From an uncultured Mycoplasma sp. (GTDB taxonomy: Bacteria; Bacillota_I; Bacilli_A; Mycoplasmatales; Mycoplasmoidaceae), in contig CAMWTH010000003.1 in the NCBI GenBank assembly GCA_947177125.1, positions 1-44,208 on the forward strand: a stretch of 44,208 nucleotides of DNA, given 5' to 3'. Below, in pieces: positions 1 through 44,208 of the stretch; positions within the stretch are counted from its first letter, which is position 1, and every line of letters begins with the position of its first letter. Below the pieces are notes generated by a model. The model saw only the letters and a list, made by a program, of their open reading frames with translations, searched no databases and was not told the origin of the DNA. Position numbers and translations under genes: made by a program.

Positions 1-15
1 TAGATTGGAATAAAA

Positions 16-47
16 AATATCCATAATTTATTTTAATTATGGATATT
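16..47 (-). terminator. Intrinsic terminator for minus-strand transcription
   Basis: A perfect 13-bp stem (AATATCCATAATT / AATTATGGATATT) has a 6-nt loop. Read on the minus strand it is followed by a T run, so it would act as a second, back-up terminator for the TtcA-like gene. The plus strand has no T run after it. Confidence 0.55.
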
Positions 48-88
48 AAATGTGTACTATAGTGTTGCACTTCAAATTTCACTCAAGG

Positions 89-123
89 AAAAAAGGATTA
101 CATATTTCTGTAATCCTTTTTTT
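89..123. terminator. Bidirectional intrinsic terminator
   Basis: The hairpin GGATTACA-TATTTC-TGTAATCC is flanked by A6 on the left and a T run on the right, so it has the terminator form on both strands. It overlaps the stop of the minus-strand TtcA-like gene and would also stop any rightward transcript entering the window. Confidence 0.75.
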
Positions 124-913
124 AATAATTTTCTTTTTTGATTTTTTCAACTAAGTCTATTTGTTTGTTTTTATCATCACTAAATCATAAACTAAATTCT
201 TTACCATTTATTAAAGCATGAAAAAAATTTTTATAACTTATTTCTCATTTTTTGTTTTTATAAAAATTATTGTTTAGAAAATCTTTCATTGAGTCTCTTT
301 GGGTAAAACCTTCCATTGGACATCCACACGGAACAATTGGCATGTTTTCTTTTTTAGCAGCTTTTGCTATGTCTTTTTCTCTAGCAAATATAAAAGGTCT
401 AATGAACCAAATATCAGACCTGTCTAAATACATTTTGGGTTTAAAAGTGGCAATTCTACCTTCGTTAATCATATTCATAAAAAAAGTCTCAATTGCATCA
501 TCAGCATGATGACCCATTGCTACTTTATTACAGTTGTTCTTTTTTGCTTCATCAATTAAAATAGCTTTTTTAAGTTTAGAACATAATGAACATTGAATTT
601 TTCCTTTTTTAATTTGGCCTCTTAAAATTTCTCCCATTGTTGTTTCGACAACATTAAACTTAATTCCAAGACTTTTTCAATATTTGATGATGGGGTCGTA
701 ATCAATGTGGCACAAATTCATTTTTAGGTGAATTCCTACAATTTCAATATTTCAATTTTTTTCACTTTTTAAAATTTGTTTATAAATTGATAAGGCTTTT
801 AATAATAACATTGAGTCTTTTCCACCACTGACCCCAACTGCTATTCTGTCATTGTTTTCAATGACATCAAAAGCTTTATTTGCTCTAATAATGCTACCAA
901 TACAAGTTCTCAT
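122..913 (-). CDS. TtcA-like PP-loop ATPase, tRNA cytidine thiolation
   Basis: This 263-aa protein is the ORF 637-245 extended on both sides through TGA(Trp) codons. It starts MRTCIGSIIRANKAF and carries the PP-loop SGGKDS at about residues 29-34, which binds ATP and adenylates the tRNA base. It then has CSLCSKL (a CxxC), GHHADDAIETFFMNM, IRPF..REKDI and a late PCGCP. In TtcA these cysteines hold the 4Fe-4S cluster used to make 2-thiocytidine at tRNA position 32. TilS is the other PP-loop family to consider, but the CxxC and GHHADDAIET block favour TtcA. The gene is transcribed alone and is divergent from the pdh operon. The start at 913 is the first ATG before a stop-rich stretch. Family assignment is firm; the exact substrate is inferred. 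Confidence 0.85.
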
Positions 914-1345
914 AGTTATTGTTAATATGTTAATGATTGCTATTATATTTGAATAAACTCATTTTTATTTATGTAGTTATAGTTTTTGTTAATTAACACC
1001 ATTAACAATACTATATAAAAATAGAGGTAGTTGATTAAATTTTAAAATTTAACAATTTTTTTAAAAATAGATTGATTTAGATTAATCAAAAAAGGCATTA
1101 TAATTGATTTTTTAAGTAAAAACACATGATTTTTTATTTTTTATTTACTATTAAAAAGTATTTTTTATTTTATACTTTTTAAATTTTTTTTATTGCTATA
1201 ATTAAGAATGATATATGGGGATAATTTAGTAATAATTTAAACAAGTATTTTAGTATTTATAAAAACTTTAGAATATAAATTTAAATATTTTAGAAATTAT
1301 TTTTTTGTATATCAGGTTAAGACTAATATTTAAGAGGAGAATTAA
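914..1345. other. Divergent intergenic region upstream of pdhA
   Basis: These 432 nt hold no ORF I can support. They are almost pure A/T, with an inverted repeat AAAAAGTAT...ATACTTTTT at about 1153-1180 just upstream of the best pdhA promoter candidate. The minus-strand promoter of the TtcA-like gene must also lie here, but I could not pick it out with confidence. Confidence 0.5.
1194..1202 (+). promoter_or_regulatory. Extended -10 promoter candidate for the pdh operon
   Basis: TGCTATAAT is an extended -10 element (TGnTATAAT). No clear -35 is visible. It would give a 5' leader of about 135 nt before pdhA, whose Shine-Dalgarno TAAGAGGAGA sits 5 nt before the ATG. Confidence 0.45.
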
Positions 1346-2422
1346 ATGTTAATTAATAAATATACTAGTCAAACTGAAACTTATTCAGTATTAGACATAG
1401 ATGGGAATGTTACAAAAGCGGGATATACAATTCCTTTAACTAACGAAGAAATTCAAGAATCTTACTACACTATGCTTCTTTCAAGAAGATTTGATGAAAA
1501 GATGCTTAAATGACAAAGACAGGGTAAAATGTTAACTTTCCCACCTAACTTAGGTGAAGAAGGTTTACAAGTTGCTACTGCTATTAGTATGCACAAAGAT
1601 GACTGATTTGCACCTGCTTTCAGATCAGCTGCTGTTTTTTTACATAAAAAAGTTCCTATGTGAAAAATTATGCTTGTTTGAAAAGGTAATGAGTTAGGAA
1701 ACAAAATGCCTGAAGAATTAAATTTCTTACCTTTCAATGTTCCAATTGGTACACAATATTCACATGCTGCTGGTATTGGAATGGCTTTAAACTATGAAAA
1801 TAAACCAAATGTTGCTTATACATTTATTGGTGATGGTGGTACTGCTGAAGGTGAATTCTATGAAGCTATGAACATTGCTTCAATTAGAAATGCTCAAACA
1901 ATTTTCTGTGTAAACAACAACCAATGAGCTATTTCTACACCAACTGCTAAAGAAACTGGTCAATTAGACATTGCTAGTAAAGCAATTGCTGCTGGTTTAG
2001 ACTTTATTAAAGTTGATGGCAACTGTTTGTTTGCTTCTGTTGAAGCTGCTAAAGCTGCTAGAGAATATGTGTTACAAAATAAAAAACCAATTTTAATTGA
2101 ATTTGTAACTTACAGAATGGGACCTCATACAACTAGTGATAACCCAAGAGTATATAGAACAGAAGAATACGAAAAAGAACAAGAAAAGAAAGATCCAATT
2201 ATCAGACTAGAAAAATGAATGATGAGAAATGGTCTTTTAGATGAAGCTAAAAAAGCTGCATTAGAAGAAAAAATTAGTAATGAAATCGAAGAAGCTTACA
2301 AAACTATGGAAAGCAACACAACTGTTACTGTAAGCGATATTTTTGATTACACTTACAAAACATTAGACGAATCACTTCTAGAACAAAAAGCTGAAGCGAT
2401 GAAAGTAAATGGAGGTAAATAA
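1346..2422 (+). CDS. pdhA: Pyruvate dehydrogenase E1 alpha subunit
   Basis: This 358-aa protein is the first half of the E1 heterotetramer, which decarboxylates pyruvate on thiamine pyrophosphate. The TPP/Mg motif is complete: GDGGTAEGEFYEAMNIAS at about residue 161, followed by CVNNNQWAIST. The phosphorylation-loop region YRMGPHTTSDNP is also typical. Four ORF-track entries (1706, 2027, 2219 and the unlisted N-terminus) join through TGA codons read as Trp, for example NNNQ-W-AIS. The start is set by a strong AGGAGA site. pdhB begins 2 nt after the stop, so the two subunits are translationally linked. Length and order match the mollicute pdhABCD operon. Confidence 0.97.
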
Positions 2423-2424
2423 TA

Positions 2425-3423
2425 ATGTCTAAGACAATTATTGTAAATAACATTGAAGCTGTAACAAATGCTTTAGACTTAAATATGGAAAAAGACCCAA
2501 GAATCATTGTTTATGGTGAAGATGCTGGGTTTGAAGGTGGTGTGTTTAGAGCCACTCAAGGATTACAAGCAAAATATGGAGAAAGAAGAATATTTGACTC
2601 TCCAATTGCTGAAACTACTATTGTTGGTACAGCTGTAGGTGCTTCATTAGCTGGATTAAGACCAGTTGTGGAAATGCAATTCTCAGGTTTCTGTTTCCCA
2701 GGGCTTATGAACTTATTTACTCATGCTGCAAGATATAGAAACAGAAGTAGAGGAAGATTTAGTTGTCCTATGGTTGTTAGAATGCCTATGGGTGGAGGAG
2801 TTAAAGCTCTTGAACACCACTCTGAATCATTAGAAGCAATTTTTGCTCATATTCCAGGATTGAAAGTTGTTATGCCTTCAACTCCTTATGATACAAAAGG
2901 TTTATTAACTGCTGCAATTAATGATCCAGATCCAGTTGTATTCTTTGAACCAAAAAGAATTTATCGTGCATTTAAACAAGAAATTCCAGAAGAATTATAT
3001 GAAATTGAATTAGGTAAAGCTAATGTTGTAACTTCAGGAAATGACTTAACTCTTGTTACTTTTGGTGCAAGTGTTCATGACTGTTTGGCTGCTATTGAAC
3101 AAGTTAAGAAAACAAACCCTAATATTTCAGTTGAATTAATAGACTTAAGAACTATTAAACCATGAGACAGAAATGCAGTAATTAATTCTGTTAAAAAAAC
3201 AGGAAAATTAATGATTGTTCATGAAGCTGTTAAATCATTTAGTGTAAGTGCTGAAATTATTTCAACTGTAAATGAAAAAGCTTTCTATAGTTTAAAAGCT
3301 GCTCCTGTAAGATTAACTGGTTGAGATATTACTGTTCCATATGCTTTAGGTGAAAACTTACATATGGTTAGTCCTGAAAGAATTGCAAAAGAAATTATTA
3401 CTCTTGCAAATACTAAGGAATAA
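2425..3423 (+). CDS. pdhB: Pyruvate dehydrogenase E1 beta subunit
   Basis: This 332-aa protein is the second E1 subunit and completes the TPP site. YGEDAGFEGGVFRAT near residues 30-45, PIAETTIVGTAVGASLAGLRPVVEMQF and the C-terminal transketolase-type domain (LIDLRTIKP-W-DRNAV, IVHEA) are typical. It continues past the ORF-track end at 3165 through two TGA(Trp) codons, in KPWDR and TGWDI. The start lies 2 nt after pdhA and the pdhA 3' end (GGAGG) serves as the ribosome binding site. A 45-nt gap with its own AGGAGAAAG leads to pdhC. Confidence 0.97.
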
Positions 3424-3468
3424 TAAAGTATTATATAAAGAGTATTATTTCTAGGAGAAAGTAAAATT

Positions 3469-4881
3469 ATGTATATTTTTAAATTTGCTGATATTGGTGA
3501 AGGAATTCATGAAGGAAAAGTATCAGATATTCTAGTAAAAGAGGGTGATTCTGTTAACGATGGAACAGACTTATTTTCTGTAGAAACTGATAAAATTACT
3601 ACTGAAATTTCTTCTCCAGTTAAAGGTGTTATTTCAAAAATTCTAATCAAAGTTGGCGAAACAATTCATGTTGGTGATGCAATTTTTGAAATAGATGATT
3701 CAAATTCATCAAGTCCAGCTGTAGCAGCAACACCTGCTGCTCCTGCTGTTAGTGAAGAACCAAAAGGTGAATCTAAAGGAGCTTCTGTTGTTGGTGAAGT
3801 TAAAGTTTCAGATGCAGTTCTTCCACTATTTGGAAGCAACTCATTAAATGTTACTAAATCATCATCTGCTAACAATGAAGTTGTTAATAAAGATGTTTTA
3901 GCTAGTCCTGTTGCTAGAGCTTTTGCAAAAAGTCACAATGTTAACCTTGGATTAGTTAAAGGTACAGGTGAATTAGGAAGAATTACTAAAGCTGATGTTG
4001 AAACTTATTTAAATTCTTCTTCTAAAGTTAGTGTTGCACCTGTTTCAGTTGCAAGTGTGAGTCCAGTTTCTTCTGGTCCAGCTGTAGCTGTTGCAGTTGC
4101 TCCTGTTCAAACAGCAACTGTTGCAACTGCTGCTTCTTCAACATTAGTTGCTAATAAAGTTAATGCTATTACACCTATTAATGAAGGTGATAAAACATTA
4201 GAAATGACTTCTATTAGAAAAGCAATTGCTGCAGCTATGAAAAGAAGTTGAACTCAAGCTGCATATACTAATTTATCAGTTGAAATTGATGTTACAGAAG
4301 TTTGAGATCAAAGAAATAAAATTAAAGATTACATTTTAGAAACTGAAAATGTAAAACTTAATTTATTACCTTTCATCATTAAAGCTATTGCTAAAACATT
4401 GAAACAATTCCCTATGTTTAATGCAGTAAATGATGATGTTAACAATACATTAATTCTAAGAAATGAAGTTAACATTGGCATTGCTGTTGACACAAAAGAT
4501 GGTTTAATTGTTCCAAACATTAAAAATGCTGATAGTTTATCAATTTTAGAAATTGCAAAAACAATTTCTGAAATTGCTACTAAAGCTAGAACTAAAAAAA
4601 TTACTATGGCAGATTTATCTAAAGGAACATTCTCAGTTACAAACTATGGTTCTTTAGGTGTTGAATTTGGTGTTCCAGTAATTAACTATCCAGAAGTTGC
4701 AATTGCAGGTTTAGGTGCAGCTACTAACAAAGTTAAAAAAGTTGGAATCCAAATGGTTGAAAGAAAAGTTATGATTTTAACTATTGCTGCTGACCACAGA
4801 TGAGTTGATGGTGGTGACATTGCAAGATTTGCTAATCAAGTAAAACAGTACCTTGAAAATATTGCTTTCTTATTTGTTTAA
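3469..4881 (+). CDS. pdhC: Dihydrolipoamide acetyltransferase, PDH E2
   Basis: This 470-aa core enzyme transfers acetyl groups from lipoate to CoA. It has one N-terminal lipoyl domain with the lipoylated lysine K42 in VETDKITTEI. An Ala/Pro/Ser linker (about 85-140) leads to the peripheral subunit-binding domain (SPVARAFAKSHNVNL...GRITKADVETYL, about 146-180), then a second Ala/Val-rich linker (about 185-245) and the acyltransferase domain. The active site DHRWVDGGDIARF near the C-terminus keeps the family HxxxDG; its W is TGA-encoded. Many mycoplasma E2 proteins also have one lipoyl domain. The linkers are encoded by GCT/GTT-rich DNA, giving this gene a slightly higher GC than its neighbours. 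Confidence 0.96.
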
Positions 4882-4905
4882 TACTATTAAGGATAAGAAA
4901 ACATT

Positions 4906-6297
4906 ATGAAAAAATATGATCTTGTAGTTATTGGTAGTGGACCTGGTGGTTACATTGCTGCTGAACAAGCTGCTAAAAGTGGACTAAAAACACTTTGTAT
5001 TGAATCAAATGATTTTGGTGGTGTTTGTTTAAATAAGGGTTGTATCCCAACAAAAGCATTATTAAATTCTGCTAAAATTCACCAATATGTTTTAAAAGCA
5101 GCTGATTATGGAATTCAAGGAATTAATACTAATTCAATTACTTTGGACTGATCTAAAATCATTGCAAGAAAAAATGATGTAGTTAAGAAATTACAAATGG
5201 GTGTTCAAGGTTTATTAAAAACAGCAAAGGCTGAAACAATTAAAGGATTAGCTAAAATTGTTGATGCAAATACTGTTAGTGTTAATGATGAATTAATTAA
5301 TTTTGACAACCTAATTATTGCAACTGGAAGTTCACCAAGAAAATTTAACCTTCCTGGTTTTGATATAGGATATAGTGAAGGAAAAATTTTAACAAGTGAT
5401 GAGGTATTAAATTTACCAAATATTCCAAGTAAGTTTACAGTAATTGGTGGTGGTGTAATTGGAGTTGAATTTGCAATTTTATTTGCAGAACTTGGAAGTC
5501 AAGTAACTATTTTACAAGGAGTTGACAGAATCCTTGAAGTACTTGACAAAGATGTTTCAACTGAAGTTTCAAAACTACTAACTAATAAAGGAATTAAAAT
5601 CATTACTAATGCTCAAATTAAAAAATATGAAAATGGTAAGGTTTATTATGACTTAAACAATCAAGAGTTCAGCGAAGAATTTGAATATTGTTTAGTATCT
5701 GTTGGAAGAGCTCCAAGTACAGACATTGTAAAACCTTTGGGATTGGAGTTAGCAAGAAATGGGTCAATTATTACAAATGACTATATGCAAACTTCATTAA
5801 AACATATTTATGCAATTGGGGATTGTACAAGTAAGGTAATGCTTGCACACTCTGCTTATAAAAATGCAGTTGTTGCAGTTAACAACATTTTAAACAAACC
5901 AACTAAAATGGACATTTTAAAAGTACCTGGTTGTATTTATACACACCCTCAAGTTGCAACTGTAGGTTATACAGAAGAGCAATTAAAAGAATTAAATATT
6001 CCATACTTTGCAGCAAAATATCAATTCTCACATTTAGGAAAAGCCTTGGCTGATGGAACAACTTTTGGTTTCATTAAGTTATTAGTTAGCCAAGATTGTG
6101 GTGAGATTTTAGGATGTCATATTGTAGGGGAAGAAAGTTCAGATTACATTTCTGAAATTGCTTTAGCAATGGAAACTGAAGCTACTGTTTATACAATATC
6201 GCAAACTATTCACCCACACCCAACTTATTCTGAAATTGTTTGAGAAGTTGCAAGAAAAATTGTTTTAGAAAACTTTAAAGATAAAGTTTGAGAATAG
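4906..6297 (+). CDS. pdhD: Dihydrolipoamide dehydrogenase, PDH E3
   Basis: This 463-aa FAD flavoprotein reoxidises the lipoyl arm of E2 with NAD+. The FAD motif IGSGPGGYIAAEQA opens the protein, followed by the redox disulfide GGVCLNKGCIPTKALL. The NAD fold VIGGGVIGVEFA, the second FAD motif YAIGDCT and the C-terminal base HPHPTYSEIV are all present. ORFs 4906 and 5197 join through TGA (TLD-W-SK), and the end runs through two more TGA codons to TAG. There is no N-terminal lipoyl domain, unlike some mollicute E3 proteins. It is the last gene of the operon, 24 nt after pdhC, and is followed at once by a terminator. Confidence 0.97.
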
Positions 6298-6317
6298 CTA
6301 ATTCAAGTAAACAAACC

Positions 6318-6350
6318 AAAAATTATGGAAGTAATTCCATAATTTTTTTT
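6318..6350 (+). terminator. pdh operon terminator
   Basis: The stem AAATTATGGAA / TTCCATAATTT closes a very short loop and ends in T8, 20 nt after the pdhD stop. This is a classic intrinsic terminator. Confidence 0.85.
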
Positions 6351-6446
6351 ATTTATTTTTTAAAATTTGTAAAAATATTATTGTAAATATAGCATTAATC
6401 ATATTGATGTTATAAAATAATATTATTAAGTGTCTTTTAGTAATTT

Positions 6447-6758
6447 ATGAAAATTTATATAAGTAAAATAAGTAAAAAAAATGATAAAGAGTTTTATTAC
6501 TACAAATATACATCTTCAAAAAAAATAAATTCTTTAGCTATTTGAGCTGAGCTATTAGAACCTAGATTTATTTTAAATAAACCAAGTTTTTTAAGAGCTT
6601 GAAGATATTTTACTGGTTCTGAATCTGAAATAGTTGTAGATAATGTTTTTCAAATTAAAGTTTTTGAAGAATGTTTAACTTTTTTCAACTCTTCAAGATT
6701 TGAGCATTTTTTAGAAAAAATTTGAAGTGGCTATTCATTTGTGGTTTTTTGTAGATAA
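6447..6758 (+). CDS. Uncharacterised 103-aa protein, absent from ORF track
   Basis: This ORF is visible only when TGA is read as Trp; it has three such codons (AIWAEL, RAWRYF, KIWSGY). The protein is basic and aromatic (start MKIYISKISKKNDKEFYYYK) with no signal peptide, membrane segment or motif I recognise. No clear Shine-Dalgarno is seen upstream. It lies alone between the pdh terminator and the P-loop ATPase gene. Codon use (AAA, TTT, TTA) matches its neighbours, and an open frame of 104 codons at this AT content argues for a real gene. Function is unknown. Confidence 0.6.
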
Positions 6759-6842
6759 TAAGTTTATAAAAAATATTAATATAAAAGTAAGGTAGTTTAC
6801 ATATCTTACTTTTATTGTTGTAATAAGGAAAGATTGGTTAAT

Positions 6843-8420
6843 ATGATTAAAAGTATTAAAGTTAAAAATTTTGCATGTTTTTTGGATGAACAAGAAATAA
6901 ATTTTTTTAATTTTTTTGGTTCTGCAAAAAATGTTAGTTATCTTTTTGGATTACCTGGAACCGGCAAAACTTCTTTATTTGAATTAATAAAACTAACAAT
7001 CTATTACATGAAAAGTTGAGTTAAATTTTCTTATGATGATTCTTTCCATTCGATTAATAAAGAACTATGTTTAAGAAAAATTTTTAATGCTAATGTTGAT
7101 TCAATTGAGGATCACTTTAATAACTTCACAAATATTGAAATAGTTTTTGCAAATAAAGTTTTTGAATACAAGTATGAATTGAGTTTTAATAATTTGGCTT
7201 GTAACTATGAAAATTTTTACTATCAAAGTACAATTGACAAGACTGATTGAAAACCAATTTTTACTAAAAGATTAATATCATGTGATTATATCAATAATGA
7301 AATTGTAAGTATTTTTGAAACTAAAATAGAACAAGAAGAACTACAACTGGATTTTGGATTATCTTTAAAACGAGATGATTTAAATGATTCAGTTTTCTCA
7401 TATGTAGTTTCATTTGACAAGAGCAAATCAATTAGAAAAATTAATGAAATATTAGATAATATTGTTTTTTTAAATGAAAAAGATTTTTTTAGTTTAAATA
7501 ATTTTAATTTTCCATATGATGATTTTATTGCTAACAAGGAAAAAATTTTACAAACATTGAGTCATTTAAATTTTAATTTTTCTGATATTACAGTTGCTTC
7601 ATTTAATAAATTTACTGGTTTTTATGAATTGAATTTGTATCTAAAAAATACTAATCAAAATTCTAATGACCCAAAATTTATTTCATCATCCAAACTATCT
7701 AAAGAAGAAATAAAAATTTTAATTCTAGCACTTTTGTATAGTAAACATAGTGAAGAAAAAAAAGTTATTTTTATAGATGAATTTTCTAGTGAATTAAGTT
7801 ATGAAACTTTTTTAAAAATTCAACAAAAGTTAGAAAATTATTTATCTGAAAAAGAAAGCAAAACCCAAGTTATTTGTTTTAATAGCAGTTTTTATAATAA
7901 AACCAAATCTAGAGAAGCTAACAATTTTAATATTTTTAACATCATTAGAAATTCACATAATCATAGTTCAATTAAAAAAATTGCACAGTGAAGTAGTGCT
8001 AATGCAAAAAAAGAACAAGAAAAAGACTCTTTAAAATCAATGGTGAATTTATCTTCACCAAATGATGATATACTAAATCAAGAACAAAAAAATAATTCTT
8101 CTTTATCTATCAATAGTGACTTATCTGTTGTTGAAAAAATTGAAAATGATTTAAAAAAAGAAGCAGATAAAAATTCAGATTTAAATCAAGAAGAAATAAA
8201 AGATAAAGCTGAAAACACTTTAAAAACCGAAAAAGCAAAAGATAATTCAAACCAAGAAGATGTTATTGATGAACAATTAGAATTGCTTGGTGAAGATTTA
8301 GAAGATGAGTCAAGTTTAGAAAAAGAATTTGGTCAAGATTTTGATTGAGAAATAACTAAAGAAGATGAAGAAGCAAAAAGAAGATTAGAGCATTTTTTTA
8401 AAAACTTTAAAATAAAATAA
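6843..8420 (+). CDS. ABC/SMC-like P-loop ATPase with acidic C-terminal tail
   Basis: This 525-aa protein joins ORFs 6834, 7557 and 8040 through TGA. I place the start at ATG 6843 rather than TTG 6834 because the AAGGAAAG site is then correctly spaced. It opens MIKSIKVKNFACFLDEQEINF, the usual entry strand of RecF/AAA_15/AAA_21 ATPases. Walker A GLPGTGKTS lies at residues 36-44, an ABC-signature-like KLSKEEIKILILALL at about 284-298, and Walker B VIFIDEFSSELS at about 307-318. Residues from about 395 on are a low-complexity Lys/Glu/Asp/Asn tail without motifs. Such proteins act in DNA repair, in defence (OLD-like) or as stand-alone abortive systems. No nuclease domain is seen here, so the role is unknown. 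Confidence 0.75.
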
Positions 8421-8461
8421 AAGGAGTAATTCTTTTATTTTTTTATTTAATAAGGTTGAGT

Positions 8462-9385
8462 ATGAATAAGTATAAAAATCAAATTGGTTTAGTTGGTTTG
8501 AATGATTTTGGAATTTGCTTGTTAAGAAATCTAACAAGAAATTGTTTTAGTGTTGCAAGCTATGATTATAAAAAAAATAATTACACAAATTTAAGAAACG
8601 AAGGTTTTACATGCTTTGATTCATTAAAAGAAATGGTAGATAATTTTTTTGGTCAAATTATTATTTTTTTAACAGGTAATTGAAATGAAAGTTTGGAAAA
8701 TATTTTTGCCACTTTATTAGAATTATTGCCGCCCGAAAGCATTGTTATTGATGCAACAAACTGTGAATATGAAATAATTAAAAATAATCATCAAAAAGCA
8801 GTGCAAAAAAATATTAGTTATTTAGATGTTGCATTTGTGGGAACATTAGATGATGTAACTTGATCACCAAATTTATTGGTTAGTTGTAATTCTGATATTT
8901 TTAATTATTTAAAACACATTTTTGATTTACTAGTAGCTGATAAAAAAATTTTTTATTTTGAAAAATTAGGCTCAAGTCATTTTTTAAAAAAAATTCATGA
9001 TGGTGTTGAAAATAGTTTTGTTCAAAGTATTTTAGAAGGTTTATCCCTAATTAAAAAAAGTAACTATCATTTTGATGTTAAAAAAGTTTTAGATTTTTTC
9101 AATACTGGTTCTTTAGTTGAAGGTAAAACTGTTAAATTTATTAATGATGGATATGAAAAAGAAATTAAACCAGAAGGGATTGAAAACAGCACTTATGAAC
9201 TGTTAAGTGATCAAGAAAATTCTTTAAATAGCATTATTAAAAATTTAATTAATATTAATCACAAATCACCTGTGCTTTCTACTGCTTGTTTTTCTTCATT
9301 AAAACTTAAAAATAGTTTAGATAGCTTTTCAAAAAATATTTTTATTAATTTTTTAAAAATAAAAAAAGTAGTTGATGAAGATTAG
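8462..9385 (+). CDS. Divergent 6-phosphogluconate dehydrogenase-like protein
   Basis: This 307-aa protein has the length of short (YqeC/GndA-type) 6PGDHs. It has an N-terminal Rossmann start IGLVGLNDFGICLLRNL, then VIDATNCEYE where the family has VIDGGNS. SHFLKKIHDGVENS at about residue 177 matches the catalytic helix GHFVKMVHNGIEYG of 6PGDH, including Lys and His, with Asn changed to Asp. The dinucleotide loop GLGxMG has become GLNDFG and the SGG substrate loop reads FVGTLDD. The fold assignment is good, but key NADP and substrate residues are changed, so catalytic activity is doubtful. The ATG at 8462 is preferred over the in-frame TTG at 8456. Confidence 0.7.
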
Positions 9386-9566
9386 TGAATTTTTATAAGT
9401 AAAGATTTTTTTATAAAAATTAACCATTTTATTTTTTAAGAACTTTTGTGATTTTTTATATTGATATCTTGTATTATTTTATTTTTACTTTAAAAACTAT
9501 AAATTTATTTTTTTTATTAAAAGTAGCAAATAAATTTAAATTTTATAATTCAATAAATTAAGGTTA

Positions 9567-9575
9567 TGGTATAAA
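9567..9575 (+). promoter_or_regulatory. Extended -10 promoter for rpsO
   Basis: TGGTATAAA is an extended -10 element about 95 nt before the rpsO ATG. It predicts a transcript start near 9582 and a leader of about 87 nt. Confidence 0.5.
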
Positions 9576-9581
9576 TATTAG

Positions 9582-9668
9582 GTATTTATAAATATGAAAA
9601 TGTTTCACTTTAATTTTCCGATGTGGAGTAGCATTTTCAATATTGTTTTATGGAAGGAAAATATTTAT
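9582..9668 (+). promoter_or_regulatory. Structured rpsO leader, candidate S15 autoregulatory site
   Basis: The predicted leader contains a 7-bp stem GAAAATG / CATTTTC (9596-9602 with 9632-9638) enclosing CAC / GTG pairing and an unpaired TCCGATG loop. S15 is known to bind its own leader in several bacterial groups with unrelated structures. That this leader is such a site is inference. Confidence 0.3.
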
Positions 9669-9941
9669 ATGGCAATTAGTCAAGAATTAAAAGCAACTTT
9701 AATTAAAAAATTTGGTGGTGATTCAAAAAATACAGGAAAAGTAGAGGTACAAATAGCTATTTTAACTGCTGAAATTGAATCTTTAACTAAACATATAGTT
9801 AGCAATAAAAAAGATCAAATTTCTAAAAGAGGATTGTTTCAAAAAGTTTCTAAAAGAAGAAGTTTATTATCTTATTTAAAAAATGTTGATATAGTTAGAT
9901 ATCGTCAAATTTTAAAAGATTTAGAAATTAGAGGAAATTAA
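9669..9941 (+). CDS. rpsO: Ribosomal protein S15
   Basis: This 90-aa small-subunit protein nucleates the platform by binding the 16S rRNA central domain. [36 protein letters not shown], the loop [16 protein letters not shown] and [21 protein letters not shown] are all diagnostic of S15. The ORF track places the start at 9594, but ATG 9669 gives the standard N-terminus and follows GGAAGGAAAA at a normal distance. The upstream 25 codons look like leader RNA, not protein. It is monocistronic, with its own promoter and terminator. Confidence 0.97.
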
Positions 9942-9944
9942 AAT

Positions 9945-9970
9945 AAAATCCTGTTTTAAACAGGGTTTTG
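9945..9970 (+). terminator. rpsO terminator
   Basis: The stem AAAATCCTGTT / AACAGGGTTTT starts 4 nt after the rpsO stop and ends in TTTT. One G-U pair is included. Confidence 0.75.
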
Positions 9971-9988
9971 TTATTTAATAGATTAATT

Positions 9989-12391
9989 ATGTATAACCAT
10001 AATTTAATTGAAAAAAAATGAAGAAAAATTTGAAAAGATAGTAACTTATATATTTTTAAAGAAGATTTAAATAAACCTAAATTTTATGCTTTAGATATGT
10101 TTCCGTATCCAAGTGGAGCTGGATTGCATGTTGGACATGTTAAAAGTTATACACCTACTGATACTTTGTCTAGGTACAAAAGATTTAAAGGATTTTGTGT
10201 TTTGCATCCAATAGGATGAGATGCTTTTGGCTTACCTGCAGAACAATTTGCTTTAACTAATCAAACACACCCTGATGGATTTACTGATAGAAATATTGCT
10301 AATTTTAAAAGTCAAATAGAACAACTTGGTTTTTCTTTTGATATAAATAAAGAAGTGAATACAACAGATCCCAAATTTTATAAATGAACTCAATGAATTT
10401 TTATTCAACTTTATAAAAAAGGATTAGCTGAAATAAAAGACATTGATGTTAACTGATGTCCACAGTTGGGAACAGTTTTAGCAAATGAAGAAGTTTTAAC
10501 TGATGAAAAAGGAAATAAAGTTTCAGAGCGTGGTAAGTTTCCTGTTTTCAAAAAACCAATGAAACAGTGAATTTTAAAAATCACAAAATATGCTGAAAGA
10601 TTAATAGATGATTTAGATGAAGTTAATTGATCAGTTGGTTTAAAAAATATTCAAAGAAAATGAATAGGTAAATCAATTGGTGCAAATGTTAAATTCCAAA
10701 TCAAAAATCAAAATGAATTTATTCAAGTATTTACTTCAAGACCAGATACAATATTTGGTGTTTCATTTTTAGCTTTAAGCCTAGACCATTACCTTGTACA
10801 AAAAGAAAAGACAACTAATAAAAATCTATCTGTTTTTTTAGATAGAATGCAATCTTTAAAAGAATATGAAAGAAATTCAATTAATGCAAAAAAAGAAGGC
10901 ATTAAGTTGAATATAGAAGTTATTCATCCAATAACTAAAAAAAACATTCCAGTTTATGTTTGTAATTATGTATTGTCAAATTATGGTGATGGAGCTATAA
11001 TGGGAGTTCCAGCTGGAGATAAAAGGGATTTTGATTTTGCTCAAGAATTAGGATTAGAAATTATAAATATTTTTGAAAATCAAAAACTACCTTGTGAAGA
11101 TGAAAATATTAAATTAATAAACTCTGATTTTTTAAATGGTTTAAATAGCGATCAAGGAATTGAAAAAATTATTGATTTTTTAGAAAAAAATAATATTGGT
11201 AAAAAACAAATTAATTTCAAACTAAAAGACTGACTGTTTAGTAGGCAAAGATATTGAGGTGAACCTTTTCCAGTTTTATATGATGAAAAAGGCAATATTT
11301 TAATTGATGAAAATTTACCACTGATTTTACCAAAAACTAACAACATTAAGCCAAGTGGTGATGGGAGATCACCACTTGCAAATTTGACTGATTGAGTTAA
11401 TGTAAAAATTGATGGTAAATTGTATAAAAGAGAAACTAACACAATGCCACAGTGAGCTGGTTCTTGTTGATATTATTTAGGCTATTTATTAAAAAATAAT
11501 AATGATTACATTCCTTTAAATTCAGAGCAAGCTTATAAAATATTTGAACGTTGATTACCTGTTGATGTCTATATAGGAGGTCAAGAACATGCTGTTTTGC
11601 ATTTACTATACTCAAGGTTTTGACATAAATTTTTATATGATATTAAAGTGATTCCTACTAAAGAACCTTTTTATAAAATAGTTAATCAAGGCATGCTTTT
11701 GTATAATGGGGAAAAAATGTCTAAATCAAAAGGTAATGTTGTAAATCCAAGTGATGTTGTTGTTTCTCATGGAGCAGATGCTTTGCGTTTATACATTATG
11801 TTTATGGGACCACTAACTGCATCTTTACCATGAGAAGATAGTGGAATTGATGGAATTTATAAATGAGTGCAAAGAGTTTATCGTTTATTTGAAACTAAGC
11901 AAATTGATAAAAATTTTAATGATTTAGAATTAGAAAAAAAATATCATCAATTTATTAAAAAGGTTTCTGAATTTATTGAAAAATTAGATTTTAATTTAGC
12001 AATATCTGAAATGATGATATTTATTAATGAATGTTATAAATATGACAAATTAAATTATCAATATATGTTAAGTTTCTGTATTGTATTAAGTTGCTTTGCA
12101 CCTTTTATTAGTGAAGAAATAAATGCTGAATTTTTAAAAAATAAAAACTTTATTTCACAAAATAAGTGACCAGAATATGATCCTGCAAAAATTGTTGAAA
12201 CATTAATTAAATTACCAATTCAAATTAATGGAAAAATTCGTGAAGTTTTAGAAATAAGTGTAGGATTAAGTGAAAAAGAAATTTTAGAATTAGCAACAAG
12301 TAATGAAAAAATAAAAACATGAATTAATGGAAAACAAATTGTCAAACACATTTATGTTGAAAATAAAATTCTGAATTTAATTATTAAATAA
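9989..12391 (+). CDS. leuS: Leucyl-tRNA synthetase
   Basis: This 800-aa class I synthetase is split into many fragments in the ORF track by TGA(Trp) codons. The HIGH motif is in [10 protein letters not shown] (about 41-50), with [13 protein letters not shown] and [11 protein letters not shown] in between and KMSKSKGNV at about 576-584. The CP1 editing domain is present, unlike in some mycoplasmas that lost it: [13 protein letters not shown] and [19 protein letters not shown] carry the Thr and Asp editing residues. The usual His before the editing Asp (AHDxRDF) is Gly here. The C-terminal domain ends at [10 protein letters not shown]. No clear Shine-Dalgarno precedes the ATG, which lies 18 nt after the rpsO terminator. 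rpmG follows after 36 nt. Confidence 0.97.
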
Positions 12392-12427
12392 TCAGATAAA
12401 ATTATTATTAGTTTTAAGGAGTAACAT

Positions 12428-12589
12428 ATGGCTGTAAAAAGAAGTATTAGACTTGAATGTAATGAGTGTAAAGAGATTAATTATTTAACTTTTAAAAACT
12501 CAAAAAAACATCCTGAAAAATTAGAATTAAACAAATATTGTTCAAGATGTAGAAAAGCACAAGTTCACAAAGAAACAAAAAAGAAATAG
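12428..12589 (+). CDS. rpmG: Ribosomal protein L33
   Basis: This 53-aa protein of the large subunit, near the tRNA exit site, is too short for the ORF track. [24 protein letters not shown] and [22 protein letters not shown] match L33. Both CxxC pairs (CNEC and CSRC) are present, so this is the zinc-binding form. A strong AAGGAGTAACAT precedes the ATG. It lies between leuS and the M24 peptidase gene and is probably co-transcribed with both. Confidence 0.95.
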
Positions 12590-12624
12590 ATTTATTTATA
12601 GTTTAAAAAGTAAAAGGGATTTAT

Positions 12625-13680
12625 ATGTCATATAAAACAGAATTAGTTAAACATGCACTAGAAGTTAATAAAGCTGATGCTTTCTTAATTGCTTCAGATA
12701 CTAACCGTTTTTGAATTTCAGAATTTAGTTCATCAGCTGGTTATGTAATTGCTACAAAAAAAATAATTTATTTATTTCTAGACAAAAGATATTATCAAAA
12801 AGCAATTGATACTATTAATGATATTGATATTAAAATAGTTTGTTTTACTTCTAAAAATCAAATTTTAGATTGTTTAAAAGAAAATAATGTAAATACACTA
12901 ATGGTTGAAAAAGAATATTTTTCATTTGATGATTATCTTTTTGTTAAAAACTCTATTAAAAACATAATTAATTTTCCAAGTGATATTTTAAGAATTCAAA
13001 AAACTGAGTATGAAATTTTTAACATTCAAACAGCAGTGGATATAACTTGTGAAACATTAAATTGAATTCAAAACCAAAATTTAATTGGACTAACTGAAAT
13101 TGAAGTTGCAAATATGGTAGCATGTCATATGTTAGAATTGGGAGCTACTAAAAATTCATTTGATACAATTGTTGCTAGTGGGAAAAATGGTGCATATCCA
13201 CACCATCGTCCAACTAAAAAAGTAATTGAAGATAATGAGTTTATAACTGTTGATATGGGATGCATCTATAATGGTTATTGTTCTGATGTTACAAGAACTT
13301 TCCCAATTGGTTTCCCTCATAAATTATTAATTGATGCTTATAAAGCTGTTTATCATTCAAATTCTTTAGGAATTGAAAAAGCAACTTATAAATCAATTGG
13401 TAAAGATGTTGATAAAATTTGTCGTGACACAATTGCTTCTTATGGATTTAAAGATTATTTTGTTCATGGAACTGGTCATGGAGTTGGAATTAATGTTCAT
13501 GAATTACCAAATGTTGCACCATCTTATGAAGGGAAATTAGAGAATAATTCAATTGTTACTATTGAACCTGGAATTTATATCCCAGATCTTGGTGGAATTA
13601 GAATCGAAGATATGGTTTTAGTTAAAAAAGATGGTTCTGTTTGAATGACAGAAAAAGGAAAACGTTGAATTTTTAATTAG
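12625..13680 (+). CDS. pepP: M24 metallopeptidase, Xaa-Pro aminopeptidase/dipeptidase type
   Basis: This 351-aa cytoplasmic enzyme removes N-terminal residues next to proline. It has a creatinase-type N-terminal domain (residues 1-125) and a pita-bread catalytic domain. All five dimetal ligands are visible in order: D in FITVDMGC, D in CSDVTRTFP, H in HGTGHGVGINVHE, E in VTIEPGIYIP and E in GIRIEDMVLV. Length and N-domain fit PepP/PepQ better than methionine aminopeptidase. It joins ORF 13114 to its upstream half through TGA. A long hairpin terminator follows 14 nt after the stop. The choice between aminopeptidase and dipeptidase is not settled by sequence. Confidence 0.9.
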
Positions 13681-13693
13681 TTGAAAACAAGAT

Positions 13694-13743
13694 AAATATT
13701 AAAAAAGAATTTGGTGTTTTAGCTGAATTCTTTTTTAATATTT
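13694..13743. terminator. Long perfect-stem intrinsic terminator
   Basis: An 18-bp perfect stem (AAATATTAAAAAAGAATT and its complement) closes a 14-nt loop and continues into ATTTTT. It separates the leuS-rpmG-pepP unit from the aldehyde dehydrogenase operon. A-rich and T-rich flanks would let it act on both strands. Confidence 0.8.
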
Positions 13744-13818
13744 ATTTTTCATTATAATAAACAATTTCTTGTATGATAAATATAAGTTTTAATAATAGAG
13801 ATAGTTAGGAAAAAAGTT

Positions 13819-15204
13819 ATGAGTAATTCTGTTGTTAATACACTAAAGCAAGTTGAAAAATTTTTAGAGGACAAAAAAGATGATCAGTTTCTTTTATTAA
13901 AAGTTACTAGAATTGAAATTCTTAAAAAAATTCATAGTTGGATTTCAAATAATACAAATGAAATAATTAATAGTTTAAAAAAAGATTTAAATAAATCAGA
14001 AATTGAAACATTACTTTCTGAGGTTTATATAGTTTTAAATCAAATTACTTTTTATATTAAAAAAATAAACAGATTTTTTAAAGAAAAAAAAGTTAAAAAA
14101 AATGGACTTTTAAGTTTGGGTTCAACAGGTTATGTAACTTATAAACCATTAGGGACAACTTTAATTGTTTCACCATTCAATTATCCATTTCATTTAACTG
14201 TTTTACCTTTAATTACCAATATTGCTGCAGGTAATTACTCAATTTTAAAAAATTCTCCAAAAGCTTTTAATACAAGTAGAGTTGTTTTAAAAATGATTCA
14301 AGAATTAAATTTAGGAAATATCATTTGTTTTTTAGATGAAGATTCTGACAAAGAATTTTTATTTGATGTTATTTCAAAAAAACCAGATTTATTGTTTTAT
14401 ACTGGTGGAAAAAGTTTTGGTGATGAGTTGAAAAGACAAGCAAATTTAAATGATGTTAAAGTAATTTTAGAATTAGGTTCACCATCAGTAGTGATTGTAG
14501 ATGAATCAGCTGATATTCAACTTGCTGCTAAAAGAATAGTTTGGGGAAAACTTTTTAATTTGGGTCAAACTTGTGTTGCGCCTAATTCAATTTTTTGTGA
14601 TGAAAAAGTTATTGATAAATTAATTAGTGCAATTAATTTTGAATTAACTACACAATATGACTTAGAAAAATTTGAGTTTGCTAGATTAATTGATTCTAAC
14701 GCACTAGATAAAATAGTAAATTTAGTTAAGAATTTAACAGGAACTGATTTGGAATTTGATAAAGCAAATTTAAGAATTAAGCCAACTTTAATTAAAGTTC
14801 AAGATACTAACCCAATTTTATTTGAAGAAATTTTTGGTCCTGTTTTATTTATCTCTTCATTTAAAAACTTAACTGATTTTTCTAAAAAATACAAAGTTAA
14901 GATTAATGGTAGTTTAACTTTATACATTTTTTCAAACAACCAGTATAATATTAAAAATGTTTCTGATAACTTTCAGTATGGTTCATTAGGAATAAATGAA
15001 GTTTTATTGCAAGCTTCAAATATTCATTTACCTTTTGGTGGAATTAAATCAAGTGGAATGGGTAGATATCATGGTTTATTTGGTTTGGAAGAATTTACTA
15101 ATCAAGTTGCAATTTTAAAAGGTTCAAAAAAGGATAAGAGTTATCGATATTTTAATAAAATTTCAAAATATAAGAATTTAATTAAAATATTTGCTAAAAA
15201 ATAA
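13819..15204 (+). CDS. NAD(P)-dependent aldehyde dehydrogenase, class-3 type
   Basis: This 461-aa protein oxidises an aldehyde to the acid; the substrate cannot be told from sequence. It has the cofactor/oxyanion Asn region VSPFNYPFHLTVLPL, the general base ILELGSPSVVIV, the catalytic Cys in FNLGQTCVAPNSIF, EEIFGPVLFI and PFGGIKSSGMGRYHG. The GQTCVAP context, short length and C-terminal Lys-rich tail resemble ALDH3/fatty-aldehyde enzymes. Unlike most long genes here it has no TGA codon; both of its tryptophans are TGG. The gene heads a tight cluster, with the hydrolase starting 5 nt after the stop. GGAAAAAAG precedes the ATG. Confidence 0.9.
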   Translation: MSNSVVNTLKQVEKFLEDKKDDQFLLLKVTRIEILKKIHSWISNNTNEIINSLKKDLNKSEIETLLSEVYIVLNQITFYIKKINRFFKEKKVKKNGLLSLGSTGYVTYKPLGTTLIVSPFNYPFHLTVLPLITNIAAGNYSILKNSPKAFNTSRVVLKMIQELNLGNIICFLDEDSDKEFLFDVISKKPDLLFYTGGKSFGDELKRQANLNDVKVILELGSPSVVIVDESADIQLAAKRIVWGKLFNLGQTCVAPNSIFCDEKVIDKLISAINFELTTQYDLEKFEFARLIDSNALDKIVNLVKNLTGTDLEFDKANLRIKPTLIKVQDTNPILFEEIFGPVLFISSFKNLTDFSKKYKVKINGSLTLYIFSNNQYNIKNVSDNFQYGSLGINEVLLQASNIHLPFGGIKSSGMGRYHGLFGLEEFTNQVAILKGSKKDKSYRYFNKISKYKNLIKIFAKK

Positions 15205-15209
15205 ATATT

Positions 15210-16016
15210 ATGAATGATACTATACAAAAAAAATGAGAATGATTTTCTAAATTTTTTTTAATTGATCAAAAAAATAAAAAAAACATAGTTTATTTTCATG
15301 CTTTTACAGGAAGCTATAAAAATAAAAGTAATATTGTTGATAAATTTTTAGATTGCAATTTTTATGCTTTTGACATGCCAGGTCATGGTCAAACTCCAAT
15401 TTTGAATGAAAGTGAAGTTTCAATTCACAATTTTTCTGAATTAGCAATTGAATTTATTTTAGATTATGACATTAAAAATATAATATTATTTGGTCACTCA
15501 ATGGGTGGGGGGATTTGTAATATTATTGCTAATGACTCAAGAATTTCAAATCGAATAGAAAAAATAATTTTAGAATCACCTGCAAATCCTGCAAGTAAAA
15601 AAAACTACGAGACAATTATTAAACATTTAATTCCTGATACTTTAGAACAAATGGAAATGATTGGGAAAGAATTATTTTATGATCCAATTGCTTTTTTTGG
15701 TTCACAAAAAAATTATGCAAGATTTATCAGTATTGAATTTCAAAGATTGCAAAAACAAAAATTGTTAAAAAGAATTATTGATCAAGAAAATCAAGAAGAA
15801 TTAAATATAGGCGCACAACAAGCAATTAAAGCTAATAAAAAACCAACACTATTGATTTTAGGAAAAGAAGATAATATCATTCCTTATGAAGAGAGTGTTT
15901 TAATTTTTAAGCAAAATCCTGCTTTTGAAATTTTTTCAATAGAAAATGCTAAGCATGTTCCAATAGCTGAAAAGACAAACATTGCTCTATCTAAAATAAA
16001 TGATTTTATAAAATAG
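15210..16016 (+). CDS. Alpha/beta-fold hydrolase
   Basis: This 268-aa cytoplasmic hydrolase of the lipase/esterase type starts MNDTIQKKWEWFSK, 5 nt after the aldehyde dehydrogenase gene; the ORF track shows it only from 15375. The nucleophile elbow GHSMGGG is at about residue 99. An oxyanion-hole HAFTGS is at about 30, the acid is in GKEDNIIP and the His in AKHVPIAE, so the triad is complete. The moderate cap region between strands 6 and 7 is typical of monoacylglycerol-lipase-like or PldB-like enzymes. Pairing with an aldehyde dehydrogenase suggests handling of ester- or lipid-derived carbonyls, which is inference. Confidence 0.88.
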
Positions 16017-16052
16017 TTTATTAATTTTTTGTTTTAATTTTTTGGAGTAACT

Positions 16053-16301
16053 ATGGAAAAAAGAATAGATGATATTGCTGTTATTGAAAATTATACAATT
16101 CATGACAGAGTAAAAGAAGAATTAACTTTATCAGATATTCATAAAACCCCTCTATATATTGATGAGTATGAAAATTATCTTTTAAAAATTGAGGCCGATA
16201 TTTTAGAAAAAGAAGTTTTTATAAAAGAACTTTGATTAAACAATCATCCTGAGGGAACTTTTTCTAAGTCAAGAAATTTGATTAAAAAATTTAAATATTA
16301 A
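16053..16301 (+). CDS. Uncharacterised 82-aa protein
   Basis: This small soluble, charged protein (MEKRIDDIAVIENYTIHDRV...) is extended past the ORF-track end through one TGA (KELWLNNHPEG). It follows TTTGGAGTAACT, a good ribosome site, 36 nt after the hydrolase. It has no membrane segment or known motif. The C-terminus SKSRNLIKKFKY is basic. Its place after the hydrolase suggests co-transcription. I do not recognise a family. Confidence 0.7.
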
Positions 16302-16340
16302 TATAGTGTATAAACTTTTATTATATACCTATATTTTTGA
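16300..16340 (+). terminator. Probable terminator of the ALDH operon
   Basis: A stem of about 12 bp with one or two bulges (AATATAG-TGTATAA with TTATATACCTATATT) starts in the stop codon of the 82-aa gene and is followed by TTTGATTTT. It is weaker than the other terminators but well placed. Confidence 0.5.
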
Positions 16341-16357
16341 TTTTCACTAAATAAAAT

Positions 16358-16386
16358 TTGTTTTTTATTTTTTTACATAATATAAT
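16358..16386 (+). promoter_or_regulatory. Promoter of the RavA-ViaA operon
   Basis: TTGTTT and TATAAT are separated by exactly 17 nt. The predicted start near 16393 gives a leader of about 57 nt before the first gene. This is among the best sigma-70-type promoters in the window. Confidence 0.7.
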
Positions 16387-16449
16387 ATAAGAGTATCTTT
16401 GTAGTTTATACATTTAACTAACACTTATATTTTTTTGAGGAAATTGAAT

Positions 16450-17307
16450 ATGGCTAAAGAAAAGGATTCAAATGTTCAAGAAGTTGTAGAACAACCTGAA
16501 GCAACAGATGCTAAAAAAGCAACTGCTGCAGATAGTGCAGATCATTTAGATTTTGAATATGATAGTGAAGAGTTTAAAAAGAATTTACAATTATATTCAA
16601 AGATTATAGATAGAAGTGATGAAATAGTTGCTACTATTTATAAGTTCATGAACAAAACTTTAGATGCTCCTAGTAAGGCTGAAATTGAGTTATATCGTAA
16701 ATCAATTATTATGGCCATTAGAAAAGGTAATCATAAAAAGTATGGTTATTTGTATAAAATAATTGCAAAAAATGTTTATGATTACAAAGAGCATGTAAGA
16801 GATCAAAATTATAAAGCAAATAATCAAATTATTATTAATCCAAATATATTTGCTATTTCTTGAAATGATTTACAAGCAAACATTAGGGACCGTTTAAGAA
16901 ACACTGATTCTGAAATGCTTACACCAGAAAATTTAGAAAAAGCTTATAAAGGTGAATTGGACAAAGTAAAAAAGCTATATGAAAAATTAAAAGATATGGC
17001 TGACAATGGTGTAGAAGTTCCAAATGATGTAATGAACATGACAAGAAGCACAATGTTGAAGTTAACAGATTTGGTAAACATTTTTATGTTAGAAAATTTT
17101 GATGAACTTCAACCAATGATGCAAGAAATCCAAATGTTTGAAAAGCATCATACTTTCACAGATAGTGCAAATAATTCTATCTTCATTGATGCAAACTTTA
17201 AAAGCATTACAAATCTTACACAACCTGTAAATGATACAGACGCAGCAACTAAAAAATATGTGGACGAGCAAATTGAAAAAGTTTTAATGCAAATTAACTC
17301 TAAATAA
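16450..17307 (+). CDS. Unknown protein with phage-tail-fibre-like C-terminal motif, first gene of RavA-ViaA operon
   Basis: This 285-aa soluble protein has no signal peptide. The start at ATG 16450 follows GAGGAAATT; the ORF-track start at TTG 16435 would sit inside that site. Residues 1-40 are acidic and low-complexity (Ala/Asp/Glu). The middle is helical (YSKIIDRSDEIVATIYKFMN; KAYKGELDKVKKLYEKLKDM). Residues 252-275 read SITNLTQPVNDTDAATKKYV followed by DEQIEK. This resembles the ITNLxxPxxDxDAATKKYVD unit common in phage tail-fibre and collar proteins, where it leads into trimeric coiled coils. It precedes ravA by 38 nt and shares the promoter. A partner, adaptor or client of RavA-ViaA is the natural guess; no direct evidence exists here. 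Confidence 0.7.
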
Positions 17308-17345
17308 TATCATTGAATAAGTAGTAATATATAGGAGAAAAGTCG

Positions 17346-19067
17346 ATGAATAATGATAAATTAAGAAACTTGAGCAATCAAGAAATTGAACAAATCAAAT
17401 TAGAAGCTGAAAAAACTAGACAACAAGTTGTTAATGTTATATCTAAAGTATCTAAAAATACTGTAGAAAGAGAAGAAGTTTTAAAACTATCTTTCCTTTG
17501 TGCGATGGCAGGGGAATCAATTTTTATGTTAGGTCCTCCAGGGATAGCTAAATCTTTAGTTTCAAGAAAAGTTGCTGACATTTTTAAAAACTCAAATACT
17601 TTTGAAGTTCTAATGAACAGATATAGTACTCCAGATGAAATTTTTGGACCTATTGACATTATTGAATTAAAACAAGGAAAGTATGTAAGAAAAACTGAAG
17701 GTTATTTACCTACTGCTGAAATTGGATTCTTAGATGAAATTTGAAAAGCATCATCTTCAATTCAAAATGCTTTGCTGATGATTATTAACGAAAAAATCTT
17801 TATTAATGATGGTAAACCAGTTAGAGTTCCTTTAGCATTATTAATTGCAGCATCAAATGAGTTACCTGAAAGAAATAAAGGTCTAGAAGCACTATGAGAC
17901 CGTTTCATTATTAGAGTTGATATGAAACCAATTCAAGCTGAAGAAAAATTACTTAACTTGATTGATAACCCAGTAAATATCTTAGATGAACAAGAATTAT
18001 CTGAATCAGATAAATTTGAGTTATCTTATTTAAAAACTGTTGCTAAAAATACTCACTATGTTGAAATTCCTAAGAATGTTAAAAGATTTATTTCATTATT
18101 AAGAAAGAAAATTAATGAATTTAATGAAAAAGTAAAAGAAGTTAACCAAAACCCAAATGACTTTGACTTAATTTATGTTTCAGACCGTAAGTGAAAAAAA
18201 ATTGGATCATTACTTAGAACTTCAGCTTATTTGAACGGAAGATTACATGTTGATGTAACAGACTGTTTTATTTTACAAAATGTAATTTGAAACAATACTA
18301 CTCAAATTCCTGAAATCATTAAAATGATTAATGATACTGCTTCTTCAATTGAATACGGAATTGATGGAAGATATGCATATGCTGTAGAATCTTTTAATAA
18401 AATTAGAGAAACAATTATTGATAACATTGCTATTCATGAAAAGAAAGCTAATGTTGTTATTAAACCATACCGTAATAAACAAGGTGTTTATTATTACTTT
18501 ATGGATGGTGAAAAAAACAAATATTTCTTTAAAAAAGAAGATATTGATAACATTCCAAAAAATGATAACTTTGAAGTTATGGATTGAATGGTTAATTATT
18601 GTACAGCTGAAGAGTTTAAAACAAGTGCCTCTCCATCTAGACGTGCATTAATTAAATATGATGGAACTAATTTCTTTGTTTATAGAGATGCAAATGAAAA
18701 TGGTGAAAAAGTTAAAATTTATACTAACTTTGAAGAAAAAGAAGTTGATCACTATCGTTTAGTTAGACCAACAGTTGATTTCATTAAAGATATTAAAAAT
18801 ACTGCAACGACTTTAATTAATAGAATTAACTTAGACATTGATGGTTTAAAAATATTGAGAGAAAAAAGATTTGATGGAGTAACAGCAAATAACATTTTTG
18901 TTGAGAAAAAAGATTTAGGTTTCTTAAAAGAAGCAATTGAAGACTCTATTCAAAAACTTGAAGACATAGTTGATAAAACAAAAGATATGTTTGTATACAT
19001 TAAATTAATTAACTATGGATTTACAACAAAAGATAAAGACAAGATTTTACCAACATTAAATAGTTAA
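17346..19067 (+). CDS. ravA: RavA-like MoxR AAA+ ATPase
   Basis: This 573-aa chaperone-type ATPase joins ORFs 17346, 17922, 18324 and 18588 through TGA. Walker A GPPGIAKSLVSRKVA (about 63) and Walker B IGFLDEIWKASSSIQNALL (about 126) are present. The sensor/arginine-finger block LLIAASNELPERNKGLEALWDRFIIR matches E. coli RavA more closely than generic MoxR. After the AAA+ core comes a helical bundle and a long C-terminal region rich in Lys/Asp; it is longer than the 498-aa E. coli protein. RavA forms hexamers and works with the VWA protein ViaA, whose gene is next. In E. coli the pair is linked to lysine decarboxylase, respiratory enzymes and aminoglycoside uptake. Such partners are not seen here. 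Confidence 0.92.
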
Positions 19068-19128
19068 TTTCACAAATTAACTATTTATTTTATTATTACA
19101 ACATATATTAAGAAAATAGGAATAAGCT

Positions 19129-20556
19129 ATGATATTTAAAGAAATAGATATTGTTAACCAAATAGTTAATCTTTTAGAACAAAGTCAAACAACAGTTTTA
19201 AAACTTTATTATTTTGTTAATGGAGAAGGCAATAATCCAACTAAACAACAATATGAAAAGTTTAAAAAAGAGTTAATTAGTTCTGTTAAAAGAAGAAAAG
19301 AAAATGCTTTAAATTTATTTCCAATCATAAAATATTTTGAGTCTAAAAGAATGACTGAAGATGATTTAAAAGCTAATGAAACTTTGTTTACTGTTCCAAC
19401 TGATGAAAAAATTGCAATAGCTTCTCCAATTAAAGTTCTAGATCAAGTTCCTGAAACTAAAGAGTATGATTTAAGTATTTTGTGAGATTTATCAAAAATT
19501 GAAGAAAGGGAATCACAATTGTTTAAAGCTGTAGAAAACTATTTCAATATTGTTAAAGATGATGAAAACTTAAAAAGATTTATTCGAAACATTGGTACTT
19601 ACATTGATGAAAACTTAGAGTTGGTTGAACAAGAAAAAGATTTATTTATGGAAAATATTCCACAAGAAACTTTTGCTTTATACCAAAGTAGTGATTTAAA
19701 TAATTTGATTCCTAATGAAATTGCACAACTTGATGATACTGATTTAGAAATTATTTTTTTAAAGAACTATATAGAACAAAAATTATTAACTTATCAACTT
19801 TGAGGAATTGAAAGAGAACTTCAAGAAGAGTGAATTATTCGTCAAAAAGACATTGGAGAAAGAGGACCAATCTTTATTTGTTTAGATACTTCTGGATCAA
19901 TGCGTAATATGAAAGAAATTATTTCTAAAGCTTTAACATTAGTTTTTGTTAGAGAATTAGAAAAATTGAACATGAACATTGTATTTATTCCTTTTTCAAT
20001 GGATGCTAAATTTTATGATTTATACAATAGTCAAGTAAAATTTAAAACAGTTAAAATGAATTTAAGAAAATCATTTTATGGTGGAACTGATTTAGAAAAA
20101 CTATTTGCAACTATAGAAAATGTAATTCATAAAAGCAAATACAACAAGGCAAACATTTTGATAATGTCAGATTTTGTGTTTAAAAAACTACCTAAAAATA
20201 TTATTAAAAAAATTAAGCACTTACAAGAATCTGGTCACAAACTTCATTCACTTGCAATTAGTGATCAAAATTATAAAAATGATTTGTTAAAACATTTAAA
20301 TACAAATTGAACTTATACATATAATTGAAAATCAAATAGTGAAATTATTGAAGATGAATTAATTAATGAATTAATTAATGCTTCTTCACTATCTATGGAA
20401 GTGATTGATACTGTTCAAGCTTTTGGTATTATTAAAAAAGTTAAGGATTATGATTTTGTTGAAGACAAAGAAGAAATGCTTAAAATTTTAAATGAAAATC
20501 TTGATTTAAACAAACCGATTGATATTCCTAACTTAGAAGATATTCAATTAGAATAA
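19129..20556 (+). CDS. viaA: ViaA-like von Willebrand factor A domain protein
   Basis: This 475-aa partner of RavA has nearly the E. coli ViaA length (483 aa). The N-terminal 240 residues are helical, and the VWA domain follows. The MIDAS is complete: DTSGSM in PIFICLDTSGSMRNMKE (about 253), Thr in FYGGTDLEKLF (about 318) and Asp in ILIMSDFVFKKLP (about 346). The order GPIFICLDTSGSM, GGTDL, SDF matches ViaA. ORFs 19129, 19519 and 19900 join through TGA and run on to TAA at 20554. It lies 61 nt after ravA, with GGAATAAGCT upstream, and a terminator follows. VWA-MoxR pairs act on protein complexes as metal-dependent adaptors and ATPases. Confidence 0.92.
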
Positions 20557-20573
20557 CTATATATTTTATAATG

Positions 20574-20606
20574 AAAAGTGTTCACATTTTATGTGGCACT
20601 TTTTTA
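20574..20606 (+). terminator. RavA-ViaA operon terminator
   Basis: A stem of about 13 bp (AAAAGTGTTCACAT / ATGTGGCACTTTT, one bulge) ends in TTTTTT 18 nt after the viaA stop. Confidence 0.8.
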
Positions 20607-20614
20607 TTTTTAAT

Positions 20615-21081
20615 TATTTAACTTGTAAATCAATGGTTGTTACTGAATATGTGAATTTGAAATAATAAGCAATATAAACCTATAACTCCAAAATATATAT
20701 TTCGAATATTGTTGATTATGAAATAATCATATTCATTTTTAAGGTTAGCTAAAGTTGAAAAAGAAAATCATATACATAACCACAAATGTTTTCGTTTTTT
20801 AAACACCAAAACAACTTTGTTCAATACTTTTAGTTTGGTTTTGGAAAATTTCAATTCAATGGATCAAAAAATAAATCATATCCATGCTTTGAATAATAAT
20901 GGTGATACTTGTATTTATAAGTTACTATCTATTGTTTTTTAGTAAAATGAATTAAATTTAAAATTTGATTGGTATTCTTTCTAGCAGCATAATCATCATC
21001 AAAAAAATGAATTGGTAGAGTATGTACTACATAAATAAAAATGATTGATGCAATTAATAAAGTTAAAAAAGATATTTTTGG
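20615..21081 (-). pseudogene. Decayed minus-strand gene, probable membrane-anchored protein
   Basis: The gap between viaA and tpx has no intact ORF, but one minus-strand frame reads as protein with several in-frame TAA/TAG stops. It opens with a hydrophobic stretch SFLTLLIASIIFIYVVHTLP and then FFDDDYAARKNTNQILNL. After a TAG come IVTYKYKYHHYYSKHGYDLF and DPLNWNFPKPN, and after a TAA YWTKLFWCLKNENICGYVYD. The composition (aromatic-rich, KHGYDLFFDPLNW) is protein-like and uses a TGA Trp. No start codon remains. It looks like a surface or membrane protein gene that has lost its start and collected nonsense mutations. I do not recognise the family. Nothing else is visible in 20607-21243 besides the tpx upstream region. 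Confidence 0.5.
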
Positions 21082-21243
21082 ACTTTATTAATATGTATAG
21101 TTTGTTCTCTTAATTATCTATTAAACTTAATTTCATTTAGCACTATTTTAGTGATTTAAAATTTGTTTTTAATTAAATTAAATATTTTAATTATTAAAAT
21201 TTATAATTTAATTTGCTAATAATTTTTAATTTATGGAGAAAAA

Positions 21244-21759
21244 ATGAAAGTAGATTTAACAAAAGCAATAACCTTAGAAACTAAAAAAATAGTAGTTGGA
21301 CAGCAAGCTCCAGATTTCTGTTTAGCAAAATTAGATGGAAAAACAATTGATGATGTTTTTTTGAAAGATTTTGGAAATTCAATCAAAGTTATTTCTTGTT
21401 TTCCTTCAATTGATACAGGTGTTTGTGACTTGCAAACTAAAAAATTATATGAAGAATATGGTAATGCTGATGGACTGTCTTTATTAAATGTTAGTGCTGA
21501 TTTAGTATTTGCATTTAATAAATGGTGTGGTGCAAATAATATGAAAAACATTTTTATGTTATCTGATTATAGAGATCATAAATTTGCAAAAGACTATGGT
21601 GTTAATATTTTGCATGCTAACATCATTTATCGATCAGTTTTTGTCATTGATCAACAAAATATTGTTAGATATGTACAACTTGCAAAAGGAATATCTGAAC
21701 CATTAGATTTTTACAGCATTAAACAAGCAATAAATAATTTACTAAATAAAGATATTTAA
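21244..21759 (+). CDS. tpx: Thiol peroxidase, Tpx family peroxiredoxin
   Basis: This 171-aa cytoplasmic peroxiredoxin reduces hydrogen and alkyl peroxides with thioredoxin as donor. FPSIDTGVCDLQTKKLYEEY holds the peroxidatic Cys, in the Tpx-specific PSIDTGVCD context. FNKWCGANNMKNIFMLSDYRDHKFAKDYGV holds the resolving Cys and the SDYRDHKF block, also typical. Length matches the family. ATTTATGGAGAAAA gives a strong ribosome site. Its single tryptophan is TGG. The stop lies at the -10 hexamer of the RNase P RNA gene, so tpx transcription probably runs into or is limited by that promoter. Confidence 0.95.
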   Translation: MKVDLTKAITLETKKIVVGQQAPDFCLAKLDGKTIDDVFLKDFGNSIKVISCFPSIDTGVCDLQTKKLYEEYGNADGLSLLNVSADLVFAFNKWCGANNMKNIFMLSDYRDHKFAKDYGVNILHANIIYRSVFVIDQQNIVRYVQLAKGISEPLDFYSIKQAINNLLNKDI

Positions 21760-21765
21760 TATAAT
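21760..21765 (+). promoter_or_regulatory. -10 element of rnpB
   Basis: TATAAT lies about 9 nt before the predicted 5' end of RNase P RNA and begins in the last base of the tpx stop codon. The -35 region (TTTACT near 21738) is poor. Confidence 0.5.
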
Positions 21766-21774
21766 TATAGTGGT

Positions 21775-22131
21775 GTTAATGATAGTTGACTGCTATTTTA
21801 AAAAGTAGAGGAAAGTCCATGCTAACACTATCTGAGATGATAGTAAATGTTTGTGCAGATAAATAAAAAATAAAATCTGGAAGTTTAAAAACTTATGACT
21901 TTATTTTAACCTAAAGAAATTATTTCCATGGTTAAGTATCTAAAGTGCCACAGAGACGAGCAAAGAAGAAATTTTTTGTGTGAAACGCGGTAAACTCCAC
22001 AAGTTAGAAACCTAAATTTTGGTAAGGGAACTGCATATGAAAGAAATCAATTTCATAGCGGAAGAATTTTATTCTTAGATAAATAGTCAACATCTAGATA
22101 ATAGATACAGAACATGGCTTATTTCATTAAC
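21775..22131 (+). ncRNA. rnpB: RNase P RNA
   Basis: This is the catalytic RNA that matures tRNA 5' ends, about 357 nt. The conserved segments are in order: GAGGAAAGTCCATGCTAAC (P4 5' side), ACAGAGACGAGCAAAG, GTGAAACGCGGTAAACTCC and, near the 3' end, ACAGAACATGGCTTA (P4 3' side). P1 is formed by GTTAATGA at 21775 with TCATTAAC at 22124, which fixes both ends to within a few bases. A terminator hairpin follows directly. Assignment as a bacterial B-like type follows from mollicute context. Confidence 0.95.
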
Positions 22132-22135
22132 TATT

Positions 22136-22168
22136 AATATAAGGATTATCTCCTTATATTTTTTTTAT
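22136..22168 (+). terminator. rnpB terminator
   Basis: The stem AATATAAGGA / TCCTTATATT has a TTATC loop and is followed by T7, only a few bases after the RNase P RNA P1 helix. Confidence 0.85.
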
Positions 22169-22342
22169 TTCATAAAAAGTAAAATTTATGGAATAGGGAT
22201 TAACATTTTTGAAAAATGGTTTATATTTATTTATTATATAGTTAGTAATAGGATAGATAAATTTCTTTTTAATTTTGTTTAAAAAGAAATTTGGATTACT
22301 ACTTTTAATATAATTAAATTATTTTCAAAGTTGGATTAGAAA

Positions 22343-25003
22343 ATGATAATTAGAAATAAAGTTAAAAAGTTGATATCTATTGGTGTAGTATCATCTGTTC
22401 TTGCAACATCAGGTGGAGCAGTTTTAAGTTATTACTTAACAAGTTTAAATACTGTTTATAATAGCAATGTTTCTAATGCAAAAAATGATTTTTTAAATGA
22501 CACAACAATTGATGAAAGAATTACTAATTTACAAGTTCCAACTACTTTTTATGAAATAGATGCAAATCAGTATTATAAGAATTTGAATTTGAAATCAATT
22601 TTATCTGAGTATTCAAACAAGTTAAAAAACCAATCGATCAATAGTATTATTGAAATGATTAAAGAAAGTAATTCTGATTTTAATGTTAAAAATTTTGATA
22701 AAGATATTTTATTATTTTTAAAAAATATTTATTTAAGTAGTAGTAAAAAAATTGGAATAAAAATACTAAAATCAGATTTTAATGCTGACACTAAAATTAA
22801 TTTTAATTATGAAATAGAGCTAAAAAATAATTCTAGTACTACTACTTCTTTTTCAGTAAATAATGTTAATTTGTTTATCCAAGCAAATGAAACAAAAATT
22901 TTAAAATTCTTTACAAATAGTGCTGATTATTATTTTACTGTTTCAAAAAGTTATACTGATTATTTTTTAAATTGAAACACAAGTGTTAGTTTTTCTTTTG
23001 ATGATAAAAATTATTCATTTGATAATTTCTGTTTTACTAATAACACTTATTCAATTGCAACACAAACAAAAATAGTTGGTATTGATAATAAATATAGAAA
23101 TTATTTGGATTTAGTTAATGATAAAAATAATTTTAAAAATTTATCTGAAGATTTTTTAAAAACAAATATTAAATCACATTTATCTAAAAATATGAATATG
23201 GTTTTAAATTTGTTAAGATATTTAACACCTATTATGGATGAATTTTCTAAAAATCAAACTTTATATTCACTTTTAATGAATCAAAAAAATAACATTAGTT
23301 ATATTATTTTAGAACTTTTAGAAATAAATCAAAATAATGAAGATTTTAACAGCTATTTAAAATTATTTTCAGATCTTATAGGTGGTGGTAAGTCACTGCT
23401 AGAAGTTATTGGAAACAATAACTTAGCTTTAGCAAATTTAATTGCTTTATTAATTAATGATTCAACAATTAGTGGTGAAATTATTTACACATATATAAAT
23501 AAAATTAGTATTAGTTTAACTGATGAAGAACTATTGACTCAAAAAAATGATATGAAGGGATTGATTTCTTTTTTTGTTAATTCTCAAAAAACTAATATTA
23601 ATGTAGATTTCATCAATAGATTAATTGACAATCTTTTTAACAGAAATACAACAACACTATCTTTTTTAAGTTACTTATTTGGATATGAATCAAAATCTTT
23701 AATTGATTTATTTGCAACTACTGAAGAGTCTAAATCTGTTTATCAACTATATTTTAGATTTATTAACTTAGTTGTTTCTAATCCTTCCAAATTAGTTATT
23801 ACTAATTTATTATCAAATGAAGGACGTTCTATTATTTCTGATCTATTAACTTTATCTATGGGATTTAATATTGTTCAAGGAGATACAACAAATTCATTAA
23901 TTCTTTCAATTGCTAATCAAGTAATTAGTCCAAGTAATACAAATTTAAATCCAACAAACTTAATTAATTTATTAAAAGACACAATAGTTCCATTACTTAA
24001 TTTTTTTAGTAACAAAAATAATTATTCAATTACCCAAAAATTTGAAAACTTTGCTTTTCAAGATTATAAAGTAAGTTATGATTATAGAATCCTTTTTGAA
24101 TTTAAAAATTCTTTTACTTTTAATTTAAATTCAATGCTTGAGATTTTACCTAAAACTATATCTTTAGGAAATACAAGTGTACCTAAAGAAATTTTAAACT
24201 ACGTTTTAAAACAAGATGGTGTTGCTTTAAAAGTTACAATTGGTATTAGTGATAAAATTGATTTTTTATTCTCAGGAAGTAATGAGCAAATTTATTTAAC
24301 TCCAAAGGTTTCGCCTTTGTCTGGAAAATACTATTTAGCTTATAGCATTCCATACACTATGAAAATGAAACTAAATATGCCAACAATGTTTAGTTCAATA
24401 ACATCTTTTTACAATATTTCATTACCAATATTAGGAATTGCAAGCCATCCAATAAATGATTTAATAGTTAATGTTTTAAAACAATTTTTAAGTGATTATT
24501 TATTAAGAGATTATTACTTTTACGGAACTATTCCTGCTGTTGATAATTCTTATGTTATTAGTGATTATGAGAAAAATATTTATTATGAAGGAAATTACTT
24601 TAAATGAGTTAAACCAAGTGATTCGTTTTATAATTCTTTAAAAAATAGTATATCTTCAATAAATAGCAATACCTATTCTTTAAAGTATGTTAAGTCTAAT
24701 GCTATTAATAGTCAAACAGTTTATGAAAATTTATCAGGAAAGTTACCTGTGTTTATAAACAACTTTGAAAATACTATTATTAACTCTGTTATTCAATATC
24801 AGTCTAATGTAGAACCAATCATAAATGTTACTCCTGAAGTAAATTCAAATATTCCAGTTAGTTTTATTGGTGTCCAATATGGAACTATTAGTGTTACTCT
24901 AGTTAAAATTCAAGTTTGATTTCCTTATTCGGTTGTTGATATTTCAGATCCAAGTAATGTGAAATTTAACAATTATTTTGAAGTAGAAATTAATTTATCT
25001 TAA
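22343..25003 (+). CDS. Large predicted surface protein, 886 aa, unknown function
   Basis: This protein joins ORFs 22343 and 23105 and a C-terminal part through TGA(Trp). A basic N-terminus MIIRNKVKKLI leads into one hydrophobic segment (SIGVVSSVLATSGGAVLSYYLTSL, about 12-35). There is no lipobox cysteine, so it is more likely an N-terminally anchored or secreted protein than a lipoprotein. The rest is rich in Asn, Ser, Ile, Leu and Phe and almost free of Cys. The middle (about 255-560) looks helical with runs such as LINLLKDTIVPLLNFF; the C-terminal third looks beta-rich (YYLAYSIPYTMKMKLNMP). I find no known domain. It stands alone between rnpB and its own terminator. A surface-exposed, species-specific protein is the best reading. 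Confidence 0.75.
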
Positions 25004-25032
25004 AAAACAGAATTTATTTTCTGTTTTTTTTA
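25002..25032 (+). terminator. Terminator after the 886-aa surface protein
   Basis: The stem AAAAAACAGAA / TTCTGTTTTTT with loop TTTATT ends in T8, starting inside the stop codon. Confidence 0.85.
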
Positions 25033-25119
25033 GTCAAATTGTTAATGATAAAAAGATATTTATTTAGAAATATATTTAAAAAATAATAAAAAATTTTATT
25101 ATACATTAATAAATACAAT

Positions 25120-25148
25120 TTGATTTATTTTTTTTAAAATATTATAAT
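25120..25148 (+). promoter_or_regulatory. Promoter of the LPYQEE-repeat protein gene
   Basis: TTGATT and TATAAT are spaced by exactly 17 nt, about 35 nt before the ATG at 25183. AAGGG lies 8 nt before the start. Confidence 0.7.
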
Positions 25149-25182
25149 TATATGTATATTGATGTAAAAAAAGGGTATTTAC

Positions 25183-27666
25183 ATGAAATTTAGAAATTTA
25201 TTAGTATCTGAAGACAATCAACTTGTATTAAGTGATTATGGTTTAAGTGAAGGTGAGGCTGAAGTTTTAGATCTTAACAGATCTTTAACTGATGTAATTA
25301 CAGACCCTGAATTAAAATCTTTTATTATCGAAAACGCTATTGATCCACAAAAAATTTACATTTTTTGTGTTAAAGAAGACTTTGGAAATAATGACCAGTT
25401 ATTAGAAGATATTCCTAATATAAAAGAAATAGATAAAGGATTAAAAAAGAACTATAAAAAAATCCGTAATGTTTATTTCTTTGTTTATAATACTCATCTT
25501 AAAAATGATGATGCCATTAACCCTTCAATTGAAGAGCAACAACCTGTTGAAGCTGAATATCAAGAAGTTGTTGATTCTCAAGATATGCCAGTTGAAGTAG
25601 TTGTAAATGAAGAAATTCCAGGTCAAGAAGAACAAGTTGAAGTTGTAGTAGATGAAAATCTACCTTATCAAGAAGAAGAAATGGTAACAGTTTCTCAAGA
25701 AGAATTACCTTACCAAGAAGAAATAGTTGAAGCTTATAATGAAGAACCTTACCAAGAAGAGGTAGTGGTTGAAACTCCAAATGATGAATTACCTTACCAA
25801 GAAGAAATAGTTGAAGTTTATAACGAAGAATTACCTTACCAAGAAGAAGTTCAAGTTTCTAATGAAGATTTACCTTACCAAGAAGAAGTGATTGTTGAAG
25901 AACCTGAAGTATTAGTGCAAGAAGAACCTGCACAGTATGCTTACAATGAAAATAGTGTGGTTGAGTCACAAGAAGCTTTAGACAATTTAGAACATTTTGA
26001 AGAAAAACCAGAAATTGTTGTGACTGAACAACAACTTGAATTTGTTAGTGATGCTGATGAATTAGAAAAAATTGTTGATGATGGTATTGACAAATTTGAT
26101 AGTCCAGAAAGTGACAGAATAAGAGAAGACATTTTTGTAAGTAACGAAAATGTTGATGCACCTATTTCTGAAGATGTTGTTTTATTTAATGAACCAGAAA
26201 TGATTAAGGATGAAAATCTACCAATAACTGAAGTTATTTCTGATTCAGTTGAAAGTGTTGCATTAGAAAATAATTATGATCAAGAAATTCCAGTAAATGA
26301 AAATGGTCAAATTGATTATAATGATGGTCAAACAATGGTGGAAATGCCAGCTTCTTTCTTTGATGTTGAAAGAGAAGATGAAATTTCTTATGAAGACTAC
26401 AATGAATTTGTAAATGACTATGAATTAAATATTCATGCATTAAAATCAATTTATGATTTCATTTGAAGAATTTTAGTTTTAAATAACTATAATTTAAAAA
26501 TCAATGATCTTTTATACATTGCAGTTAATAACCTTGATGCTTTTTCAATTGGACAAAGTGATTTTGTAAGACAAACAGCTAATAAAGCAGAATCATTATT
26601 TGATTTGATTTTACAACTAGATATTAAGTTAGAATTCAATAACTCATTATTCTACATTTATTTAGCAGAATTCTTTAAAATTAGTGGAAACAAAATCATT
26701 GTTAATGAAAAATTCTTAGATACTATTTCAATTTGAGTTAATAATGCTTCTAAAGAAAAATTTATTAGTCAAGTTGAGCAGTTTATGAATTATAGTTCAA
26801 TTTACAATAAAAAAATTGTTTTCTCATATTTCATTGAATTAGCAAATTTTGTAAAAGGGAAATTACCTTCAATCAACTCTAACATCACATTATTAGATGT
26901 TCACAGACTATTAAATAACAAATACAACAAAATTAGAAATGAAAATGTTTTTGCCTATATGGTAAAAAGAATGAACCAAATCTTAGAAGCTAATGGTGTT
27001 GTAATTGAAATGTATTTAGTTAAAACTCCAGATAGTATGTTTGGAATTGAAGTAAATAATCCACAAGATCAAATTAGTGATAGTTGAAAATCTCAATTAG
27101 CTTTACTTTATAAAAAATTAATGGAAAACATTTTATCTTACATCCTATTAAAAGGTAATAAAGAAGTTGAAATCTTTAACTTATTCTTAGATATTAGAGA
27201 TTTAAGAATGTATCAAGATCTTGATGAAAGTAGAAATGTTTTAGCACCTGAAACAGTTAGTGCAATTAGTGGTAGAGATTCAGGTTATTTAACAATTGGT
27301 GATGAATTAGGAAGACTAGAAGCGATCGTACCTAGTCAAAGAAGTCAAGTACAATATAATTACTTAACTCCTCAAGCTTATGTTGAAAATTTAGAAAAAG
27401 GATATCCTATGGAAAGAAAATTTGGAAATAATGTTGTAAATGCTGCTGCTGATGATTTAACTTATCCACAAGAAGTTAAACTAACTAATGGTGAAATTAA
27501 CACTATTAGAGAAAACTATGCTTCAAGATTTAATGTTGCTGAATTTGAAACATCAATTTCTAGACGTATTGAAGAATATGAAAGAAAAATAAAAAATAAT
27601 ATTTCAAGAATTGAAGCTGAAAGAAAACAACTTAGAGAAAAAATGGAAGAGTTAAAAAACATTTAA
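25183..27666 (+). CDS. Acidic repeat protein, candidate cytoskeletal/attachment-organelle protein
   Basis: This 827-aa protein joins ORFs 25183, 26785 and 27121 through TGA. Residues 1-105 form a compact N-terminal domain with no motif I know. Residues about 110-400 are very acidic (Glu/Val/Asp/Gln/Pro/Tyr) and include six LPYQEE-type repeats. Residues about 420-700 are a helical domain (DYELNIHALKSIYDFIWRIL...). The end (EFETSISRRIEEYERKIKNN and onward) is a charged coiled coil. There is no signal peptide or membrane segment, so it is intracellular. Pro/Glu-rich acidic regions plus coiled coils are a hallmark of mycoplasma terminal-organelle proteins such as HMW1, HMW3 and P65, but I see no EAGR box and cannot claim orthology. 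It has a strong promoter. Confidence 0.75.
25615..25896 (+). repeat. In-frame tandem repeats coding LPYQEE units
   Basis: Five LPYQEE and one EPYQEE copies at residues 160-235 are spaced 10-15 residues apart, with a degenerate IPGQEE at 145. Each is followed by Val/Ile-rich acidic spacers such as IVEVYNE. At DNA level TTACC(A/T)TA(C/T)CAAGAAGAA recurs almost unchanged, so unequal exchange or slippage could change the copy number while keeping the frame. Confidence 0.85.
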
Positions 27667-27673
27667 TTTTCCC

Positions 27674-27805
27674 ATGAACCTTATAAATATCATGTATAGA
27701 AATTATGAGCAAGAAATAGCTGATAAAAAACAAGCTACTCGTAGAAAAAGAATTAAAAAAGAACTAAGCTTCATTAATCCTTATGTTACGAAAAAGGTGG
27801 GTTAA
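27674..27805 (+). CDS. Possible 43-aa basic peptide
   Basis: An ORF (MNLINIMYRNYEQEIADKKQ, then ATRRKRIKKELSF, ending VTKKVG) starts 7 nt after the repeat-protein gene and ends inside the following terminator hairpin. It is strongly basic and helical. No Shine-Dalgarno is visible before either ATG (27674 or 27692). It could be a real small protein co-transcribed with the upstream gene or just chance; the stop inside the stem is compatible with both. Confidence 0.35.
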   Translation: MNLINIMYRNYEQEIADKKQATRRKRIKKELSFINPYVTKKVG

Positions 27806-27817
27806 ACCCACTTTTTG
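27791..27817 (+). terminator. Terminator after the repeat-protein gene
   Basis: AAAAAG-GTGGGT-TTAA-type hairpin with ACCCAC-TTTTT; the six-pair GC-rich core is rare in this window. It ends in a T5 run. Confidence 0.8.
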
Positions 27818-27868
27818 TTTATTACTCAAAAACTTTATTTTAAAAAGTTAGGTTAATTTTAACTTGAC

Positions 27869-27891
27869 TTTTTTTTTTTTTTTTTTTTTTT
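27869..27891 (+). repeat. 23-T homopolymer tract in a promoter position
   Basis: T23 lies between TTGACT (27864-27869) and TATTAA (27894-27899), the only -35/-10-like pair before the gene at 27924. The spacer is 24 nt now and would be 17 nt with a T16 tract. The T run also follows a weak AAGTTA/TAACTT hairpin, so a second terminator is the alternative reading. Confidence 0.6.
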
Positions 27892-27923
27892 GTTATTAAA
27901 TTAATTTTTTTTATTTTTTGTTT

Positions 27924-28553
27924 ATGGAAAATTTATTTAATAAAAAAATAAAAAATAATGAATATTTTGTAAAAAAAATGGAAGAATTTATTATTTTAAT
28001 GACAGATGAACACTGAGAAAGAGATTCTGAATTGGCCGTACCAGCTTTTAAACAAGTTTATAATTTTTTTTGAGGAACAACAAAAATAGTTGAAGATGTT
28101 GCAGAAACACAAAGAAATCAAGAGATGTTTAATTTACAACATAAAGAAAAAACAGAATTATTTAAAAAAAACAAGGAAACACTAATTAATGAAATAGTTG
28201 AACGTGGAATAAATTTATTTTTTGCAAACCACAGTAAATACACTGAATCAGATGAAAAAAAACTAACTATTGTTATTAAAAAATACATTGATGAAATTGA
28301 AGAAAAATGCAAAAATTTTAGAATTATTTTATCAGAACCAAGATGAGAAAAAGAACTTATGGAAATGGAATTGGAAAATAAATCTAATAAAGTAGCACTT
28401 TTGTCAAGTCAAGCAAATTTATTAAGTGTTTTTAAAAAAATAAAAATAAAAAATGAAGAAATAGAAAAAATAGAATTAATCAAAAAAATTTCTGATATTG
28501 AAGAAGAAATTTCAGAAAAAATCGAAGACTTTATAAGTGAAGTTTTAGATTAA
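27924..28553 (+). CDS. Uncharacterised coiled-coil protein, 209 aa
   Basis: This soluble, highly charged protein (MENLFNKKIKNNEYFVKKME...) joins ORFs 28125 and 28359 to an upstream part through TGA codons. The C-terminal half is Lys/Glu/Ile-rich with heptad-like spacing (IKIKNEEIEKIELIKKISDI). There is no signal peptide or membrane segment and no motif I know. The upstream sequence is T-rich (TTTTTTATTTTTTGTTT) and lacks any Shine-Dalgarno. The gene sits behind the T23 tract and shares its terminator with the convergent rlmH gene. Confidence 0.7.
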
Positions 28554-28592
28554 AAAACATTAAATATTTATTTATGGTATTTAATGTTTTTT
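28553..28592. terminator. Bidirectional terminator between convergent genes
   Basis: AAAACATTAAATA pairs with TATTTAATGTTTT around a short AT loop, with T runs on both strands. It serves the coiled-coil gene on + and rlmH on -, and overlaps the last codons of rlmH. Confidence 0.75.
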
Positions 28593-29041
28593 ATGATTGT
28601 AAAAGCACGATAAATTTGTTCTAGTAAAATTAGTCGAAAAATTTGATGATTAAAAGTAAGATTTGAAAATGAAATTTTATAATCAAACTTTTCTTTAATA
28701 GCTGAATCAATTCCATATGAACTTCCTACAAAAAAATTAAGATTTTTTGAATGATTAATTTTTTCATTAATTAATTTAGCAAAACCAATTGAATCAAGTT
28801 GTTTTGAATTAATATCTAACAAAATATTGAATTCATTTCTCATAAAAGGAATAAGTTTAAAACTTTCTTTTTTTAAACAAGTTTCTATTTCTCCTAAATT
28901 ATTTTCATTAACTATTTTTTCTTCAGATAATTCTATAATTTCAGTTTTATAAAAAAAATTTAATTTTTCTAAATAGTTATCAATTATTGTTTTTAAATTA
29001 ACATCTTTAATTTTGCCAAAACAAATAATTTTAATTTTCAT
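28568..29041 (-). CDS. rlmH: 23S rRNA pseudouridine-1915 N3-methyltransferase
   Basis: This 157-aa SPOUT-family enzyme methylates pseudouridine 1915 in helix 69 of 23S rRNA using SAM. MKIKIICFGKIKD opens the protein. FFVGSSYGID (the SAM-loop GGSxG region), SFSNLTFNHQIFRLILLEQIYRAF and the ending IIKNIKYHK match the family signature, including the C-terminal YHK. Length fits. The start lies 24 nt downstream of the SPFH gene stop on the same strand, with a terminator-like hairpin in between and no Shine-Dalgarno. Confidence 0.96.
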   Translation of the reverse strand: MKIKIICFGKIKDVNLKTIIDNYLEKLNFFYKTEIIELSEEKIVNENNLGEIETCLKKESFKLIPFMRNEFNILLDINSKQLDSIGFAKLINEKINHSKNLNFFVGSSYGIDSAIKEKFDYKISFSNLTFNHQIFRLILLEQIYRAFTIIKNIKYHK

Positions 29042-29050
29042 AATAATAGT

Positions 29051-29082
29051 AAAAATAACAAGTTTTTACTTGTTATTTTTTT
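29051..29082 (-). terminator. Hairpin between the SPFH gene and rlmH
   Basis: A 12-bp stem AAAAATAACAAG / CTTGTTATTTTT with a 6-nt loop contains the SPFH stop codon and ends 10 nt before the rlmH ATG. It has the terminator form on the minus strand, so it may attenuate read-through into rlmH. Confidence 0.65.
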
Positions 29083-29956
29083 CTTCTGTTTTTACAGCTT
29101 CAAAACTTGCCATTAATGAAGCTAGTGAAGTTAAGTTTGGTGGCAAAATAATTTTTGTTGCATTTCCATTAGCTAGTGCATCAATCTTATCTAATGAAAT
29201 TCAAGTTAATACTTTTTCATTAATATTTGATGAAAGTAATAATTGAACTGATTCTTTTTTACCTTGTGCTTCAAGAATTTGTGCTTCTTTTTTAGCATTA
29301 GCTAACTTAATCATTGATTCACTTTCACCTTCAGCCCTTTTAATTAAAGACTCTCTATAACCTTCAGCTTCTGTAATTCTTGCTGTTTTATCACGTTCAG
29401 CTTGTAATAATTTTTCCATTGCTTGTTGAATTGATGGTGGTGGAGAAATTTCTTTTAATTCCACACGATTTACTTTGATTCCTCAAGCATTAGCTGCTTC
29501 ATCTAAAGTTTTAGTTAATTCCATATTAATATCTTGTCTACTTGTTAAAGCATCATTTACTGTTTTAGTTCCCAAAAAGTTTCTTAAAGTTGTAGCAACT
29601 AAATTTTCAATTGCTTTTATAGCATTATCAACACCATAGTAATAACATTGTGGATCAAGAATTTGCAAATAAGTAACTGTATCAATTGCCATTGTAACAT
29701 TATCTTTTGTAATAACTCTTTGACTTGGAAAATCAATTACTTTTTCTTTTAAACTTTCTCTTTTTACTACTTTATCAACAAAAGGGGCTAATACATGAAT
29801 TCCAGCTTTTCATGTTGCTCTATATCTACCCAATCTTTCAACAATATAAAAATCTGCTTGAGGAACAATTTTAATTGAAGTGAAAAGAATTATTAATAAA
29901 GTTAATAAAATTATTGCAAAAATTACACAAATTATAATTATTGATATAACATCCAT
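29066..29956 (-). CDS. SPFH/Band 7 (stomatin-like) membrane protein
   Basis: This 296-aa protein joins ORFs 29692-29483 and 29464-29201 and both ends through TGA. One N-terminal membrane segment (IIIICVIFAIILLTLLIILF, about 6-27) is followed by the SPFH domain: IVPQADFYIVERLGRYRATW, GIHVLAPFVDKV, VITKDNVTMAIDTVTYLQIL. Then come coiled-coil Ala/Glu/Lys-rich helices (LLQAERDKTARITEAEGYRE) and a short tail. It is of the QmcA/paraslipin/SLP-2 type. These proteins form ring-like membrane scaffolds in microdomains. The NfeD gene lies directly upstream with its TAA touching this ATG, and SPFH-NfeD pairs are a known conserved module. Confidence 0.92.
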
Positions 29957-30424
29957 TTAAATCTCCCTAATGTAACATATACTTCCTTTTATATCTATTA
30001 TTTTAACTGTTGTATTCAAATTAATTATAGTTTGTTCATCAATTGGTAAAACTAAATATGTTTTGTCATCAATTTTTATTTCACCAAAAACATTTTTACC
30101 ATTATAGTTACTAGTACTTTTTGTTAAAACTGTGACTGTATCTTTAAGTTTGTCTAAATAATCAGTTTTGTTTTTATTAATTCTTTTTATTTTTAAAACT
30201 TTAAACATAATAAAGTATATAAAAATTCATAAAATAACAGCAACAGCAATTTCAACTATTGGTAGTCATCATTGAAATTGAACAAATCCAGCAATGAATG
30301 CACTTGGAATTAAAGAAATAATGGTTGTAATTCCAAAAGCTGCTGGCATTGCTATTTCAACAATTAATGACACAAGCATAGCAAAAAGAATTATACCTAA
30401 GCTTACTCAGTTACCAATTTCCAT
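29957..30424 (-). CDS. NfeD-family membrane protein
   Basis: This 155-aa protein extends the 83-aa ORF of the track upstream through TGA codons (WW in QFQWWLP, ILWIF). It is a short NfeD form without the N-terminal ClpP-like protease domain. It has membrane segments at about 7-27, 30-50 and 57-75, then a C-terminal OB-fold domain (DTVTVLTKSTSNYNGKNVFG ... YLVLP). NfeD OB domains bind the partner stomatin-like protein. Its stop codon abuts the SPFH ATG (TAAATG), and an AGGGGAT site precedes its own start. The pair is probably translationally coupled. Confidence 0.85.
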
Positions 30425-30518
30425 ATTTATCCCCTAATAAATAAATTTGAATCATTTTATAAATATACAATTTTATTTTAATAAGAGTTTTGTCATCTGG
30501 TTTTTTATTTTTGATTTT

Positions 30519-31343
30519 TTATCAATTATCTAAAAAATAAATATCATAATTCATTTCTTTTTTATTTTTTTCGTGCATTTTTGTGAAAACTTCTTTTTCT
30601 TTTTTTAAGACAAAAAATTTTTTATCTAAGTCTATATAAGAACTAATTGATGTTTCGTATGGTAAATATGAAACAAGTTTAATAAAATCTTTTAAATCTA
30701 AATATGCATATTTTTCAATTTCTTTCTTTTCAGGTGAATAAATTAAATATGATTTATTAGACATTAATATTTCATATCCATCTGCTAAATAAAGTTTTAA
30801 ATGTTTTTTATTTTCTTTTTCAGTTTTATAAATAAAATTATTTATGTTTTGTGATTTTAAAAAATTAATGTTTATTTTATTAATTGTTTCAAAATTAATT
30901 TTTTCACTTTTGTTATCAGTTTTTAAAAATTGGTCTTTTCTTAAAATTCATTTTGTTATTTTAGTAACTGGTATAAAATCAAAGTTCTTATAAATATTTC
31001 AATCATGTGCTTGAATAAAAAATAAATTATCATAGTCATCTAAGTCATTGATAAAAAGTTTTAAATATTTTGACATAATTCCTTGTTTTTGATATTTTTT
31101 ATCAACAGCTACTGCAAATATTAAATAGCCTTGTTTTTTTTGATTATTAATGTAAATTCTTTTTGGAATAAAAAAAGTTATCATGACTAGTCTATCTTGA
31201 TCTTTAACACCAAAAAAGATTGCATTTTTTATATAGTTTGAAAATAGTGCTTCAGTATAATTTTCACTATCATTAAATGCTTTTTTATATAGATTTATTA
31301 CTTCATTAATTTCAATGCCTTTTAAGTCTTTGATTATTTCCAT
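30519..31343 (-). CDS. GNAT-family N-acetyltransferase with C-terminal extra domain
   Basis: This 274-aa protein joins ORFs 31343-30999 and 30764-30522 and ends one codon after a TGA(Trp). The N-terminal 130 residues are a GNAT domain. AVAVDKKYQKQGIMSKYLKL (about 76-95) is motif A, which binds the acetyl-CoA pyrophosphate, and FFIQAHDWNIYKNFDF fits motif B. Residues 150-274 form a second alpha/beta domain rich in Lys/Tyr. GNAT plus a C-terminal SCP2-like domain is the Eis arrangement, but the match is weak and the protein is shorter than Eis. Substrate unknown. The gene is divergent from the GH32-ROK gene. Confidence 0.75.
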
Positions 31344-31507
31344 ATTAAAAAATTTTAATATAATGTCTAAACTTTATTTTATTTTTTTTCTTTATATTGT
31401 TCTTTAAATACTTAAAACAATAAATTAAATACTTATAATACACAACTCATATTAATGAAATTCAAATTAAATAATGTCTAAAGTTTTTATTTTTATTATT
31501 TTAAGAT

Positions 31508-31535
31508 TTGATAAAGTAGAATTAATAAATATAGT
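31508..31535 (+). promoter_or_regulatory. Promoter of the GH32-ROK fusion gene
   Basis: TTGATA and TATAGT are spaced by 16 nt, about 38 nt before the ATG at 31573. Nothing else is visible in 31344-31507; the GNAT gene promoter on the minus strand is not clear. Confidence 0.5.
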
Positions 31536-31572
31536 AGTATTCATTAACAGTAAAAATTAAAATGGAATAAAA

Positions 31573-33807
31573 ATGGCAAAAGATAATGCAAAATTAGATA
31601 AAAATTTTTCAATTTGAATAAATGATAAAGATGAAATAAACAATTATAAACCTGAATATCACTTTTATCCAAACAGGGGAATTTTAACGAATCCAAATTC
31701 ATTATTTTTTCATAATGATGTTTTGTTTTGCTTTTTTCAGCACATACCTTTAAATAAAACTAATTATTCTAATGTTTATTCTTTAGTCAAAACTAGTGAT
31801 TTATCTAATTACAATTATCATTTAATGGCTAATAAACCTGATTATTCTTTTGAAAAGGATGGAGTTTTTCCTGGTTCAGTTTTATTAAAAAACGGAATAA
31901 TGCATGGTTTACACATCGGTAAAGAAAAATTAGAAAATAAAGTGGTAACAACAGTTGTTAAAAGTGAATTTGATTTAGATTTAAATGAATTTATTAGTAA
32001 AGAAAAAATTTTAAATAATTTAAAATTTGAAAATTATTATTCTAATTTTGTTTCACCTTATCTTTTTGAATATGAAAATGATTTTTATTTTTTAATTGGA
32101 TGTAAAAAAGATGATGGAACTGGATCAGTTTTATTATTCAGTTTAGATAAAAAATTATCTAATCCTAAATTGATTAAAGAAATTTTATTGAGTCAAAGTT
32201 TTTCTGAAATTAAAAATATTAGTTTTATGTTTTTAGAAAAAAGCAAAATTGGTTATCTTTTTTATTCAGCTAAATACAATAAAGAAATTATTGATTCAAA
32301 AAAAGATATTAACCCTACTGTTTGTTGATATTCAAAAATAGATTTAGATGACTTATTTGATATTAATGAGGTTGAATATCAAATTTATAATAGTCAAATA
32401 ATTGATTATGGACCAGATTTTAATTCACCTTATTTGTTTAAAAAAGATACTAAATATTTTTTAGTAGGTCTTGTAGGATCTTTAGAAAATCAAAACTATC
32501 GTGAAAAAAAATTTGAATGAATGAACATTGTTTCTTCAATTAAAGAAGTTCAAGTTGATAGTGATGAAAATTTAATTTTTAATGAATTGAAAAATTATAA
32601 ATATCTTTTTGAAAATTCAGAAAATAAATTTGTTAAACATTTTACTTTTGAAATGATTGATAATGAATCTGTTGAAATTTATGATCAAGATAAAAAACTT
32701 TTATCAATCGATGTGGAAAAGACAGATATTTTAATTAAATCATTTAATGACAACGATTTTCACCAATTTAAAAATGATGTAAAAATAAATGGTATTTTTA
32801 AAAACATTGTTGAAATTTTTATTGATAACTCCATTGTTGAAATAAAAATAAATAATAAAGTTTGATACACTTCAAGAATCTATTTTGATAAAAAGATATC
32901 TTTAAAATACAGTAAATCGCTTACTAATTATGAAAACAAATACATTTTTTATGATGTTGATCCATTTTTTATTAATTGGTTTGTTATGACAGATAAATTT
33001 GTTGTAATTAAAAAAGGGAAAATTCCAATAAGTGTAAGTAAAAAAAATCTTCAATTAGATATAGTTAAATTAATAGGTGAACACATTAGCTTAACTAAAG
33101 AAAAATTAGAAAATGTGATTGGTGCTGGAGTTACTATTAGTGATTTATTAAATTCTTTTGAATTTAAAAATAATGGAATTAATAGTGGTGTCTTTTTTGA
33201 AAATTTTAATTTTGAAAATGAACTTTCTTTATATTCAAATTTACCAGTAATAGTTGAAAGCAAAATTAACTATTTATCAATAGGTCTACAATCAAAAGGA
33301 AGTTTAATCAATAATAATACTGCTGTTGTTTTGGACTTAGATAATTATATTCAAGGCTGCGTTTTACTAAATAGATTAATTTATCAACCAAGTAAAAAAG
33401 TTAAAATTGATATAGGATCAATGGATGTTTTAAACAAAAATTTTGGTACTTGATTTTGTTTACAAGGTCTTTCAAAAAAAGTTTTTGAAGATCAAAAATT
33501 AAAAATGAATCCAGATATAATACTAAAAAATATCGATAATAAATTTGATAATCAAATAGCTTATTGATATCAAGGGTTGACAAGAGGAATTGTAAATATT
33601 ATAGCTATGTACAATCCTGAAAAGATTGTTATTAATTCATCATTGAATGACATTGGTTTAATTGACATTAATTTAATTAAAAAAATAAAAGATAAGATTT
33701 TATCTAATTGCTATTTAGAAACAAAAACAGAATTAGACTTAGTTACTAATTCTTATTTGTTTATTTGACAAGGTTTTGTTGAATTTTTAACAAGTAGCAA
33801 AAAGTAA
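31573..33807 (+). CDS. GH32 sucrase-like and ROK kinase-like fusion, both halves degenerate
   Basis: One continuous 744-aa frame (TGA = Trp) contains ORFs 31723, 32521, 32986 and 33577. Residues 25-440 are GH32-like: HFYPNRGILTNPNSLFF (WMNDPNG region), EKDGVFPGSVLL, YGPDFNSPYLF and the beta-sandwich signature IVEIFIDNSIVEIKINNKVW, YTSRIYF. The nucleophile Asp of NDPN is Asn40 and the RDP motif reads VSP. Residues about 455-744 follow the ROK pattern: GAGVTISDLL, SNLPVIVESKINYLSIG, IQGCVLLNRLIYQPS, GIVNIIAMYNPEKIVINSSL. DxGGT, ENDxN and the CxCGxxGC zinc motif are lost. Sucrose-6-phosphate hydrolase and ROK fructokinase are pathway partners, so this looks like a fused and retooled pair. Not secreted: no signal peptide. 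Confidence 0.78.
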
Positions 33808-33824
33808 AATTATTTTTTACTTTT
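33800..33824. terminator. Bidirectional terminator between the fusion gene and plsY
   Basis: AAAAGTAAAA pairs with TTTTACTTTT around a TTATT loop, overlapping both stop codons of these convergent genes. Confidence 0.65.
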
Positions 33825-34640
33825 AAAAATATTTAATTTAATTTTGTTTTCACTATTTTTATATAATCTAACAATATTTTCTTTGTGTCGATAAACAATT
33901 AAGTTTGCAACTAAAAATTCTAAAATAAAAATAACAATAATGTACCAAAACTTTGTACCATCATAATAATTAAAAATTTGTGATACTGCAAAAGGATTGT
34001 TAAATGATGGAAAATTATCAATGACATTTGCTCCTGCTGTATCAACAATATAAAAATAATCTAAATGTGGAATTAAAACTCATAGTGGTAAAAGTGATGA
34101 TGTAATAATCGATGCTAATGAAACATATCTAGATAAAATACAAATTGTTCAAAAAATAATAAAACAAATGAAAAAGAATCATGGACTTATAGCTGCTGCA
34201 AATCCTGCTGCACTTGATACGCCTTTTCCTCCAGAATATTTTTTTGCTATTTGAAAATCAAATTTAAACTTAAACAAAACATAGAAATATGAAATTGGAA
34301 AACAGTGACCTATGATTGCACTAAATCCACCTAAATAAACAATTACACCTGAATTTGAATAATCTGTTTCACTACCTATTGAATTTTTTAAATATTTATA
34401 AATTACTAAACACAAAAATGTGGCAATTCAAGATTTAAAAAAATCTAAAATCATTACAGTACCACCAGAAATTTTACCTAAATTTCTTGTTACATTTGTT
34501 GCTCCAACATTTCCAGATCCTAAGTTTCTTATATTGATTCCTTGAATTTTAGAAATAATCAATCCAAACAATATACTTCCTATTAAATATCCTATTAATA
34601 AAAATAGAATGCAAATTCCAATTAAATTACCTATGTTCAT
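33810..34640 (-). CDS. plsY: Acyl-phosphate:glycerol-3-phosphate acyltransferase
   Basis: This 276-aa integral membrane enzyme makes lysophosphatidate, the first step of phospholipid synthesis. [11 protein letters not shown] and [18 protein letters not shown] form the first PlsY motif. GHCFPI and [18 protein letters not shown] form the second. At least five hydrophobic segments are present. It is longer than typical PlsY (about 200 aa) because a basic/aromatic stretch of about 19 residues ([18 protein letters not shown]) separates GHCFP from GGKG, and there is a large loop near [15 protein letters not shown]. Two ORF-track pieces join through TGA. AAGAGAT precedes the start. Confidence 0.92.
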
Positions 34641-34710
34641 ATCTCTTACACTTAATTAAAAAAATTAATTTAATTTTATTGTATTATTTTAAATATATTT
34701 GGGTAAATAT

Positions 34711-35337
34711 ATGAATAAAGTTTTTTTAATATTCAATAATGTTTGTGCTGCAGCAATTTCTATTTTTGGAATTGTAACGATTGGAACAACTATAAATTTA
34801 TATAATAATTACAATTTAGCTAAAGATGAATATGATTTTTATCATTCATATAACCAATCAAATAACAAAGATTTGATTAAAGAAGATTTAGAAAATCTGA
34901 TTAATTTAAAATATAAAAATGTTTCTGATAACACATACTATTTATCATTGAATGAAATTACAGAAAAAACTCAAAATACTTTAAAAGATTTTTTAAATTT
35001 TTTAAAAAACAAAGAAAATCTTAATTCAATTATTTTTAATAAAAATATAAATAATGAAATTCAAAATAATATTAATTCTGATAATTCTGAATTTTATGTA
35101 TCTTTAGATTCTTTTAAACAAAAAATTAATTCTTTAAAAGACAAAGAAAATGATTTTTACAATCAGTGTTTAAGGTTCAGTTCTACTGTAACAAAAAATT
35201 ATTATTATGATGCAACTCCAGAAAATGTTAGTTTCATTGCTGGTTTGTGCTTGTTGTTAGTAGGAATTGTTTGATGGATTATTTATTGATCAATTTTTGT
35301 TTTCAAAAAAATAAAAGGACAGAAAAATAAAAAATAA
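34711..35337 (+). CDS. Two-TM membrane protein of unknown function
   Basis: This 208-aa protein starts at ATG 34711; the ORF-track TTG start at 34699 is not needed. An N-terminal hydrophobic segment (VFLIFNNVCAAAISIFGIVT) and a C-terminal one (VSFIAGLCLLLVGIVWWIIYWSIF) flank an Asn/Lys/Glu-rich region of about 150 residues that looks helical and coiled-coil. A basic tail (KKIKGQKNKK) ends it. The middle is probably extracellular, both ends in the membrane. No family recognised. It is divergent from plsY, with a short shared AT-rich promoter region. Confidence 0.7.
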
Positions 35338-35361
35338 GCTTTAAATGCTTATTTTTTATTT
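35325..35361. terminator. Terminator after the two-TM gene
   Basis: AAATAAAAAATAAGC pairs perfectly with GCTTATTTTTTATTT. The stem includes the stop codon. It is convergent with rpmB and can serve both strands. Confidence 0.75.
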
Positions 35362-35388
35362 GAAAAAATTAAGGTAAACTTTTTTGAT

Positions 35389-35631
35389 TTATTTACTATT
35401 GCCATACACCTTTGCAGGTTTTGCATAATCAATTTTAACAACTTTATTGTTTTTCTTTAAAGTTCTTAAAGTTCTAGCTGAAACCTTAACTTCTACAATT
35501 TTGTTATCTTTATCATAAATTTTAACTTTTTGTAAGTTTAAGTCTCATGTTCTACGACTGTGGTTCATTGCATGAGAACGTGTGTTTCCAGTCATTGCTT
35601 TTTTCTTTGTTATTTGGTCTACTTTTGCCAT
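35389..35631 (-). CDS. rpmB: Ribosomal protein L28
   Basis: This 80-aa large-subunit protein is missing from the ORF track because of a TGA(Trp) in [49 protein letters not shown] and [13 protein letters not shown] match L28. It lacks the CxxC pairs found in zinc-type L28. It is alone on the minus strand between the two-TM gene and asnS. Confidence 0.93.
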
Positions 35632-35825
35632 TTTTTAATTCCTATTTGTTCCCTTAATTTTAATTAGTAATAAAAAACTACAGATTACATTATATAATAT
35701 CTAATGATTTTTTATATACTTTTGTTTAATAATTTCTGATATCTTTGTATATCATTATATTTATATACATAAGCAAATATTAAAATAAAAAAATCAATTA
35801 AGACAATTTTAAGGAATACAGTTTT
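35632..35825. promoter_or_regulatory. Divergent promoter region of rpmB and asnS
   Basis: The region contains ATTATATAAT at about 35689-35698, which gives TATAAT hexamers on both strands. A second AT-rich -10-like element (TATATT near 35755) is nearer asnS. AAGGAATA is the asnS ribosome site. No clear -35 boxes are visible. Confidence 0.35.
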
Positions 35826-37187
35826 ATGGAAACAGTAGCAGTTAGAGATATATTTAAAGATTTTCAACTTTTTAAAAGTGTTAAATTAATGGGTTGAGTT
35901 AGATCTAATAGAGATAATGGTTCAATTGGTTTTATTTCTTTCACTGATGGCAGTAGCATTCACTCAGTTCAATTAGTTTATAAAAGCGGGGAAACTACAA
36001 ATTTTGATGAAGCTAAAATAACTAGAACTGGAAGTGCTATTTTAATTGAAGGTGAAGTAGTTGAATCTAAGCAACCAGGACAAAACTTTGAAATAAAAGT
36101 TACTAATTTTATTTTGTTAAAACAAGCAGATGAAGATTATCCTCTTCAAAAGAAAGAACATGGGAATGAATTTTTAAGATCAATTGCTCATCTTAGAGAA
36201 AGAACTAATAAGTATGGAACAATTATGAGATTAAGAAGTGAATTGGCTTTTGCAGTTCATAATTTCTTTCATCAAAATAATTTTGTTTGACTAAGTTCTC
36301 CAATAATAACTTCAAATGATGCAGAAGGTGCAGGAGAGAATTTTGTTGTTGATTCCAAGTCAGTAAAAAATTTTTTTAATAGAAGTGCAAATTTAACAGT
36401 TTCTGGACAAATGCATGCTGAAGCTTATGCTCTAGCATATAAAAGAGTTTATACTTTTGGTCCAACATTCCGTGCTGAAAAATCAAATACTAATAGACAT
36501 ATCTCAGAATTTTGAATGATAGAACCAGAAGTGGCTTTTTGTAATTTGGAGCAATTAATGTTTTTAATTGAAGAATTCATTAAATACTTAATTCGTTTTA
36601 CTTTAAAAAATTGCAAAGATGAGATGAGTTTTTTAAATAAATTATCAAATAACACTTTATCTGAAAAATTATTAAGTGTTATTCAAGAACCATTTGAAAA
36701 AATAACTTATAAAAAAGCAATTGCTATTTTAAAAACTGATATTGCAAATAATAAAGTTAAGTTTGAAAATAATAGTATTTTCTTTGGTATGGACTTAAAC
36801 AGTGAACATGAAAAATACTTATGTCAAAAAGTATTTAATAAACCTTTATTTATTTATGACTATCCAGCAGATATAAAAGCATTTTATATGAAAATGAATG
36901 GTGATGGAACAACTGTTGCAGCATGTGATTTACTTGTACCAGGAATTGGAGAAATTGTTGGTGGAAGTGAAAGAGAAAATGATTTCAATAAATTATTGAA
37001 AAAATGTGATAAATTGCGTATGAACACAAAAGATATCCAATGATACTTAGATTTAAGAAAATATGGATATTATAAATCAGCTGGTTTTGGGCTAGGGTTT
37101 GAAAGATTTTTGATGTATATAACTGATAGTGAAAATGTTAAAGATGTAGTTCCTTTTCCAAGAGCTTATGGTTCACTAGATTTCTAA
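35826..37187 (+). CDS. asnS: Asparaginyl-tRNA synthetase
   Basis: This 453-aa class IIb synthetase has an N-terminal OB anticodon-binding fold ([20 protein letters not shown]) and then the catalytic domain. Motif 2 is in [20 protein letters not shown] at about 210, followed by WMIEPEVAF. Motif 3 is [16 protein letters not shown] near the C-terminus. [18 protein letters not shown] and the ending [13 protein letters not shown] are typical of AsnRS rather than AspRS. There are several TGA(Trp) codons. It is first in a likely asnS-pgsA-serS operon; pgsA follows after 19 nt. Confidence 0.95.
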
Positions 37188-37206
37188 GAATTTTTATAGG
37201 TAGATT

Positions 37207-37848
37207 ATGAACTTTAAAAATAAACTTCACTTACTTCCAAACATTTTGTCAATTTCAAGAATTTTTTTAACAATAATTGTTGTTATTTTAATGTTTGTTG
37301 AATCTAGTGAAGTTTATTCTTTTGTTTCACTTAATTTAAATACAAATGTTAGTGTAACTTTTTTGTTAGCAGGAATTTTGTTTATAATTGCTTGTTTTAC
37401 TGATTTTTTGGATGGTTTTTTAGCAAGAAAATATCATTGAATTAGTGATTTTGGGAAAATTTGGGATTCAATTAGTGACAAAGTTTTAACTAATTTAGTT
37501 TATATAAGTTTAGCAATTTTAGGTTTTATCCCTTTTTATTTTGTTTTGATTATGATTTTTAGGGATTTTGTTATTGATGGATACAGATCATTTTCTGCAA
37601 AAAATGGGATAGTTGTACCAGCAAATTTTTTTGGAAAAATAAAGTTTGTTTTGCAAATTATTTCAATTATTATTATTTTCTTTGTTTTTAACTTCAAAGG
37701 TTATTACCAAACAAATAATGTTTCATATTACTTTGTTCAAAATTTATTTGTGATAATTTCATCAGTGGTTTCATTAGCATCAGGAATGATATATATAATT
37801 AACATTCAAAAAAAACTAAAAGAAATTAAATTGCAAAATAACAAATAG
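37207..37848 (+). CDS. pgsA: CDP-diacylglycerol-glycerol-3-phosphate 3-phosphatidyltransferase
   Basis: This 213-aa membrane enzyme makes phosphatidylglycerol phosphate. The CDP-alcohol phosphotransferase motif DGx2ARx8Gx3Dx3D is complete: LDGFLARKYHWISDFGKIWD then SISDK, with one TGA-coded Trp inside it. LPNILSISRIFLTIIVVILM is the usual N-terminal helix, and four or five further hydrophobic segments follow. Length and motif fit PgsA. The gene lies between asnS and serS with gaps of 19 and 9 nt. Confidence 0.93.
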
Positions 37849-37857
37849 GATTAATTT

Positions 37858-39129
37858 ATGATAGATAAAAATATTATTAAAAATAATATCAGTATTTTAG
37901 AAAAAGCTTTAAAAGATAGATTAAGTAAAATTGACTTATCTGAATTAAAAAAACTACTTACTAAACAAAGTAGTCTTTTGTCAAATGTAGAAAAGTACAA
38001 TCAGAAAAGAAATGAAATTTCTAAAAAAATAGGCTTTTTTTTAAAAGATAAAAAAAATGCAGAAGCAGATTCATTAAAAAAAGAAATGGAAAATTTAAAG
38101 AAAGATGTTGAAAAATTTAATAAAGATTTAACAGATGTTGATAGTAAATTAAATGATATTTTATTAACAATTCCTAACATTCCTCATGAATCTGTTCCTG
38201 TTGGTAAATCTGAAGATGATAATGTTGAAATTAAAAAATGAGGGCATCCTACTAAATTTAATTTTATACCTAAACCTCATTGAGATTTAATTACTAAATT
38301 AGATATTGGTGATTTTGAAAGAGCTGCTAAAATTACAGGTCAAAGATTTTTTATTTATAAGGGTCTTGGTAGCAAATTGATGCGTGCTTTGCAATCTTTT
38401 ACTTTGGACATGCATGAAAAACAAGGGTATTTAGAATTTGGTCTTCCAGTAATTGTTAATCAAAATTCTCTTTTTGGTACAGGGCAATTACCAAAATTTA
38501 AAGAAGATTTATTTGCTTTAGAAAATACAAATTATTTTTTGTCACCAACTTTAGAAGTTCAATTAACAAATTATTATCGTAATGAAATTTTAGATGAAAA
38601 AATTCTTCCAGTAAAATTTACAGCAAGTTCAATAAACTTTAGAAGTGAAGCAGGTTCTGCAGGGAAAGATACTAGAGGAATAGTTAGACAGCATCAATTT
38701 AATAAAACTGAAATGGTAAATTTAGTTCATCCTAAAAAATCTTATGAAGCATTAGAAGCTATGACTTTACAAGCTGAGTCAATTTTAGAAGCTTTAAATT
38801 TACCATATCGACGAATTGTGTTATGTACTGGGGATATGGGGTTTAGTGCAACTAAAACTTATGATATTGAAGTTTGGTTACCATCATATAACAATTATAA
38901 AGAAATATCTTCATGTTCTAATTGTTGTGATTTTCAAACTAGAAGATTAATGATTAGATTTAAAAATAAAGAAACAAATAAAAATGAATTGGTTCATTCA
39001 TTAAATGGAACTGGACTAGCACTTGATAGATTATTTGCAGCTGTCATTGAAAATTATCAAAATGAGGATGGATCAATAACTGTTCCAAAAGTACTTGAAA
39101 AATATTTAGGTGTAAATAAAATAAAATAA
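37858..39129 (+). CDS. serS: Seryl-tRNA synthetase
   Basis: This 423-aa class IIa synthetase has an N-terminal coiled-coil arm (about residues 1-105: [20 protein letters not shown] ... [15 protein letters not shown]) that binds the long variable arm of tRNA-Ser. It is followed by [12 protein letters not shown]. In the catalytic core, motif 2 is [20 protein letters not shown] and motif 3 is [20 protein letters not shown]. The substrate region [17 protein letters not shown] has Leu where the family has Thr-Ser/Ala (PTSEVPLTN), a mild divergence. Last gene of the operon. Confidence 0.96.
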
Positions 39130-39201
39130 ATTTATATCTAATATACAAAATTTTATTATATATTATTTTTTATGATTTTATTTTCTTTTTTAATTTTTAG
39201 A

Positions 39202-39231
39202 TTGAAAAAAAATATTCTTTTAAGATATAAT
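39202..39231 (+). promoter_or_regulatory. Promoter candidate for an unannotated transcript
   Basis: TTGAAA and TATAAT are spaced by 18 nt. The predicted start is near 39239, at GTGG, with no coding gene downstream on this strand for over 500 nt. Confidence 0.5.
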
Positions 39232-39357
39232 TATTAATGTGGTATGTCTCCACCATAAAAAAAGACTAAACTTTTTAAATTTATAAATATTATTTTTAAT
39301 AGGTAATTTTAGTTTTGCCAAATATACTTTTACAATAATACCTGTTTTAGTCTCCAT
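39220..39357 (-). CDS. Possible 45-aa peptide or gene remnant
   Basis: The frame METKTGIIVKVYLAKLKLPI ... FSLFLWWRHTTLIIIS ends at TAA 39222. The frame continues upstream through a TAA into TFRKRYSTQHNNEL, so it may be the end of a decayed longer gene. AAAA but no clear Shine-Dalgarno precedes the ATG. Its two Trp codons are TGG. Confidence 0.25.
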   Translation of the reverse strand: METKTGIIVKVYLAKLKLPIKNNIYKFKKFSLFLWWRHTTLIIIS

Positions 39358-39697
39358 TTTTTACAGTTCATTATTGTGTTGAGTAGAATATCTCTTTCTA
39401 AAAGTTATTAAATTATCTTCTGACTCCTTTCTATTGATAATTAATTCTTATTTTTTCTTTCATATATCCTCCTTTTATTTTTTTTTGAAAAAAGGCTTGA
39501 TATTTTCATTTTTTTGTTCCTTTGTTATTTTTTATATTTTTATCTTTGATTTTTTAATCTGAAGAATTTATTTATTGCATTTTTTAATTTGTTTGTTCTG
39601 TTTGTGGTTTATCTCCTTTCTGTGCTTAAAACTAGAGTTATTAATATAAATTGAAAAGTTTCATAATGAACACTTAGTGCTGCTAGGTGTTTTTTTC
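39239..39697 (+). ncRNA. Candidate non-coding RNA, about 460 nt
   Basis: It starts at the predicted promoter and ends at an intrinsic terminator. Pairings visible near the 5' end: GTGG(39239)/CCAC(39250), AGACTAAA(39263)/TTTAGTCT(39346-39353), and nested inside it AGGTA(39301)/TACCT(39339). Not tmRNA, SRP RNA or RNase P by any motif I can see. The 3' half is T-rich and unstructured, so the true transcript may be shorter. Confidence 0.3.
39669..39697 (+). terminator. Intrinsic terminator with no annotated upstream gene
   Basis: The perfect 9-bp stem AACACTTAG / CTAGGTGTT has a TGCTG loop and T7. It is 540 nt after serS, so it implies a separate plus-strand transcript. Confidence 0.75.
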
Positions 39698-39760
39698 TTG
39701 TCTTTTTTTACAAAATATATATAAAATATTTAAGAATAAAATTTGGATTTTGTTATTTTC

Positions 39761-40831
39761 ATGAAAGTAAATAAATTGATAATTTTTGGTGGAAGTTTTG
39801 ATCCTGTTCACAATGGGCATTTAAAAATAGCAAAAAAAGCTTTTAAAAAAATAAAAGCAGATAAACTTTTTTTTGTTCCTTGCAATCAACACCCTGATGC
39901 AAAAAATATTTCTGCTTCAAATTCTGAAAGACTAGCAATGTTAAACTTGGCAATTCAAAATATTCCAGAATTTGAAATTTGCGAATTTGAGTTGAATAAT
40001 AATGAACCATCTTACACAATTAACACAGTTAGATACTTTAAACAAAATTACACTAATTATGAGTTATATCTACTAGTTGGGTATGATCAATTAGTTCATT
40101 TTAAAGAGTGACAAAATTATCAAGAAATCTTAGAAAATGTAAAAATTATTTGCCATGTCAGAAAAATTGATAAATCTTTAATAAAACAAAATGTAGATTT
40201 TCCATACATTAAAGTTGGTCTTAAAAATATCAATGCAGCATCAAGTCAATTAAAAACTGAACCTAAAAAAGCTTTTTTAAATCCTAAAGTATTAAATTAT
40301 ATTAATGAAAATGCAATTTATGTGGAAGATCGTGAAAAATTAGTTTTAACAGAATACCGCTTAAACCACTGTAAAGTAGTTGCAAATATTGCAAAAGATT
40401 TAGCACTATCTCATAAACTTTATCCAATTGTTAAAAAAGCATATGTTGCAGGTTGGTATCATGATTATGCAAAAGACATGCCTAAAGAAAAATTAGAAGA
40501 AATAGCTAAAAAAATTAAAATAAAAGACTATGTTTCTTGAAAAGTGCTGCATGGACATGTTGCTGCATATATTATGGAAAAGGATTTCTTTATGGATGAT
40601 TACCAAGTTTTAACAGCAATTAGAAGTCATACTTTACCTTTTGATTTTTCTTCACTTTCTAAAATTGTTTATATTGCAGATAAATTAGCACCAAGAGATG
40701 ATGAAGCAAACCAGTTAAGAAAAGAGTGAGCTAAACTTGCATTTAAAGATTTAAATTTATGTTTTGAAACAATTAAGGATTTTTATGATGATTTTTATAG
40801 TAGAAAAGGAAAAGAAAAATTGGAGTCATAA
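39761..40831 (+). CDS. nadD: NadD-YqeK fusion: NaMN adenylyltransferase plus HD-domain nucleotide hydrolase
   Basis: This 356-aa protein is a single frame; ORFs 39743, 40322 and 40544 of the track are pieces separated by TGA(Trp). Residues 1-185 are NadD: IFGGSFDPVHNGHLKIAKKA (HxGH nucleotide motif), FVPCNQHPDAK, VGYDQLVHFKEW and ASSQLKT. NadD makes NaAD from NaMN and ATP. Residues 190-356 are a YqeK-like HD domain: NHCKVVANIAKDLA, AGWYHDYAKDMP, HGHVAAYIM, IRSHTLPF, IVYIADKLAPRDDE give the metal ligands. YqeK enzymes cleave diadenosine tetraphosphate. The two genes are neighbours in Bacillus, and I recall a comparable fusion in M. genitalium MG240. The start at 39761 lacks a Shine-Dalgarno. 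Its stop overlaps the next ATG (TAATG). Confidence 0.92.
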
Positions 40832-41517
40832 TGATTGGTTTTATTTTTGCAATGGAAAGTGAAATAACTGCAGTTAAAGACATTAATAAAAATATTAAAG
40901 TTTATCAAACTGATTTTTTTAAGTATTATTTATTTTCACAAAATAATCAAGATTTTGTTTTTGTTTTTAGTGGAATTGGCAAAGCTAATGCAGCAGCTGC
41001 AACTTTAGAAATTATTAAAACTTTTTCTTTAAAAAAAATTATTAATATCGGAATTTGTGGAACCAATAAAAATCATTTAAAACCAAATGATATTTTAATA
41101 TTAAATAGAAATTATTATTTAGATGTTGATGCAACTTTTTTTGATTATGAGTATGGACAAATACCAAAAGAAAAACCTTATTTTGAAAATAATAATGAAC
41201 TAACAAATTTAATAAAATCTATTTTTGATGAATTGAAAATAGATTTTATTGAATGCTATGGAGCTACTGCTGATAGTTTTATTAATATTAATAACTATAA
41301 TAAATATAATAAAGATTTGTTTAATCTTGTAAGTTGTTTAGATATGGAAGCAACAGCAATTAAACAAATTGCTAGTAAAACTAATGTTGAAACATGTTTT
41401 ATTAAAATTATTTCAGACAATGTTTTAGTTTCTAAAAATGACTATGAAGAAAGTAAAGAGAGTTGGCCTTTAATTGTGACTAAAATTATTGGAATTTTAA
41501 CTAATAAAATAAAATAA
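40831..41517 (+). CDS. mtnN: 5'-methylthioadenosine/S-adenosylhomocysteine nucleosidase
   Basis: This 228-aa enzyme cleaves adenine from MTA and SAH, clearing methyltransferase by-products. IGFIFAMESEITAVKD (catalytic Glu), FSGIGKANAAAATLEII, DVDATFFDYEYGQIP, GATADSFI, CLDMEATAIKQIA (ribose-binding Glu) and IKIISDNV (catalytic Asp) are all in place. The GTAGG-type loop is degenerate (GICGTNKNH). It overlaps the nadD-yqeK stop by one base, with TTGGAG just upstream, so translation is coupled. SAM-dependent RlmH is encoded elsewhere in the window. Confidence 0.92.
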   Translation: MIGFIFAMESEITAVKDINKNIKVYQTDFFKYYLFSQNNQDFVFVFSGIGKANAAAATLEIIKTFSLKKIINIGICGTNKNHLKPNDILILNRNYYLDVDATFFDYEYGQIPKEKPYFENNNELTNLIKSIFDELKIDFIECYGATADSFININNYNKYNKDLFNLVSCLDMEATAIKQIASKTNVETCFIKIISDNVLVSKNDYEESKESWPLIVTKIIGILTNKIK

Positions 41518-41558
41518 TAAATATAAATTGATATTTTAATTTTTCATTTATTATTTTT
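41511..41558 (+). terminator. Probable terminator after mtnN
   Basis: AAAATAATAAAT pairs with ATTTATTATTTT (12 bp, A-T only), followed by T residues. Weak because of composition but well placed. Confidence 0.45.
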
Positions 41559-41576
41559 GTATACTTAATAGATATT

Positions 41577-42143
41577 ATGAAACCTAGCAAACTTTTTAAT
41601 TTTGAAAACAACTTAGAAAATGATGAAAATATCAAAAAATATGGTCACCATTTTTTAGAATATCAAAGTTTAAATTATTTCAATTTTAAAAATCCAACTA
41701 CAAAAGAGTTTTGTGAAAAATTAATAACATTAAAAATTAATTTTACTTTTTTACTTAAAGTCAGTTTACTTTTGCTAACTGTTGTTATTTTAACAATTCT
41801 TTTATTTTGCTTACTTAATGCAAGTTTTATCAAAGATAATAATGGTTTATTAATTTCAGCTTGCTGCTTTGCAGGAATTGCTTTGTTGTTATTTTTTTAT
41901 CTTTTTTATTTAACAACTAAATCATTTTTACTTTTAAAAAAGATTTTATTTTTTGATGAAAGTTCTAATTTTTTAAAGTTACAAACCATAAAACTAATTC
42001 TACTAGTGTTTTTTTGTTCATTAGCTAATTTAATTATTTTTTGTTCTATAACTTTTTTACTAGTATTATTGTTTTTGAAACAAATTATGAATAATTTTTC
42101 TAAAAATTATGAAATTTTTAACATAACAAAGAAAAAAATGTAA
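41577..42143 (+). CDS. Multi-pass membrane protein of unknown function
   Basis: This 188-aa protein has a polar N-terminus (MKPSKLFNFENNLENDENIK) of about 55 residues, followed by about four hydrophobic segments: FLLKVSLLLLTVVILTILLF, LLISACCFAGIALLLFFYLF, and LILLVFFCSLANLIIFCSIT with its continuation LLVLLFL. The C-terminus is basic (NITKKKM). No Shine-Dalgarno is visible before the ATG, which lies 59 nt after mtnN. No family recognised. The protein has no tryptophan and therefore no TGA. Confidence 0.65.
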   Translation: MKPSKLFNFENNLENDENIKKYGHHFLEYQSLNYFNFKNPTTKEFCEKLITLKINFTFLLKVSLLLLTVVILTILLFCLLNASFIKDNNGLLISACCFAGIALLLFFYLFYLTTKSFLLLKKILFFDESSNFLKLQTIKLILLVFFCSLANLIIFCSITFLLVLLFLKQIMNNFSKNYEIFNITKKKM

Positions 42144-42178
42144 GTTAAAGCAAAAAAATATTTAATAAAAAAATTGTT

Positions 42179-42187
42179 TGGTATAAT
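42179..42187 (+). promoter_or_regulatory. Extended -10 promoter of infC-rpmI-rplT
   Basis: TGGTATAAT is a perfect extended -10 (TGnTATAAT). The predicted start near 42194 gives a leader of about 215 nt. Confidence 0.6.
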
Positions 42188-42193
42188 ACTTTC

Positions 42194-42395
42194 TGTATAG
42201 AGAAAGTAGTTTATCACTCACCTGATTTCTTAAATTAATGGATTTTTGCTCTTTATAAGCAAGCAATGGAAATGGGTTAATGGCTTTTATGACTTTTTGG
42301 TAAGTTTTTAACTTGCAACACTAATTGCTGTTGAGGTAAACACACTTTTCTTAATTTTAAAATAAGAAAAAGTGTGTTTTTCTTTATACAAAAAA
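42194..42395 (+). promoter_or_regulatory. infC leader, candidate L20-type autoregulatory RNA with attenuator
   Basis: A long, comparatively G-rich untranslated leader ends in a strong terminator before infC. In Firmicutes the same operon is controlled by L20 binding to its leader. Pairings such as TTGCTCTTTATAAGCAAG and GCAACACTAATTGCTGTTGAGG-type elements are visible, but I could not match a known L20-leader consensus by eye, so the assignment rests on context. Confidence 0.5.
42338..42384 (+). terminator. Attenuator hairpin upstream of infC
   Basis: AACACACTTTTCTTA pairs with TAAGAAAAAGTGTGTT (one bulged A), followed by TTTTTCTTT. It lies inside the leader, 26 nt before the infC start, so it would stop transcription before the coding region. 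Confidence 0.75.
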
Positions 42396-42409
42396 TTTTA
42401 AGGAAATTT

Positions 42410-42922
42410 ATGAAAAATAGATTTGTTTTAAATGAACAAATAAGAGAAAATAGATTATTAGTAATAGATTCTGATGGTTCTAATCTAGGTCAAATGACAA
42501 AGCAAGAAGCATTGGAATTAGCACAAAAACAAGGACTTGATTTAGTTCTTTTTTCTACAGGTGACAAACCAATTGCAAAAATAATAGACTATGGAAAGTT
42601 TGTTTACGAAAATAAAAAAAAGAATAAAGAAAACAAAAAAAATCAAGTAAAAGTAAAAAATAAAGAAATTAAAGTAAAACCAGCTATTGGTATTCATGAT
42701 TTAGAAGTTCGTGTTAAGAATGCTAAAGAATGATTAAATAGTGGGTATAGAATTCGTTTTGTTGTACTAACTTATGGAAGAATTGCAACAAAAGTTGATT
42801 TAGTTTATGAACTTTATGAAAAGTTTATAGCAATGGTTGGTGATTGTGCAACAATCCAACAACCATTAAAAAAAGTTAGTAATGTTCAATATGAATCATT
42901 TTTAATTCCAGCAAAAAAATAG
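42410..42922 (+). CDS. infC: Translation initiation factor IF-3
   Basis: This 170-aa factor binds the 30S subunit and controls start-codon choice. NRFVLNEQIRENRLLVIDSD, LGQMTKQEALELAQKQGLDL and AKIIDYGKFVYENKKKNKEN match the N-domain and linker. KEIKVKPAIGIHDLEVRVKNAKEW leads into the C-domain. The ORF-track start at 42374 lies inside the attenuator; ATG 42410 follows TTTTAAGGAAATTT and gives the family N-terminus. rpmI starts 25 nt later. Confidence 0.96.
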
Positions 42923-42947
42923 ATTTATTTAGAGGGATTTTATTATT

Positions 42948-43145
42948 ATGAAAGTTAAACATAAAACAAAAAAATCTGTTTCAAAAAGAGTGATTGTGAC
43001 AGGATCTGGAAAATTAAAAAGAAAGCAAGCATACAGATCTCACCTGGCTCATAATAAAACAACTAAACAAAAAAGACATTCTAGAAAAGACAGCATCATT
43101 ACTGGTGTTGATTCACAAAGATATAAACACTTAATTAATAACTAA
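42948..43145 (+). CDS. rpmI: Ribosomal protein L35
   Basis: This 65-aa basic large-subunit protein has MKVKHKTKKSVSKRVIVTGS, GKLKRKQAYRSHLAHNKTTK and QKRHSRKDSIITGVD, the usual L35 sequence. It sits between infC and rplT as in most bacteria, with AGAGGGATTT upstream. Confidence 0.96.
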   Translation: MKVKHKTKKSVSKRVIVTGSGKLKRKQAYRSHLAHNKTTKQKRHSRKDSIITGVDSQRYKHLINN

Positions 43146-43184
43146 TTGATTTAATTATTTGATATTTTATAAAGGAAAATAAAC

Positions 43185-43532
43185 ATGAGAGTTAAGACTG
43201 GTCCAACTACTAGAAGAAGAAGAAAAAGATGGTTGAAAAAAGCTGAAGGTGCTTGAGGAATTAATAGTACTTCTTACAGAAATGCTAAACAAACAGTAAT
43301 GAAAGCATCAAAATATGCTTACAGAGATCGTAAAAACAAAAAAAGAGATTTTAGAAAATTATGAATTGCTAGAATTAATGCAGCTGTAAGAAAAGAAAAC
43401 TATACTTATTCATCTTTTATGAATAAGTTAAAACAAAAAAATATTGCAGTAAATCGTAAAATGCTATCAGAATTAGCAATTCATAACCCTGAAGAATTTA
43501 AAAAATTTGTTCATTCAGTTATGTTAAAGTAA
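43185..43532 (+). CDS. rplT: Ribosomal protein L20
   Basis: This 115-aa assembly protein of the 50S subunit is missing from the ORF track because of TGA(Trp) codons (EGAWGIN, RKLWIAR). [60 protein letters not shown] and [19 protein letters not shown] are diagnostic. In Bacillus L20 represses this operon through the leader. AAAGGAAAAT precedes the start. The first tryptophan (KRWLKK) is TGG. Confidence 0.97.
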
Positions 43533-43537
43533 ACTCA

Positions 43538-43569
43538 TAAAAGATGTTATTAATTTAGCATCTTTTTTT
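43538..43569 (+). terminator. infC-rpmI-rplT operon terminator
   Basis: AAAAGATG pairs with CATCTTTT around an AT-rich loop and runs into T7, a few bases after the rplT stop. Confidence 0.8.
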
Positions 43570-43666
43570 GTCTTAATTTGACTTATTAAACATTTATTAT
43601 TACTATTAATATAGTTGTATGTTTGTCTTAATATATTGATTTTATTTTTACTTGGGTAAATAGATT

Positions 43667-44038
43667 ATGAAAAAAAAATTGGTTTTTTATGCTATTGAAG
43701 CACTAGCGATAATAGCTTTAATATTATGAATAGTTTTCACAATTGCAGCATATTCAAGTTCATTCCTTACTTTTTTTCCAAAAGCTAGTTTGGCAGTTCC
43801 AGAATCTGGTTCATCTGATCGTATTTCAGGAATTCCAGGTTTAGCTACAGTTACTCAGATTGGAGTAGTTTTATTGGATATGGGAATTGCTATATTCATT
43901 ATCTATTTTGGATTAATGTTTTTATTATATAAATTAAAGATTAATAAAACCAAAATTTTTATTACCAATATATGCATCTATTCATTAGTATGTTGTTTGA
44001 TTATTGTAGGAACATTATTTGTTAGTTTAAATTTATAA
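43667..44038 (+). CDS. Three-TM membrane protein of unknown function
   Basis: This 123-aa protein starts at ATG 43667; the ORF track shows only the part after a TGA(Trp, LILWIVF). Hydrophobic segments lie at about 7-30 (FYAIEALAIIALILWIVFTI), 64-87 (VVLLDMGIAIFIIYFGLMFL) and 99-122 (FITNICIYSLVCCLIIVGTL). A short polar loop with Ser/Gly/Pro (VPESGSSDRISGIPG) lies between the first two. No known family. It has its own terminator and no visible Shine-Dalgarno. Confidence 0.65.
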
Positions 44039-44040
44039 AA

Positions 44041-44073
44041 AAATAGCAAAAGCTATTTTTTTTTTTTTTTTTT
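44041..44073 (+). terminator. Terminator with an unusually long T18 run
   Basis: The AATAGC-AAAA-GCTATT hairpin directly follows the stop codon and is followed by 18 T residues, far more than needed. Confidence 0.8.
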
Positions 44074-44208
44074 AAAAAATTTAAAATTTTTTTTTAAAAT
44101 TTTTTGATTTTTAAAAAAATATTTTTTTGAAATTTTAAAATTAATTAAATTTTTTTTGAAGATAACTTATGAAAAGAAATTATAATTTCTTTTAGAAAAC
44201 TTTTAAGA
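44074..44208. repeat. Low-complexity A/T palindromic tail
   Basis: This stretch is almost only A and T runs (AAAAAATTTAAAATTTTTTT), with just a handful of G or C. Near the end AAAAGAAAT/ATTTCTTTT (44172-44193) forms a hairpin that could be a terminator of a gene to the right on the minus strand. No ORF. Confidence 0.5.

Follow-up and report, generated by a model that had tools for sequence, protein, structure and literature searches.

Promoters in which the spacer between the -35 and -10 elements changes length are known from several mycoplasmas. Insertions and deletions in this spacer switch vlp, maa2 and vmm (PMC2268961, PMC10502178). An earlier note on the DNA studied here pointed to mycoplasma surface genes that are switched through the length of promoter homopolymers, such as the poly-A of M. 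hyorhinis vlp. In M. bovoculi, each putative promoter of vpbA-E carries a homopolymeric thymidine tract, and phase variation has been predicted (PMC3931370). For vpma of M. agalactiae, a T-tract lying directly ahead of the -10 has been shown to have no role in variation (PMC2268961), and the length of a T-tract at sabA of H. pylori gives graded promoter output (PMC4081817). The P35/mpl family of M. penetrans is switched by promoter inversion, according to a source that cites Horino 2003 (PMC10502178). A search of the open-access literature yielded no description of such poly-T promoters for Malacoplasma. Switches of this kind are already known, and the poly-T tract described here is a further candidate; the pattern across the genus is of more interest.

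The window is the whole of contig C3 (44,208 bp) from genome G000, which comprises 1.00 Mb in 81 contigs; statistics for the whole of G000 come from pattern searches and retrieved stretches. The features of the locus are collected in Table 1. The T23 run is bounded by C27868 on the left and G27892 on the right, and its first T is also the last T of TTGACT, leaving a spacer of 24 nt (27870-27893) that consists of 22 T followed by GT. The homopolymer thus lies between the -35 and -10 sequences (TTGACT-22T-GT-TATTAA), as in a spacer-switched promoter. The ATG of the 209-aa ORF follows at 27924, 32 nt after the tract. TATTAA matches TATAAT at four of six positions and has a TG one base upstream (TGT-TATTAA), the form of an extended -10. 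The earlier note's coordinates and counts for TTGACT, the 23 T, TATTAA, the ATG and the 24-nt spacing are all exact in the sequence.

Table 1. Features around the poly-T tract, in window coordinates.
Feature	Position	Strand	Basis or remarks
Intrinsic terminator of the upstream operon	27792..27816	+	11-bp stem, -13.2 kcal/mol, z -3.65
Inverted repeat (rival terminator hairpin)	27842..27873	+	14 bp: 2 G-C, 2 G-U, 10 A-U
-35 element TTGACT	27864..27869	+	Sequence; within ACTTGAC, common to the G005 lipoprotein-array promoters
T23 homopolymer, nearly the whole promoter spacer	27869..27891	+	Sequence
Putative -10 TATTAA, weak, without T at position 6	27894..27899	+	Sequence
209-aa ORF	27924..28553	+	Code 4, three TGA read as Trp; downstream of the putative promoter

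Apart from T23 and a T18 at 44056-44073, the longest run of A or T in the window is 9, and a first-order model predicts 0.0002 runs of at least 23 in the window. The T23 run is an extreme outlier, and we dismiss a chance origin. The T18 stands behind the hairpin AAAAAAATAGCaaaaGCTATTTTTTT near the contig end and probably forms the extended tail of a terminator.

We propose that a sigma-70-type promoter would drive the 209-aa gene, with the tract as its spacer. Slipped-strand mispairing would add or drop T's and thereby alter how far TTGACT stands from the TATTAA region and their relative helical phase. The gene would be transcribed with a spacer of about 17 nt (16 T) and be silent or weakly expressed with one of 24 nt (23 T). 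Taken as a whole, we regard a slippage-switched spacer promoter, on near 17 nt, as the probable nature of the T23 run. Its promoter part is likely; the switching part, namely use of TATTAA, change of the count within a population and expression set by that count, is inferred. The switched product would probably be cytosolic and hence not a known surface antigen.

For comparison we used ten Malacoplasma genomes, G000 included, in which T-runs of at least 14 number from 2 to 30 per genome. In these genomes, seven sites have TTGNC directly before a run of 12 or more T, and the reversed control has none; five are in G005, one is in G009 and one is that of the window. The other six all lie upstream of genes for exported proteins or lipoproteins, on the same strand, three of them before P35-type (MpPF1) lipoprotein genes. 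One of the G005 sites precedes a lipoprotein gene started by GTG, and at the G009 site (L127:1049-1164) a gene of the Protein M-like, immunoglobulin-binding family is found behind ATTGTC, T16 and GTAATAAGATA. We take the Pfam family MpPF1 (M. penetrans paralogue family 1) to represent the P35/mpl lipoproteins.

Similar promoters occur in arrays. In G008 (1.28 Mb, one contig), six consecutive lipoprotein genes carry ACTTGC, a T-run (19, 16, 19, 19, 19 and 19 T) and GAGTATACT, the ATG following after 41-42 nt; three lipoprotein genes of G005 carry ACTTGAC, a T-run (19, 18 and 16 T) and GATAAGGT. Four of the six G008 array genes and all three in G005 belong to MpPF1. The array loci (L112, L117 and L113 in G008, L122 in G005) hold MpPF1/P35-type and other lipoproteins. 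In both arrays and in the window the length of the spacer exceeds the T count by one. Sixteen T give 17 nt, and the calculation that the loss of seven T would bring the window to 17 nt finds its counterpart in the T16 promoters of G008 and G005. Each array contains a single promoter with T16, the others having T18 or T19, as assembled counts; this would look like one ON copy per array, with the uniform T19 in G008 unexplained. The window has the TTG(N)C-Tn-G(N)TA pattern of these arrays, and the gene behind it is not of their exported or lipoprotein kind. In most of the kin promoters the last base of the -10 is T (TATACT, TATTAT, TAAGGT).

Long T-runs in five other Malacoplasma genomes bear promoter-like flanks. 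When 42 long runs from these genomes were compared with 2691 short runs, a right flank of the form G(0-2)TA was present in 27/42 long and 192/2691 short runs, and a left edge of TTG, TTGC or TTGNC in 21/42 and 163/2691, respectively; with identical flanks merged, the p values are 2e-13 (right) and 6e-8 (left). The orientation bias of the long runs (before genes in 31/42 versus 8/42) was set aside as proof of promoters, since terminator tails are equally biased. A weight matrix built from 13 distinct kin flanks was also scored against all 803 remaining T-runs (5 T or more) in the window. The left-flank score of T23 was reached by none of these, its right-flank score by 54 and its total score by 2. 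Strong support is therefore limited to the -35 side. The promoter reading of the earlier note thus stands on its left edge, where ACTTGAC matches the lipoprotein promoters of a sister species and is the best in the window, and falls short at the weak -10.

The number of T's is less secure than the position of the tract. Among the G000 T-runs of at least 14, 17 of 27 are no more than 200 nt away from the end of a contig, indicating that long T tracts probably break this assembly, and counts above about 20 are consequently uncertain. As T23 comes from a fragmented assembly of 81 contigs, it may be an error of assembly, and the view that the promoter is drawn in the OFF state rests on an uncertain count. 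The clustering at contig ends, together with the A+T-rich genome and the placement of several G000 runs in A/T-only patches near contig ends, would also suit an inert homopolymer in an A+T-rich intergenic stretch prone to slippage, or an overcount of T's by the assembler. We consider this very improbable, given that the tract lies inside a contig of 44 kb and that its left flank agrees with the promoter motif of independently assembled species. A contig of G007 (C107, L070) follows the window with a 96% match as far as position 27841, about 28 nt short of the tract, and from about its base 2728 its sequence is unrelated; it is probably chimeric, joined near the poly-T locus. A genus-wide DNA search with the locus gave mostly low-complexity matches.

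Against a switch promoter stand the weakness of TATTAA and a stable hairpin over the -35. Kin promoters seldom have such a hairpin: in 18 of these we found one of similar strength (-11.2), and the visible inverted repeat there ends before the -35. The hairpin in the window overlaps the -35 and the first five T's, and with these T's paired it reaches -12.2 kcal/mol (z -4.6), so that its previous description as weak does not hold; without the T's of the run it has 9 bp and -6.7 kcal/mol. T23 could then be the expanded U-tail of a second intrinsic terminator behind the upstream operon, with TTGAC a coincidence. As a rival, this terminator gains from a hairpin stronger than had been claimed, and it loses from the better terminator, 25 nt upstream, that already closes the operon. 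The genus does have real hairpins with long T tails (the T18 at 44056, z -3.5; T16 in L050; T23 in L098; T17 in L100), and a near-perfect inverted repeat lies upstream of a T48 in L041. Of the 14 pairs in the stem of the window's hairpin, however, just two are G-C, and five borrow T's from the run. Elsewhere, TTGAC beside a run of at least 12 T is found only before genes for exported proteins, and the absence of such a left flank from the 803 background runs extends to the terminators among them. Nor is the presence of a hairpin decisive, since about 8% of intergenic T-runs have one of such stability. The inverted repeat was not found as a repeated element in the genome. A purely terminating T23 is in our judgment unlikely; a promoter is clearly to be preferred to it, and the two may coexist.

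The locus might also hold a promoter in which the T count acts as a rheostat, via DNA bending and polymerase contacts, or has no regulatory effect. The gradual tuning of sabA by a T-tract next to its -35 (PMC4081817) speaks for the former and the vpma tract, which gave no phase variation (PMC2268961), for the latter. Five of the six G008 array members have exactly T19, unlike randomly drifting OFF copies, and this too favours the alternative. In the window, by contrast with a rheostat, the tract lies between the hexamers and not upstream of the -35, and any insertion or deletion shifts their spacing, as in vlp, maa2 and vmm. We give this alternative little credence and retain the on/off spacer switch.

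The upstream 827-aa gene ends at 27666, before the terminator of its operon. Because this independent terminator parts the upstream operon from the tract, the 209-aa gene needs a promoter of its own. rlmH lies downstream of it on the opposite strand. By inspection, the 209-aa protein has no signal peptide or lipobox, and no credible match was found in Pfam, NCBIfam or PHROGs; for these reasons we do not place the promoter among the lipoprotein switches. The lack of an export signal, unlike the six TTGNC-T12 kin, counts against a switch promoter. The gene has no Shine-Dalgarno sequence, which about half of the window's genes carry. The locus had no match in the phage collection, and PF07668 is absent from G000. 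An AlphaFold model of the protein, made without an alignment, is mostly helical and of very low confidence (mean pLDDT 41), and its use for a fold search was dropped on account of that score.

A family-wide ortholog search (95 genomes) recovered the protein only in G003, with 76% identity over the last 45 aa, where the contig ends inside the gene and cuts the ortholog. The dN/dS of about 0.46 over this 45-aa stretch is weak evidence that points to a real protein. In G004 the 827-aa gene adjoins rlmH and the 209-aa gene is missing from between them, which marks it as an accessory gene. We predict that its product is probably cytosolic and lineage-specific. Elsewhere in the window, at 22343-25003, lies an 886-aa exported protein whose full-length match to P116, a family involved in lipid acquisition, scores below the cut-off (E 0.014).

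Orthologous tracts in G000 and its nearest relatives keep their place and differ in length between species. A gene of the choline kinase family has T26 just upstream of its start in G000 (L054, C34) and T17 in G007 (L137, C50). One lipoprotein tract reads T18/T19/T25-26/T22-23 and that of another lipoprotein T21/T17; further orthologous tracts read T18/T26/T28 and T20/T25/T27. Upstream of coaX (type III pantothenate kinase) the tract is T17 in G000 (L044, C17), T17 in G007 (L135) and T19 in G003 (L131). The choline kinase tract suggests a possible phase-variable phosphocholine pathway, and coaX is an unexpected gene for a conserved poly-T tract.

Tentatively, and with rather more doubt than for the window's promoter itself, we suggest that promoters with poly-T spacers may form a genus-wide contingency system in Malacoplasma that reaches cytosolic genes (the 209-aa protein, choline kinase and CoaX), and that the P35 (MpPF1) lipoproteins, inversion-switched in M. 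penetrans, may in sister species change state through T slippage, the single T16 copy (17-nt spacer) of each array being ON. If true, an uncharacterised mycoplasma gene would be turned on and off stochastically, and switching by poly-T promoters, known from few mycoplasmas, would be widespread in Malacoplasma. The P35 family would then provide a clear instance of a single antigen family under two switch mechanisms within one genus. These ideas are testable through T counts in existing long reads.

Among the known systems, M. arthritidis maa2, M. hyorhinis vlp (poly-A) and M. mycoides vmm (TA repeat) have the repeat between the -35 and -10, as in the window (PMC2268961, PMC10502178). These genes encode variable surface lipoproteins whose switching has been observed, whereas the window's product looks cytosolic and its switching, by the same gain or loss of repeat units, is proposed; also, the vlp tract has A on the coding strand and the window T. 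The sabA tract resembles ours in being an intergenic T-tract; its length sets promoter output, but it adjoins the -35 and acts through UP-like elements as a rheostat, not as a -35/-10 spacer. The vpbA-E genes form an array with poly-T promoters, like those of G008 and G005; they are surface-protein paralogues in another genus, whereas the window's gene is a singleton. The P35/mpl genes of Malacoplasma penetrans belong to the same genus and the same lipoprotein family as the G008 and G005 arrays, and switch by inversion and not by spacer slippage. Genome G001 (1.4 Mb), probably M. penetrans, has 53 MpPF1 hits and only two T-runs of at least 14. The window differs from the MpPF1 arrays of G008 and G005, which have T16-19 and a start codon 41-50 nt downstream, in its T23, weaker -10, overlapping hairpin and lack of a Shine-Dalgarno sequence and an export signal; it shares with them the succession of ACTTGAC or ACTTGC, a T-run and G.TA or G..TA, and the same relation of spacer to T count.
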